Source: Tetrapisispora phaffii CBS 4417
Lineage: Eukaryota > Ascomycota > Saccharomycetes > Saccharomycetales > Saccharomycetaceae
Direction: 5' to 3'
DNA length: 64,000 nt
NCBI RefSeq assembly: GCF_000236905.1
Contig: NC_016528.1
Coordinates: forward strand, 506,001 to 570,000
Shown here piece after piece: positions 1 to 64,000 of the stretch; positions within the stretch are counted from its first letter, which is position 1, and every line of letters starts with the position of its first letter. The position numbers and the translations under genes were made by a program. The notes beneath the pieces were generated by a model, which saw only the letters and a program-made list of their open reading frames with translations, searched no databases and was not told the origin of the DNA.

Positions 1-868
1 TGATGGAATAGTATTATTAACCAGAATGGTAATGCTACATACCTTGAAATATGTAACAAAAAGAATTATACAAAGTTATATTTTGTAATAGAAAACAGAA
101 ATAAAATCAGCATATAGATCGTATACTTGACAAGGGCTCTTATAATTATAAAAAAACATAGATATGGATAGTGCACCTACTACAATTATATTCTGACCAA
201 TATAAAACCTCTCAACATAAATTATATATTCGGATAAGATAATTATTGTGAACATCAAAAATATGAAATACAATTTATATTTAATTTATAAATGTATATT
301 ACATAAACTTAATTGAAAATTGAAAATTTAAAAAATATTTTTAAAAGATAAAAGAAAAAATAAATTAAATTATATATTGTCACGTTATCAGTGAACATAT
401 AATATTGGTTGAAAGTTTATATGTTATTATGCTATCTTTGTTATTTATTATATATTAGTTGCAATTATTGTAGGTCGAGACTAGAAGCAAGTTTGCTTGA
501 AATTTCCTATCTATTCAGTTTCTTTCAACTTTATCTTCAGTTACTGATTTTGTACATCATTAATCATTCTATACATTCTCTCTTATTATCATATATCTTT
601 TGAATATATGTGGCAGAGAAGCAGGTTATTTTATTATGACCATTTTTGCCGAAATTTCAAGTTTCTACAGCTCTACATGAGATTTCATGAAGTCGGGTGA
701 GCAACGGTATGCGTGTCCAGATGTCTGAAATCCAGTTTTCAATAAATTTCAAATAATTAAGCATACCTTTCTTATTCCTATATAAAAATAAATCTCTTTC
801 TAAATACACTATCAAGCAATTGAGCTGCATAGCAAAAGAAAGCAATATCAAAAAGCCCACCAATTAAT
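1..868. other. left-edge intergenic, upstream of IRC22
   Basis: AT-rich sequence between the window edge and the IRC22 start. Only short random open frames are present and no RNA gene was recognised. The last few hundred bases presumably hold the IRC22 promoter. Confidence 0.6.
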
Positions 869-1537
869 ATGCAATTCTTTTTCTTACTTTGGTTAGCAAT
901 CATTAATAATATTTTTGTTCGTGCTGAAACTGCCAACTCCACTGATTTCGACAATGAAATCAGCGATGATGTGAGTTCTAATGGTCGTGAGTTCATTAAC
1001 TTGAATGTTACTTACACTATTTTGGAAAAACCAAATGCTAATTTCACTGAACTATTAGAATTTGCTCCTGAACAAGGTTTAACGTTGAAATACAATTTAT
1101 ACAATGGTGAGGATTCTTCTGTCAATATTGTTGGTGTTTCTGGTAATGTTTACACTTATCCAGATGGTTATTTTGCGGCCAATATTACTGAATCTGCCGT
1201 TGACACCATTGTGGTTGCTTTTAATGAAACTACTACCTTCCAACAAGGTGTTAGATTGGCATTAGAAGAAGGTAGATACTTTGTTGAACCAATAGTCATC
1301 GTCGAGAAAGATGAACAGGTCTTGAGAGTTGCAGTCCAGCCTGTTATGGTCGAAATTGTTCCACTTCCATTGTCCTTCTTTAACCTAGAATTTTTATCAA
1401 TCCTAGTTGCTTTGTTTGCTATTATTGCTGGTACATATTACTTTTTTATTGGCAAATCTACTAAAGTATCTAAATCTAAGAATGCTAAGCCAATCAAAGT
1501 TGACGAGAGTTGGTTACCAGATAACTACAAAAACTAA
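869..1537 (+). CDS. IRC22: Irc22, TRAP-alpha-like ER membrane protein
   Basis: The 222-residue protein has an N-terminal signal peptide (residues 1-19, hydrophobic, ending in VRAE). A lumenal domain with several N-x-S/T sequons follows, then one membrane segment near residues 173-195 and a short basic cytosolic tail. Length, topology and sequence fit S. cerevisiae Irc22 (about 225 aa), which resembles the alpha subunit of the translocon-associated protein complex; its exact role is unknown. The start is the ATG directly before the signal peptide. The neighbours WBP1 and GIM4 match S. cerevisiae YEL001C-YEL003W, which supports the assignment. Confidence 0.9.
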   Translation: MQFFFLLWLAIINNIFVRAETANSTDFDNEISDDVSSNGREFINLNVTYTILEKPNANFTELLEFAPEQGLTLKYNLYNGEDSSVNIVGVSGNVYTYPDGYFAANITESAVDTIVVAFNETTTFQQGVRLALEEGRYFVEPIVIVEKDEQVLRVAVQPVMVEIVPLPLSFFNLEFLSILVALFAIIAGTYYFFIGKSTKVSKSKNAKPIKVDESWLPDNYKN

Positions 1538-1645
1538 GTAATTTTAGCTTGATATTGATGCTATAATTCTGTAATAATAGTATATTTTACAATGTATATA
1601 TCCTTTCTAATTAAATACTTTCGAGTTTGTTAATGTGATACTATT

Positions 1646-3232
1646 TTAAGCATTTAGTTTCAGTTTCTCAAGAACCTTTTCAATTAATCTGATGTCATTT
1701 TTATATTCTAAAATTCCTGAACTTTTTAATAAAGCGACATCAGTTTCTTCTTCAAAGAACTCTATATCGTCAGGTTCAAATGAATACTTTTCTAACAAAT
1801 AATACCTAATATCATCCACTAATTCAATTGTATCCGTATCTTGTCTTTCAGAGATTCTATTAGAACTCATTAAAATTGCATCATAAAATTCAGGCATTGA
1901 ATGATAATAATTTAAGTTATCTGCAAATATTTTGGCAACATAATGTTCAAGTCTTTCAATTCTTGCATTCCAAGCAGTATATAATATGTCGTATATTGAA
2001 TGAATTTTTAATATTTCCTCTGATTGTGTTACACTTACTGCAGCCATAGATTTTAACCGATCATCCATTAAAAAATCAGCTACTTTCAGCGTATCTAATG
2101 CACAACTCCATGGTATATTAGCGTCATCACAATAAAAATATTTGATTATCGTTTCAAAAACGTCAAAATTGCATTGAGGAAAAGCTAAAATTGGCATTGT
2201 TTTATTGTCTTGGAAGTTCAATTTTGTCTTAAAATAATACTGGTTATTTTCTGACATTGGCAATGCAAACATCATCTCAAAATAGTGACAACGAGATATC
2301 ATGGCTATATGACAGGGGTAGAATCGCACTTTTGAATGGAAGTCCATAACTTTAATAATTGTATCTGGAAAACCGCAATTAGAACTTATTACATTATGGA
2401 TATCTTCATGATTAATGGTATCTTCAGTTGAGTATTCCTTATAACTCTGTAATATATAACGGTTGAGAAAGTCATTAAAATTAGCTCTGGATGTTTCGGT
2501 AATTCTTGTTTGAAACTCTATCATTAGCGCTGATTTTGTTGAAGGGTCTGCGACATGATATATCTGATCAATGAATTGAGATAATATATCTAATTTAAAA
2601 TGATCAGCATATTTTCTTAAGATTGAATAATCCAAAGGTTTAATTTCATACAATATTGGAACTAGGTAAATAAACTTGATTATTAGTGATAATAACCTAT
2701 CTTCCATTTTCATTACCTCATTCTCATTTTTTATTGGAAAATTATTTAATATAAGTTTATCTGTTAAACTCTCGATATGAAAATCAGTTACCATTACACT
2801 ACAATTTGCTTGGATGATAAACTTGTGTAGATTATATGCAGCATCTGATCCTTCAAAAAAGACTGCTAAATCACTAGTTGGTACAATGGGTTCTCTCAAA
2901 AGTGATGAAATATGTGTAGCAAATGGCTGAACCACGTCAACTGCTTTGGATACATCGTATGCAAGTAATATATCTCGTATTCTATCTGTCAATGCTCCAT
3001 AAATGCACCTTGCACCTTCATATCTGTCTCGATCACAAACCGCTCCTCGTTGAAGTAACAGAGTAACAACTGATTCATGGCCACACAAGCTAGCTAAGAA
3101 TAACGGCGAGTTATCAAATTTATCGACACTATTCAGGTTAACGCCATTCGATATCAGAGATTCAATTATATCCACATCTCCTGTTCTACACGCAAAGCAT
3201 AACTTTTCAAAATCTTTTTTATTATCTGACAT
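1646..3232 (-). CDS. ankyrin-repeat/BTB protein, YIL001W type
   Basis: The 528-residue protein begins with two to three ankyrin repeats (about residues 8-75, with the pattern GDVDIIESLISNGVNLN). A central helical region and BTB/POZ-like sequence follow (about residues 290-400, including MFALPMSENNQYYF and VFETIIKYFY). This architecture and size match the uncharacterised S. cerevisiae YIL001W. The open frame extends five codons upstream to a TTG, but the first ATG (MSDNKKDFEK) is at 3232 and is taken as the start. It is convergent with IRC22. Function is not known. BTB proteins are often cullin adaptors, but that is not shown here. Confidence 0.85.
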   Translation of the reverse strand: MSDNKKDFEKLCFACRTGDVDIIESLISNGVNLNSVDKFDNSPLFLASLCGHESVVTLLLQRGAVCDRDRYEGARCIYGALTDRIRDILLAYDVSKAVDVVQPFATHISSLLREPIVPTSDLAVFFEGSDAAYNLHKFIIQANCSVMVTDFHIESLTDKLILNNFPIKNENEVMKMEDRLLSLIIKFIYLVPILYEIKPLDYSILRKYADHFKLDILSQFIDQIYHVADPSTKSALMIEFQTRITETSRANFNDFLNRYILQSYKEYSTEDTINHEDIHNVISSNCGFPDTIIKVMDFHSKVRFYPCHIAMISRCHYFEMMFALPMSENNQYYFKTKLNFQDNKTMPILAFPQCNFDVFETIIKYFYCDDANIPWSCALDTLKVADFLMDDRLKSMAAVSVTQSEEILKIHSIYDILYTAWNARIERLEHYVAKIFADNLNYYHSMPEFYDAILMSSNRISERQDTDTIELVDDIRYYLLEKYSFEPDDIEFFEEETDVALLKSSGILEYKNDIRLIEKVLEKLKLNA

Positions 3233-3786
3233 TGACCTACAATTCAATCTTCATTATTACATTCGAAGAAGATAAGGTAAAGTTTATCTAGGATCAATAG
3301 ACATTAACATTCAATAATTTCTTAAATTTTATATTACTAATGTTAAGGTTTGTATTATGAAAAACTTCCTAAAGTATTTCTTATAGATAAGGGAATTATT
3401 GCAAATGATTAAATAATGCATATGTTTTTACTATTTATTTACTTAAATAAGGTTAGACGTATAGTCGATAGACTTAAAGTATATGGTCATTTTTCATTGT
3501 TCACATGTTCAATAGTTATCAAGATGCAGAAAAGGTAAAAAACGTTTGTCAGATAACATACATACTGAGTTCCCTTATGGCACGGAACGATATCTACGAA
3601 TCTATATTTATACACTGAGTGCAACATCGTAGTATAACATTTCCTATACCATGCTTTAATATAATTCCGATGAATTTTTATGCAACCTATGAAAACAGTA
3701 ATTTAAATCATTTATTAATCTTAGATCAGTCCAAGCATAAAAAATAAATGACAATCAAAAAAAATGCGAATTATTGCATACTATTC
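3233..3786. other. intergenic, no gene seen
   Basis: AT-rich spacer between the YIL001W-type gene and the small YIL002W-A-type gene, both on the minus strand. It should contain the promoter of the former and the 3' end of the latter. No other feature was recognised. Confidence 0.5.
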
Positions 3787-4034
3787 TCAATCATTATTCC
3801 CCTGATTTGTTGAATCGTCTTCCTTAACATTCAGCTTATTGTTAGAATTCAATTGCGAATCGTTCGTCTCTTTATTATTCTCTAGAACCTCTAATTGCTT
3901 TAATAAAAGAGTGATATTTCCTTCCATCAAATCTAACTTTTTTCCAATTCATCAGCAGTCTTCTCACCTTCTTGAAGTTTCTTGAAAGCCTCGAGGAACT
4001 CATTGGGTTTCATATCGGCATTGTCATTAGTCAT
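3787..4034 (-). pseudogene. small acidic coiled-coil gene (YIL002W-A type), frame disrupted
   Basis: From the ATG at 4034 the frame reads MTNDNADMKPNEF and continues for 33 codons to a TAG at 3935-3933. Restoring one A in the A6 run just before that stop would continue the frame to a TGA at 3789-3787 and give an 82-residue acidic helical protein. Its middle section (leucine-rich heptads, ending in polar Asn-rich sequence) resembles S. cerevisiae YIL002W-A (about 69 aa, unknown function). YIL002W-A is also next to YIL001W and in the same orientation. The break may be an assembly error in a homopolymer, a real frameshift mutation, or slippage. The comparison with YIL002W-A is from memory of that family. 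Confidence 0.65.
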
Positions 4035-4504
4035 TGCTATTTCAAACTTAGTATCTTCCAGTTACAAAGTTTAAATTAAAATATGTATTTGTAGAGGAAA
4101 ATATCAATAGCAAACCTTTATCTTAAGAAAATTATAAACTTTAATCTTGCATGTCTGCTTCTTCAAAGACTTTATTTTAAGAAATGATTTTATTAAGTTG
4201 TTTTAGCTAATTATTTATTCTTCAAAGTTCTTGTTAAGGCTTGGTAGAGTTATAGTCGTCCTTAGATTAATTTCTAAAAAGAAAAAATAAAATTATCAAA
4301 AACGAAATTAACTAATAAAAAATCTAAAACTATATGTATGTGCTCTTACACTTAAATGAATAAAGGTTTAAGATTAATTGAGTATTAATTTATTGTTCAA
4401 TTGGTTATACATTATATAACTTGAAGTTTAACATTCAAAGTCTTTACCTTTGCGATTAGTTGTTGAAACTCAATTGGAAACTGCATATATCGTAAAGCCA
4501 AAAG
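4035..4504. other. divergent intergenic before WBP1
   Basis: Promoter region between the minus-strand small gene and WBP1. It is AT-rich and no further gene was recognised. Confidence 0.5.
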
Positions 4505-5800
4505 ATGTTACATGTATTTCTGTTGTTATTGAGTCTATGTTCTTTTATTCAGGCTGCTTCGGTTCGTTCATCCAAGACTTTGGTATTGTATGATGAAAGA
4601 ATAACAGAATTAAAAAAGTATTTTAAGTATTTTGAATCGTTGAATTCACGTTCTTACGAAATAGATTATTTAAAAATCAAAAATAGTACATCCAGTGTGG
4701 ATTTATTTGAAAATGAATACAATACATACGATAATTTGATCATTTTCCCTATTAAAGGTAAACACTTAAACAAATTAGTCCCAGTCAAATCTTTATTGAA
4801 ATTTTATGAAAATGGTGGTGATATTTTAGCTATCACTTCTCCTGATGCTGTTGTCGATTCTGTTCGTTTATTTTTGAATGAATTGGGGATCTATCCAAGT
4901 CCAAAGGATTACCGTTTAGTCGATTACTCAAGTAAAAGTTCTACTGATATAGAAATTTCAACTAATGAGTTGCAATCAAAAGTTGTTTTTTCAACAACTG
5001 AAGATAAATTGTTGAGATTTGGTAATGCAGGAGCTGCACTATTAGATAACCGTGAACAGATTGTTCCAATTTTAAGAGCTCCAAGAGGTTCTGTTACAGT
5101 TTCAACATCGGAGAAGAAGAAGAATGATGAACCTTGGACTGTCGGCTCTCAAGGTTATTTAGCTTCTGGTTTCCAAAGTCTCATCAATGCTCGTGCCACC
5201 TGGGTTGGAAGCCAAGATTTGTTCAATGATAAAAACAGCAAAGAAAACAATGACTTTGTTCAAGAAGTATCTAAATGGACTTTCAGGGAAAAGGCTATTA
5301 TTAAAAGTTTCGGTTTCAACCATAAACATGCTGACGGTACTACATATGCACGAACTCCATATAAAGTTAAGGATGATGTAGTGTATGAAATCGGTCTTGC
5401 TGAATGGAAAGGTGATAAATGGGAACCTTATATGGCGGACGATATTCAATTTGAATTAAGGTTAGTTGATCCATACTACCGTTTGACTCTAACACCAAGT
5501 TATATTAAAAAGGGTGTCCAATATTATACCACGGGTGAATTTAAGTTACCAGATCACCATGGAGTTTACACATTTATTACTGAATACAAAAGAAATGGTA
5601 TAAGTTTTATCTCAGAAAGTGACGTTAAAGCTATCCGTCATCTAGCTAACGATGAATTTGCAAGAAGTTTTGAAATCTCAAATGCTTGGGTATATATCAC
5701 TTCCATATATGGTGTCATCATTTCATGGGTTTTATTCATTTTCTTATTTGTTATCATCTCTATCCAAAAGAAAGTAACTGTAGAAAAGAAAAAAAATTAA
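4505..5800 (+). CDS. WBP1: Wbp1, oligosaccharyltransferase subunit
   Basis: The 431-residue protein has a signal peptide (residues 1-17), a large lumenal domain, one membrane segment near residues 392-416, and a short cytosolic tail ending KKKN. That tail is a dilysine-type ER retrieval signal. Wbp1 is the essential OST48 homologue of the oligosaccharyltransferase complex, which transfers the lipid-linked glycan to Asn in nascent proteins in the ER lumen. Length is almost the same as S. cerevisiae Wbp1 (430 aa). The ATG at 4505 starts the signal peptide. It lies next to GIM4 and near IRC22, as in YEL001C-YEL003W. Confidence 0.95.
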   Translation: MLHVFLLLLSLCSFIQAASVRSSKTLVLYDERITELKKYFKYFESLNSRSYEIDYLKIKNSTSSVDLFENEYNTYDNLIIFPIKGKHLNKLVPVKSLLKFYENGGDILAITSPDAVVDSVRLFLNELGIYPSPKDYRLVDYSSKSSTDIEISTNELQSKVVFSTTEDKLLRFGNAGAALLDNREQIVPILRAPRGSVTVSTSEKKKNDEPWTVGSQGYLASGFQSLINARATWVGSQDLFNDKNSKENNDFVQEVSKWTFREKAIIKSFGFNHKHADGTTYARTPYKVKDDVVYEIGLAEWKGDKWEPYMADDIQFELRLVDPYYRLTLTPSYIKKGVQYYTTGEFKLPDHHGVYTFITEYKRNGISFISESDVKAIRHLANDEFARSFEISNAWVYITSIYGVIISWVLFIFLFVIISIQKKVTVEKKKN

Positions 5801-6054
5801 GTGTTACTAAATTACAGGACCACTTTTCTATCTTTTATATGCAATCATATAGTATTTGTAAATTGGTATACATAAGATCTATTGAAATAACATATTAAAT
5901 ATTTTTTAGTACTTGAAAGCCAATATGTTTTTACAATAGCATTGTTTCAACAGGTTATCATTATTGAGCATAAGCTACCATGATGACATATAGTATTCCT
6001 GAAATAACAGTAAATACTTTTCTTGGGTTCATAAAATAATGCAGCTTAATTTAA

Positions 6055-6510
6055 TCACGATCTCACAACTTGGATTTTATTGTCTTTCTTCCACTTTTCA
6101 AATTCTTCAGCTGTAGTAATCAAAGTTTTTTTCATATTATCAATTGTTTTAGTTAGATTTTCCTTTTTGCTAGTTAAAACTGGAATTGTTGTTTTCACGT
6201 CACTCTCTACTAGTGCACCTCCTACCATTCTATAGCATTTTCTTTCAGAATCTGTATCATTTAAAGTACTTAATACAATTTCATGTTCGTCTTTCTCATG
6301 TGTTAGTTCGATCACTTTGGATTGTAGCTGCTCTAAAGTTAATTTGTAGTCATTATATTTCACTTGGAAACCTATTTAAAAATATAATAATCAATAAAAT
6401 GTTATTGAAATTGTAGTGTTAGAAAAGAAATGTCTTCGAATTCATAAGATTAATATGACCTACAAAATTAAGTCAGTATATCGTGTCTACATACTGTTGT
6501 TTTGATTCAT
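6055..6510 (-). CDS. GIM4: Gim4, prefoldin subunit 2 (spliced)
   Basis: Exon 1 (6510-6495) is 16 nt and encodes MNQNN plus the first base of a Ser codon. The intron (6494-6372, 123 nt) begins GTATGT and ends ATAG. Exon 2 (6371-6055) continues FQVKYNDYKL and ends DNKIQVVRS. The spliced protein is 110 aa, close to S. cerevisiae Gim4 (111 aa), which has an intron at the same place. Both ends are coiled-coil helices and the centre carries the prefoldin-beta signature (CYRMVGGALVESDV). Prefoldin passes unfolded actin and tubulin to the chaperonin. A likely branch site is TTCTAAC at 6424-6418, about 46 nt from the 3' splice site. A TACTGAC also occurs but lies only about 16 nt from the 5' splice site. 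Confidence 0.92.
6372..6494 (-). other. GIM4 spliceosomal intron
   Basis: 5' splice site GTATGT at 6494, 3' AG at 6373-6372. Splicing joins a split Ser codon and restores the conserved N-terminus of the protein. There is no perfect TACTAAC; the best branch candidate is TTCTAAC at 6424-6418. Confidence 0.88.
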
Positions 6511-6962
6511 CTTGTCAAAATATTTTTGGTTGGCTGAAATATGCTCTGCTTTAGTATATATGGATAAAATAGCTAACCTGATTCAATTCAATTGGAGCTG
6601 TACAGTTCTGATCAACTAAGGAATTAAGTGACTCAACAGTAAAGCATATGCTTAATGTTCGAACCCAATAAAAAATATATTTGTAGTACAGTGATATTTT
6701 TTTATCCATTATTCGATGGTGTTAGTTTTTCAATTTTAAACCCAGAAAATTAATTAGTTCGATAAATAAAGGCGATATCAATACAAGGTATTATCATGGT
6801 AAAGTTACATATTAAACATAAACATGCATGCACATATGATATAAATTCAGAAAACATAATTGCATTTCTTACTATTCTAGAATAGCTACGATTGAGAGAA
6901 GTTGAGTGATTTATATAACTAAATTATGTGAGCGTAAGATATACCAGAATAAAACATATCAG
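6511..6962. other. divergent promoter GIM4/VAB2
   Basis: About 450 bases between the two divergently transcribed genes. S. cerevisiae has YEA4 (YEL004W) between these neighbours, but no trace of it is seen here. Confidence 0.5.
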
Positions 6963-8018
6963 ATGAAAGCTATCGAATCAAGTATACCCTATAAGGAACT
7001 CAAAAGTATCCCACAAATAAATTTATCAAAAAGATTGAAGTTAAATAATATATTTAGTGAGGTTGCTCCTGAAATCAAAAATGTCCAAAATGATATTATA
7101 TCTATACATTCAATAATTCAAAAAGATATAGAAATGGAATCTAATCAAATTAATACTGTTGAATCACAATTGAAAGAATCTCTCAAAAAAATCCGCAGTT
7201 TATATAGAAGGACAAACGAGCATAGAAGCTGCTCAGATGATGCAACCTTCAAACCAAATAAATTTTTCCAAAAGGTTGAAAATTTAGAGAAAACTGTTGA
7301 TTCACTAGATTCTGATATACATAAAATTATAGAAAATTTGCTAAACATAGATTTAAAATTGTCAACAAAATCTAAAACGCTAACTAAAGACAGTATTAAT
7401 AACCAACACTATCCGTTGTTATTTGAAATAATAGAAAAAAATTATGCCCAACATCTGGAATTATCTGGAATTTCTTCTATGCTTCATCTGGGGGAAGCTA
7501 ATTCAGTTGTTCAAAATAACGAGCTTCGTTTGGCCCAAGAAGAAACTATCGATGATAGTAAACTTACAAAATTAAAATTAGAAGATGTCGAACCAACATT
7601 TAGTTTGCAGTCGAATGAAATAGATAATGATAAATCTAACTCTATTCATTTAGACCTTTCTAAAAACCATAATAAAAATGGATCTGATGGAGTTGATGAT
7701 AGAAATAGTTCCCATGAAGATATGGATAAAAAGAATAGTTCGAGTAGCGTGCATGCATTAAAATATACCACATACATTGATAGAAAAAACCATGAGAACG
7801 ATGTAGAGCATACATCTATTAATGACCATAAAAATAACGAAATATCCAAGCAAGTTTCAGATAAAATAGGTTCACTTATCTTAGAACACCAGGATAGAAC
7901 ATTTACAAAAACTAATGCTATAAAAAACAATCAAAACCTTTTTATACCCCATGGACTCAAAAATGCCAAACCTTCTACTGCTGTTACTTTTGAAACTGTA
8001 GAACATCTGAAATTTTAA
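6963..8018 (+). CDS. VAB2: probable Vab2, BLOC-1 subunit
   Basis: The 351-residue protein has an N-terminal half rich in coiled coil (about residues 40-150). The C-terminal half is hydrophilic, Asn/Asp/Ser-rich and poorly conserved. The open frame runs 19 codons further upstream from a GTG, but the first ATG (MKAIESSIPY) at 6963 is the likely start. I assign VAB2 mainly from synteny, because S. cerevisiae YEL005C follows YEL003W/YEL004W in this orientation, and from the coiled-coil N-terminus. Vab2 is part of yeast BLOC-1, which controls endosomal Rab5 activity. It is longer than S. cerevisiae Vab2 (about 282 aa) because of the low-complexity tail. Confidence 0.6.
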   Translation: MKAIESSIPYKELKSIPQINLSKRLKLNNIFSEVAPEIKNVQNDIISIHSIIQKDIEMESNQINTVESQLKESLKKIRSLYRRTNEHRSCSDDATFKPNKFFQKVENLEKTVDSLDSDIHKIIENLLNIDLKLSTKSKTLTKDSINNQHYPLLFEIIEKNYAQHLELSGISSMLHLGEANSVVQNNELRLAQEETIDDSKLTKLKLEDVEPTFSLQSNEIDNDKSNSIHLDLSKNHNKNGSDGVDDRNSSHEDMDKKNSSSSVHALKYTTYIDRKNHENDVEHTSINDHKNNEISKQVSDKIGSLILEHQDRTFTKTNAIKNNQNLFIPHGLKNAKPSTAVTFETVEHLKF

Positions 8019-8125
8019 TATGCAAAATTATTTTTTTATGTATTAATATGGTACATATGAATATTGTGTTTAATTAAGGTTACTAATGAATTATATGATT
8101 TAAAACTTTCCATCGCAATAATTGA

Positions 8126-10159
8126 TTAATCTTTAAGAGTTCCTTTAAAATTACCTAATATAATCCCCTCTTGCTTCTTTTTCCCTAAATGGATCTTTGT
8201 AATCGAACGTCTAAACTTATATAAGAAAAACAGTAGGAAAACACCAACTATACATATAACTGGATGAAATGCATTTAGAGGCATACGACTATCTAATGCA
8301 ATCTTTGAATGTGAGTAAGATGGTAGTGTTAGTGTGAGTAAGCTTTCCTTCAAGTCGTATTTCGAAAGGGAATTTAGATTGTTACCCAATGCATTTTTTG
8401 TGTAAAATATACGACGCTTCTTATCAATAATGATTATGTCTCCATCAATATATCCTTCTGGCCTTTCCGGTAATTTTAATCTATCTTTAAAAGTCAAATC
8501 TTCTTTGATATCAACAAACATAAAGTCGATATCTTGTTTTTCAATTTTATCAAAGCTACTTTTTAAATCATTTTTCTCATTAATACTCAATTCAATCTTA
8601 GTTGACATTTTTTCAAAAAGACTCTTAATATGGTTATCTGTTAACATTAATTGATCCACTATGTAGTTACTGTAGGTATAAAAGTAATCACATGCAGCAA
8701 CTGACAAATTACCTAAAAACTTAATACTTTCATTCTCTTCATTATTATCGATAACCTGTAATACAACGTATCGATTATGCCTATTAGAAAAGAGTTTTTT
8801 CATTTCTTTAGTAGTCTTAGGAAGTTTTGAATAAGTTGAGTAGCGTAACTGATCAAGCTTTTTTAATAACAGGTCCAATAAACAACTTTCACTGCAAGCA
8901 ATATCTGCTGAAACTATTGCAGGAATGAAATTTCCCTCTTTCCATATCATATATGCAGGTAAATTTATGTTTTTAATCAAATTTATATAATTCCTATCAA
9001 ACTTTTTTAGTCCTTCTGTTTCATTATAGTTTATCATTTTTTCAACTGGAGCAAATATTTCTTCAATGTTATCTAGGAACTCATAATTAGTCTGCAGTAA
9101 TTCCACATCTAAGGAGGAAATTGATTCCATAGATTCTTTTGATAAAGCTAAATTGTTCCTATCTTTAACATACGTTACACGAGTGTTAAATGTTTCCAAA
9201 TTATTAGATAACAATGAAGTAATAACATTAGTATTTTCTTTTTTTAATATATCTTCAATAGATATTTCAGGAACTTTACTATTAGATATTAATCTCGTAG
9301 CCCAGTCGATGTACGTGCTAGGTTCGAAACTCAATGGTTTACAATATTTCCAAAAGCGTTTCATATGGTTATTTGGAAGAATAAAAGCAACTCCAGGATC
9401 TTTTTCACTAAAACTTCTTTCAGTAAGATGTTTAAAACCGTATTTTGCGCAAAAAGATTTATAGGCTTCACAATTGACATGGTATACTTCAACATTTTTG
9501 TTTGGAGCAAACTTGGAAACGGCACTCCATGTCCTTTGGAAGGTCAAGCAGCTTTCACATCCTTCAAATACTGTTTCTTGATCAGACTTGTTCATATTTT
9601 TAGATGGCCAGAATGAAACTAAAATTCCTTCTTCTTTTGAATTCATATTTTCAATCAATCCTTCTAACTCTTTGCCTGAAATGTTTTTACTTGAACTTTT
9701 AACCTTTGTTTTTTTGAAATTATCCTTATTGGCTGCACTTTCCCTAGCAAATTGTATCAGACTCTCCTTAGACCTTTTTGCCTCATTAGGATAATTTTTA
9801 ATAAAACCAGAGGGACCATATAATCTGATATTAGGAAAAAATGTAATTTGCTCCATATCACATATATCCCCACTCTCAATACAATTCACTTTTGAAAAGT
9901 GAATATTTAATTTCTGACTTTCCTCATAAAACTCTCTATAGGCATCGTTCCAAATTGGCTCTAAAGCTTTGCAATGAGAACAATAAGGACTGTAAAAATC
10001 AACGATATGTAACCCTTTACTTAACTCTTTCTTATAATTATTAGTGGTCAATGGTTCTGGAACTTGAATCTCATCTGCTTTCACAAATGATGACTTAGTA
10101 AAAAATAATATTAGGACCAGTAATATATTCAGCAGACTGTCGAGGAAGGGGAAATGCAT
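8126..10159 (-). CDS. EPS1: Eps1, PDI-family ER membrane chaperone
   Basis: The 677-residue protein has a signal sequence (residues 1-28) and a thioredoxin-fold domain with active-site CSHC in DFYSPYCSHCKALEPIW (about residues 52-68). A second thioredoxin-like domain carries CESC near residue 200. A long lumenal region follows, then a membrane segment about 35-50 residues from the C-terminus and a basic cytosolic tail. S. cerevisiae Eps1 (YIL005W, 701 aa) has the same layout and retains or targets misfolded membrane proteins such as Pma1 for ER-associated degradation. It is tail-to-tail with VAB2, with 107 bases between the stops. Confidence 0.92.
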   Translation of the reverse strand: MHFPFLDSLLNILLVLILFFTKSSFVKADEIQVPEPLTTNNYKKELSKGLHIVDFYSPYCSHCKALEPIWNDAYREFYEESQKLNIHFSKVNCIESGDICDMEQITFFPNIRLYGPSGFIKNYPNEAKRSKESLIQFARESAANKDNFKKTKVKSSSKNISGKELEGLIENMNSKEEGILVSFWPSKNMNKSDQETVFEGCESCLTFQRTWSAVSKFAPNKNVEVYHVNCEAYKSFCAKYGFKHLTERSFSEKDPGVAFILPNNHMKRFWKYCKPLSFEPSTYIDWATRLISNSKVPEISIEDILKKENTNVITSLLSNNLETFNTRVTYVKDRNNLALSKESMESISSLDVELLQTNYEFLDNIEEIFAPVEKMINYNETEGLKKFDRNYINLIKNINLPAYMIWKEGNFIPAIVSADIACSESCLLDLLLKKLDQLRYSTYSKLPKTTKEMKKLFSNRHNRYVVLQVIDNNEENESIKFLGNLSVAACDYFYTYSNYIVDQLMLTDNHIKSLFEKMSTKIELSINEKNDLKSSFDKIEKQDIDFMFVDIKEDLTFKDRLKLPERPEGYIDGDIIIIDKKRRIFYTKNALGNNLNSLSKYDLKESLLTLTLPSYSHSKIALDSRMPLNAFHPVICIVGVFLLFFLYKFRRSITKIHLGKKKQEGIILGNFKGTLKD

Positions 10160-10708
10160 TTTGTAATGAAAGTCAACACAATTTTCTCAAATCGCAAAGA
10201 TTATACCCAATCTCTGAGCTTGATATACGTTGTATATTCTAAAATGATTTAATATATCTGTTTCGTATACCAAAGCTGGAGTTCTAATACCACTTATTTT
10301 AATATAATATCATGTTACTGCTTGAGATCAGATATATATAGAGTATATAAATTGTAAGTACGACGATTTCTTATCAATTCAACAACTATTTCGTTAAAAG
10401 TGATGTAAACGTCTAGGAGTTAATGGCTTTCACCATACTACTACCCTCGATGCAGGCATCAGACTATACAGCATCTGATAAGAAAAGGTTCCTTTCAGTA
10501 ACAGGATTCTTAACAAGTATTAAGGAAGGATATTGTAATGACCATTTTCTAAATAATATTATAGTATAGAAAATGTACTAGAATTAATTATTAAAAGTGA
10601 CGGTAAAGTTTAAATTAAACTACTTTGTATAAATATTTTAATAGCAACCTGTTTAAGATGAACCAGTAAAGTTATTAAGGTGAAAATCTTGTTGAACAAA
10701 TGACTATT
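10160..10708. other. intergenic between EPS1 and MIT1 3' end
   Basis: EPS1 promoter region. It also contains TATA-like sequence near 10330-10350 and a short open frame at 10423-10569, listed separately. Confidence 0.5.
10423..10569 (+). CDS. possible 48-codon small ORF, unrecognised
   Basis: An ATG-initiated frame (MAFTILLPSMQASDY...) ends in TAG at 10567-10569. It is less AT-rich than the surrounding spacer, and a TATATATAGAG/TATAAA cluster lies about 80-90 bases upstream. I recognise no homologue. It could be a chance frame in the EPS1 promoter. Conservation in a related species would decide. Confidence 0.2.
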   Translation: MAFTILLPSMQASDYTASDKKRFLSVTGFLTSIKEGYCNDHFLNNIIV

Positions 10709-13075
10709 TTAATTATCTGAGCTACTAGATTTTGCAGCCTCCTCAGTAGATATACTGTTTGAGGTGATGTCGTTTCTTGTCATAAAATTTTCATTGTATT
10801 CACTACCAATGCTAAAGTTTGAATTCTTATTCAATGACATTACAGGATCAGGGTTTTTACCTATTTGATTTTGTAAACTTGAAATTGATTCTGATGTAAC
10901 AGTAGAAAATTGTTGATTCAAATATGGTTGGAAATTAGTCGAATTGCCATTAGACATGGAGTTTGCCGATTTCAATTTATTATCATAGTTCATCATATTA
11001 ATATTATTTGTATTCAAATTTTCTCTAGTAATTTGATAAACTGGACCTAACGGTGTCCCTATGTCTGGATTGTTTGATAATTGTTGATACCTGGCATGAT
11101 TATTAGGTTGAGATATTAGTGGATATGCCATTGGAATACTATTTTGAGGATAGAAATTTCCTTGTGATTGAGTACCAGGTTGGTGGTATAATGGTAGGGC
11201 TCCAATTGAATTTACATTTTGTGATATTGGGAAATTTGGATCAACAGTTGGAGCATATTGAATATTGTTTGAATTATCATAGGGTATTCCTTTTTGATTA
11301 ATTGGATCCACCTGATTAATATTTTGATAATTATTCATTGCTATTGGAATTTGGGTAAAGTTATTATTCACTGAATTTTGGTTCATTTGATTAAACAACT
11401 GATCAGTACTTATCGTTTGCGGAAGTTGCATTTGTTGACGCGTTTGTATATCATCAGAAATATAAGCATTAGTGCCTTCGTTATTTACTTGATTTCTTAG
11501 CATATTATTATTATTATTTTGCGAATTTTGGTTTGTCCATTTTCCATTATTTAATTCATTATTGTATGAGCTCATCATCATATTATTATATTCATTTAAA
11601 GTTTTTGAATGTTGAAATGCATTTAGATTTTTATTAAGATTTTTAGTTTTATAATCATCTACTAATGAATCCATATCGAATTTTGTCAAATTAATTGTAT
11701 TTGAACTACTATTAGCACTATTCGCAGATAAATTGTAAAATTTACCTGTCATACCGGCTAATTGACTATTTTTATTATTAATACTCGAGGCTGGTGTCGA
11801 GACTTGAGTATTCTCATTTAATTTGGTAATACTATTATTATAATTCGATTTATACTTTTTGTTGTTATCGAACATATTTAAAGTTTTATAAGATGGTGAC
11901 GTTAAAAATGGAACAGATGACGTTGACGCAGATGAAGATTCGGTCGATGCAGATGCCGTTGATACTCCCGAGATAGTACCTTGTGAGGAGATGGAATTTC
12001 CATTAATGTTTGTGTTTATATCAGTACTGCTACGACTGCTATTAGTTGAAGATTTATTTTTTCTTCTTGATTTTCTATTTCTTCTCTTCCCATATTGTTG
12101 TTTCGAAGGTGACTCTGGTGGTGATGGTGAATTAGATACAGATGCTGACGATGAAGACAAAGAAGATGAATAACTTGAATTTAAATAACTGGATTTTGGC
12201 AATTCGTTTGATCCTGTTTTTTTCTGTTTATTTGATTTATTCTCTTTCTTAGCCTTTGTTGAATTCGATATATCATTTTTATTATGATCCTCATTTTTAC
12301 TGCTGCTACTGGTACCTCCCATACTAACACTCGCATTATCGCTACGACTGCTACGACTGCTACGACTATTATTATTATTACTACTGTTACTATTATTGGT
12401 ATTTGGAGTGAAGGTCAATTTAATATTATTAATTGCAGTTATCAATTGTTTTGAAGGATTGATATATTTAAAGAAGATATCTTTTTTCAACGGTATGAAT
12501 TTTTTATTATTAATATCATCTACGTTATAATAAGATACAATATGGAATGTTTGATTGTTAAATTTGACAGAAATTGTTTTCTTAACGAAACCTGTGTAAA
12601 TGATATATCTTTTAACAGCATTTGAATTTGTCTCTGAACTATTCTTAGAGTTAATTTCTAAATCATTTAAGGAACGTGAAGGATGCCTATTTTTAATTTT
12701 ATTTGAAAGCGACGAAGATGCCGAAGAAGAAGAAGAAGAAGAAGAAGAAGAAGAAAATAAATCAATATTATTATTATTGATAGTATTATTATTATTATTA
12801 TTATTGTTATTGCTTGCTCTGTAGTACTCTCTATAAACCAAAAATTTAGTTGATATTCTGGAAGGTGACCAAGTGATACCATCTGTCCATCTTTTAATAC
12901 CCGAAATTTCTTCAATGAATATAAAAATATTACCCGATATTATCAAATACGGCCTCTCTATATCATATAATCTTCTTGGTACATGGACTAAAAAACCGTC
13001 AATGACAGCTTGTAAAATCAATAAAGCATCTTGTTCATTTTCAATATAACCTTGATAACTTGGTTGAATGTTCAT
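10709..13075 (-). CDS. MIT1: Mit1, WOPR-domain transcription factor
   Basis: The 788-residue protein starts with the WOPR (Gti1/Pac2) DNA-binding domain in two parts. Residues 8-88 contain GFLVHVPRRLYDIERP and IKRWTDGITWSPSR, and about residues 150-215 contain YIIYTGFVKKTISV and VSYYNVDD. Asn and Ser homopolymers separate the two parts, and the long C-terminal region is rich in Asn, Ser and Gln. The family includes S. cerevisiae Mit1 (YEL007W), which activates pseudohyphal growth genes, and Candida Wor1, the white-opaque master regulator. Position between EPS1 and NAS2 supports MIT1. The homopolymers are encoded by trinucleotide runs around 12360-12380 and 12727-12815 and may vary in length between strains. 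Confidence 0.93.
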   Translation of the reverse strand: MNIQPSYQGYIENEQDALLILQAVIDGFLVHVPRRLYDIERPYLIISGNIFIFIEEISGIKRWTDGITWSPSRISTKFLVYREYYRASNNNNNNNNNTINNNNIDLFSSSSSSSSSSSASSSLSNKIKNRHPSRSLNDLEINSKNSSETNSNAVKRYIIYTGFVKKTISVKFNNQTFHIVSYYNVDDINNKKFIPLKKDIFFKYINPSKQLITAINNIKLTFTPNTNNSNSSNNNNSRSSRSSRSDNASVSMGGTSSSSKNEDHNKNDISNSTKAKKENKSNKQKKTGSNELPKSSYLNSSYSSSLSSSSASVSNSPSPPESPSKQQYGKRRNRKSRRKNKSSTNSSRSSTDINTNINGNSISSQGTISGVSTASASTESSSASTSSVPFLTSPSYKTLNMFDNNKKYKSNYNNSITKLNENTQVSTPASSINNKNSQLAGMTGKFYNLSANSANSSSNTINLTKFDMDSLVDDYKTKNLNKNLNAFQHSKTLNEYNNMMMSSYNNELNNGKWTNQNSQNNNNNMLRNQVNNEGTNAYISDDIQTRQQMQLPQTISTDQLFNQMNQNSVNNNFTQIPIAMNNYQNINQVDPINQKGIPYDNSNNIQYAPTVDPNFPISQNVNSIGALPLYHQPGTQSQGNFYPQNSIPMAYPLISQPNNHARYQQLSNNPDIGTPLGPVYQITRENLNTNNINMMNYDNKLKSANSMSNGNSTNFQPYLNQQFSTVTSESISSLQNQIGKNPDPVMSLNKNSNFSIGSEYNENFMTRNDITSNSISTEEAAKSSSSDN
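12726..12815. repeat. trinucleotide microsatellites inside MIT1
   Basis: A GAA run (about 12727-12755) is followed by a TTA-rich run (about 12767-12815). On the minus coding strand they encode Ser and Asn tracts between the two halves of the WOPR domain. Such in-frame runs tend to change length by slippage. Confidence 0.85.
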
Positions 13076-15937
13076 TGGGTTTTGCTTCTTTATCTTTATC
13101 TTATTCTTTATATTTCTTTCCCTTTGTTTTTTTTTATTTTTATTATTTTTTTAAAATTTATTTTACGTAAAAGAGTGAAATAATAATCTAATAATCAAAG
13201 ACTTTTATGTTAGTATATCGATACTTTAGGAAACGATCAATTGATTAATTATATTCCAATAATTTTAAAAGAATAAAAAGAGAGAATTCACACAAAAAAA
13301 AGAAATTAAAAACAAAAAAACACAACAAAACAATAATTAATCTTTTTATTACAGGGAACAATTGGTTTTGGAACAGCTTCTTATTGTTATGATAATTAAT
13401 TTCTCCAAATTGCCAAAACTTTTTTTATATTCGTATCTTTAATTTAAAGAAGTAGTGTAGTGGAAAATATATATTACATATCAGTATATATTAAATGTGC
13501 TTATATACTTATATATGTATCTTTAAAGTGAGAAGGAAAACAAATAAAAAAAAAAATTAAGGAATTTCTTATCTGCAGAGACGGAAAAGAATACACGCAG
13601 GCAAAATAAATCTCGTAGGCAAATCGAGATTCAATCACTCATTTAACTTCTAAAGAAGAGAATGAATAAAAGAGAAACCACCGTACCAGATGCAGAAGCA
13701 ACGAAATTAGTTTTTTGTTTTAATTTTAAATTTACAGAAAAAAGGAAAGCAACATTAAATATACTAATACTTGACCCAATATACTTGCAGCGCAGCATTG
13801 TCGAGAAACGAACGAACATACAGAAAAACTACAGATCCAGTAATAACAGCAAAAAAGTAACAAACAATTCGCTGTAGAAGAAGGCGACAGGCAAACCAAT
13901 TTCCAAAAAACACAACAACGTCACAAAGACAAAACCTCGAACGAGATAGAAGAGATAACTGGGACTATAATACGCTAAGTGTAACGAAAACCTGTATACA
14001 GGATTAGTATCGTATTCGTAATTACCAATGGAGAGCACTTGTAAATATGCAATCAGTCCGAAAGCGGTTATCGTCACAAGACGGGAAAAATAGCACGTTT
14101 AACAGGCATACGCAGTGCTTGTGGTACATTTGCTAATAATGCGTTGATTATAGTGAGTCCGAGAGCGTGTGTGTGTGATAATGCGTGTGGCGGCGTACAG
14201 AACCCACCGCCGCTTTCCACTTGAAGGAAAGCTAACGTAATTAGTGTCTGTTTCCTGTAGGAAAACAATCTCGGGGCGCACTGTTCAAAGGAAAACAAGC
14301 GCTTTTTTGACAGGTGCGGCCACAGGCAATTTTGTTTTTTTTGACAAGGATGAGAAAGACACCGCAACAACACCATGGGAGACCCCGCATGTCGATTAAA
14401 TGAACAATTTAAAATGAACAAAAAAGTGCAAAAATCAACTTTTCTTTTTTGATATTCAATTTTTAAGTGTACCTACTCTGCTTTACCTGTCTTGATAGTG
14501 CACGCGGCATAAAAGTCTAGTTTTCCAGGCATTTCTCTGTGTGTATGAACGCATGCATGCGCGTATGCACACGCACGAACTCGTAGGGTCGTTTTTAATT
14601 TTTTTTTTTTAATTTTTTGAGGCCGGCAACGACAAGAATATATTTATGGAAGATCACACTATATTCGTCGTACGCATCACGATACAAAACTGAGTCTTTT
14701 ACTATTTTTATTTTCGTTTTTATATTTCTTTCAAAGCAGACACGCACGCAAACACATAAAATTAAACTAAGCAGTGAGAGAAAAGAACGAAGAATGATAT
14801 TAATCCAAAAGGTAGAGAACCCTTTACACCAAGAAACGAAACAGATAAATTTATGAATAAATTGACGTTTGTATTTTTCTAAGTGATGTGTCTTTGCACG
14901 GGACATGAAATTACAAATTTGCTGAATCTGCGTGTTGCGGGAAATCACTGTTTCAATTTCTTTCTTTTTCCTTTTTTTTTTTTTTTTTTATTTTTTATGT
15001 TTTTTTTTCACCTATAGGAAATTTTTTTGCCAGCTGTAAGTAACACTGTGTGATCACATTTTTTTGGACTGAATCCCAAATAGAACCAAGAAAAAAAAAG
15101 GGACACTCTTTTCATATCTTGCATCACATAACGGAACGTTCTCCCACACGTTATTGTAATGTATTTAAGTCAAAAAAACAATAAGCAATAATGCTGGGCA
15201 ATCAGAAAAAGTATAATTTTTATTTTCGAACTTCTTAATACATGTGATCCCGTTTTGAAATAAGGAATTCGAAAGTGTGGCCGAACGTTTACTGTTTTCT
15301 TAGTATAATACTCGGAAATGACTGGGTGTATGGTAAGGATAATATGAATTTTCAATAATCTGGATGGATGCATATAGCATTAACTAGGGTATATCAAAAA
15401 CAGAAAGAGAACGTGAGAGAAGCAAATCCAGCGTGGTAGTGTTTTAACCATGCACTAGAACAGCACAGAATATGTAATATGTATTATCTCGGCATGAAAC
15501 AGTTAGTACCGATTATACTATAAGCGATCTAATAAGTAATGTAATATCTTATTATCATAAACGACGTATAATAATACGTTCATGTTTCGTGTTGTGTAGC
15601 GATTACAACATATACCACGCATTTTTTGTGCTAATTACTTCTTTTTGATGGTTTATCTCGTAATACGAACTATATATATATATATATCAATTTAGTGTGT
15701 TATCACATTCCATCGCGTCTTGTAATTTATTTATTACTTGTAAAAATGAAATTTTAAGCTTACAAGATTATTATGTGGTTTTACTTTTTGTATTTTAGTA
15801 CAGTGTGGAATTTAATTTATGCTTTTTTCTTTTGTTTTTGTTCTGTCCGTGTATCTGTTTGGCAAAAGAAATTGGTATTGGAAAATTATTTTTCTACTGC
15901 ATTGAGCAAGAGAGAAAATCAAAATATACACATTATT
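13076..15937. promoter_or_regulatory. 2.9-kb divergent upstream region of MIT1 and NAS2
   Basis: No convincing gene is present. The region holds poly-A/T runs, an AT dinucleotide run at about 15672-15687, a palindrome TTTCCTGTAGGAAA at about 14249-14262, GC-richer sequence at 14150-14350, and a purely alternating purine-pyrimidine stretch at 14549-14577. Long upstream regions are typical of WOPR and other morphogenesis regulators that integrate many inputs. No individual binding site can be assigned with confidence. Confidence 0.45.
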
Positions 15938-16585
15938 ATGTCGTTGAGTTCTGAAATTTCTAGAAAATTCGAAATTGACAAGACTATTACAGCTCAACTA
16001 GCTGCAATTGATAAATTATCAATTGATAACCTAATTGAACTGAAGAAACAAATTGAGTTTCAACTAGATGGACATATCGGACAATTAGAAATATTAGAAA
16101 ATGACGGTAATAGCACGAATGGTACAGGCAATTATTTAGTAGATGGTTTCCCAAGAAGTGATTTGGATTTAATTTCAATTAGATTTGTAAGAAGAAATAT
16201 AATTATGCTGAAGAATGATTTAGAAAAATTAATTAATATTCTCTATGAAAAATTAAATAACAATTCTAAATTATCATCAAATAAACCAATTCCACAACAA
16301 TTAAAATCGTTTATACTCTTTTCCGGAATTGTGAAAGGTTCTCCAAGTGAAAAATCGGGTTTAAAAGAAAACGATAAATTAATTACAATTAATCAATTAA
16401 ATTATAAAAACTATAAGAATTTAAATGATATTAAACTAATCTTACAATCAAATTTAAATAAAAATGTTCATTTGAAAATCTTAAGAGAAAGTTCAGGCAA
16501 ATATCATGATTTAATATTAATGCCTACAGATAAATGGAATGGTCAAGGTATACTAGGCTGTAGAATTACTGAAATATCAACCTAG
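15938..16585 (+). CDS. NAS2: Nas2, 26S proteasome base assembly chaperone
   Basis: The 215-residue protein has an N-terminal helical domain (about residues 10-110) and a C-terminal PDZ domain (about 125-205, containing SPSEKSGLKENDKLITIN). This matches S. cerevisiae Nas2 (YIL007C, 220 aa; human p27/PSMD9), which holds Rpt5 during assembly of the proteasome base. The open frame extends 55 codons upstream with an unusual hydrophobic sequence, but the conserved protein begins at the ATG at 15938 (MSLSSEISRKFEI). Position beyond MIT1 fits the mixed YEL007/YIL007 order. Confidence 0.92.
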   Translation: MSLSSEISRKFEIDKTITAQLAAIDKLSIDNLIELKKQIEFQLDGHIGQLEILENDGNSTNGTGNYLVDGFPRSDLDLISIRFVRRNIIMLKNDLEKLINILYEKLNNNSKLSSNKPIPQQLKSFILFSGIVKGSPSEKSGLKENDKLITINQLNYKNYKNLNDIKLILQSNLNKNVHLKILRESSGKYHDLILMPTDKWNGQGILGCRITEIST

Positions 16586-17610
16586 AACAAACAAACAAAA
16601 GACGTGTTCTACATTATATTTATGAACCTAATTATCTTATTTCCTTGTTAATTGCTTCCATGATAACGACGGATTTTACAATGCGCGGAAGTATCATTTA
16701 CACATACCTTTCGAACTTAAAATGTATATTACTAATTGCATCATCATAAAAATGTTCGAAAATATTAGATTTTTCTAACATTCGATTGGGAGAGATGTTT
16801 CGTTACTTTAATCAATAAAATAATTTGAACACGATGCAGGGGTACATTTCGTGGATGAAAGATACTTCTAGGATTAATATAAGTCCGAGGTTAGCTAGCT
16901 ATCTAAATGCATTATACTTTTTACAGAACTTGATATAACACGCAATCAATCACATCGATTCTTGAAACTATATTCTTTGTTATGGCTTGCATATATGCAT
17001 TTCAAGAAATATTATAGTGACCATTCATGATTAACAGTACCTTCGATTTATAATAATGCTATAGCGAGAGCTATACTGAGATATTCAACTTATGTTAAAC
17101 ACATATTCTAGTTCTACACTAATTAGGGTGTCTATAATATAGATAGCATATCCAATAAGATAGTGCATACATGAAAATATGGGCTTTAAATTAAATCGCT
17201 TATTAGATTCATTCATCTGGTTGATGCTTGAAAGTAATACTATGATATGACAACTTGGTCTATTTAGCATCATAACAATCAATGAATACATCTGATCCAT
17301 TTCGTTTTCTGCTTTATCACAACTATGCTTCTAACGTGATCATTTATTTAATCTGGGATAGTGGAACCGTGATCGAATCTTTCCTTTTGTATAACTCTAA
17401 TTATGAGTTAATCGTAAATTCTACTCTGTTCCTTTCTTTAATGTTAAGCAGGGTGTATTGTCTATATATTTAATTTATCATGCTGCCTGTCAAATTGGTC
17501 GTTATTCGCAAATTTGCTTCACTAAAAAACCTCTTGGGATATGATGTTAAGAAAGGATTTAAGGCCATTAGTGACAGCTTACAGTTAAGATCATAACTCG
17601 TAACAAAAAA
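16586..17610. other. intergenic after NAS2, no gene seen
   Basis: About 1 kb of AT-rich DNA with only short random frames. It leads into an LTR-rich stretch upstream of tRNA-Val. Confidence 0.5.
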
Positions 17611-18044
17611 TGTTGGAATTATAGTGATGTACATGACAGAGTTCAATTATTTAAAACGCTTAAAGTGTGGAAAACATTATTTACAAACTATCAACTCAAA
17701 GCTTTTGGAAAAACCATCACAATAGTAATGTAAAAAGTTTTCCAATGATATTTATAACTATATATTATAAATATATATGCAATAAGTAATTAAAGATCTT
17801 AGTCGATTGAATGTACGATTGGATTCAATTGACTAACTAGCACAAAGTACGGTAGAAATATAGTATCCAGTTATTGTTCAATGTATATATTCATAATTTA
17901 ATATATTTAAATTGTCGTTCTTGGAGTATATATATAGATTAAATTCTCGGGTTTCCTGAAACTTAATTAATGTCAGAAAATTAATGTAACTGAGTAAGTC
18001 ATTTGTTGATAGCTTATTGGAATGATCAGTATCAGTACGTTACA
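17611..18044 (+). mobile_element. candidate decayed solo LTR
   Basis: It begins TGTTGGAATTATAGTGATG and its first about 40 bases resemble the start of the LTR of the Ty at 55564. It ends in ACA at 18044. An ATG lies about 75 bases before the end, similar to the Gag start position in the intact LTR (83 bases). AAAAA flanks both sides, but A runs are weak evidence for a target-site duplication. Confidence 0.4.
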
Positions 18045-18063
18045 AAAAAAGTTGAATTAGTAC

Positions 18064-18329
18064 TGACTGTATGTGAAGATGCATGACAACAGCAACCTCA
18101 GAGTCTTCTAACAACATCCATTGACCGCTATGACACTGACCAGCTCATACGATCGCATAGCATAATTAACGTAACGCATCCATTAGAGAAATCGAGATGG
18201 TGAAGAACTTAATCCCTAAACCGGGTCTTCGCATATTTAAAGAAGATACTTCCTCATGTAAGATTTTATGCTTTGTATTATAGTTACGATATATATAATA
18301 AATGGCTGCTCAGCGTCACAACCAAAACA
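18064..18329 (+). mobile_element. solo LTR with AGTAC target-site duplication
   Basis: A 266-bp segment begins TGACTGTATG and ends CCAAAACA, flanked on both sides by AGTAC (18059-18063 and 18330-18334). An ATG 28 bases before the end opens a short frame (MAAQRHNQN), consistent with a Gag start codon inside the LTR as in Ty1/copia elements. It lies upstream of tRNA-Val among other LTRs. The family differs from the other LTRs in the window. Confidence 0.7.
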
Positions 18330-18537
18330 AGTACTTAATGGTATGTCATATGTATATGAGAACTGTAATAAGCACTTAAGATACTACGAACACTCTCACT
18401 CTGCGATATTAGTATCGAAGTAAGCTTTGATCTCCCATAAAAGGAGAGGCCAGACATTGTATAATCCATTATACGTTCGATGTCATTTCATATAGCTATC
18501 TGGCTACTTATGGACCTTTTATCATGATAATATTTAT

Positions 18538-19257
18538 TGTAATATGGGTAATAATAAAAACAGATCTATGACAAGAATGTAATATAAAAGATAGACAGAT
18601 ATAAGACAGACAATTATATTAGAACGGATGGGAAGTGCTGATTTGGATCTTTCATTATTCTTTTTATTTCAACAAAGCTTATCCTTTTTATTATACTATG
18701 AAATACACAATAAAATAGTTACATGATTATTTCAAATCCTGGATATATAAATAGGTTGCCTAGTTATACTTTTGGGTCCGTTATTTCTTGCTAGATAATG
18801 TATTTGTTGGAAATGCCACTGGTCGTATAAGTGACTATACAATACCAGATATTACCTCTTTAGAATATTATTGTTGCATACCTGAAACAATAGTCCCTGC
18901 AAGAATGTAATAGCAAAATTCCTAATGCATATATAGTACTGTAGAAACATCAGCGTACCGTACGTGTTCAACTCAACGACGTCGTCTCGTTGGACAGAAC
19001 GGTAGATTGAAATATTATGTATATATAAACCCCGGTAATCAATAGTAAATAATTCATTGATCCAGGTCCAAGAGACCAGAGAGATTAATCTGATTAGATA
19101 GTATATAATCTAACTACATTTTAATATATTAAAGCAATGAATTCATCTATTGAGCAGTATTAGACTTGGTCACTACATTCAAATTGACAATAGTTGTTTA
19201 AGGGTTACAGGAATAATTTCCTACATTGAGAATGTTTGTTGTTTCATATCTGAAACA
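18538..19257 (-). mobile_element. Ty3/sigma-like solo LTR, split by a younger LTR
   Basis: The sequence at 18538-18800 plus 19162-19257 is an inverted, diverged copy of the LTR at 19399-19757. Shared blocks include the TATA-region TATAAATAGG, a GATC-C-n-CTTCCCATC block resembling one in sigma LTRs, and the TGTAATAT terminus. Removing the inserted element (18805-19156) and one duplication leaves about 363 bp, matching the 359 bp of the other copy. A target-site duplication for this older LTR is not recognisable. Confidence 0.6.
18805..19156 (+). mobile_element. solo LTR (family 2) with GTATT duplication
   Basis: A 352-bp LTR begins TGTTGGAAATGCCACTGG and ends CTATTGAGCA, flanked by GTATT at 18800-18804 and 19157-19161. 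It contains a TATATAAACCCCGG promoter block and an ATG 20 bases before its end. A close relative occurs split around the Ty at 50200-56231. It is inserted into the older sigma-like LTR of opposite orientation. Confidence 0.88.
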
Positions 19258-19398
19258 GTAAAAACAATTAGTAACGTATCCTGATCTTTTTTTGATTTAG
19301 TATTACAGAACTAAAGCAATTTTATGTTGTAATATAAACTCAGCAAGAGTTAGATTACGATATAACATTAGTAATATTTCCTGTTTAGGAATTATTAC

Positions 19399-19757
19399 TG
19401 AAACATGTGAAACACTAATATTTCCTATTTAGGAAATATGGTTGTAAACCTGAAACAACAGATGCCGATAAGAATGTAATGATAAGTTCAACGAGGCACA
19501 TTGCAAATTGTAGCTAAACTAAAAGTATAAATAGGAGACCTATTTATACTTCTAGTATTTGGATGATCATGTAACTTATTATTAGATATTATGTAGAATA
19601 GATAAAAAGAAGCAAGTTTCTGTTTTACGTTGAAAATAATAAGAAGATCCGATCCTGCGCTTCCCATCTGCCATAATATAATAGTCTGTCTTACATCTGT
19701 CTATCTATTATATTATAATCCTGTCATAACTCTGTCTATTGTAGTACTCATATTACA
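19399..19757 (+). mobile_element. Ty3/sigma-like solo LTR abutting tRNA-Val
   Basis: About 359 bp, with a hairpin-forming TATTTCCTATTTAGGAAATA near its start, a TATA block (AAGTATAAATAGG) and the sequence GATCCGATCCTGCGCTTCCC, which resembles S. cerevisiae sigma. It ends TATTACA only 18 bp before the mature 5' end of tRNA-Val. That is the spacing expected for Ty3-type insertion at a Pol III start site. The exact 5' end is uncertain and no duplication is intact. Confidence 0.55.
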
Positions 19758-19775
19758 ATATTTTATAAATTAGTT

Positions 19776-19849
19776 GGTTTCGTGGTCTAGTCGGTTATGG
19801 CATCTGCTTAACACGCAGAACGTCCCCAGTTCGATCCTGGGCGAAATCA
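19776..19849 (+). tRNA. tRNA-Val (AAC)
   Basis: A 74-nt cloverleaf runs from GGTTTCGTGGTC to GCGAAATCA, with anticodon AAC at 19810-19812. The A box (TGGTCTAGTCGG) and B box (GTTCGATCC) are intact. A T-run at about 19856-19862 acts as terminator. The sequence is essentially that of yeast tRNA-Val(AAC). Upstream DNA is full of LTRs, as is usual for Pol III target sites. Confidence 0.97.
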
Positions 19850-20029
19850 TTAATTGTTTTTTTAAATCTACTTTTTTTTATGCCTCTATTCATAAGATAT
19901 ATATATGTTTGTCATCAATGACAGCATTGTGCTCGGATAAGATATGAATAAAGACAGTTAAAGTTTTATTTTTCTTTTTAAGTTATATACATTTATTTCT
20001 ACAAACTATGTTTATCATGTTATATGTTT

Positions 20030-21571
20030 TTATTTTGGAGATGTAATACCATCTGTGGTTTGATGTTCAGCACTATTTGTCTTTGTATGATCATTTTGCT
20101 CCTCATCATCTGTAAAATCTAAATCCAGGTCATCAGGGTTTCCATTATTCCTTGGAGATTCGATAACTTCCCCTAGTGATTGAAGATCATCTAAATCAAA
20201 ATCAGCTACATTACTTGGATCAGTTGGTAATTGTTGAGAAGATGCTAACATATATGAGGTAGAAGTTGGTCTCCAAATGAACGCTAGTGTAACAAAGACA
20301 CCAAAGTAGACCAGTGTTGGCCAGAAATCAGTGTAGAAAAATTTAGTTCTCCAGTGTTGTTCAATCATGTCAATGGTATTATGACCAATGAAGAAGAATG
20401 AGGAAAATGCGGTACCAACCAATACTAACATTAATGATGCATAAATAATTGCAATTAATTTCTTGTACATGTTTAACTTAACAACTTGTCTTTGTTCTTT
20501 TAAGTAACCAATTGTATTAGACATAGATCTTAATACCATGTAGTAAAATACAAAAAATGAAAGTCCCATTGGAATAAATGTAATCAATATTAGTGGAGAT
20601 GTGCTTTCTGGATCAGACAAATAATTTTGAATGAAATTTGCAGTAGTTAAACTGAAAGTAAGTGCTGCAAATAATTGACATCTTCTCATTAAAGTTTTGT
20701 TTAATTTAGGGAAAACAATACCATAGCCTAAACCAACAATTAATAATAAGAAGAATGAAAAGGTTACTTTACCTGCTGTTAAAATGGACAAGAATACCAT
20801 ATATACAGTGACACCTGCAGTTAAACCTTTTTCGTTCTTAATATCGTAATAAGCCCAAGTGAAAATAGATTCTAATGTGAGGAAGAAAAAGAAAGCTAAT
20901 AAATATCTTTGTAATGGTAATATTTCATGTTTATGTTTCCAAAACGAGAAAGAATACAAAGACATTGCAATGACATAGCAAACACCTAATAAACCATAAA
21001 GAGGTAATTTATTAATCTCTGCAGCTGGTAGATGACCAAAAGCATTTCTAAAATTAACAACAGCATTAAATTTAGTTGTAGAACTGTATGTAAATGCTGT
21101 GACACAGTAGTAACCAGTTTTAGTTATTGGATATTTAGTTTCGTGTAAGCCTAATGAACTTTGTGAGAAGTTCATAATTTGATGTACTATAGTTCTGTTT
21201 TTAGATGTGTATGGATCATACACTACGTCTTGAATAATGAACTGATTTTTGTTTGTTGCATTACATAATTTCATGTCAATAGCATAATCATCACAAATAT
21301 AGTAATATTCACCATCTGGTAATCGAACACCTAAATGTTCATAATCTTGGAAATCGAATATAGCAACTACTAATCCTGGATCTCCGGCAGCTAAATCGCT
21401 AATTTCTTTCAAATTAAATGAAATAAATGGATCAACTTTACCACCATAATCTTCTTTAGAATACATACCAGAGCATACTCTGTATGAATTATCAGATAAT
21501 TTAATTTTATTAGCATTGGTGAATGCTATCAAAAAATTGATTAATGTGAAAAAATATAACAATAGCATCAT
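20030..21571 (-). CDS. PTM1: Ptm1/YHL017W-type GOST membrane protein
   Basis: The 513-residue protein has a signal peptide (1-20), a lumenal domain of about 170 residues, seven membrane segments between about residues 190 and 440, and an acidic cytosolic tail. This is the lung-seven-transmembrane/GOST family. S. cerevisiae has two duplicates, PTM1 (YKL039W) and YHL017W (about 530 aa), which occur in late Golgi vesicles and have no firm molecular role. Neighbours come from both copies of the block (YHL018W and APM2 from one, VPS24 from the other), so I cannot say which duplicate this is. Confidence 0.88.
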
Positions 21572-22267
21572 TAAAAAGTAATTATATTATATTATATTGA
21601 AATTTTCAACCTTTATAATTTGAAAGAATATAAAATCAAATGTGAATGGATGCAATGGGGGAAACAATAAAAGAATGCAAATGAGCTTAGCAATTAAAAA
21701 TATGTCTCTTTTTTTAAAAAAAAATAATAATTTATTCTAATTTCCTGCTTATTTCAATTAATTCTATATTAAACTAGCGTTTTTTTGCAGTTTACGTTTC
21801 TGATATTACTATATGAAACCGACAAATAACAAAAAATGACAATGGAAGAAAAAAAATCAAAATAATGTAACGTTATTTAAAACTCGATAAACTTAAGCTT
21901 CGCAATAAAATCAATAAGTGAATGATTTCTTAGTTCATTAAAAAGTTATACAGAAAAGGATCTTACCAAATATAGTAACTATATATCTTTATGTTAAGTT
22001 ATCAATATTCTAACCTTTAAATTTCAGTTGCCACTAAATATTATTTTAGAGATATGTAGAATGTATATATATATATGTTACAGCCTTCTCCTTTTTAATA
22101 TATCGTCGCTGATGATGCCTGTATTGTTCCAAAAGTAACCCATTTTTATCGTTTTACACGTAACCATATCCTGTATCTCATATAGCCCTAGCTTAAAGTA
22201 AGGACAATGACAGGGTTTATGTAAACCCTATTCTGTATCTCATCAGAAACAGAGGTGATGAGATAGA

Positions 22268-22307
<40 letters not shown>

Positions 22308-22327
22308 ATATCGTCAATCATTCATTT
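21572..22327. other. intergenic with AT microsatellite
   Basis: PTM1 promoter side plus the 3' flank of the pterin dehydratase-like gene. It contains an AT dinucleotide run at 22271-22304. No gene was recognised. Confidence 0.5.
22271..22304. repeat. (AT)17 microsatellite
   Basis: Perfect AT dinucleotide run of about 34 bases between PTM1 and the next gene. It is probably variable in length. Confidence 0.9.
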
Positions 22328-22654
22328 CTATTTGGAATATCTCTCTACATATGTATCTATTCTCTTCGCCAATTTGATATCAATGTCGCTAATTTGAGTT
22401 CCGATATCATGGGTTGTCAATGTCAGATCTAGTTTATTATAATTCATAGTGATCCGTGGGTGATGGCCCCATAAATGCGAACGCATTGCAATATTGTTGA
22501 AAAGAGAATGACAAATTTCAAAATCCTTGACCTCTATAGTTTGTCTTATTAAATGACCTTCATGTGCTCGCCATTTTGGTAATTCTAATAGTTTTTCAGC
22601 TAGTTCAGTTTTCGATAAAAGGCTGGGTTTGACTTTCAGTATTTTATTATACAT
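22328..22654 (-). CDS. pterin-4a-carbinolamine dehydratase-like protein (YHL018W type)
   Basis: The 108-residue protein has the PCD/DCoH fold signature around residues 60-75: WGHHPRITMNYNKLDLTLTTH with the catalytic-type His-His-Pro. It ends in the helical segment DIKLAKRIDTYVERY. S. cerevisiae YHL018W (about 120 aa, mitochondrial) is the match. These enzymes dehydrate 4a-hydroxytetrahydropterin, or in moco-related relatives act on other pterins; the yeast substrate is not established. The adjacent PTM1/YHL017W and APM2 (YHL019C) reproduce the S. cerevisiae order. Confidence 0.88.
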   Translation of the reverse strand: MYNKILKVKPSLLSKTELAEKLLELPKWRAHEGHLIRQTIEVKDFEICHSLFNNIAMRSHLWGHHPRITMNYNKLDLTLTTHDIGTQISDIDIKLAKRIDTYVERYSK

Positions 22655-22996
22655 CTTGGTCAGTCGTTATGATAGTACTTGTACTTATAGATTAGAAGCG
22701 GAGTATGTCAAGTTGCTCTTCAATGTCTTCTTATGTTGTTATTTTTTTATTTTTGGGCTACTTCTCTTCCTTAACTATGTTATGCTCTTTACAATACTAG
22801 TATTCTCTTAAGTTAAGCGCATTAAAAATAATTGAGAAAAAACATCACATACTAAGAATAAAAGTAACCATTTTAGAAAAAGATATTTGAAATATTCATA
22901 TATTTGAACTTAAGCATTAATGTCCTCTCAACAAATTTAACTGATAGCAAAATAGTCAAGTTACTTCTTTTCTTTCTAAGTTAGGTCAACCCAAAT

Positions 22997-24676
22997 ATGT
23001 CTTCCTGTTTATTCATTTTAGATGAACTATTGGAACCTTTAATCTCAAAAAATACAAAACCTGTACGAAATCTTCCTGATATTATAAAATCTTTTAAGGA
23101 GTCGTGGACACCAACATCTCCTCCTATAATAACAGTTTCTAATTGGCATTATGTATATGTCAAAAGAGATGCATTATGGTTTGTAGCAGCAATTCATTAT
23201 ATGGATGAAAAATGTATGAATTTAATGATGATATTATTCTACTTGGATCAGTTATATTACCTTTTAAAAAATTATTTCAAGAAAGAATTGTTAACTAAAC
23301 TTTTGATTATCGATAATGCATTGCTAGTTACTGAATTAATGGATGAAAGTATAGATTTCGGTATAATACAAATGACAGATCCCAGTATTATTCGTGATTA
23401 CATTAGAGTTAAAATTAATAACTCAATTGCAACTGGTAATAACAGTAATGATGACTCTGATGATAGTGATACAGAAAGTGCATCTTCAAAGAAAAATGCC
23501 AAATCCTTAGGTTCGTATATGCCATCTGCAAATAACTTAACTAATTTATGGAAAGGTTATTCAACTAAAGATGAGACTTTGAATGAAAATGTTAATAATG
23601 ATAATTTTGAAAATAATGACGATGAAACGTATATTAATAGTCACATTGCAAGAACCACTACAATGGCCGTTTCTTGGAGAACAAAAGGTATATATTACGC
23701 AAAAAATGAATTTTTCCTAGATGTTGTAGAGAGTGTCCAATACCTGATGAATTTCAAAGATAAAGTAATAAGAAGAAATTTAATACATGGTCAAATTAAA
23801 TGTAAAAGTTACTTATCAGGTATGCCTACTTTAAGGATTGCCTTGAACAAGATATTGCAGGATGATAAACAGTTTCTTGGCCATGCTAAATTCCATCAAT
23901 GTGTATCATTAAACTCAATTAATATTAAAGACCTTGAGAAAGATTTAGAAGGACCTAATGACATAAGTAATAAAAACTTTGTAAACAAAAAAGAGATAGA
24001 ATTTATTCCACCAGATGGAGAGTTTGTTCTTTGTCAATACGAACTAAGAAGACACGTAAAAGACCCTCCCGTCATTAACATGACATCATTTGACATCAAA
24101 CCAAACTTTAAAAAATTTAGAGTTCAGATTTCATTAAAAATTGAAACTCATTTTAAGAGACAAAATTCCACTTCATTGATGACTATTAAAATTCCGTTAC
24201 TACAATTATTCAATGACTATAAGATTGATTTATCGAAACAACCGAGATTCAAGAGTGATGTTGGTAAAGTTTTGTTTAATATTTCAGAAGATTTTCTAAT
24301 ATGGGAAATTGATGCTTTGAAAGGTGGGCATGGAGAAAATGAAAAGGGTATGGTTGCCGAATTTTTTCTCTTTAACCAAGAAGAATATGATAGGTTACAA
24401 GAAGAGGCAAAAATCTCTATGAATCCTCCCCCACTTAGAAACGGACCAAAGTTGGAAGAATTATATGAAGAGATGCATGAGAATGAGGACGCAGAAGATA
24501 CTGCATTAAAAATGAAAACCCAATATGTATTTATGCAATTTGAAATACCGTATTCTACCTGTAGTGGTTTAAAAGTTGAATATTTGAAAATCGAAGAAGA
24601 TCTCTTAAAGTATCAATCATTCCCTTGGGTTAGATATAAGACATTAAATGATGACGAATATGCATTTATAGTTTAA
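22997..24676 (+). CDS. APM2: Apm2, AP-1-like mu subunit
   Basis: The 559-residue protein has an N-terminal longin-like mu domain (about 1-140, beginning SSCLFILDELLEPLI). An acidic low-complexity linker (about 150-225, with DDSDDSDTES) precedes the C-terminal mu homology domain (about 225-559, with WRTKGIYYAKNEFFLDVVE and the LRIALN segment). S. cerevisiae Apm2 (YHL019C, 605 aa) is the alternative medium chain of an AP-1 complex, working with Apl2/Apl4/Aps1 in clathrin sorting at the trans-Golgi and endosome. It is divergent from the pterin dehydratase-like gene. Confidence 0.92.
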   Translation: MSSCLFILDELLEPLISKNTKPVRNLPDIIKSFKESWTPTSPPIITVSNWHYVYVKRDALWFVAAIHYMDEKCMNLMMILFYLDQLYYLLKNYFKKELLTKLLIIDNALLVTELMDESIDFGIIQMTDPSIIRDYIRVKINNSIATGNNSNDDSDDSDTESASSKKNAKSLGSYMPSANNLTNLWKGYSTKDETLNENVNNDNFENNDDETYINSHIARTTTMAVSWRTKGIYYAKNEFFLDVVESVQYLMNFKDKVIRRNLIHGQIKCKSYLSGMPTLRIALNKILQDDKQFLGHAKFHQCVSLNSINIKDLEKDLEGPNDISNKNFVNKKEIEFIPPDGEFVLCQYELRRHVKDPPVINMTSFDIKPNFKKFRVQISLKIETHFKRQNSTSLMTIKIPLLQLFNDYKIDLSKQPRFKSDVGKVLFNISEDFLIWEIDALKGGHGENEKGMVAEFFLFNQEEYDRLQEEAKISMNPPPLRNGPKLEELYEEMHENEDAEDTALKMKTQYVFMQFEIPYSTCSGLKVEYLKIEEDLLKYQSFPWVRYKTLNDDEYAFIV

Positions 24677-24859
24677 GAAAAAAATATTGCTATTGAAGAG
24701 TAAAATTATAGATTTAAACAATTTACAAGAATAAGTATAAGCATTTCATTTCAATAGATATTGACATATCATTATATACATTATAAAACTATTAGCATTT
24801 GAAATATATTGCATAAATCTCTGACTAAATCTTTTTCTTTCTTTTTAAAGATGCCGTAG

Positions 24860-25540
24860 TTAACTTTGTAATGCCTTTATTCTTTCTCTCATTTCTTTAA
24901 TCATGTTATCTGCCTCTCCATCTATTTGATCTTCAGGAACCTCGGAATCTTTTTGACTTTCTGGGATCTTGAAAGTTGTGCCAGATGTATCTTGAACTTT
25001 TTCGAATATTTCATTCGTATATTGTTCGACTATTTTGTTAACTTCTTCGTTAACTTCGTCATCCAACTCTTCTTCACCTTCTCCTACCAATTCCATAGTG
25101 TCGTCTATCATTTCACTTATTAATCCGGATTTCATCAGTTCTTTTTCTAATTCAATCATTGTACCTTGTAACTGAGGTAGTCTGACTAACTGATTAACTT
25201 CCATCATGAGTCCTGTACTTTGAGCCATTTGGGTAGATATCATGTTCATCTTAAACGCCTCTTCTATTTTCATTCCAACAGATTCTAATTGAGCTTTAGA
25301 CGTGTACATTCTATTATATTGTTTATTTATTTGGTATAACTCCTTAGCATAAATTTTGACTGCTCTAATATCATTCTTCTTTGCAGACCTTTTTATTATT
25401 TGTTGTGTTTTAGCCTGTAATGCAGAAAGTTCTCTTAAAGATTTATCAATACAACGATTGTTTTTCCTTAATATACCCTTAATAATACGTTGTTGTTCTT
25501 TTTGGTCAGGACCCCATATGGCCTTCTTTAAATAATCCAT
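24860..25540 (-). CDS. VPS24: Vps24, ESCRT-III subunit
   Basis: The 226-residue Snf7-family protein has a basic N-terminal helical core (residues 1-140) and an acidic C-terminal half. Its last helix (MIKEMRERIKALQS) fits the MIT-interacting motif recognised by Vps4. Length matches S. cerevisiae Vps24/Did3 (224 aa, YKL041W). It caps Snf7 filaments with Vps2 during multivesicular-body formation on endosomes. It is convergent with APM2. Together with PTM1 it points to the YKL039-041 side of the duplicated block. Confidence 0.95.
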   Translation of the reverse strand: MDYLKKAIWGPDQKEQQRIIKGILRKNNRCIDKSLRELSALQAKTQQIIKRSAKKNDIRAVKIYAKELYQINKQYNRMYTSKAQLESVGMKIEEAFKMNMISTQMAQSTGLMMEVNQLVRLPQLQGTMIELEKELMKSGLISEMIDDTMELVGEGEEELDDEVNEEVNKIVEQYTNEIFEKVQDTSGTTFKIPESQKDSEVPEDQIDGEADNMIKEMRERIKALQS

Positions 25541-25875
25541 ATTAATTTATCAAATACTAGACGAATATATTATAGAGTTACTTAATAGTTTCACAGGATG
25601 ACTAAAATAGATGAATGGAATATACAATCTTGACCTCCTGAAATTCAATTAAAGATTGATTTAAGTTAATTGATCAGTTAATATACTAGAAATTCAGTCC
25701 CCTAAAATAAGATATGTTGGAAGACTGAAATTGGTTCCCTAAGATATCATTCTATTATCTACTAAAAGGTCACATTTGCCTCTAACTGAAAATATTCCTA
25801 TATAAAAACCAAAGCACGTGCTTTATTTTGAGTTATATAATTATCAGTTATTATTTAGTTCTTGTAAATTAATAT
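25541..25875. other. VPS24 upstream region
   Basis: About 335 bases between VPS24 and tRNA-Glu. Unlike the other three tRNAs in the window, no LTR sequence was recognised upstream of this one. Confidence 0.5.
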
Positions 25876-25947
25876 TCCGATATAGTGTAACGGCTATCAC
25901 ATTACGCTTTCACCGTAGAGACCGGGGTTCGACTCCCCGTATCGGAG
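25876..25947 (+). tRNA. tRNA-Glu (TTC)
   Basis: A 72-nt cloverleaf from TCCGATATAGTG to GTATCGGAG with anticodon TTC. Compared with the S. cerevisiae gene as I remember it, the anticodon stem has a paired change (C-G to T-A), which keeps the stem intact. A T-run follows at about 25951-25957. Confidence 0.97.
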
Positions 25948-26157
25948 TTTATTTTTTTGTGTTATATAAGCAAGTAAAACTCTAAATAATAACTGGATCG
26001 ACCCTGATTTTTGATATACAAACTTGAACATATTATCGAAATAAAATGAATTTCTATTATTTATCTATCGTTGTATATAACTTTTAATTGAAAACTTGTT
26101 TGATAAATGATTAATTAATCATTCAGTCATAAGTTTAAGATTACTTTTGTGCAAATT

Positions 26158-27753
26158 TTATATATTTATGAAAAGTTCTTCCAATATTAACATAAATGAA
26201 GGAATTAAAATATTATCGTTTAGAACACTGTTACCTTCTAATATCCCCGCAAGGACACACATATTGAACAGATTTGTCACGCTGATTTCTTGATAGTATT
26301 CTAAGTATTGCTTCAGGAAAACACACACTAAAGTAGTGCTAGTAATGAAAGCCAAGGTACCTTCTATCGTTTTATTAGTACTTGACCATTTTAATCTTCC
26401 CCATCTACCACCGACTATAGAAGCGAGAGCATCCCCGACACCCAAACCAACTAATCCAGCCGGCGAACCAGATATTAATAATGGTGTTGATACACCAATA
26501 ATTAAATATAAGTACGATATAATTAGTGAACCATTCTCATCTCTATAATCGGCAAATGATCTTAATTGTATATCTAAATAATTGCCTATAGGTTCAAATT
26601 TCATGTACCTTATATATTCAACCACCATGAACAAAACAATAGATCCTGATAATGCAATTTTGACTAGGAGTTCCTCTATTTTGAATGGATAAACTATTAA
26701 GAGTATGATTAAAAAATGCCATACTTTTCTTGAAGTATTTAGGGACATTTTATCCTTGATTGTCATCACAGATGGAATTAAAACTACAACAGAAGCTAAC
26801 CAAATAGTCATAATAATTTGACGTGCATTTGATTCCAAAACAAAACTAATCAACCATTCTAATGGATCATGTCCATCGATAATCAAAGAGTATTTCACTA
26901 GAAATGGTAGTACTATTAAAATATTCCCTAAACAAACAAATGATCTGACATAAGGGCGGTATGATGAAATTAGTCGAGTTTCTATAACGTAGTTTATTAG
27001 AATAACTGTTAGAAAAGCTAAAAGGCATTGTGATAAAACCATAAATGGTATCGTTGAATCTTCATGAATCCTGTTCAAATATAAGACATTAGTTAATAAT
27101 AAGCTGAATATGTTACAGTCAACTATATCTAAACTTCTTAGTCCACCGATTTTTGCTAATGCTTTGCTAAATACAAAATTGGTTACGCTTGCACCTAATA
27201 ACTGAGTAAACTTATTGTTGGAGTTAATATCGTTATAATTTTCAAAAGAGTTTATTAGAATGAATAAAAGGGACTGTATGAGTAATTTAACAACATATAA
27301 GCTCTCCATAATATTGGTTGTCAGTACCAAATTAATTATCACATTAGATATCGAGGCCTCTATATTGATTATACTATGATTGTAAAATACCACTGATACC
27401 AGTAATGATAAATATATCAAATAAATCATATCAAACTTTAATTCTGTTTTATTAAATGTCAACAAAATCGTAATTAGACAAACAAATAATACAGTCATGA
27501 ATGCTATTAATAATTCTGAATTCAATAAAAGTATATGTGGATTCCGGTATGCAATGTAGACTGTAATGCATAATGTCAAAAATTGAATAATTAGATTAGA
27601 GCCTTTAAACATAGAAAAGGCTCTATTTACTTTATCATTAGTTCCCAAACCAATTCTAGAAATATCTTCATTAATCAATGAGCTCTTCAACTCAATTATA
27701 CTGACTTCAGGATTTTGGGAACGATTGCTTTTAGTGACAGTGTAACTAGTCAT
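26158..27753 (-). CDS. SEC59: Sec59, dolichol kinase
   Basis: The 531-residue polytopic membrane protein has about 13-15 hydrophobic segments. Its conserved C-terminal CTP-binding region (about residues 395-480) contains GLGVGDALASIVGGRWG and KTIEGTLAF. Dolichol kinase (S. cerevisiae YMR013C, 519 aa) uses CTP to make dolichyl phosphate in the ER membrane, the carrier for N-glycans, O-mannosylation and GPI anchors. The following snoRNA cluster and ERG5 reproduce YMR013C-YMR015C; BUD22 (YMR014W) is absent. Confidence 0.95.
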   Translation of the reverse strand: MTSYTVTKSNRSQNPEVSIIELKSSLINEDISRIGLGTNDKVNRAFSMFKGSNLIIQFLTLCITVYIAYRNPHILLLNSELLIAFMTVLFVCLITILLTFNKTELKFDMIYLIYLSLLVSVVFYNHSIINIEASISNVIINLVLTTNIMESLYVVKLLIQSLLFILINSFENYNDINSNNKFTQLLGASVTNFVFSKALAKIGGLRSLDIVDCNIFSLLLTNVLYLNRIHEDSTIPFMVLSQCLLAFLTVILINYVIETRLISSYRPYVRSFVCLGNILIVLPFLVKYSLIIDGHDPLEWLISFVLESNARQIIMTIWLASVVVLIPSVMTIKDKMSLNTSRKVWHFLIILLIVYPFKIEELLVKIALSGSIVLFMVVEYIRYMKFEPIGNYLDIQLRSFADYRDENGSLIISYLYLIIGVSTPLLISGSPAGLVGLGVGDALASIVGGRWGRLKWSSTNKTIEGTLAFITSTTLVCVFLKQYLEYYQEISVTNLFNMCVLAGILEGNSVLNDNILIPSFMLILEELFINI

Positions 27754-28759
27754 CTATTTCAACGTGCCAGTAGAAGTTAAGATCGATTAAAAACAATAAA
27801 AGGACAAAATTCAGGACCACGGAAGTTTAATAAAATGGATAGTAGTGACTTATTTTAAAACAGAATTAGTTATTCAGTAATTGTTTATAAGTTAAATGGC
27901 TAACCTACTTATACAGAATTTTATTTTAGAAAACGAACACCGTGTGCAACAACACTTATTAAATGAGAATATATATATATCTCAATAATGACAAAAAAAA
28001 CATATACTACTTGCTTATATTTTTTGTAATTTCATCTTAAATCAAATTCATACATCAAGTTCCATTGAAAACATATATGATCTTCACCACGAATACATCT
28101 ATCAATAACTAGATCAAGAACACAAAACAAGATACTTCTTGCATTTTATTGATGAGATGCTGCTACTATTAGTTATTAGTTATTAGTTATTAGTTAATTA
28201 GTTAATTGATAGTAAGTAGTAACTCCTAAAAAAAACAACATACAATCTCATTGCGCACGTGATGTTTACAGATATTGTGTTGCGAAGCATTGCAATAAAT
28301 CAGAATTATGTTGATGGAAACGAGAACCATGCCATGTTTCTAATAGAATTATTTTTTCATTGCAATCACTAAATCCCCCTCCATAATATTTCAATCTGCC
28401 CTTAATGCTGAAGTTCATTACAAATATATATATATATCTAGATGAGATACCCAACTAACACATTGTGTTCAAGTTAATTACTCTTTATCGGGGTTTTTTA
28501 ATCCCAATTCTTGGATCCTGCAATCATAATAATAAAGTTTGGCAGGTTAAAAATATTTATTGTAAAAATATATATTTTCTTTTATAATCTTTTATTATCT
28601 CTTAAAACAATTAATTTGTGACATTACAGAACTTTGATAATAGATATCGCCATGCCCTAAATGATTATTTTTACAAGAATCGACTTCTCGTAACATATGA
28701 TCATCATGAAAATTTTCAAAAAAATTTTCAAAAAAAAATATTTTCAAATTTTTAAAACG
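27754..28759. other. intergenic upstream of snoRNA cluster
   Basis: AT-rich. It contains a TTAGTTA tandem repeat (28169-28196) and A-rich AAAATTTTC repeats (about 28708-28750). A TGCCCTAA at 28654-28661 resembles the Tbf1 site used in front of yeast snoRNA genes. No protein gene was recognised. Confidence 0.45.
28169..28207. repeat. TTAGTTA 7-bp tandem repeat
   Basis: Four perfect 7-bp units followed by TTAATTAGTTAA-type variants, about 39 bases, in the spacer upstream of the snoRNA cluster. Confidence 0.8.
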
Positions 28760-28767
28760 TATAAAAG
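28760..28767 (+). promoter_or_regulatory. candidate TATA box of snoRNA cluster
   Basis: TATAAAAG lies about 220 bases upstream of the first snoRNA and in the correct direction. Together with the Tbf1-like TGCCCTAA about 100 bases further upstream it is a plausible polycistronic promoter. This is inferred from position and motif only. Confidence 0.35.
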
Positions 28768-28985
28768 GTGAAGTAATTTTTACTAAAAAAATAATAAAAA
28801 TTACTGGACGATAATGTTCATAAAGTTATTATTGCAATTTACATTTATAAAGTATATTATCAAAATAGATAAACAAACCATTCAAGTTGAAGATGCCAAA
28901 GTAAAATGAAATAAACTATAATTTTCTAATTCCCTTCATTTGTTTTTTTTTTATGATTGACGGAAAAAATTATACTGTAAATTTT

Positions 28986-29070
28986 CCGTTGATGACCATG
29001 ATAAAAATACAAACTAGAGTTTCTGAAAATCCTTGATTAGAATCTAATCATGCTTAATGCAAACTGAGGT
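28986..29070 (+). ncRNA. SNR78: C/D box snoRNA snR78
   Basis: C box TTGATGA at 28989-28995, D' box CTGA at 29023-29026, D box CTGA at 29064-29067. The bases before D' (CAAACTAGAGT, 29010-29020) are complementary to the ACUCUAGUUUG segment of 25S rRNA. The fifth base before D' pairs with the U expected for Um2421. First member of a cluster in the same order as in S. cerevisiae. Confidence 0.92.
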
Positions 29071-29249
29071 TCGGTTTATTTTATGATTTATTTCTGGGGT
29101 CAGAAAAATTAAAAGACAGTGAGAATTGAAAAACGTAATTAATACAGGTGTATTGATGTAGTTTATTTTATTTTATTTTGTTTTGTTTTAAATCTTCATC
29201 TGTTATATATGTCTAAATAATATTATTGCTATTATTTTTTATTTTTTTT

Positions 29250-29335
29250 TAAATGATGATTATAACAAAAACAAAAGCTGGAATTACTGGCTGAACGATT
29301 ATATGTTGATACGTTTTTGCAACTATCCTGATTTC
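29250..29335 (+). ncRNA. SNR77: C/D box snoRNA snR77
   Basis: C box ATGATGA at 29253-29259, D' CTGA at 29291-29294, D box CTGA at 29328-29331. The guide AGCTGGAATTAC (ending about 29288) is complementary to GUAAUUCCAGCU in 18S rRNA. The fifth base before D' is opposite U578, the known snR77 target. Confidence 0.93.
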
Positions 29336-29508
29336 AAATTTAGCGATTCTATTTCATTTGAAAAGAACTGTTAATATTGTAAAAAAAAAAAGAATAGTAA
29401 TATATTAGTTATTTACTAGTGCTTAAGGAGAAGAATTATAAGGTTATATTTTTTCCCTTATTGGATTCGAGTAATTAACTATTTTTATGAAACTTTTAAA
29501 AACGATAG

Positions 29509-29528
29509 CTTTGATTTGTTCATCAAAG
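29509..29528 (+). other. spacer hairpin in snoRNA cluster
   Basis: CTTTGAT and ATCAAAG form a perfect 7-bp stem around a 6-nt loop between snR77 and snR76, extended by flanking pairs. It may be a processing hairpin of the polycistronic precursor, but the loop is not the AGNN tetraloop favoured by Rnt1. Confidence 0.35.
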
Positions 29529-29571
29529 TTTTTTACTTTTAAAAAGAAAAAACATAAAAATGAACGACGAT

Positions 29572-29685
29572 AAGTGAAGATGACGAGTCACAGCACTGGG
29601 CACTGATTTTATTAAAATAATAAATTTTGCATATGAGTGACAACGCTTTAAGTAGGCCTAGAAAACCTACGTTACTGATTCACTT
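29572..29685 (+). ncRNA. SNR76: C/D box snoRNA snR76
   Basis: A terminal stem AAGTGA/TCACTT (29572-29577 with 29680-29685) encloses a C box AAGATGA (one mismatch) and D box CTGA at 29675-29678. D' CTGA is at 29603-29606. The guide CAGCACTGGGCA is complementary to UGCCCAGUGCU of 25S rRNA and places the modification at C2197. Confidence 0.92.
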
Positions 29686-29900
29686 TACTATTTTTATTTT
29701 ATTTTTATTTTATGTTGTTTTTTTTGAGAAGAAGAAATATTTGAGTAACAATTATTAGTCTTTTTAATTAGTGAAATAAAGAAGAAAAATAGAAGTTAGC
29801 TGAAATGATTTTTTTATTTCGATTGGTTATGTTAGCGTTTTGATATATTCAAATGATTTTCATTTTGAAAAATAGAAATTTTAATTTGTATGTCTAAACT

Positions 29901-29987
29901 GATTGTGATGAGCCCTTATAGATGACGAGTCTGATCTTTCGTGAAGACACAACTATTTAATTTATCCATTCATGCAATTCTGAATCT
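29901..29987 (+). ncRNA. SNR75: C/D box snoRNA snR75
   Basis: C box GTGATGA at 29905-29911, D' CTGA at 29931-29934, D box CTGA at 29980-29983. The guide AGATGACGAG is complementary to CUCGUCAUCU in 25S rRNA, with the fifth base opposite G2288, the snR75 target. Confidence 0.93.
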
Positions 29988-30220
29988 TTTAGATAATACA
30001 ATTATTTGTTATTTTCTAAATTTATTTTTCATTATGAAGAGAATTCTTTCAAGGATTTATATCGATTAGAACATCTAACAAAATCATCTAGGAAATGGAA
30101 TTAATAAAATCTACAGTCTGTTAAATTTTTAACTATTGACATTAGTTGATGTCGCTGTTTGCTTTCACTATTATTAATATAAGTATAATGGAGAGGAAAT
30201 TAGTTCCATATTTTACAAAA

Positions 30221-30305
30221 AAAATACGATGAAGCTGTTTACTCAATTTAAGACAAGCATATGTCTGAATTTTGCATGTCAGATATACTAAACACGTCTG
30301 ATTTT
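30221..30305 (+). ncRNA. SNR74: C/D box snoRNA snR74
   Basis: A terminal stem AAAAT/ATTTT (30221-30225 with 30301-30305) encloses C box ACGATGA (one mismatch, 30226-30232) and D box CTGA at 30298-30301. D' CTGA is at 30265-30268. The guide GACAAGCATATG is complementary to the start of 18S rRNA and the fifth base is opposite A28. Confidence 0.93.
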
Positions 30306-30440
30306 ACGTAAAGTCAGAATTAATTTTCTATCCTTTTTACTGCAAGAAAAATGTGTATAACACGATTAACTTATTGAGATACATTTTAGTTAAAATGTTT
30401 TCATTAATTTGTTTCTATATTTACATTATTATTACTGAAT

Positions 30441-30547
30441 GTTTATGATGACTTCCACATTTACACGACGGTCTACTGCGCTTCTCAACTGTTTAACGAG
30501 AAGCTTTGATGATAGTCTGCCTTTGACAGGGCGTGGCACTGATTCAC
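30441..30547 (+). ncRNA. SNR73: C/D box snoRNA snR73
   Basis: C box ATGATGA at 30445-30451, D box CTGA at 30539-30542, and a degenerate D' CTGC near 30475. The guide GACGGTCTA is complementary to UAGACCGUC of 25S rRNA with the fifth base opposite C2959. An internal hairpin GCTTCTC/GAGAAGC is followed by C' TTTGATGA. Confidence 0.9.
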
Positions 30548-30663
30548 ATTCACAATAATTTTTGTTTTAATAATATTGGATTTTTTGAGTTCAAATAATT
30601 CGAAATTATACAAAATATTTTTTTGTTTTTGATGTAAGAAAAACTTATGACTAGATTTTATTT

Positions 30664-30771
30664 AAATGTGATGATAATTCTTGAGCTACATTTTATTTTT
30701 GAGATTTTTTTAATTAAGAAATTTATGAAATTAATCCTCTAAATATTTTTTTGCACGTCAGTCTGATCAAT
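30664..30771 (+). ncRNA. SNR72: C/D box snoRNA snR72
   Basis: D box CTGA at 30763-30766 is preceded by guide TTTGCACGTCA, complementary to UGACGUGCAAA of 25S rRNA with the fifth base opposite A876. The best C box is GTGATGA at 30668-30674, giving a transcript of about 108 nt. The terminal stem is weak, so the 5' end is less certain than the guide. Confidence 0.85.
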
Positions 30772-31086
30772 AAAATTTATGTCAATATCTTTGTAAAAAA
30801 TTATAACTAAAAGGATATCTTTGAATTCATAATGTAAAAATGTAATAGAACTGCACCTATATTAATTCTGGACGATTTTATTACAAATAAAGTTATTGGA
30901 TTTAAAACGAAAACAACTAATTTTTAGTTATTTATAATATTTTTCTTGTATTGAATAGATGAAATAAATAGGTGGACATACTTATATATATATGGAATGC
31001 CCATTAAATAGATGTTATATCAGAGTGAAATAATATGAAAAAAGAATGTAAATGTATCATTAGAGTGAAGTTTAGATTTATTTAAT
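30772..31086. other. spacer between snoRNA cluster and ERG5 3' end
   Basis: About 315 AT-rich bases where cluster transcription (plus strand) and ERG5 transcription (minus strand) converge. No other feature was seen. Confidence 0.5.
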
Positions 31087-32664
31087 CTATTCGGTAACTT
31101 CACCGGTAATTGGGTCTCTCTTCTTGAAAGACATGAATAAATCATCCTTAGGGAAGATAGTAGCAAATACCTTAATTTTTTCACTTAATGGAGTAACCTT
31201 ATGTTCAAACTCGGTGTGTAAGGCGAATTTACCTAATAATGCAGCAAAAGTGATCAAAACATAAGTTTGACCTAAACAGACATGTGGACCACAGCCAAAG
31301 ACTAACCAATTCTTTTTGTTATCGTTAGCCTTCGAACCTTCGACCCATCTTTCTGGGATGAATTCTTCTGGATCGTCATAAACTTCTGGATCATGTAGAG
31401 ATGGATATAAAGTGGAAATCAACATAGCACCCTTTGGAGCAGTGTAAGATGGAGTAACTGGGAAATTGTTCTTGACAACATATGGAACCATTAAGACTGG
31501 TGGTCTATAACGTAGAGTTTCCTTGACAACCATGCTGGTGTATTCCATTTTTTCAATTAAGTCAATAGTTAATTCAGTGTTCATGTCATTGTTTCTAACG
31601 GCTAATTGTTCTTCTCTAATTTTTTGTAAAACATCTGGACGGTCAGCAACAATTTGGAATAACCAACAAGCTAGAGAGGAGGAAGCATCTTGAGAGGCAA
31701 ATAAGAAAGTGAAAATAGCTTCAGAAATTTCTTTGTTAGAGAATTCTCTGTGGAATAATCTTGAATCTTCATCGTTCTTGTACTTAGCATCATGCATTAA
31801 TTTACACCAAGCGTCCATAACACACTTTGGTTCACCACCTTTAGCAATGTAATCCTTTGACATTTGAGCACAATTTTCGAAAATCTTCATAGCGGCATCA
31901 GCGGTTCTCTTACCGTACCAAGTCTTTGTGAATGGCAAGATAATTGGGAAATTGACTAATTCCAACGCAGCAGTGACCAAATAGTAATCATCAGCGATTC
32001 CTCTGACTTGATCCTCAGTGATCCAGTCACCACAGAAGGAACCTAAAGACAAGGCACATAAGATTTCTCTCATTTCATGGAAGAAGACACGAGGTTCATA
32101 ATCAGTTTCCTTTGAGAATTCAACGAATTTTTCAATATATTTGTCCATAATTTTTTCCTGACTTGGTAAATATTTAGCTAAAGCGGCTTTAGTGAACAAC
32201 CCATTCAATGATCTTCTGTAGTCGGTGTGAGCCTTACCATCTAAGAAGACCCAATTGGAAGGCCTTAAGATTTTAATGGCAACATCGACGACACAAGGTT
32301 TGACATACTTTGGAGCTTGCAAGATTTTTCTTGATAAATCCCTAGTGGAGGCGATGACGACGAATTTATGGAAGATAGAGACACATGATAATTCACCAGA
32401 ATCCCACTTAGCTTTGTATTCTTCGAATTTTGGATCTAATGATTCCAAGAAAGGACCGATGATTGGATAGAATTTAAACCTTGGACCGGCAATTGAACCT
32501 TTTTTAATTTGATAAGAGACTTGGTCCCAAACCAATACGACGGAAATAAAAGTGAAGAAAATTTTCCAATATGACATTTCTTGAATTGAGCTTAGAACAG
32601 ATTGGTTCTGAATGATTGCATCAGTAGCATTTTGAGCAACTCTGTTAACAATGACTTCAGCCAT
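31087..32664 (-). CDS. ERG5: Erg5, C-22 sterol desaturase (CYP61)
   Basis: The 525-residue cytochrome P450 has an N-terminal membrane anchor (about residues 30-50) and an I-helix segment FLFASQDASSSL. It also has the ExxR motif in KETLRYRPP, the PERW motif (EEFIPERW), and the heme-binding loop FGCGPHVCLGQ with the Cys ligand. S. cerevisiae Erg5 (YMR015C, 538 aa) introduces the C22-C23 double bond of ergosterol in the ER. Codon use is more biased and GC-richer than in the neighbours, in keeping with high expression. The snoRNA cluster lies just beyond its 3' end. Confidence 0.97.
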   Translation of the reverse strand: MAEVIVNRVAQNATDAIIQNQSVLSSIQEMSYWKIFFTFISVVLVWDQVSYQIKKGSIAGPRFKFYPIIGPFLESLDPKFEEYKAKWDSGELSCVSIFHKFVVIASTRDLSRKILQAPKYVKPCVVDVAIKILRPSNWVFLDGKAHTDYRRSLNGLFTKAALAKYLPSQEKIMDKYIEKFVEFSKETDYEPRVFFHEMREILCALSLGSFCGDWITEDQVRGIADDYYLVTAALELVNFPIILPFTKTWYGKRTADAAMKIFENCAQMSKDYIAKGGEPKCVMDAWCKLMHDAKYKNDEDSRLFHREFSNKEISEAIFTFLFASQDASSSLACWLFQIVADRPDVLQKIREEQLAVRNNDMNTELTIDLIEKMEYTSMVVKETLRYRPPVLMVPYVVKNNFPVTPSYTAPKGAMLISTLYPSLHDPEVYDDPEEFIPERWVEGSKANDNKKNWLVFGCGPHVCLGQTYVLITFAALLGKFALHTEFEHKVTPLSEKIKVFATIFPKDDLFMSFKKRDPITGEVTE

Positions 32665-33101
32665 GATGAAATGGATTGAATGTGTATATTTTGTTTTGTG
32701 TGTATGTATGTATATATAAAATAGTCAGAATAGAAGATAGAGTAAGAAGAAAGAATGCAAATTGAAATAATAAATCAAATACAATCCAGTATATATATAT
32801 GAAATAAAATGAAATTGTGAACCAAGGAAAAAAGTTTTTAAAAACGAAAAATTTCTCCATTGAAACAATTTAAAGTGTAGATACCTTAATGAATATACTA
32901 AAGAAAATGTAGTGAGAATAACTATATAGATTATACTAGTAGTGCGATGCCAAAAGACGATAAAAGTTTCATGAGAAAAGTAGTTAAATCCATTAATTTT
33001 CAAAATTATTTTTCGTTTTCTTATTAGTTTGATGACATAGAGAGAGAAGAAGAAAGCATCTAAAAGCGTTAAATGATAATACCGATTGGTGCGATGAGTC
33101 T

Positions 33102-33125
33102 AATGAATGAATGAATGAATGAATA
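33102..33125. repeat. (AATG)n tetranucleotide repeat
   Basis: Five to six AATG units in the ERG5 upstream region. Confidence 0.85.
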
Positions 33126-33652
33126 TCCAAACGACGAGACGAGACGGTAAGAATTGACACTTTACGACGAAGAAGCTTGAACTGAAGCGATAGTTTGACA
33201 GTTCTAACGAGTGGTTCCACCAGTTGACTTAGCACTGTAAAGTTTGTTTCATCTGATGGCTGCGTTGGTAGAGAGAGCGAGTAGAAATAGCATTGCATTT
33301 TTTCGTAGTTAAGAAAATACTCCAAAATGCACTTACTATGTGATATATGAACAATAGCACTGAGTGTATGCCTGTGTCTCGCTGCCTCTTCCACCGTTAG
33401 ATGGATATTTCTCCTGTGGGCAAAGTGTTAACATACGAAAAGACAAGTCAAAAAATTCACAGAAAGAATTTTAACGGGAAGGAAAAGTTATACGCTGTGC
33501 TTTCAAATATAGAGATATGTGTGCGTGGACGGGAATTGTGGGAGACAGGCCGAAGAACGCTGGAGGGAGACAGGGTAAGATGGTTTGGTGCGAGGGTAAG
33601 AGGGGGGAAATAGTGTTTAAAAGTGCGTGCGCCATATTTATCATTACTAAAC

Positions 33653-33674
33653 GGAAATGGAAATGGAAATGGAA
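33653..33674. repeat. GGAAAT hexanucleotide repeat
   Basis: Three full GGAAAT units plus GGAA in a GC-richer part of the spacer. Confidence 0.8.
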
Positions 33675-35152
33675 AAGAGGATCTCTGTGCGCTATGTTCT
33701 GCGTAATCTCGCAAATGTGTAATTGTGGATGTTTCTGTTGAGAGTTGCTCTTTGGCGATATACAGCAGGTGCTGTTTTTCTTCTTTTTTCTTTTTCTGTT
33801 TTTTTGTTTATTTTTATTGCTTATTCCTGCAGAGTCCGTCTGTGTTCACTCGCTCTTTTTTGCAGGTGTGCAATTGATTGTACGAATAGCAGACAGAGCG
33901 CGGAAATAAGATGAGGCCACTGACGATCATTGTAGAAGTGACATTAAACATGCAGAAGCAGTGCCCTTGATTGCATGTTCAATTGATTTCCGGATGCTTT
34001 AAACGAGGAAGGATAGTTAACTGTCTGTGCGAGATGATTATACGGTAGTGACTTAAACGAGGAAGTAATCTCATTCATCCCATTCATCCCATTCCATGTC
34101 AAGCAATTGTGGTATGGCATGGTGGATGGATGGGTCGGTTGCTATCGACAAGGTGATAGCGGTGCATGTTCAGATAACATATTTCGCGCTTACAAAGTAA
34201 TGCAGACTCCCCTTTACATTTTCTGGCTGTGGTCCTCACACTCATCATCGGTACAAATAAGATGGATAGTAATGAAGCAATTCAAAGGATAATCAAAGAC
34301 TTATCCATATATTCAAGTATACTCGTGAGATGGTTCTCGAATTATTGATCCGTAATAGAGAGAAGAGTACGAAGTATGTGACTATATAATCACACTTGGT
34401 AGCTTTTATATGGGTTCTGCACTCTGATCAAACCCTGGCGCATATGCTATTGATCATACGAACTTAAAACGTAGCATCTGTCCTTTCCCTTATAATCTAC
34501 CGATATTGTTAACACATACTGGCTCCGATTAAGTTTCGCATTCATCTCTATACTATCACCATAGTTTCGCATCCACCTCCCGCTACAAAGTTATGATATT
34601 CATTCATTGCCACTACTGCATTTCCATGCAATAAATAAAAAAAAGTTTTCTTTTTCTTGTTTAAGTGAAGAAGCGTGCCATGAAGTGCCAGGATGGGTAA
34701 AATGTTGTCATCCTCGGCAGAAAAAATTATATATGGACATCTGGACATCAATATATACATACGTTGATTATTTTAGTGTGGGTGACATATCTACACGCTG
34801 ACATGTGTAGGTATCGTAATGGTTCAATAATAAGGATTGCACACTATTGAAGAAAAAAACCGTTATATTGAACAACACTTTTAGATGACTGCATGCATGT
34901 ATGTCTGTGCGTAATTTGATTCTTGGTTCCTTGCGAGGAACGTTTTGTTGAAATGCGTAAATTACAAGGACATACGACGGGGATTCTTACGTTGGTATTA
35001 TTTCACTACGTTGTGTATTATTTTATTTTATTTATTTTATTTATAATATTAAATACATACAGTCATATATTAAAACCCAAACTTCTTAGAATTATTCACG
35101 ATTTGTCTTGGATTATTCTGAGCAAGGGCAGAATAAGGTATTCTTTATTTAG

Positions 35153-36598
35153 TTATCTATTGTGGTCGTTCGGGTAATTCATATGGCCAGGGCCATGGGC
35201 AGGTGTGCCATTGATATGATCATGATTCATGGTGTTTGGGGATAAATGGTGGAATATTACAGTCGGTTGCGGACTTTGTTGATAGTCTAGCTGTGGATAA
35301 AACTGGTGCAGTTGCGGTGGATATTGTTGGAGAACGTGTTGCTGCTGCTGCTGCTGCTGTAGTTGCTGTTGCAATTGTGGATTAATGTGTTGCAAATGTG
35401 CCGCGCCAGGATCTAGCTGGGGCGGCTGAGGATATGTATATGGATGAGTATACTCATACTGCGGTCCTCTTGCATACTCTGTAGTATGTATACGTTGGAT
35501 TATGTTGTCCTTATGACTGTTGTCGGATGCATATGGTGTCGTGTAGGACGGTGTTGTATTTATCATTTTTCTTTGAGTTAACTCATGCATCTTAACAATC
35601 TCCGGTAGATCATCTGAAAGTAATGGATATAGAAAATCCGATATATTAGTTTTTTCCGCTAAATACCTTGCCCGCTCTAGTGGAATCCATACACCTTTTG
35701 AATGCATTAACCCAACTTTAACAACGTGTCTCTCTTTCTCTGATCTCAACATTCTATCTCGTCTACCTCTGGTCATTCCAGTAACATTCAGCAGTTTCGT
35801 ACCATTAACCATATGGTTATCTGCTCTTCGAAGCACTACTACACCGTTAGCTATTACTTGATAACATACTGTGATTTCATCCTTCCATAGTATTGTAGTT
35901 AATCTGGGAATAGTATGATTACGTCCTATTTCTGGTGTGACTGACGTTGGCAATATTATATTTGGCTTGTTAAAATTATTCATTTCATTATTATTATTGT
36001 TACTGGTGGCAATTTTCGTGCCATTTAAGTTATTAATTACAAAAGCATTGTTTGCTTGGGCCGGTTCAGAATAGCTCATTATCATTTTATTTTCATTGTT
36101 ATCCTCATTAGTATTAATACTGACATTGAGATTATTTGTTTGCGAAAATCCAGGATAATGATAGCAATTTGGACCTAGAAGATCTTTGCCATTATTAATT
36201 GTCACCGGTAAATTATTTCCTGGATGTTGAATATTATTATTGTAATCAATATTGGAAACATCGTCACTGTTAGTAATATTTCGTTTCGAATCGATATGCA
36301 ATTTTATAGACGGTAAAACATTACTTTGTTGATACGAATTCTGTCGCAGATGATGTCGCAAGGGCTGGGCATTTCCGTTTTGTTGGGAATGTCCCAACTC
36401 TTGCGCTAATTGCTATCTCGTTTGATTGGTTATTATATTTAAATTGGCAGATTGGTTGATGGGACTCGGTATTATCGAAGGGGTGTACTGGTTGGATTGT
36501 ATCTGTCGTGGCGGTGAAACGAAACGTCTCATTCGATCACCAATTTTGTTGTTTTCTGTTATAATATTGTCAGTACTATTAAGATTTTTTTGTTGCAT
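35153..36598 (-). CDS. Phd1/Sok2-type APSES transcription factor with in-frame TAG
   Basis: One frame runs from the ATG at 36598 to the stop at 35153 and is interrupted only by a TAG at 36415-36413. The first part encodes 61 residues ([13 protein letters not shown]...). The rest, 419 codons, contains Asn/Gln-rich sequence, the APSES DNA-binding domain (about residues 230-340 of the whole; [25 protein letters not shown] is its core) and a Gln/Pro-rich tail with poly-Gln. The first ATG after the TAG is at 36085, still upstream of the APSES domain. Phd1 and Sok2 (YKL043W/YMR016C) are duplicates that control filamentous growth; neighbours come from both blocks, so the copy is not decided. Because TAG is followed by CAA TTA, translational readthrough is likely and would give 481 residues. 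A simple nonsense mutation or use of the ATG at 36085 are the alternatives. Confidence 0.85.
36407..36415 (-). promoter_or_regulatory. candidate stop-codon readthrough site
   Basis: Reading on the minus strand: AGA TAG CAA TTA GCG. TAG CAA TTA is a perfect match to the UAG CAR YYA context, established in plant-virus and yeast reporter studies as giving efficient readthrough. It sits in frame between the N-terminal 61 codons and the rest of the APSES gene, and both sides are Gln/Asn-rich. Confidence 0.65.
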
Positions 36599-39005
36599 TC
36601 GACAGACAGCGTGAGGAAATTAAAGCGTATGAAAGTATATATGAAATGCACACAGTCAGTAATAAAAGTTAAAAATAATAATAATAATAAAATTGTAAGT
36701 AAAATAATTAAACCAATTAAAAGCAGGCTAGAATAGAACGACAACTGCAAATATTAAATATGAACATTTATTAGCATAAATGAAAAAATATAAAATGATA
36801 TTCTTATTATTTTCACTATTTCCACTTTTTTGATGTTCTTAACTATTCAATGCAATTAATAACTAGCGTTTGCGTGCTACTATTATTCCCTAGGTAAACT
36901 AATTTTTAATGTATTTTCAAAACGTTCTTCTTCCTGGACGATAAGAAAAAAAGCAGACATGTCAATTTTGATAGTAACAAACATAAGTTTTCGAGATAGA
37001 GATATCTAACTATCCATATTTATATTTATACTATAAGTATTTTTAACATAATAGCATGGTATTAAATTTTTTCGGATGTGTTGAAAAAGAAAAAGAAAAA
37101 TAAGTCAACAAAAGACATACAAGCACGGGAACTGACTAGAGAACCACTTAATAATACAAGATTAGTGTGATTTTGACATAGGGCCAAAAACTTAACTTTA
37201 TATGTGGAAGCAGATGTGTCCGTGTCCGTGTCCATACGTACTGTGTGGGTGCATGTGAGAGTGTTTTCTTTCCTTGCAATGTGATCGTAATCCAATCTGT
37301 AATCCAATTCAGGCCAATATAAGTGGTGTAAGGTCAATAAAGCAATATAAGTTGAGTTAGATCGAGCAGGAAATGGGATTGGAAATGAAAAAAATGGAAA
37401 GATGAATAACGTAGTGTATCGAATCGCGCAAAGATGGTCTCTGAAAATACCAATCACCAATTGACCAATAGAGTGGAAAAGGAAACAGAAGCAGAAAAAG
37501 AATCACAAAAGTATGGCAGAGATCAGAGGTATGCTTGAGAAAGCGAGGAGTCAATTGAGATCCATAATGTTACCTGTTGGTACACACGAGTATATGTGTA
37601 CGTCTGTTCGTGTGTGTACACATATATATTATCCCTGCTAGTTGCTGCGTCCGTTTTACTGACGGAGCAACTCTCTTTTACTTCTCTCCGGATTGCAGAG
37701 ACTGGCAGTGTCCTATACAAGTGTCCGAAACAATGGGACGACAGCGATACCGTCGTGGGAAAGTTTTTTTTACGAAATCAATTTTTAATATATTAAAGTT
37801 TTAGATTTCCGAAAAAACACCGAAGAGGAGAACAGGCAAATACATTTACATAACAAGTTTACCTTTACGGAAATTTTTACGGCAAAAACAAGCAAACAAG
37901 CAAGAAAAACAACTTGTTTTATTACTTTGCACATCCTGTTCTACGGATATGTGTTACCTGAATATGAAAATTGGGGATCGATCTTAAAAGCCTGGTCGGA
38001 TTTGTCAGGGTGGTTGTCTGTTGGCTATGTATGTATGCTGGCACGATATATAACTTAACAATGTTGAAACTGATGATGTGCTTAAATAAGTTTTTTGTTA
38101 TTTTCACTGCGCGAAAACACATGACACATGCCACTTTTTTCCGTTCCGCCGAAGACAACAGACAAGACAAAAAAGCTTAATATCTCTTTAGAAAAGTGTA
38201 TTTTGGTTATTTGTTGACTTTTTCTGTTTTGCAAAGCCGGAGCGCTATCATTTTTGTTTTCTGAGTGTCGTCTTGTCAGGAGGGAGGAGCGGGGACACCG
38301 GAGGAGAAGGGAAGGTACAACGATCTGCGTACAGCAAATGATCCAGTCGCATCGGTTCAATGTTACACGTTGAGTGCGTACTTCGTTGTGGTTCTTTCTT
38401 GCGATTCAAACCATGTAATCTGCTAGTTCTACTATTTGCACATGTATACATTACAGTGCTGAGATTTGGCCTCGCTGGGTACATATTAGACTGCTCCGCT
38501 AGGGGAAAGGGCAATAAAACTTAAAAATCCTTAAATAACTTTATAATCATTACAGGAATCTATTTTTTGTGTCTGTGCACATGACGAGCGTGCCGGAGTG
38601 GAAAGCTGAGGGAAAGGGAGAGAGAGAGCAACTCTGTGAGCTTGCCTGTGGGATACCTTGCCATTCCGCCCCTAGATCAAGTCAGAGGTCTCTTATTCCT
38701 TCTCAGCAGTGTGTGCGTTGTTTTCGTGTTTCAGAAATAACAACCGTATCTTTGCAAAGGAACAACACACAATTAACGCAGACCTTTTCACATCAGGTTG
38801 TTTTTATATTTAGTGCTCTACCGAACCGTTTGCTGAACCGGTCAAATTAATGCGTAGTTGGACAGAAAAAAAAGTAAATAACATTGGTCTCAACGAACTG
38901 GCCACAAATCATAAAATAATGCATTGCAATGAAATGCATAAATAGTTAATTGATTTTTGTTTTTTGCTCTGCTACATTGTTATACAGACATACACGTATT
39001 TAAAC
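36599..39005. promoter_or_regulatory. 2.4-kb upstream region of PHD1/SOK2 gene
   Basis: No gene is supported. The region holds scattered GC-richer patches (about 37570-37760 and 38240-38720) and short meaningless frames. Long upstream regions are usual for regulators of filamentous growth. The right end also includes the PRI2 3' flank. Confidence 0.45.
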
Positions 39006-40547
39006 CTATTTAATGACCTCGCTCTTCCCTTCACGTTTCTCGTGCCATTTTCTGGACCGTTCGAAATATAAATTTGGGTGAGATATGTGTGTCATGTCAT
39101 CAACACTATCAGACACCGAGTCATTGCTGCTATGCGATGCTTCAAACACTTTTGTGCACGCTATGGTATACTCATTCTTTGCGCAGAAATCTAATACACT
39201 CACTATTTGTTGCTGCGAAAGATCCATCTTCTTCAGTTCTGAGGTTAATCTATCGGGATTCCAATCCCTGTATGGACATCCATGGTATTCACCCCTAGCC
39301 GGTCTGGGTTTAGACAGGATCGTTCGACAGTCCCATGGCTTGTAGTTGATTCGGTTACCTTCTAGACCATAATTATGTCTGAAATTATATCTGTACTCTT
39401 TATTGAACTTATCTATCGAAACACGTCCTGCAAACGCCTCTGTCCAAAATTGCATAGCTTCATCACATGATAATCCAATACCTTTCAGGAAAAAACTCAG
39501 TTGTTGACGACCATTGTACCTTAAATGGTGATGTTCTTTTAAACCGTACATCAAATTCTTCGCACATAGTGGGAAATGTCTTTGAATGTCGTCGGTATTA
39601 ACACTTCTGTTGTTGATATCATTATTTTGATTTTCAGTCGATGTGTAATCATCTCCTTTGAAATCGGAAATAGTATAACCAGATGAAAGATGTTGTAAAA
39701 TCGGAACTAATCGATCATCTTCATTCAACCTAGGTAGATATTGATACGTCCTAATTAAATCCTCCATCAAGTTTTTTGAAAATTCGCTGGTTAATAAATT
39801 TAATTGCTGGAACTGAGGAAGATAAGCGTATCCATCTTTCAAAAAAACTTGACGACTGCCCACAAGATCAATAACATTTTCAAATGGCAATTTGATGAAC
39901 TTCTCTTGTTGAAGGTATTGTCTCTTTTGCTGATCATCAGTGATATTCAATTGGAATTGCAACGATGGTGCAATCGTGTTATAGAGTTCCTTTGAGAATT
40001 TCGCTTTCTCTTCATCAGAGATATATCGTAAAAGTGGAAGGTTTAAAGATTTCACAAATTTGCTCTTGTCAACAGTAGTTAACATTTCATACCTGATTTT
40101 AAATAATAGTACTTCTGATCTAACAAACTTGTCACGAAGTTCTTTGGAACGACAAAAACACAATCTTAATATGTAATGCGAATAGTAATCTTTTTTTCTG
40201 TCTTCAAAATTATCGGTATTGAATGGAAGCAACTTCTGGAATTGAGGCTTAATAATACTCTCAATTTCCTTCAAACTTTTATTTCTTGAGATACACGATT
40301 CGATCTCTAGTAAGATCTTTAACCTATCAATTGCCCACGTCTCAAACTGATGTAAAGTGATCTCACCTTGAGGTGGTAACTCGTAAAACGATACTTTACC
40401 CTCGTAAATCTCATCATACAGCTTCTTCTCTTCCTCTGTCGTAGATGCGGTAGAACTTAATATCACTTGGTTGGAAACATCACCACTGGAACTGTTGAAG
40501 TCAAAGTTACGCCTTGACGCTAGTTTTTTCTTCGACTGTCTGAACAT
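39006..40547 (-). CDS. PRI2: Pri2, DNA primase large subunit
   Basis: The 513-residue protein matches S. cerevisiae Pri2 (YKL045W, 528 aa). The four cysteines that bind the 4Fe-4S cluster are visible at 328 (HFPLC), 407 (KPWDC), 424 (YHGC) and 464 (YTIAC). The spacing of 17 and 40 between the last three is as in the yeast enzyme. Pri2 forms primase with Pri1 and is part of the DNA polymerase alpha-primase complex that makes the RNA-DNA primers. The start is the ATG at 40547 (MFRQSKKK). Confidence 0.97.
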   Translation of the reverse strand: MFRQSKKKLASRRNFDFNSSSGDVSNQVILSSTASTTEEEKKLYDEIYEGKVSFYELPPQGEITLHQFETWAIDRLKILLEIESCISRNKSLKEIESIIKPQFQKLLPFNTDNFEDRKKDYYSHYILRLCFCRSKELRDKFVRSEVLLFKIRYEMLTTVDKSKFVKSLNLPLLRYISDEEKAKFSKELYNTIAPSLQFQLNITDDQQKRQYLQQEKFIKLPFENVIDLVGSRQVFLKDGYAYLPQFQQLNLLTSEFSKNLMEDLIRTYQYLPRLNEDDRLVPILQHLSSGYTISDFKGDDYTSTENQNNDINNRSVNTDDIQRHFPLCAKNLMYGLKEHHHLRYNGRQQLSFFLKGIGLSCDEAMQFWTEAFAGRVSIDKFNKEYRYNFRHNYGLEGNRINYKPWDCRTILSKPRPARGEYHGCPYRDWNPDRLTSELKKMDLSQQQIVSVLDFCAKNEYTIACTKVFEASHSSNDSVSDSVDDMTHISHPNLYFERSRKWHEKREGKSEVIK

Positions 40548-40818
40548 TTGGTGCTCAACGAATAAATATGAAACTTGCTTACTGTTATGTCACAGCAATT
40601 TTGAAACCTCACCAGCACAACTGCAAATACAATACACTTATCTTCATACTAATTAATATAAAAGTTAAAGATACAATATCCAATATTTAAATGAAGTATG
40701 ATACAATTTCATAACTTCGCGATTTTTGCGATGCATTATATATTAACGCGTCTGTATTGTAGCAACTGGGGTATAATGAATATATATTATTTGACGTTAG
40801 TAAGATCATATACATACA

Positions 40819-40854
<36 letters not shown>

Positions 40855-41184
40855 TATTAGTGAATCTGCGTCTGTCGCGTATATAGGCAGATATGTATAT
40901 AATAGGAGTAATTCCTTCATTGTACTGTGTATCAGAACATGCTGAGAGCAGGGTCCTCGATCATCTCGAACTAGAACCAGTATATTGTTCTTTTTTCGTG
41001 GTCTATCATTTTCTTGAAGTTCTATTACTATAGTAATATAATTAGCATCATCAAGGTACCTGCTTTAATAGTCACACGCTGTGAACTTCAAAATCTATTG
41101 ATGTTCAAAATAAATATAGAAGCGACGAATTGATTATTATGGACAAGCAGGACTTTATCCTGTCACATTTTTTTAAAAAATGGT
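40548..41184. other. intergenic between PRI2 and MAC1 with CATA repeat
   Basis: PRI2 promoter and MAC1 3' flank. Holds the CATA microsatellite listed separately; no gene was seen. Confidence 0.5.
40807..40850. repeat. (CATA)n tetranucleotide repeat
   Basis: About ten CATA units followed by a short AT run, in the PRI2 upstream region. Confidence 0.88.
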
Positions 41185-42711
41185 TTACAGGTAATGCATG
41201 TTGCTAAGATTACTACTTTGGTTTGTTGGATCATAATCTTGCAAATTGAAGTGATAGAGGCTAATTAAACTGTCAAACCATTTAATTATATCTGTCACTC
41301 CAGATTCTGTTTGGGATTGGCGAGGCAACTGTATTTTTATGTAGTCCCACCAATATCTTGATGGAATGATTTTATTTTTGAATAAAATCTTCGTTTTCCG
41401 TCTGAATGGGAAATGTAATATACCACTAAAAATGATTTTATCAAATGAGACGAGCTCTTCTAAGTGTATGGTGCATGAGGTACATTGGCAAGTTTCTGGA
41501 GTGCACTTACAATCTGCTAGACTGCAATCGTCAACTAGTGTATTTAATATTTGAGCTTCACCGACTTCACTTAATGGAATTCCACTTTGTTGGATGTATG
41601 CATTTAGTTCGGTTTCATTTCTATGAAGTAAACAGTTAGAGCATGGACAATTATCATCTGGACACGAACACGTAGAGCTTAAATAAAGACCCTTGTGAGT
41701 TAACAGTTCTACCATTAAGTTCGAATTATTCACGATATCATTCATCATAATGGTACTGTCTGGGTTATTGCTATCATAATCAATATACTTCAGCAGATCT
41801 GTATCAGGTTTTGAAGGATTTTCATAATTTCCAATGCATAGATTGCTGTATTTTGTAGATTCGCTATTAGAAACAATTCCATAGTGATCAACGTTACTTG
41901 TGTTAGTTTCATCGACACCAACAGGTTCAATTGCACCCGGTGTGCTATTTTCAACTGGTAAATTCTTGCTGTGTGTCGCCAAGTATTTATCGTCTATCTT
42001 ATTTTTTGAATCATGATAAGCTTTCATGGCAGTTCCCTTTCCTTCACAACCGCATAATTTAATCGGATTATTTGGAGTCGAGTTCAATTTTCCATCTTCT
42101 TTTTCATCCTTAACGTACCTCTTGATGTATTCGTTCTCTAACATGTATTTAAAAGCTTTATCATCCTGTAAAGAGGATGAAGCCCGAACAAAACCATTCT
42201 CCTTGTCACTTAATTTAGGCCTCACATTCAAATTCACATTCGCATTGGCATCCGCATCGTTCTCGGAGCTATCATCAACAATGATATTAAGTTTCCCATT
42301 GATGAACACAGCATTCTGTTTCTTCTTAACATTCAGAAACAAAATCGGATTAGCGTCCATTCCAACACAAGAACGCTTCCCATCATAGCCAGTACTATTC
42401 CCTTGGTCCACATCTGTGTCATTTGCAAGAGTCACCTCCGAAGAGACCCCGTTCCCAGCAGAACCTACCTGAGTATCGACACTCCCATCAGGACTCGTAG
42501 ACGACTCCAACAGATTCTCTGGATTCCTCTCTTTCGCAACCTTCACCTCCGAATCCTTATCGACCATGATGACCTTCCTAGTCTTACACGACGTGGGTCT
42601 TCCCCTAGTCCGCACCTTCACCAGCATCCTCCCCGTATGCTTACACGTCGAGGATCTATGTCCTCGAATACATGAGACACACGCATACTTGTCATTTTGA
42701 TATATAATCAT
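41185..42711 (-). CDS. MAC1: Mac1, copper-sensing transcription factor
   Basis: The 508-residue protein has an N-terminal copper-fist domain (residues 1-40). Its zinc ligands are C11, C14, C23 and H25, and an RGRP minor-groove motif follows near 37-40. Two Cys-rich copper-binding repeats near the C-terminus have the C-x-C-x4-C-x-C-x2-C-x2-H pattern: CSCPDDNCPCSNCLLH and CKCTPETCQCTSCTIH. This is the layout of S. cerevisiae Mac1 (YMR021C, 417 aa), which activates CTR1, CTR3 and FRE1 when copper is low. It is longer because of the Asp/Asn-rich middle. The frame extends two codons upstream to a TTG; the ATG (MIIYQNDKYAC) at 42711 aligns with the yeast start. Confidence 0.96.
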   Translation of the reverse strand: MIIYQNDKYACVSCIRGHRSSTCKHTGRMLVKVRTRGRPTSCKTRKVIMVDKDSEVKVAKERNPENLLESSTSPDGSVDTQVGSAGNGVSSEVTLANDTDVDQGNSTGYDGKRSCVGMDANPILFLNVKKKQNAVFINGKLNIIVDDSSENDADANANVNLNVRPKLSDKENGFVRASSSLQDDKAFKYMLENEYIKRYVKDEKEDGKLNSTPNNPIKLCGCEGKGTAMKAYHDSKNKIDDKYLATHSKNLPVENSTPGAIEPVGVDETNTSNVDHYGIVSNSESTKYSNLCIGNYENPSKPDTDLLKYIDYDSNNPDSTIMMNDIVNNSNLMVELLTHKGLYLSSTCSCPDDNCPCSNCLLHRNETELNAYIQQSGIPLSEVGEAQILNTLVDDCSLADCKCTPETCQCTSCTIHLEELVSFDKIIFSGILHFPFRRKTKILFKNKIIPSRYWWDYIKIQLPRQSQTESGVTDIIKWFDSLISLYHFNLQDYDPTNQSSNLSNMHYL

Positions 42712-43220
42712 AGCCAACTAAAAGAATAGTCAGGATTTCAAGCACACAAAAAGCTATAGCACAACCTGGTACGGCACGTCACTCCCTTCCAAGCAATGCA
42801 ACTCACCCACTCCAGCACAAAACACGACGAGATCTCGAGAACCAACAACCAGATCTCTCGTTCCACTTATACAGAATGTTACAAATCATAGGTCTTCAGC
42901 AACTCATCTTGAATGGAATCTTGGAGACTCTTAAGATCCCACAGAGTCACCCGGACAACGCCGTCGAATCGACACAGGACAATGTGTTCTAACACACATT
43001 TGAGAGGGAAGGGACCATTGAATAACGCAATTTGACCACGAACCATCGTCATTTGTAAGAGTAGCGAACCATTGGAACACTCACGATCGAAGGTCTGGGA
43101 TGGTGCGTCCTTTGAAAACAACGTAACTCGTCATTTATATCTACTGGTACAGTCCGTTCTTATCGATAGAGAGGATACCAAGGAAAGAAAGTCGTGGGAA
43201 ATATCTATATATTTATGATC
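42712..43220. promoter_or_regulatory. divergent MAC1/UBC7 promoter
   Basis: About 510 bases, GC-richer than most spacers here. An 80-codon open frame without an ATG near its start (42879-43121, minus) lies inside; I do not consider it a gene. Confidence 0.5.
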
Positions 43221-43718
43221 ATGTCTAAAACGGCTCAGAAACGGCTATTGAAAGAGTATCAACAATTGATCAGGGAATCGCCTCCAGGGATTGTCGCTGG
43301 TCCATCTGATGAGAACAATATGTTTGAATGGGATTGTTTGATCAGCGGGCCGCCAGAGACGCCATACGAGAATGGGGTCTTCAATGCTACGTTGTTGTTT
43401 CCAAAGGATTATCCATTATCGCCTCCAAAATTGACGTTCACTCCAAGTCTACTGCATCCTAATATTTATCCCAATGGTGAAGTATGCATATCTATCCTAC
43501 ATTCGCCTGGTGATGACCCAAACATGTACGAGCTGGCAGAAGAGAGATGGTCTCCAGTCCAGAGCGTGGAGAAGATTTTACTAAGTGTTATGAGTATGCT
43601 GAGCGAACCTAACATCGAGAGTGGTGCTAATATTGATGCATCCATTCTATATAGGGACAACAGACCAGAGTTTGAGAGACAAGTCAAACTCTCGATCTTG
43701 AAATCACTGGGCTTCTGA
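43221..43718 (+). CDS. UBC7: Ubc7, ERAD ubiquitin-conjugating enzyme
   Basis: The 165-residue E2 has catalytic Cys89 in [15 protein letters not shown], followed by the acidic loop insertion typical of Ubc7/UBE2G. It is very close to S. cerevisiae Ubc7 (YMR022W, 165 aa). With Cue1 and the ligases Hrd1 and Doa10 it builds Lys48-linked chains on ER-associated degradation substrates. The conserved start is the ATG at 43221 ([10 protein letters not shown]); another in-frame ATG is two codons upstream at 43215. Confidence 0.97.
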
Positions 43719-44107
43719 AAAATAACCGTCCCACATTCGCACGCACTACATGCACACACAGATATATACATATACACACACATATAGTCACATATATGCA
43801 CGGCCTTCACCTATAATATACATATGATTTTAACTTAGTCTTGCCATCGAACTGGTCATCGTGGCCTTCAACTGGAAGTCTCTTGTGCCTTTACGTGTCG
43901 TTTGCAATGATGCGCGTTAAATATTTTTAATTTGCACTCTCGTTAAAAGGACTCCCAAAGATGGAATATATCAATGTCTTGATCAATTAAATTGAAGCCT
44001 TGTTAGATGCTGTATCAGTTCTACTAGTATCATTCTATTCAAACACACACACACATAAATACACATATATACACACACACATTTTATGCATATACACACA
44101 CTTCGTT
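43719..44107. other. intergenic with CA/TA-rich repeats
   Basis: UBC7 3' flank and DCW1 promoter. Contains CACACA and CATATA runs at about 43750-43800 and 44043-44100; no gene was seen. Confidence 0.5.
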
Positions 44108-45466
44108 ATGCGTTTTAATACAAATAAATTACTATTTGTTAACTGTATACTATCGTTGTATTCATCTTTGACATCGGCAGTCTATTTGGACTTGGATAAT
44201 TATGAATCTCTACAGAATGCCACTGCCTTAGTTGCTTATGGTTTAATGGATTATTACACAGGGCTGCAATATGGTAAGACTATTGGTATGTTCTCGGATC
44301 CGTACTATTGGTGGGAAGCAGGTGGTGCCTGGGGTTGTATGCTGGATTACTGGTTTTTCATGGAAAATGATACCTATAACGATATCATCAAGCAAGCTCT
44401 ACTGTACCAAGTCGGTACCGCTAATGACTACGTTCCTTTGAATCAAAGTACCACCGAAGGTAATGATGATCAAGCCTTTTGGGGGATCGCTGCAATGATG
44501 GCTGCTGAGAGAAATTTTACAAACCCAGCTGAAGATGAACCACAATGGTTATATTTAGCTCAAGCCGTCTTCAATACAATGGCTTTACGTTGGGACACTG
44601 ATTCCTGTGGAGGTGGTTTGAGGTGGCAAATTTTCCAATGGAATTCCGGTTATGATTATAAGAATTCTGTCTCTAATGGTGCTCTGTTCCATATCGCAGC
44701 AAGATTAGCAAGATATACAGGAAATGACTCTTATGCTGAATGGGCAGAGAAGGTTTACGACTGGATGGTAGATGTTGATTTGATCACTCAAGATCAATAC
44801 TATTTTGTCTACGATGGTGTTGATTCAAATGATAACTGTACAACAATCACAAAATATCAATGGACTTATAATCAAGGTTTGATTTTATCAGGTTGTGCGT
44901 ATTTGTATAACTATACAGGAAGTGAACTATGGCATACAAGAACAAAGAACTTCTTAAGTTCATCATCGGTTTTCTTCAATGACACTATTTTATACGAAGC
45001 TGCTTGTCAAAATCAAGAAACTTGTAATACAGATCAACGTTCTTTCAAAGCATACTTCTCAAGATTCTTGGGTGTCACAGCTCAATTAGTGCCTGAGACT
45101 AGAGACAACATTATGAAGTGGATTGACGCTTCCGCTTATGGTGCTGCTGAATCATGTTCTGGTGGTACAGATGGTCACACATGTGGTATCAACTGGTTCT
45201 ATGGTGGTTGGGATGGTAAGTACGGTCTAGGTGAACAAATGGCCGCTTTAGAAATTCTAGTAAACACAAGAGCTTTAGATAGACCAGCTCCATATACTAG
45301 TAGCAATGGTGGTTCATCCACAGGTGATGGTGCTGCTGGTACAGAGACAAGTGCTACAAACTTATCACCATTAAACATCACAGCTGGTTCAAGAGCAGGT
45401 GCAGGTATTATTACTGCTGTAATTGGTATCTCTATCGTTGCCTGTGCTTGTTGGTTGGTTATATAG
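44108..45466 (+). CDS. DCW1: Dcw1, GPI-anchored GH76 endo-1,6-mannanase-like protein
   Basis: The 452-residue protein has a signal peptide (about 1-24) and a glycoside-hydrolase family 76 domain with YYWWEAGGAWGCMLDYWFF and many N-glycosylation sites. A Gly/Ser/Thr-rich linker and a C-terminal hydrophobic GPI-attachment signal (about 430-452) follow. S. cerevisiae Dcw1 (YKL046C, 449 aa) is needed, redundantly with Dfg5, for linking GPI proteins to cell-wall glucan. The open frame runs 36 codons upstream through CA repeats, but the ATG at 44108 (MRFNTNKLLF) starts the signal peptide. Confidence 0.95.
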   Translation: MRFNTNKLLFVNCILSLYSSLTSAVYLDLDNYESLQNATALVAYGLMDYYTGLQYGKTIGMFSDPYYWWEAGGAWGCMLDYWFFMENDTYNDIIKQALLYQVGTANDYVPLNQSTTEGNDDQAFWGIAAMMAAERNFTNPAEDEPQWLYLAQAVFNTMALRWDTDSCGGGLRWQIFQWNSGYDYKNSVSNGALFHIAARLARYTGNDSYAEWAEKVYDWMVDVDLITQDQYYFVYDGVDSNDNCTTITKYQWTYNQGLILSGCAYLYNYTGSELWHTRTKNFLSSSSVFFNDTILYEAACQNQETCNTDQRSFKAYFSRFLGVTAQLVPETRDNIMKWIDASAYGAAESCSGGTDGHTCGINWFYGGWDGKYGLGEQMAALEILVNTRALDRPAPYTSSNGGSSTGDGAAGTETSATNLSPLNITAGSRAGAGIITAVIGISIVACACWLVI

Positions 45467-45686
45467 AGAAAGAGAGCAAGATACAATATAGGGTTCTCCC
45501 ATAAGATAATGGGGATAAAATCACCATTTGGATTCATATATAAACTTAAAACAACTTTAAAATTTCTAAACTAGCACAAGAGCAAATCAAAATTTACAAT
45601 CATTTAATTATGCAAAATAATTCATTTTTACATATGTATTCTAGATACTAATAAAAAATTTACATTTTCAATCCATAAATGTTTTT

Positions 45687-47276
45687 TTAACATATTGCCT
45701 TCAAGTATTCCCCATTATTTACCTCCATATCCTTTTGGTACCATCTAAGTATTAGTTCATGTACAAATTTCAAATCTTGTTCACTAAAACAATCTAAATC
45801 CATTTTAAGCAAATCTGCTGGTGCTAAAACCACAGAATCAGTGTTACTAGAACCATTGGCAGATTCTATTAAAGTAGAAATATTATTTCTTAAAGTAACT
45901 GTCTTTAAATGAAAATATTTTAGTACGTTTAAAACAATCGCGAACTTGTCATCTTTTAAATTCACATATGAGTAGGATGAATATATACTAAAATCTGTCA
46001 AAACATTTTGACGATATGATGCTTTTATAAATCCTGCTGTGACCCATAAATATAACCCATCTACTATGTATTGATACCACGTGACAGGTTCAGTTAATTT
46101 GCTAAAGGATGCTTTTTGGTCATTTGTCAGTTTCTCATCAAATATACCGTTAAGTAAATTATCATATATTTCATATTCATGAGGTGTAGCTTTTACCTCT
46201 ACACCTTTATTTGTAATAAATTTTGGTAGCAATTCACAAGTCTCGCTCATAAAATTTACCGGCAGCACCAGCATTTTATCATATAGTTCTGTTTTATACG
46301 ACATAATTTCATCACTTGTACATGCGACATAATTCAATAAACCTCTTGTATCTTTTCTAAGCTTTTGTAAATAATCAATATCATTCACACCAATAGTAAA
46401 CAAAGGTATAATGTTATTTTTTTGGCCTAAAGAATTATCAGCGAACAACTGAGAAATCAACGAAAGACTGTATGCCAAAGCATTGCATTTTTCAAAGTTA
46501 CAGTCTATTGGTTTTATAATTAAAATTCTTTCATTTAATATGCTCGATTTCCAAAGAGGAAATATTAATGGACCTAATTTTTTCACCCAAAATGGGAAAT
46601 GCTCTATCATATGCTTGCGTTTAACATTTTGTTTTTTTTTGTTAGACACACCTTCATCTATTTCCTGGCCAGAACACTCATTAAAAAAGTTTTCAAAAAT
46701 ACTGAAATCATCAAAATTGCCAACTTTAAACCATTCTGCTAGTAATATTTGTAATGAATCAAGGTAATCATTGCATCTAATATATCGATCTGCTTGCAAA
46801 TTATTTAAAATATCTTTATTTTGTTCACTCTTCGGATGAATCGAAGTTCCTTTATTAAATTCCTCGGGGTCTATGATAATCCCTAAAGAGTACATCTTAA
46901 CTTTACTTCTATCAATGTGTTCTGTATTCTTGGCAATATCTTGACCATTCTGTTTGTAATATGCAACACCATAACAAAAGGATTTATCAGAAATGAGCTG
47001 ATCATCTGCTTTTGGGATTATAAAGTTAACGACGTCGCAAGCAACCTCATGTATTCCTGATGGTAATGACTTAAATTCAATACCACTTAAATTTATCGTT
47101 GAATTTTTACTCTGCATGGACCAAACAATAATGTTCCCTTGTTTCATATCGAATTGACTTAAAAATATACAACTTAAAGGAGTACGACCACTTGGCTTAG
47201 ACTCACTTAAAAATTTAATCTTCTTAACCAAATCATTATAATCCATTCGTTCTTTTCGATCAGTAAAATTTGACAT
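45687..47276 (-). CDS. ANR2: Anr2, AFI1/DENN-like protein
   Basis: The 529-residue soluble protein begins MSNFTDRKERMDYN, and its N-terminal block (PLSCIFLSQFDMKQGNIIVWS) is typical of DENN/AFI1-related proteins. S. cerevisiae Anr2 (YKL047W, 516 aa) is the match: predicted palmitoylated, of unknown role, and related to Afi1, the Arf3 interactor. The place between DCW1 (YKL046C) and BLI1 supports it. It is convergent with DCW1 with a 220-base spacer. Confidence 0.88.
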   Translation of the reverse strand: MSNFTDRKERMDYNDLVKKIKFLSESKPSGRTPLSCIFLSQFDMKQGNIIVWSMQSKNSTINLSGIEFKSLPSGIHEVACDVVNFIIPKADDQLISDKSFCYGVAYYKQNGQDIAKNTEHIDRSKVKMYSLGIIIDPEEFNKGTSIHPKSEQNKDILNNLQADRYIRCNDYLDSLQILLAEWFKVGNFDDFSIFENFFNECSGQEIDEGVSNKKKQNVKRKHMIEHFPFWVKKLGPLIFPLWKSSILNERILIIKPIDCNFEKCNALAYSLSLISQLFADNSLGQKNNIIPLFTIGVNDIDYLQKLRKDTRGLLNYVACTSDEIMSYKTELYDKMLVLPVNFMSETCELLPKFITNKGVEVKATPHEYEIYDNLLNGIFDEKLTNDQKASFSKLTEPVTWYQYIVDGLYLWVTAGFIKASYRQNVLTDFSIYSSYSYVNLKDDKFAIVLNVLKYFHLKTVTLRNNISTLIESANGSSNTDSVVLAPADLLKMDLDCFSEQDLKFVHELILRWYQKDMEVNNGEYLKAIC

Positions 47277-47752
47277 GCTGTAGACTTTATACTATAAGAT
47301 GATATGTAACCTAAATGATCTAGCTTATATTTACCACTACAATAACCACAAAATTCCCTAAGTCCTTTATAATGCAATACTATATGCAGAAAAGCAACTC
47401 TAGTATATACTAATATCTGCAATTTGTTAAATTTTATCAATTCATCAATAATATTCTCCTTATATCAATTAATTTAGTATTTTTCACTTTATATTTATAT
47501 ACAAACAATTTTTTAAGGCTAAGCCCACAAGAGAGGCACTGCACATATTGAAATAAAATAAAATTAATTTGAAACATTATAAACAATATTAATAAGTGGA
47601 CAGTTATTGCGACGATTGATTATAAGCAAACGGAAGGATCTGTCATCTACCTGTTGTTGATTTCAAAGAGGTTAGTATTTTATATTGCTGATCAGAGGAA
47701 GTCTATCCACTGTAATTGAAATTAGGAAGCAAAAAAATAACACACAGGGTTC
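47277..47752. other. divergent ANR2/BLI1 promoter
   Basis: AT-rich spacer between divergently transcribed genes; no other feature was recognised. Confidence 0.5.
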
Positions 47753-48100
47753 ATGAAAGGTGAGGACCGTGTCGTATACCAATCCATTGAAGGTTTGGTT
47801 GACAAAACACAAGAGTTTATAGATACGGAGCTGGCTAAAGCTATTTCTTTCTTTTCTTCGAAGTCTGAAGATAACAAAAAATGGTTGAATGAGATATCCT
47901 CAACATATAAATTGGAAAATGAGGGTACCATGAAAGACTTCGAGGAATTGAAAAAGGCACATATTAAAAAGGTTGATGAATTGGAACAGAAGGTTGTATA
48001 TTTTGAGGATTTATATAAAGAAATCAATGAACTTGTAGAGGAGCTGGCTGTGAAAACTAAAATACAGAAAAAGAGACAATCTCGTTTGGCGGAAAGTTAA
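47753..48100 (+). CDS. BLI1: Bli1, BLOC-1 subunit
   Basis: The 115-residue, nearly all-helical coiled-coil protein has the segment KAISFFSSKSEDNKKWL and a C-terminal basic QSR tail. Both resemble S. cerevisiae Bli1 (YKL061W, 113 aa). Bli1 belongs to the yeast BLOC-1 complex on endosomes, the same complex as Vab2 encoded near the left end of this window. It is convergent with MSS1. Confidence 0.88.
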   Translation: MKGEDRVVYQSIEGLVDKTQEFIDTELAKAISFFSSKSEDNKKWLNEISSTYKLENEGTMKDFEELKKAHIKKVDELEQKVVYFEDLYKEINELVEELAVKTKIQKKRQSRLAES

Positions 48101-48263
48101 TAAGATGAACCACCTTTTAACTTAACATTTGAATTAAAGATAAAAATCCTTCAGCACATGGAATAACTTTATTAACAAAATATTTACAATTTATTTACTT
48201 ATTGACAGTGGATGTGTTTGAATTAGGCCACTTCATTAATGCTCTCCATATATTGGAATGATA

Positions 48264-49934
48264 TTACTTTCCTATACAGAAACTCGAAAATATTTTTCCC
48301 AACACCTCCTCTACACCTATATTTTCTCCAGTCAGTTTTCCAATTCCTTCAACAGTATCTCTTAAGTTCTCTGACATCAATACAATATCATCTGAAGAAT
48401 TTTCGAAGTTTTCAATACCGAAAATAATATCATTCTGTAGAATGTCTTTCACTCTTTGTGATACTATTATAGAATTTTCATCCTCTGACACACTACTCAA
48501 ATGTAGAAAATCTTTAGTAAGGTCATTAACCAAAGATTTCATACCATTGTCTGTTAAACATGAAATGACATTGAGAGGATATGCTAAATTATATTCATCT
48601 CTTAATTGAGATTTAATGCAGTTGAGGCATTCATCGGATTCAATCAAATCACTTTTATTAATGATTATCCGAACGATTCTGTTCTCTAATTTTGGTGATT
48701 TGATTATTTCTAATAAATCAGGGCTGAGTAAAGGCTTATTCGTAGGGTCTATCATAATGAGACAGATATCACCATTTTCAACCTTTGATATAGCTTTTTG
48801 CATACCAAGTCTTTCAATTTGATCAGAAGTTTGGCTTCTGTTTCTGATACCAGCTGTATCAGATATTATAATTTTATAGCCATTAATATTTACTGGGGTT
48901 GTCACAACATCTCTTGTTGTTCCAGCTATATTACTTACAATTGATATATCGTCATATGCAATTTTATTTAATAGAGAAGACTTACCAGTATTTGTACTAC
49001 CCAACAAAGAAACTTTTATACCGTCTTGTAATATGCTTGATTTTTCTACTTTTTGTATAAACTTATTTATCTCAGCCTTTAGTAGTTTGATATTACTTTG
49101 AATTTTAGATGTGATTAAATTTAGATTATCTAGTTCAATATCATCCCCAAAATCAATGATCGCAGATAATTGAGCTATATTATCTAGGACAACTGAACGC
49201 CAGTTCATGAATAGAATCTTGTTCTCACCCGTAAAACCTACCAGCGCACCTTTCCTTTGAGTCTCAGTCTCTGCATCAATTATGTCTCTAATACCTTCAA
49301 TTTTGGTCAAATCATATTTTCCATTTTGGAACGCTCTCTGTGAAAACTCTCCTGCTAAAGCACTTCTAATTTCTATGCCCTTACTTTTATCATGCATTGA
49401 TTGTATTGTTTTCAAGATTTCCTGTATAACAACTTTACCACCATGCACATGTAACTCCAATAAATCTTCTCCAGTAAATGATCTTGGGGATTGAAAAAAT
49501 AATATCAACGATGAATCAAGTAATGTCCTGCTATTTTTATGCGGATTAGATTTATAAAGATTCCTTAATAAAGCTTCTCTTGGTTTAATCATGTCATTTC
49601 TTAAGGTTAGCTTGTGATAAATATGCTTACAATGATTACCTGTAATTCTGATGACGGCTATGGCAGATTTTGTATTTGGTGACGTAGAGAGCGCATACAC
49701 AGTAGGTAAATATGATGTATTTGTTGTCAACTTATTAGAATAATATCGAATGCAAGGCAGTAAACTCAATTGACATCTTAATGCAACACTATTAGTCCTG
49801 ATATATCCTAAACCATTGGTATTCATCATTGGGCAGCTTTTCACATTATAAAGTAGTAGAACAGCTTGTGTAGCATAAAAATCGACTATTTTCAATGAAA
49901 AAAGGTTTGTGAGCTTGGTATTAGAGAAAGTCAT
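48264..49934 (-). CDS. MSS1: Mss1, mitochondrial tRNA-modifying GTPase (MnmE)
   Basis: This MnmE/TrmE-family GTPase has an N-terminal tetrahydrofolate-binding domain (TVYALSTSPNTKSAIAVIRI), a central helical domain and an inserted G domain. The G domain carries LLGSTNTGKSS (P-loop), GTTRD, DTAG and NKSD. The C-terminus ends in the family motif CIGK. S. cerevisiae Mss1 (YMR023C, 526 aa) works with Mto1 to put a cmnm5 group on U34 of mitochondrial tRNAs. The ATG at 49934 gives 556 aa. An ATG at 49829 gives 521 aa and a leader about as long as the yeast one, so it is an equally good start. The frame continues upstream into tRNA-Ala without an ATG. Confidence 0.95.
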   Translation of the reverse strand: MTFSNTKLTNLFSLKIVDFYATQAVLLLYNVKSCPMMNTNGLGYIRTNSVALRCQLSLLPCIRYYSNKLTTNTSYLPTVYALSTSPNTKSAIAVIRITGNHCKHIYHKLTLRNDMIKPREALLRNLYKSNPHKNSRTLLDSSLILFFQSPRSFTGEDLLELHVHGGKVVIQEILKTIQSMHDKSKGIEIRSALAGEFSQRAFQNGKYDLTKIEGIRDIIDAETETQRKGALVGFTGENKILFMNWRSVVLDNIAQLSAIIDFGDDIELDNLNLITSKIQSNIKLLKAEINKFIQKVEKSSILQDGIKVSLLGSTNTGKSSLLNKIAYDDISIVSNIAGTTRDVVTTPVNINGYKIIISDTAGIRNRSQTSDQIERLGMQKAISKVENGDICLIMIDPTNKPLLSPDLLEIIKSPKLENRIVRIIINKSDLIESDECLNCIKSQLRDEYNLAYPLNVISCLTDNGMKSLVNDLTKDFLHLSSVSEDENSIIVSQRVKDILQNDIIFGIENFENSSDDIVLMSENLRDTVEGIGKLTGENIGVEEVLGKIFSSFCIGK

Positions 49935-50011
49935 TACAAGATCATTATTGAATGAAAAGTTGTGTGAACATTTCAAATTTAGATATAAAGACTTACGAAA
50001 TTTGAAAAAAA

Positions 50012-50084
50012 TGGACAAGTCCGGAGTCGAACCGAAGACCTCTCCCATGCTAAGGGAGCGCGCTACCAACTACGCCACATGCCC
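50012..50084 (-). tRNA. tRNA-Ala (AGC)
   Basis: A 73-nt cloverleaf on the minus strand from GGGCATGTGGCG to ACTTGTCCA, anticodon AGC in CTTAGCATG. A and B boxes are intact and a T7 run follows on the coding strand. The nested retrotransposon insertions begin 116 bp upstream of its 5' end. Confidence 0.97.
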
Positions 50085-50199
50085 GATATTCTTAGATTTT
50101 GTAATGATATTAGGTCGTATTATTCACTAATTGAGACAGTAGGATAGTGGGGGGTATGGGTGTTAGGATTAATCTTATCGATAAACCCTTACAAGAATT

Positions 50200-50226
50200 T
50201 GTTGGAAACGACACTGGAAGTATAGC
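50200..50226 (+). mobile_element. left end of family-2 solo LTR interrupted by Ty
   Basis: It begins TGTTGGAAACGACACTGG, as does the LTR at 18805, and is preceded by GAATT (50195-50199). The assembly gap cuts it after 27 bases. Its other end is at 55975-56231, followed by GAATT. Together they are one solo LTR into which the Ty element inserted. Confidence 0.85.
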
Positions 50227-50566
50227 NNNNNNNNNNNNNNNNNNNNNNNNNNNNNNNNNNNNNNNNNNNNNNNNNNNNNNNNNNNNNNNNNNNNNNNNNN
50301 NNNNNNNNNNNNNNNNNNNNNNNNNNNNNNNNNNNNNNNNNNNNNNNNNNNNNNNNNNNNNNNNNNNNNNNNNNNNNNNNNNNNNNNNNNNNNNNNNNNN
50401 NNNNNNNNNNNNNNNNNNNNNNNNNNNNNNNNNNNNNNNNNNNNNNNNNNNNNNNNNNNNNNNNNNNNNNNNNNNNNNNNNNNNNNNNNNNNNNNNNNNN
50501 NNNNNNNNNNNNNNNNNNNNNNNNNNNNNNNNNNNNNNNNNNNNNNNNNNNNNNNNNNNNNNNNNN
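50227..50566. other. assembly gap (340 N)
   Basis: From the flanking sequence it should hold about 95 bp of the family-2 LTR and about 281 bp of the 5' LTR of the Ty element, about 376 bp in all. That is close to the 340 N entered. Confidence 0.9.
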
Positions 50567-50694
50567 TACACTAATAAAGGACCAATCGATTATTTAACTA
50601 TAAGAAGATTGGACTATACTTAGAAGCAACTCGAAGTGGCTAATGACACTAACTTAGATGTTGGAACTAACCAACATAAGCTTGTTTCTCCACA
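50567..50694 (+). repeat. 5' LTR of Ty, 3' portion
   Basis: Matches 55845-55969 of the 3' LTR with no substitutions but five single-base indels between about 50602 and 50635. These destroy the Gag ATG (ATTGG instead of ATGG at about 50608). It ends CTCCACA. Confidence 0.92.
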
Positions 50695-53600
50695 TGGAGG
50701 TCTTACCCGGATGGATAACGACCATTCGAGTTCTCAGGTTGTAAAGGAAACCCTTCAATCAAATATTGAGATTCCTAATGAGAACACAGATGTTTTCATT
50801 AGAACATTTAAAAATCGTTTAAGCACCCTAGAGGGCTTATACGAAAAGACTATGATGAAGCATGACGAATTTCTTAACTCAATCGAAGCTGGTGACTATT
50901 TAAGCAAAATCACTAAGCTGGAAGAGGAAGAAAAAGGTCTTGAGCTGAACATAGAAAAATTAAGGACGAAAATCATTGATAGAGAAGGACTGTTAAATAA
51001 CAGAACCACTGCTCATACAAGAACGTCCATTAATAATACTGTAACAAACGGCAGTAACAAGGAAGAAGGTAATCAACAAACTAACTTGATGAACAATGGA
51101 TCATTAATGTTCAAGACATTAAAGGGTAAAGAAGTTGTTATCAATAAGAATTACCTTCCACTTAATATTGAATTTAAACTAATCAATATTGAGGACCTTC
51201 CGTTGTGGATCAAGGAATTCGTTAAATTCCTAAATTATTACAATTTAGATAATTTAAATGAATTGCCAGAATCTACAATAATTGACCCTGTAGAAGATCA
51301 ATTCATAAAGGGTCAACTCAAGGAAAATATCAAGTGTGAAGATATATATGACTTTATCTTCATGGAGAATAGTTCCATTGAAATCTTAAACGAAGTTAAG
51401 AGAATTTTCTTAAGAAAACTTAACTTTGCCAAACGCCAAAAATTATGGAAACAAGTGTCAATCACTGAGAAATCCAATAATTTGGCTTTACAACTAAATT
51501 TATTGAATAAATTAGTTGGAATTGAAGAATTCATTGACACCAATAAGATGGAAATCTTCAATTTGATTATCAATAGGATTAACAATCAAGTATTGCAACG
51601 AATTAATGCAGTACCTATTGATCTATCAAAAATAACTCCTACTCAATATCTAGGAATTATTAAAAAACGCGCAGAGGATGCTTTTGAATTTCATGAACAA
51701 ATAAAGCAATTTTATTCATCTGAACGAGAAGAAGCCAAATCTAACTCTAAAAATCCAGAAACTCTTAGGCCTATTGTAAAAAAGGTACAGAGAAATCCAG
51801 TACAAACGAAAATATCCACAAAGAAGAATCAATTAAAATCAGCTGTGGATACAGTAATTGATTCAGGATCTGGGATTAACTTCACCAATAAAAAGGGATT
51901 AATTTTCAATTATAGAAAATTAACAACAATCCCTGAATATTCTGGTGTCGGATCTTCAAGCAATCTGCAGATCATTGGACAGGGGTCCTTAAGAGTTAGA
52001 ATGGATAATAACGGAAAATATCAATACATTCCTGTTTACTACTGTCCAGATGAAGATGCAACAGTTCTGTCAGCCTTTGGCCTTCGCAAAACACTTGGTT
52101 TTATAATTACCGAAGATTACAAAAATCTAAAGAATGACAGCATTAGTATTAAAATACATAACGTAGCCAATACTACCTGGATAAAGTCTGATGATTTACT
52201 ATTATCTTCCAAAGATAATAGGACTTCGGAAAAATTAACGAAGGCGTCATCCATAAGATGGATTAAACCTTCGACAAGCTTTAATAATAAAACTGTGACT
52301 ATACATGAAGCACATGAAAGATCAAATCATCTTCCTGTAGATGTCATAGTTCACAATATTGAAAATAATGCTTTTTCAGATGTTAACAAAATCAACTTAA
52401 AAAAATCAGAGCTGATCAATTTTTACTGTGAGCAATGTGCTCAAGCAAAAATGAAACAGCATGATCATATCAAGGACTCCATGAATAAACACTACGAACA
52501 AATGCAACCAGGACAATCCTGGAGCTTAGATATTCGTGGTCCTTTAGGAAAGAACCTTGCAAAAGTTGATAACTACTTATTATTGATGGTAGATAATGTT
52601 TCAAGATTTTTACTAGTATCCACACATACGAATAAAAATAAAGAAACCATTTCTCTGCAAATCAAAAATAATATACAGTACATCGAAAAGCAATATGATC
52701 GAATTGTAAAAGAGCTTATTGTTGATAGAGGATCTGAATTTACTAATGATTCTCTAAAAACATATGTATCGGAGAAAGGTATTAAATTAATGCTTACCGA
52801 TACAAACGACCATGCTTCCAACGCTCGTGCAGAAAGATTCATTGGTATTATGAACAATGATATTAGAACATTAATGCATTACAGTGATCTTCCTTGGGCA
52901 CTCTGGAAATATGCAGCTCTTGCAGCTGCTAGAATCAGGAATTTGTTCATGACTAAGAAGTTAAATTGTAGTCCAATGACCACATTATCAGGAAAGAATG
53001 AACAAATTCGATTTAATTCCTTCTTACCGTTCGGTGCGCATGCGTTCGTAAAAAATCAAACAAACAACAAGTTAACCAATCAAGGTATACCAGCCATAAC
53101 CTTGTGTAAGGATCCAAATTCCTTTGGTTACTTGTTCTATCTACCACAAACTCGAAAAGTCATTAGTACTATGAGTTATATATTGGCTAATTCTGAAGTA
53201 AACGGTGATTTCATAGATCCAAATAAGGTCTTAAGTGAAATCGTTCCTGATAACGATGACACAAATGAAGTCACATCAGAAGATGCTCTTGAAATTGAGG
53301 CTGAACCCAGTAATGCTGATGACATTACTATTATCGAAGGGATTGAAAATGACACTCAGTACAAAATTCCGCCCAATATTCAAGAAGACACTGTCTATGG
53401 TCTGGATACTATAAATATTAATGACAACCAAAAGGTTTCTGACCACACTCGCTCGTCGACCGCCGATGAGGAGGTCAAAGAACCTACATTGGAACAGGAC
53501 ACTTCGAATACTTCAGACAACCATTCTGTCCACGAAGCTCATATGTCTACTTTACCAAAGGACACTGCTACTGCAACTTCACATATTGATATTTTGCCAG

Positions 53601-55240
53601 ACAGTGTCGCAGAAAGTGAGCCCGTTAAAAATGTCTCTGATCAAGAGCTGCTGTTAATCAACCGTTTCGATAATAAGAATTCGGACAAGTTTCCCAGCAC
53701 CGAAGCCATGAAACAGAGAAGGACAAAGCTGTTTCTCAAAGAATTTGCTTCAATCACTAGACGTCCATTAAAGTCTCGGAAACGTGAACTTACCACCTTG
53801 GATCTTGAGGGATTTGAAGCAGCGGAGGAACAGAAGAAAAAAATCAAGTTACGTTCTGTACAAGCAGTCAATAAAATTAGAACTTTATATTTTAAGACTG
53901 CTATCACCAATAATACAGACGTTCGAGGACGAAAACTCTTTTCGGAAGCATTTGAGAAAGAACTACAAAATCTTTTGAAGATGCAAGTTTTTGACACATC
54001 AATCTCCATTCCTAGAAATCAAGTCCCAGCTAACCGAATTATACCTCTTCAGACTATATTTACGGTGAAGCGTGATGGGACTCATAAAGCTCGTATTGTT
54101 TGCCGAGGGGACAAACAAACGGAAGCCACCTACAGTAACTATCATACAGATCTTCTTCAAATTGATACTTTGAAATTGTTCCTGATGATAGCCAATAACC
54201 GTAAGATGTGGATACAGACTTTAGATATAAATCATGCATTTTTGTATGCTGATTTACGGGAGGAGATATATGTTCCACTTCCACACGATAGGAGATTTGT
54301 GACACCGTTAAAAAAGGCACTTTACGGTTTAAAACAAAGTCCTAAGGAATGGAATGAGCATCTAAAAAAATTCCTGAACAGTATTGATCTGGATGACTCC
54401 AGACATACGCCAGGTATATTCAGAAATCACGATTATAGCATCATGATAGCTGTATATGTAGATGACTGTGTCATAGCTGCTAAAAGTCAGGAACTTCTAG
54501 ACGAGTTTGTTTCCACCTTAAGAAACAGATTTGAGCTTAAAATTATTGGAAAAATGAATCAAGGCATTCTACGTACAGATGTACTAGGAATGGACCTTGA
54601 TTATAATATTGATGAAGGTAAAATCAGCCTATCATTGCAATCTTACATTGAAAGTATTGAAAATGATTGGCTTGATAAAATTAGTCATATTAAAACTACT
54701 TCTACTCCACATGTTTCATCCTATGAACACAACATCAAAAACATTGATTCTATGGACACTAAAACAAGATCTAAAAAGATCAATGAACTGCAGAAGATAA
54801 ATGGCGTGATTAACTATATTAGATCTAGATGTAGATATGATGTAGAGTTCGCTGCCAATAAACTGGCCAGGAGTGTGAACTTTCCAGCAGACAACGTTTT
54901 TTACATGGCTGATAAACTTATGAACTATATTTTCCAAACTAAGTCAGAAAAACTTGTGTTCACAAGAGAAACCACTGATAACCCGGCCATAACTCTGCTA
55001 TCTGATGCCTCACTGGGTACGGAACATGACATGAAGTCCAGAATGGGCATAATGTTATGGTATGGAGAGAACCTCTACAAAGTCATTTCAAGAGCCTCCT
55101 CAGCTGTCAGAAACTCATCTACTGAAGCTGAACTGGACGCTATCTATGAAGGATCTAAAGAGGCATATTATCTAAAAAAGATTTTAGAAGAAATGAACCT
55201 ACAAAAAGATCCAACTGTCATTTCCATTACAGACAGCTAA
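50636..55240 (+). CDS. Ty Gag-Pol single-frame polyprotein
   Basis: A continuous 1534-codon frame opens inside the LTR; there is no Gag/Pol frameshift. Gag occupies about residues 1-390, is coiled-coil-rich and lacks a CCHC knuckle. Protease has DSGSG near 409. The integrase zinc domain follows (HEAHERSNH ... CEQC, about 558-601). The DDE core is D in SLDIRGP, D in VDRGSEF near 698, and E in NARAERF. Reverse transcriptase has YVDDC in the last third, then most of RNase H. The true start should be an ATG about 28 bases upstream, as in the 3' LTR (55887), but it is broken by indels next to the gap. The frame closes early at TAA 55238-55240; the remainder is listed separately. Ty4-like protease wording (D-S/T-GSG) suggests a Ty4-related lineage. 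Confidence 0.93.
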   Translation: MANDTNLDVGTNQHKLVSPHGGLTRMDNDHSSSQVVKETLQSNIEIPNENTDVFIRTFKNRLSTLEGLYEKTMMKHDEFLNSIEAGDYLSKITKLEEEEKGLELNIEKLRTKIIDREGLLNNRTTAHTRTSINNTVTNGSNKEEGNQQTNLMNNGSLMFKTLKGKEVVINKNYLPLNIEFKLINIEDLPLWIKEFVKFLNYYNLDNLNELPESTIIDPVEDQFIKGQLKENIKCEDIYDFIFMENSSIEILNEVKRIFLRKLNFAKRQKLWKQVSITEKSNNLALQLNLLNKLVGIEEFIDTNKMEIFNLIINRINNQVLQRINAVPIDLSKITPTQYLGIIKKRAEDAFEFHEQIKQFYSSEREEAKSNSKNPETLRPIVKKVQRNPVQTKISTKKNQLKSAVDTVIDSGSGINFTNKKGLIFNYRKLTTIPEYSGVGSSSNLQIIGQGSLRVRMDNNGKYQYIPVYYCPDEDATVLSAFGLRKTLGFIITEDYKNLKNDSISIKIHNVANTTWIKSDDLLLSSKDNRTSEKLTKASSIRWIKPSTSFNNKTVTIHEAHERSNHLPVDVIVHNIENNAFSDVNKINLKKSELINFYCEQCAQAKMKQHDHIKDSMNKHYEQMQPGQSWSLDIRGPLGKNLAKVDNYLLLMVDNVSRFLLVSTHTNKNKETISLQIKNNIQYIEKQYDRIVKELIVDRGSEFTNDSLKTYVSEKGIKLMLTDTNDHASNARAERFIGIMNNDIRTLMHYSDLPWALWKYAALAAARIRNLFMTKKLNCSPMTTLSGKNEQIRFNSFLPFGAHAFVKNQTNNKLTNQGIPAITLCKDPNSFGYLFYLPQTRKVISTMSYILANSEVNGDFIDPNKVLSEIVPDNDDTNEVTSEDALEIEAEPSNADDITIIEGIENDTQYKIPPNIQEDTVYGLDTININDNQKVSDHTRSSTADEEVKEPTLEQDTSNTSDNHSVHEAHMSTLPKDTATATSHIDILPDSVAESEPVKNVSDQELLLINRFDNKNSDKFPSTEAMKQRRTKLFLKEFASITRRPLKSRKRELTTLDLEGFEAAEEQKKKIKLRSVQAVNKIRTLYFKTAITNNTDVRGRKLFSEAFEKELQNLLKMQVFDTSISIPRNQVPANRIIPLQTIFTVKRDGTHKARIVCRGDKQTEATYSNYHTDLLQIDTLKLFLMIANNRKMWIQTLDINHAFLYADLREEIYVPLPHDRRFVTPLKKALYGLKQSPKEWNEHLKKFLNSIDLDDSRHTPGIFRNHDYSIMIAVYVDDCVIAAKSQELLDEFVSTLRNRFELKIIGKMNQGILRTDVLGMDLDYNIDEGKISLSLQSYIESIENDWLDKISHIKTTSTPHVSSYEHNIKNIDSMDTKTRSKKINELQKINGVINYIRSRCRYDVEFAANKLARSVNFPADNVFYMADKLMNYIFQTKSEKLVFTRETTDNPAITLLSDASLGTEHDMKSRMGIMLWYGENLYKVISRASSAVRNSSTEAELDAIYEGSKEAYYLKKILEEMNLQKDPTVISITDS
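50695..50710 (+). other. Ty primer-binding site, tRNA-Gln
   Basis: TGGAGGTCTTACCCGG directly follows the 5' LTR. It is complementary to the 3' end of yeast tRNA-Gln(UUG) including CCA at 15 of 16 positions; the remaining position can form a G-U pair. It does not match initiator tRNA-Met. The site is translated as part of Gag. Confidence 0.8.
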
Positions 55241-55531
55241 ACCTAGTATTCAATTATCTAAAAGAACAATTATAACTCCAACAGAAGAGATAGATTCCTG
55301 GATTTGAAACTAGCTAAACTCGGAGAACGGATACGAGCAGATGACTTACTAATATATAAAATTGCTGGCACTGATAACATTGCTGATGTTTTAACCAAAC
55401 CGGTTAGTTGTGAAGACTTTAAGAAACTAAGATCTTCGATGCAAAACAAACTGACTCCCAAAGATATTCTTACGATAACTGACCCAGGAGAATTTCATAG
55501 TCCATCAAGTTCTATATCGACAATCAGTTAA
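55241..55531 (+). pseudogene. C-terminal end of Ty RNase H, out of frame with early stop
   Basis: After the early TAA the RNase H sequence continues for a few codons in the plus-one frame, then returns to the original frame by about 55265 and runs to a TAA at 55529-55531. It includes DNIADVLTKPV, the usual copia RNase H ending. The pattern is one inserted base near 55238 and one lost base in the A run near 55262. Because the LTRs differ only by indels too, these may be assembly errors. Confidence 0.75.
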
Positions 55532-55563
55532 AAAGATTATTGAAATATGTCTTTACGGGGGTG

Positions 55564-55969
55564 TGTCAGAATTATTGTAGTGTATGTGACAGAACTAAGT
55601 GTTTATGACACTTTGAGTCCAGAACTAATAGATCACTTACTAATGGAAAGAAGGTCTAGAACAATCTTCCAAGTGGTAGGTGAAAATTTCTCACTACAAT
55701 GTAAATGGCTACGCGATAAACACAGATGTACAATACAGCACTAAAGATCTTAGGAGGATGAATGAACATGTGTACGTGTTCATTCAACTGTCAGTTCAAC
55801 TCATATATAAGGAGGGCTTCTAACTCTATATAGAATAGTTTAAATACACTAATAAAGGACCAATCGATTATTTAACTATAAAGAAGATGGACTATACTAG
55901 AGCAACTGAAGTGGCTAATGACACTAACTTAGATGTTGGAACTAACCAACATAAGCTTGTTTCTCCACA
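55564..55969 (+). repeat. 3' LTR of Ty
   Basis: A 406-bp LTR begins TGTCAGAATTATTG and ends CTCCACA, preceded by a G-rich polypurine tract. An ATG at 55887, 83 bases before the end, opens the Gag N-terminus (MDYTRATEV). The same 83-base spacing is seen in the related LTRs at 56304-56723 and 59649-60052. Confidence 0.95.
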
Positions 55970-55974
55970 CTAAT

Positions 55975-56231
55975 GCATAAATAGTACTGTAAAACCATCA
56001 ACTTGCCATACGTGTTCAACTCGACCTCGTCGTCTCGTTAGTCAGAACGGTAGTTTGAAATATTATGTATATATAAACCCCGGTAATCAATAGCTAATAA
56101 TTCATTGATCCAGGTCCAAGAGACCAGAGAGATTAATCTAATTATATAGTATATAATTTAACCACATTTTAATATATTAAAGCAATGAATTCATCTATTG
56201 AGCATAAAGCAATGAACTCCACTATTGAGCA
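55975..56231 (+). mobile_element. right part of family-2 solo LTR
   Basis: Continues the LTR that begins at 50200 and matches 18927-19156. It contains the TATATAAACCCCGG block. Near the end, a segment with an ATG and TTGAGCA is duplicated in tandem (about 56181-56231), unlike the copy at 18805. It is followed by GAATT (56232-56236), equal to the GAATT before 50200. Confidence 0.9.
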
Positions 56232-56303
56232 GAATTAAATAACTTTGTCAGTTTAAATAGATTCTGAATTGTGCAATAAATTATAAAATCTGAAACATGA
56301 CAT

Positions 56304-56723
56304 TGTGGAGAAACACGCGTAGAACCAGCAACAGGTTCAATGGTATTTACGTTGACTGGGTGGTTACGTTGTTCGTTAGTGTTCATAGTTAGTAGGTAAG
56401 GAGTATAATATTTAATCTGATGGGTTCTTTTATTAATATATTTAATACAAATCTACGTAGACTTTAGATGTCCTCTTTCTATATGAGTTTATCTGATAGC
56501 TGAATGGACATGTGAACACGTTCATTCATTATCCAAATTGTTAGTACTGTATTGCACCTATGTGTTTATCATGTAGCCATGTGTATTGTAGTGACAATTT
56601 TTCACCTATCCTTTGAAAGATTGTCCTAGAAATTTCTATCCAATTAGTAAGTGATCAATTAGTTCTGAACTCAAAGTGTCATAAACACTTAGTTCTGTCA
56701 CATACACTACAATAATCCTGACA
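56304..56723 (-). mobile_element. solo LTR of a related but different Ty
   Basis: On the minus strand it begins TGTCAGGATTATTGTAG like the Ty LTR at 55564 and ends TTTCTCCACA, 420 bp in all. An ATG at 56386, again 83 bases from the end, opens a different Gag N-terminus (MNTNEQRNHPV). No matching duplication remains (GACAT and TTACA), so it is older or rearranged. Confidence 0.82.
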
Positions 56724-58176
56724 TTACACGATAGATAAACTGAATAAACTAAAAGATCGTTTATTAATCTTAAACTTCGTTTGACGCTACTACTTGCAGT
56801 CTGTCGTTACAACTAGTGGATCATAGATACGATAACTTCTGTTATAAATAAGCTTTTTGACAGACATTGCTATAGAGACCTAACTGGCTGCACGCAATTA
56901 TAGTGACCGAGTTCCTAATAATTAGAAAATACGACGACGTCAAGAACATGGAAACTAAAAGTATAATTAACACTATATTTTATATTTCAAGCTCATGTTC
57001 GTTCAAGCAGTTGGTAACAAGAAGAGATCAAGAGACAGTAGTTAAAGCTAAGTTATATAATATCTAATATAATAAAACCTTAGAGTAATAACATGTTATC
57101 CATTCACTTATATGAATATCCACAAGTTATACATGCACTTGCCTACAAGTCCAGGTTTATATCCGGTTATAATAGTTCCATATTATAACAAATGTGTAAA
57201 GATATAATTTTATTAATATTATCTCTAACCAACCGCAGGTTCAATAAAGTAGTAATATATAGTAACGATATTTGACCAGTTCGTATCGAGGTCTCATAGG
57301 CAGTATAGGAAGTAAAGTACATCATATAGCGTCCAGAGTAAACTAATTTAAGATGGTTCATCTAGACGACTGGTTATTGCAATGGTCCCATAAGTGGCGT
57401 GCATAACTGCTGACGATGGGACTCGTTCGTCGATACACATTCAGTCCAGGTCAGGTGTATTGGTGAACAGATTAACATACAATTCTTTAAAATGCTTTCC
57501 CGATAGATCTAGTTTTATAATAATTACCACACTGCTCTTTAGGTTTGTTAGTTAATTGAGTATTATGAACGACACACCACCGTATACATTTGGTGACACA
57601 AAATAGGACACCTATTTCTTTACAGTGTTTAATAATTTATATGCATATAATCGAGAAGATCATATTCTGATGAAAGATTTAGAAGGCTGGTTCACCAATA
57701 GGCCAGTAATTGTGCCTTCCTTAGGTTATAAGAGGATCCATAGGACATAGCAGTTTATTAGGGTCCTAAAAAACGATTGTGCAAAAATATTATACAATGA
57801 AATCATTTATTGATGTGTTTCAGAAGTCAGTCTATTCAACGTCAACTTTTAGTTGCGTAACATCCTTTTGTTTACTATGTATGAGATCTAAATACTCGCT
57901 TTTTTATCATCATCAGTTAGATATACGTAAAATACACTCATAAGTTATGCAGAAGATAGGATAATATCATGATCATTACTGGAGTTTTAAGCATCCATTA
58001 TTAGATAAGAGTTAGCTAATATTTTTGTGAAATATGTCATCGTAAAAATTCTAAAATCAGGTTGCCTGCACCAACAGCACCATATTCGTATTGTAAACTG
58101 TTGTGAAATGTCGTTTACAATTCATCAGTGAAATTCGGAGTAACAAAATCATTCTCTCTATATCAATGCATACTAT
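56724..58176. other. intergenic, possible LTR debris
   Basis: No gene is supported. A stretch near 56950-57070 (AAACTAAAAGTATAATTAACACTATATTT) faintly resembles the promoter part of the sigma-like LTR at 19399, but the evidence is too weak to annotate. The RNH203 3' end lies at the right edge. Confidence 0.4.
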
Positions 58177-58614
58177 TCAACCATGAATCAATTCATTTAA
58201 TTCCAAAGATTCTTCAAATTTGCCCATTTCCTCGACTAAACGTGATTCATTACCATCACGTTCATAATTAATAACCTTTAAAATTTTTGCTACAGGAACT
58301 AGACTAATAGATTCTAATTTTTTATTATCGCTATCACCGTTTTTATCATTATGACTTTCTGAGATATCCATATCTCCTGTAACGTCCATCAAATAGCAAT
58401 TGACTTCCTTATCAAAGACACTATTTATCTCTTGTCCCACAATTTTACAACCTCTCAAGTAGTTCACGTACATATCATTAGTGTTATCTTCATCGAATAT
58501 GAAATTATCTTCAAACTCATCGGAAGGACCGGAATAACGTATTTTACATGGCACATTGTGAGCCGTGTATCCTCTATTTTCGATATTAATGTTACTATTA
58601 AATTGGATTTTCAT
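58177..58614 (-). CDS. RNH203: Rnh203, RNase H2 subunit C
   Basis: The 145-residue acidic protein has the family pattern near the N-terminus (PCKIRYSGPSDEFEDNF) and the C-terminal block VAKILKVINYERDGNESRLVEEMGKFEE. These match S. cerevisiae Rnh203 (YLR154C, 110 aa). An Asp/Asn-rich loop in the middle explains the extra length. Rnh203 with Rnh202 forms the scaffold for the catalytic Rnh201; the complex removes ribonucleotides from DNA and RNA from hybrids. The ATG at 58614 (MKIQFNSNI) fits the yeast start; an in-frame ATG at 58671 would add 19 residues. Confidence 0.88.
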   Translation of the reverse strand: MKIQFNSNINIENRGYTAHNVPCKIRYSGPSDEFEDNFIFDEDNTNDMYVNYLRGCKIVGQEINSVFDKEVNCYLMDVTGDMDISESHNDKNGDSDNKKLESISLVPVAKILKVINYERDGNESRLVEEMGKFEESLELNELIHG

Positions 58615-58901
58615 TGTAATGTACCTTTCACCTTCTATTATCATCCCAGTATTCAATATAATCCAGAACATCCGACACCACTATTGACTTTATTTATGAT
58701 ATGCTTTTATAAATATTAGTTATTTGGTGTTTTGGTGTCTGATTTTTCACGTCAACGAATTCCAAAGCCTTAGTTTAGCGCCATATAAAAAATTGAAAAG
58801 GTGAAGCTTTAGATTTTACTTCAATATTTAAAGGAATCTCTATACAATGATATAGCTACAGTCAAAGTCTGGAGACCATTACTAAGTCAATAATAGAAAA
58901 T

Positions 58902-59138
58902 ATGGTTCAGAAGGCTCCATACCTATTTGGGAAGTATGTGTTTTAATAAGATATTATTTGTTTGTCCCACTTTGTTATTGTTAAAATGGATTTACTAACA
59001 ATTGACAGATTTTTGGACCCTTTTTGTGCTTTAATAGTCGGGAGCTTGAGTTATGCTGTATATGAGAAACAAAACGGCCGTGAAGAAGGGCACTCTTTGA
59101 GCCAACTGCTCATGAAGAGATACGGCCAACCTAAATAA
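58902..59138 (+). CDS. NCE101: Nce101, small membrane protein (spliced)
   Basis: Exon 1 (58902-58933) encodes MVQKAPYLFG plus two bases. The intron (58934-59008, 75 nt) has GTATGT, a perfect TACTAAC at 58993-58999 and a CAG 3' end. Exon 2 (59009-59138) begins FLDPFCALIVGSLSYAVYE. The spliced product is 53 aa with one membrane segment and a basic C-terminus. S. cerevisiae Nce101 (YJL205C) is also 53 aa, intron-containing and of this family. It was reported to affect export of proteins without signal sequences; mechanism unknown. Confidence 0.92.
58934..59008 (+). other. NCE101 spliceosomal intron
   Basis: GTATGT at 58934-58939, branch site TACTAAC at 58993-58999, and AG at 59007-59008. The branch site is only 9 bases from the AG. 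Confidence 0.95.
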
Positions 59139-59365
59139 CGTGTAAATAGCAAACAGTAACTTTTAATAAATAAAAATATTTATCGATAAATTTTGGTATT
59201 TTCAATTTAAAAGAAGAAAACACATCTTATGAAATTAATCTTGGCATCGGTAGCTTGCATCTCCAAAACGGAACTGTTTTAAATGAATTCATTAAAGAGG
59301 TATATAATCTGAATTAACTCTTAAAAGCTCTCCCTTCCACTTAACAAGTGGCAAAAACGTTAATA

Positions 59366-59455
59366 TCTCCCGGGGGCGAGTCGAACGCCCGATCTCAAGA
59401 TTACTTTGTTAACACATTACAGTCTTGCGCCTTAAACCAACTTGGCTACCGAGAG
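59366..59455 (-). tRNA. tRNA-Tyr (GTA) with intron
   Basis: 90 nt on the minus strand from CTCTCGGTAGCC to CCCCCGGGAGA. Anticodon GTA is followed by AA, then a 15-nt intron at 59416-59402. The mature 75-nt form is nearly the same as S. cerevisiae tRNA-Tyr, whose intron is 14 nt at the same place. A T5 run follows. A solo Ty LTR lies 194 bp upstream. Confidence 0.96.
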
Positions 59456-59648
59456 GATATTTGTTGGTAAATAATAGAAAACTTGACGCTATACCATATC
59501 AATCAACACACTTGTATATCAAGAGAATAATGAAAGTAGTCCTATAGAATGGGATGAGTGTGGTCAGCAGATAATTTGCTGAACTTAAATTCTGTTATTC
59601 AATATACTGATACAAAGAATGAATAAACGTGTATATGTAGGTGCTAAT

Positions 59649-60052
59649 TGTCAGAATATTGTAGTGTATGTGACAGAACTAAGTGTTTATGACACTTGAG
59701 TTCAGAACCAATTGATCACTTACTAATGGCAAAGAAGGTTCTAGAACAATCTTTCAAATGATAGATGAAAACCTTTCAGTACAATGTAAATGGCTATGTG
59801 ATAAACACAGATGTACAATACAACACCTAAGACCTTAGGAGAACGACTGAACACGTACTGTGTTCATTCAAGTATGAGATAACTTATATATTAAGAGAAC
59901 ATCTAACTCTATATAGAATTGTTTAAATATATTAATAAATTACCAATCGATTATTTAACTATTAAGAAGATGGACTGCTCGAAAGCAACTAAAGTGACTA
60001 ACGGCACTAACATAGACGTTGATACTAACCAATATAAGCTTGTTTCTCCACA
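59649..60052 (+). mobile_element. solo LTR of the Ty family, CTAAT duplication
   Basis: 404 bp, begins TGTCAGAATATTG, ends TTTCTCCACA, and is flanked by CTAAT at 59644-59648 and 60053-60057. It is clearly related to the LTR at 55564 but has many substitutions, so it is older. It lies upstream of tRNA-Tyr. The ATG at 59970 is 83 bases from the end. Confidence 0.93.
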
Positions 60053-61288
60053 CTAATTGGCTTAATTGTTATTCTCAGTAGAGGCGATTTTACCAGTGCT
60101 ATTGCTCCTTCTTCATCATTTTTTAAAGGTCTTTGACTGTTGATAAACTTTAAAAAGATAATTTAACTCCGTAACATCGTGTTGCATTATTATTTTAAAA
60201 GAAATACATTTGCATACGATTCGTACTTTAAATACTAACACTTTTTGACTGAATTTTTTGTCCTTACGACTGAAGCCAAAGGCATCAGCACTCGTTAGCG
60301 TCACATAAATCACAGACACTAACTCGGGAGCTTGATAGCAGAAGAATGACAACCGAGGCACAAAACAATCATGACGTTGACATCAGTGTCACCAACCTTC
60401 ACAATAATAATGGAATTGACACTATTGCAGTGTAACCTAAAACAACAGGGTCTCAGAAGAACACGATAGAGCTAATGAAGTTTCAATATTTCTAGATATC
60501 TGTGCTATCAGTACATCATTCTTATAAATTAAATTATATATTGAGTAGGACCACATTGAAAATTCAGAATTGTAGCAATGAGGTAACGCCATTGTCTTCA
60601 AATGTGAAAGACCTTAAAACTTTGGTAATGTAAAGAATTCAAGTGGTTATTAGTAGCCTTAGCATCTAAGTTAGTACTATTCTCTTCAGTAATATTATTA
60701 TTTAAGTCGGACATGTTTTTGTAATAGTAATCGATCAATTCTCTATATGTGATCTAAATAGAAATATATAATGTATGTTACCTATAAAGTGAATAATTTG
60801 CTTGTCTTATATACCAGTAACTTTTGTTTAAGTTTACTTGTTTTACAAGTACACTCTAATAGATCGTATGGATCTTGATTCGGCAAAAATATTTGTTAAC
60901 GAATAGCAACTTACGATCGACTAATCTACAACTGGTGGCTTACTTAATTAATAAGCTCTTGTTCAAGTATCTGTTTAGTATACGATAATACTAACGAAGA
61001 TCGATTAATAGCTCAAATACACATTATATTCATGTCCATTTTTAGTCAACTACGTTCAACCCTTTATCATATGCGCAGAACCTTCGACATTGATCCTTTT
61101 GAATAAACACATGCCAGGTTAATATAGCTTTTAGAAATCTGCAACTCTTCACATCATCCCATTAGCTATTGTAATTCTCTTATTTATTGAGAATGTACGA
61201 TTTTCTCTAAAGTGCCATTAAGATGCAGATTTCAAGATACCTGGTCAATTATTGGCATCCTAACTTGAAATAATCTTCGATTTTTCTT
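60053..61288. other. intergenic with possible Ty remnants
   Basis: No gene is supported. At 60347 a short plus-strand frame (MTTEAQNNHDVDIS...) looks like a Ty Gag N-terminus. At about 60712 a minus-strand frame (MSDLNNNITEENSTNLD...) resembles the Gag start of the Ty at 55887. Both suggest decayed LTRs. Confidence 0.4.
60629..61048 (-). mobile_element. candidate decayed LTR of the Ty family
   Basis: On the minus strand a CATATAGAGAATTGATCGATTAC block is followed by an ATG and a Gag-like start. The order and spacing are similar to the end of the LTR at 55564. TTTACA at 60629 would be its 3' end. The 5' end near 61048 is a guess from the usual length and no duplication was found. Confidence 0.3.
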
Positions 61289-61675
61289 CTAACTTTTCAT
61301 TAGATCCTTGTCTAGATTTTCTAATACTTTAAATATATCATTTTTCATATCCTCACTGCTCATACTTTCTTCAATAACTTCTGTCAAATTGATTCCATTT
61401 TCTCCAGTGTTCAATTTAGCGTAACCGTCTTTCACTATCTGGCCTTCAATCAACGCAGTGGTGGACCCTCGATTCTTGAAGATGAGATCTTCATTAGAAT
61501 TAACCATTTCATTAACAATTTGGGCTACTTTCAGTTTAACCAATTCTTGTAACTGCGCAGACTGCTCGCCATTCTCAATTCGTTTATTCAGAATATCCTG
61601 TTTCAGTTTATCAAAGTAACCATGTTTTTTGAACAGATCAGCCAGTTCTTGAGCTTTATCAGTGTCACCACTCAT
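61289..61675 (-). CDS. SHG1: Shg1, COMPASS subunit (BOD1/SHG1 domain)
   Basis: The 128-residue protein starts at the ATG at 61675 (MSGDTDKAQELADLF). Its BOD1/SHG1 helical domain is visible as LADLFKKHGYFDKLKQDIL and VNSNEDLIFKNRGST. S. cerevisiae Shg1 (YBR258C, 142 aa) is a peripheral subunit of the Set1/COMPASS histone H3-K4 methyltransferase. RGD1 (YBR260C) beside it agrees with the yeast order. An in-frame ATG at 61714 would add 13 residues. Confidence 0.88.
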   Translation of the reverse strand: MSGDTDKAQELADLFKKHGYFDKLKQDILNKRIENGEQSAQLQELVKLKVAQIVNEMVNSNEDLIFKNRGSTTALIEGQIVKDGYAKLNTGENGINLTEVIEESMSSEDMKNDIFKVLENLDKDLMKS

Positions 61676-61952
61676 ATTTGCAATTATACCGTATTTTTCA
61701 ACCATTAAGAACATTCAAATAGAACAAGAAAAGTCAACAACTAACTTATAATAGTTAAAATTGATATTCAACATATTTATATTTTTATAATTTCAAACTC
61801 ATCGTTAAAGCAACGGTTGCGAAATTTGAAACCAGTCAATAAAAACCAAAATGACAGTCAAAAATCAAATTAGCGTTAATGTATTAGTTATAAATGTGAG
61901 GTTCAAATCCATACATATACGTTATATATTATATATTCCGTTAAAATCTCAT

Positions 61953-63953
61953 TCATTCCTCTGATTCAAAGGCTTGGTCAGCTACTGCAAATATTATTTC
62001 CATTGTTCCAATTTGGAAGTTAATATCATTAATATCTTCATCATTCTGAGGAACAATGGTAGGCCCCCATATAATACTCAAACCTTTCAAATTCATTCTA
62101 TTATGGGCTTCATTAGCCATAACTCGTTTTAGATGGAATATCAGAGTTCTAAGAGTCCAATATTGGGCATCGGGAAATTTATAGATTAACCCATGCATAT
62201 AATTCTTTCTTGTTTCCAAGTCTTCTATCGATAAACACACTTTTAATTCAGGTACACAAGAAGAGGGGATTAATGTCTCTGGTAAAGCTGAAAAAAATGC
62301 TTTAAGCAGTGAACTTACAACAAATAGATCAGAATCTGTGTAATCCTTTGGAGGTAAGATCATTGATATATTTGAAGGATCTTTATCTATTTCATCTTTC
62401 AATTTCCCCACATCAAGTACATTTGCAGATTTTCTATATATACCTTCAACTTGTAGACCATATGTATCTATGACATAAACACACTGCTTGACAATGGTTG
62501 GGACAGAATCTTGTTCGTATTCTAGTAACTTTTCCAATGGAATACCAAAGGTTTTGAAATTATTTTGAATGCCTGCAGGTATCACATTTTCATGCTGTAT
62601 ATGTGAAATCGGTCTACCAGAATCATCTGTGTAGGCTGAACTTCCAGTTGCAAAACTAGACGTGCGCATCGCACCCTCATTACCGTCATTGCCGTAATAT
62701 TTCTTCGATGGGAGCGTATTTAAGTTATTGTTAGTGTTATTGGAACCCGAAAGGCCTACTACCGCGGCCGTGGCAGCTCCAGCATATGACGCCACTTGTA
62801 TACCTAAACCTGAGACATGTGGTGAATCTGTTGCACTATCTGATGTACCTTGACTCAAGTATTTGTTATTGTTGTCATTTGGTGAATATACACTAGACGT
62901 TGGAATGTATGTAGAACTGCTTAACGATGTTTTTGAAGCAGAATTTCCGCTAGCCACCACAGTAGTATTAGGTGAAGAAAAACCTCCAGTATCTTTACTA
63001 TTGGTATTTATTGGGTTTAGATTTCTTTGGTTATTGACTGAGAAAGTTGAATTTCCATGAGGACTGACTAATTTATCTTTCACCATCGACGGGTGTTTCT
63101 TGTAAGGTACGGGCACCAAACTCTTATTTGAAAGTAAAGACTCCTTCCCATTTTGATTGTATTTGTTCAGGTAGTTATATAAATCTTTTTCATTGGTAAC
63201 ATTTAGTACAATTGATTTCATCGAATGTTTTGGATCTAAAGGTAAAACTGTGACACCAACATTCAGTGCTAAATTCTCAGTCCATATACAATATTTTTGT
63301 AGTTGAATAGTCATTGCTGTATCGATTTCCAAAATCAAATCTCTTAATTCCGAAACAATCTGTGGTCTTTCTTTATTCAGAAACACAGTTCTTAAAGAGG
63401 TGGAATGATCGACTCTTTGCTTATACTCAATATCAGCAGCGTCGATTTTTCGAGTGAGATCTTCTTCTTGTTCTTTAGTTGTCTTCGAGCCTCGTAAAGT
63501 CAGTTTTGTTTTCGTTGGGTCTGTCATTCTTAATTTGTCCCAGTCTTGACATAATGAATTGTAACGCATTTGAGCTTTTTCTGACACATGGATAGCGTCG
63601 CTCACTTCCTTCTCCAACCTCCTACTCTTCTCCTTAATAGATTTTCTCATCTTTGTCATTGTCAACAGAAGGGAACTCAGTTCCTCGTACATCTTGATCA
63701 GTGCGGTGACATAACTTTGTTTGACATTCGCTAGCTTCCCATCGAACTGTAAAATCTGTCTCATACACCGTCTTAAACTGGGACTAGTGTTCGAAGTAGA
63801 CGTGAAAAAATGTTTGTATTGCTTCGACAACTCCTCCACGTTTTCTTGTTCAAACATGTATTTCTTCTTGACATACTTGGTGAATTCCTCACAAGTTAAC
63901 AGAGACTGTTTCAAAATCGCCAATAAAGCATTGATGGCCACGTCCGAGTCCAT
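61953..63953 (-). CDS. RGD1: Rgd1, F-BAR RhoGAP for Rho3/Rho4
   Basis: 666 residues, the same length as S. cerevisiae Rgd1 (YBR260C). An N-terminal F-BAR domain (about 1-270, coiled coil, starting [18 protein letters not shown]) is followed by a Ser/Asn-rich linker (about 280-460). The C-terminal RhoGAP domain (about 475-660) has the arginine finger in [13 protein letters not shown] and the [13 protein letters not shown] block. Rgd1 stimulates GTP hydrolysis by Rho3 and Rho4 in polarised growth and stress signalling at the bud membrane. The start is complete, 47 bases from the window end. Confidence 0.96.
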
Positions 63954-64000
63954 GATCCTCTTTATCTCCTCCCTATCCAGCAGCGTCCCCTGCTCACCCC

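Follow-up and report, generated by a model that had tools for sequence, protein, structure and literature searches.

The window, a stretch of 64,000 nt on contig 9 of Tetrapisispora phaffii CBS 4417 (assembly of 12.1 Mb in 17 contigs), carries on its minus strand a frame that runs from an ATG at 36598 to a TAA at 35153 and is open apart from one TAG, with 61 codons before this stop and 419 codons after it. Minus-strand positions 36421-36404, read directly, are ACG AGA TAG CAA TTA GCG, which confirms an earlier sequence-only reading of the locus that had described a single TAG followed by CAA TTA. The product lengths given there were likewise correct: uninterrupted reading past the UAG gives 481 residues and termination gives 61. 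An ATG at 36085 opens a frame of 310 residues. The features of the locus are the following (papers given by PMC number are cited throughout from excerpts).

36416..36598, minus strand: open frame of 61 codons from the ATG at 36598 to the UAG, the N-terminal segment if the stop is read through (open frame; no relatives, weak coding score)
36413..36415, minus strand: in-frame UAG (sequence read directly)
36407..36412, minus strand: CAA UUA, a readthrough hexanucleotide of the TMV type, CARYYA (sequence; motif as defined in an excerpt of PMC3542737)
36357..36405, minus strand: predicted stem-loop of 49 nt with 18 pairs, after a 7-nt spacer (RNA folding; -25.5 kcal/mol for the 60 nt past the UAG)
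36086..36412, minus strand: 109 open codons with no in-frame ATG and seven out-of-frame ATGs (ATG scan, codon scores, open-run counts)
36146..36163, minus strand: YHYPGF, a pattern of a kind that precedes the APSES domain in 25 of the 173 relatives listed (pattern scan)
35615..35851, minus strand: APSES/KilA-N DNA-binding domain, a match to Pfam PF04383 (domain match, alignment, structure prediction)
35153..36085, minus strand: frame of 310 residues from the ATG at 36085, protein database entry P0002 on the same contig (open frame and database listing)
Candidate introns, minus strand: GTATGT at 37120 to AAG at 36184 or TAG at 36406; GTACGT at 37241 to CAG at 36220 (motif enumeration)

The gene is of the PHD1/SOK2 type, one of two in this strain, and is likely a regulator of growth form. 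Its APSES/KilA-N domain is matched at 29.7 bits against a cut-off of 23.8, the fold predicted for residues 61-180 has pLDDT blocks of 79-96 except for one block of 64, and the APSES model matches Mbp1 with a TM of 0.80 by target length; the APSES fold is predicted, with confidence, to be intact. Ten of 62 near-invariant APSES columns are changed and 52 kept, the fewest kept among 68 proteins, and in the 67 relatives the next highest numbers of altered columns are 5 and 4 (mean 0.5), a comparison that favours these relatives in that they were picked from the 173 and the columns were defined on them. Such changes fit fast evolution and are compatible with a shifted role or with early decay. The second PHD1/SOK2-type gene, on contig 14, encodes 365 residues without interruption and is 100% identical over its length to TPHA_0N01350. 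In the flanks of the interrupted gene (31087-42711) lie a P450 gene (ERG5-like) on one side and genes for the large primase subunit and a copper-fist protein on the other, neighbours that in S. cerevisiae are divided between the SOK2 and PHD1 loci. Elsewhere in the window, a frame of 1509 open codons at 50711-55240 appears by eye to encode a Ty1/copia-type polyprotein and is preceded by a frame with a masked stretch at 50156-50623.

The stop context and the predicted stem-loop

The string TAGCARYYA as such is common. The window has five occurrences, counting the present one, where 4.5 would be expected, and the genome has 932, compared with 1059 of a reversed control pattern. The setting of this site is unusual: none of the 34 other sites examined, which are the first 30 listed out of the 932 (all on contig 1) and the four others in the window, has an ATG frame of at least 50 codons before it together with at least 100 open codons after it. 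The sequence-only reading had argued that a random nonsense mutation would seldom fall in this context, and counts of nonsense routes bear this out. Single-base routes to a stop, unweighted by route, yield TAG CARYYA in 3 of 4470 cases across 19 other window genes (the 23 ORFs of at least 150 codons minus this gene, one masked, one Ty-like and the ORF at 58177-58671) and in 1 of 192 cases in this Gln-rich gene, which places the leaky context, given a random nonsense mutation, at about 1 in 200 to 1 in 1500.

Between the UAG and the predicted stem-loop (36405-36357) lie seven unpaired bases (CAAUUAG). Folding energies are -25.5 kcal/mol for the first 60 nt past the stop (z = -6.13) and -27.0 kcal/mol for the first 75 nt (z = -5.06), in each case with 0 of 200 shuffles as stable; in a 171-nt context the signal is weaker (z = -2.74, matched by 5 of 200 shuffles) and the hairpin is kept in the centroid, and a 40-nt window holds the small inner hairpin alone, its -9.8 being equalled by 1.9% of 3178 40-mers. 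Of 42,268 other 60-nt windows on the two strands, two equal the target in stability and 81 have -20 or better. For the same 20 codons, the stability of the target is reached by 7 of 20,000 synonymous recodings and by 0 of 20,000 codon-order shuffles. Past the terminal stop codons of 20 window genes, among them that of the gene itself, the best 60-nt fold is -9.6, and the best at the 34 other TAGCARYYA sites examined, -14.6, is not near the target. The hairpin DNA occurs once in the genome and matches no Rfam family at E <= 1. A further local fold, of -29.1 kcal/mol in 60 nt, lies at 34078 on the plus strand between the P450 (ERG5-like) and APSES genes.

With UAG followed by CARYYA (here UAG CAA UUA) and a long open stretch of 419 codons in the same frame after the stop, the site has the sequence features of type I, the TMV class. 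The 3' structures of viral readthrough sites typically begin around 8 nt past the stop (excerpt of PMC3542737), and a structure at about this distance, as seen in types II and III, is present here as a prediction with a 7-nt spacer; the stop context is UAG C and not the UGA CGG/CUA of type II or the UAG with a 3' G or purine-rich octanucleotide of type III, and the site is therefore classed as neither. Because the context and the fold were both noticed after the fact, we discount their rarity, and even after this discount the hexanucleotide and the fold together make pure chance a poor account.

Coding evidence on the two sides of the UAG

The coding signal on the two sides of the UAG is uneven, with YHYPGF and a positive codon score after it, and no relatives and a weak score before it. 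For the 109 codons that follow the UAG, the codon score is +8.1 in the frame of the gene and between -9.8 and -23.8 in the other five; most of the signal lies nearer 36085 (+0.3 for the first 63 codons, +6.6 for the last 44), and over the first 63 codons the other two forward frames score -17.1 and -10.5. Stretches of 109 codons are stop-free in 241 of 38,044 cases in the non-coding sequence of the window, and the open codons above the first ATG number at most 39 in the 19 other window genes, one of which is cut off by the window edge after 15. YHYPGF (36163-36146) lies inside the 109 codons and is absent from the 310-residue model P0002. Of the 173 relatives, 25, among them the T. phaffii paralogue, have the pattern [YF]x[YF]PG[FY] before the APSES domain and 148 lack it, these relatives being the listed best matches taken from the best 120 of 951 and the best 120 of 719; 0 of 20,000 shuffles of residues 1-230 make a YPGF-type pattern. 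Seven ATGs, all out of frame, are found between the UAG and 36085 (36372, 36321, 36261, 36192, 36126, 36108 and 36096). Given the 109 open codons without an ATG, the loss of YHYPGF from P0002 and these seven out-of-frame ATGs, translation probably begins upstream of 36085. Whichever mechanism applies, the listed model appears to have the wrong N-terminus, and readthrough of the UAG would most simply yield a protein started upstream.

For the 61 codons before the UAG, the conservation that the sequence-only reading had proposed as a check on readthrough did not emerge. A homology search with residues 1-175 returned 99 candidates and no match at E <= 10, which is a weak test because the YHYPGF motif inside this segment also found nothing. 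Aligned with the paralogue, the 61 residues score no better than chance (equalled by 460 of 500 shuffles), and there is no close relative of the interrupted gene among the matches listed. Pro/Gln/Asn-rich matches to the N-termini of relatives, four of which were tried among the best-scoring ones, were weak, being equalled by 4, 4, 11 and 22 of 300 shuffles, and were taken as composition. The segment has a codon score of -2.2. Of 1579 non-coding windows free of stops, 322 do at least as well, 6% of 797 coding windows do worse, and a different forward frame, which contains 4 stops, gets a higher value (+0.3); the score is blunt here, the undisputed 310 codons getting -4.2 in their own frame.

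Open runs of 61 codons occur in 1579 of 42,536 stretches of non-coding sequence. Beyond the first upstream stop, the open run of this gene measures 68 codons, and among the 19 other window genes one, the P450 gene, exceeds it with 124 stop-free codons at 32664-33100, a reminder that long open runs arise by chance. The ATG at 36598 has a C at -3, a poor start context, and would be the first in the mRNA only with a nearby 5' end, since 11 other ATGs lie between 37300 and 36598.

The proposed readthrough and its rivals

We take a native, structure-assisted stop-codon readthrough site as the best reading of the locus and consider it moderately probable; this grading and those of the rivals below are judgements and not computed posteriors. 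The readthrough proposed by the sequence-only reading has gained a predicted stem-loop that had gone unseen, YHYPGF and a coding signal after the UAG, and a poor case for a start at 36085, and it goes without upstream conservation. Ribosomes would initiate at the ATG at 36598 and reach the UAG after 61 codons, where UAG CAA UUA would allow a near-cognate tRNA to compete against release factors, and the stem-loop 7 nt downstream, close to the ribosomal mRNA entry, would favour continuation. The fraction read through would become the 481-residue PHD1/SOK2-type factor with the YHYPGF segment and the APSES domain, the terminated fraction a 61-residue peptide without known domains, and the dose of the factor would be set by the efficiency of readthrough. 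We infer that readthrough takes place in T. phaffii on an mRNA whose 5' end lies upstream of 36598, that it is stimulated by the hairpin formed in that mRNA, and that the amount of factor made is regulated.

Reporter measurements in S. cerevisiae put the readthrough of a UGA followed by CAATTA at 38% in [psi-] and 96% in [PSI+]; for two animal stem-loop sites the values were 0.9% and 2.9% in [psi-], against 22% and 18% in [PSI+] (excerpt of PMC3609751). Judging by the CAATTA reporter values in that yeast, the hexanucleotide alone could supply a useful amount of full-length factor. The [psi-] values of the two animal sites count against a functional site, as does the argument that readthrough in yeasts is for the most part nonadaptive (excerpt of PMC6550407).

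The sequence-only reading had also suggested that a prion or stress state could switch the regulator, and to this conjecture the analysis adds one new fact, the Q/N-rich N-terminal domain of T. phaffii eRF3 (L045 874-2859, minus strand; best solved match an eRF3 chain, 4crn). Its first 150 residues include 61 Gln and Asn, 19 Tyr and 26 Gly, with repeats of the QQYYQQQ type. A composition rich in Q, N, Y and G resembles known yeast prion domains. Because of this domain, a dose set through eRF3 by prion or stress would be possible. That the whole DNA-binding output is gated by a cassette of hexanucleotide and stem-loop, with eRF3 level, prion or stress state setting the dose, is conceivable, and we hold it to be rather doubtful.

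We consider it unlikely that the TAG is a nonsense allele of recent origin in a fast-evolving, duplicated regulator, whether fixed or confined to the type strain; context and hairpin would then be coincidental, or the context might have made the allele tolerable. Its precedents are the premature stops in 16 to 78 genes of Peterhof yeast strains and the interruption of the filamentation regulator FLO8 in S288C (excerpt of PMC4859572), and the intact paralogue in T. phaffii, the relaxed or shifted constraint on the APSES domain and the upstream segment of 61 codons without detected conservation all speak for it. However, it demands the 1 in 200 to 1 in 1500 context and a 2-in-42,268 fold at one place, and no second stop has appeared in 1257 nt. 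The allele must therefore be young, or the rest of the gene still selected; in a simple model with an assumed indel rate, the probability of no second lesion is 0.06 at 2% neutral divergence. We give very little weight to a base-calling or assembly error at the TAG: the locus is represented by one database sequence on one contig, but the stem-loop 7 nt away would be left unexplained, and most errors in shotgun sequence of that time were indels within runs.

It is quite improbable, in our estimate, that the 61-codon frame is a leader and that translation of the factor begins elsewhere: on a near-cognate codon downstream of the UAG, on the ATG at 36085 in a transcript with an internal 5' end, or through re-initiation or a shunt past the stem-loop. 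The database protein does start at 36085, the upstream coding evidence is weak, and in plant pararetroviruses a short ORF that ends just ahead of a large stem-loop permits shunting (excerpt of PMC3542737). Here, however, the 49-nt hairpin is small for shunting, the seven out-of-frame ATGs stand in the way of 36085, and a start there drops YHYPGF and leaves the 109 open codons unexplained, although the loss of YPGF need not be fatal because 148 of the 173 listed relatives are without the pattern. A 5' intron that removes the UAG is likewise hard to credit. The intron consensus of the group is GTATGT, TACTAAC and AG (excerpt of PMC4202332), and 11 of 217 near-consensus motif combinations would connect an upstream ATG in frame with the sequence beyond the UAG. 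One model combines a perfect GTATGT (37120) with a perfect TACTAAC (36275) and ends at AAG 36184, its upstream exon scoring +1.1 over 38 open codons, but it skips the nearer CAG at 36220, whose join is outside the 11 open ones, and AAG is an uncommon 3' splice site in yeasts. The model from 37120 to 36406 relies on the branch point TAATAAC and bypasses the nearest YAG. That from GTACGT at 37241 uses the perfect TACTAAC, a string at 36269-36275 inside the open frame, and the first YAG after it, CAG 36220, yet it puts the open stretch 36412-36222 into an intron; non-coding stops flanked by open runs this long on both sides number 1 in 2421. In-frame models with TACTAAC were found in 0 of 17 other window genes against one here, whereas those ending in CAG or TAG were found in 4 of the 17 (2 with GTATGT, 0 with TACTAAC) against 7 models in this gene (1 and 1), and an intron would leave the context and the hairpin unexplained.

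Comparison with known systems

The tobamovirus-type (type I) signal UAG CARYYA is identical to the present site in the stop and all six following bases (Table 5 of PMC3542737). The differences are that here the gene is cellular, that a strong predicted 3' stem-loop, unlisted for tobamoviruses in that table, is added, and that the stop lies at codon 62 with the known domain entirely behind it. The benyvirus coat-protein extension likewise has UAG-CAA-UUA and a compact stem-loop (same table, there marked unpublished); it belongs to a plant virus, and the likeness is by description only. Drosophila hdc and other stem-loop readthrough genes share with this gene a cellular mRNA and a stem-loop after the stop, and the hdc stem-loop triggers readthrough when moved to other genes (excerpt of PMC3609751). 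Here the clade is another, and the comparison covers the stem-loop.

With the APSES factors PHD1, SOK2, EFG1 and StuA the gene has in common the APSES domain and a YPGF-type motif ahead of it; in contrast to them, its frame is interrupted and 10 of 62 near-invariant APSES columns are changed. Readthrough of a native S. cerevisiae gene is reportedly also found in PDE2. Readthrough of the PDE2/IMP3 type extends the end of an already complete protein, unlike in this gene. IMP3 is a native yeast gene with reported readthrough that was not repeated in PMC3609751, as far as the excerpt of that paper goes, and the same excerpt states that no stem-loop is known to stimulate readthrough in a native yeast gene. 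FLO8 of S288C, a cautionary case, likewise carries an in-frame stop in a filamentation regulator, but it differs in being a loss of function with almost no bypass, and clumping is unaffected by [PSI+] (excerpt of PMC4859572).

Each part of the cassette is thus already known singly. In the open-access literature we found no report of readthrough in a PHD1/SOK2-type gene, nor of a stem-loop-assisted stop in a native yeast gene. Should the readthrough reading be false, the locus would serve as a warning of how convincing a chance leaky context can appear. Should it be true, the gene would be a compact native yeast example of structure-assisted readthrough and, as far as we know, the first native yeast gene with a stem-loop-assisted stop; an entire DNA-binding factor, and not merely a tail, would sit behind a leaky stop, offering a defined natural target for testing control of morphology by an eRF3 prion.
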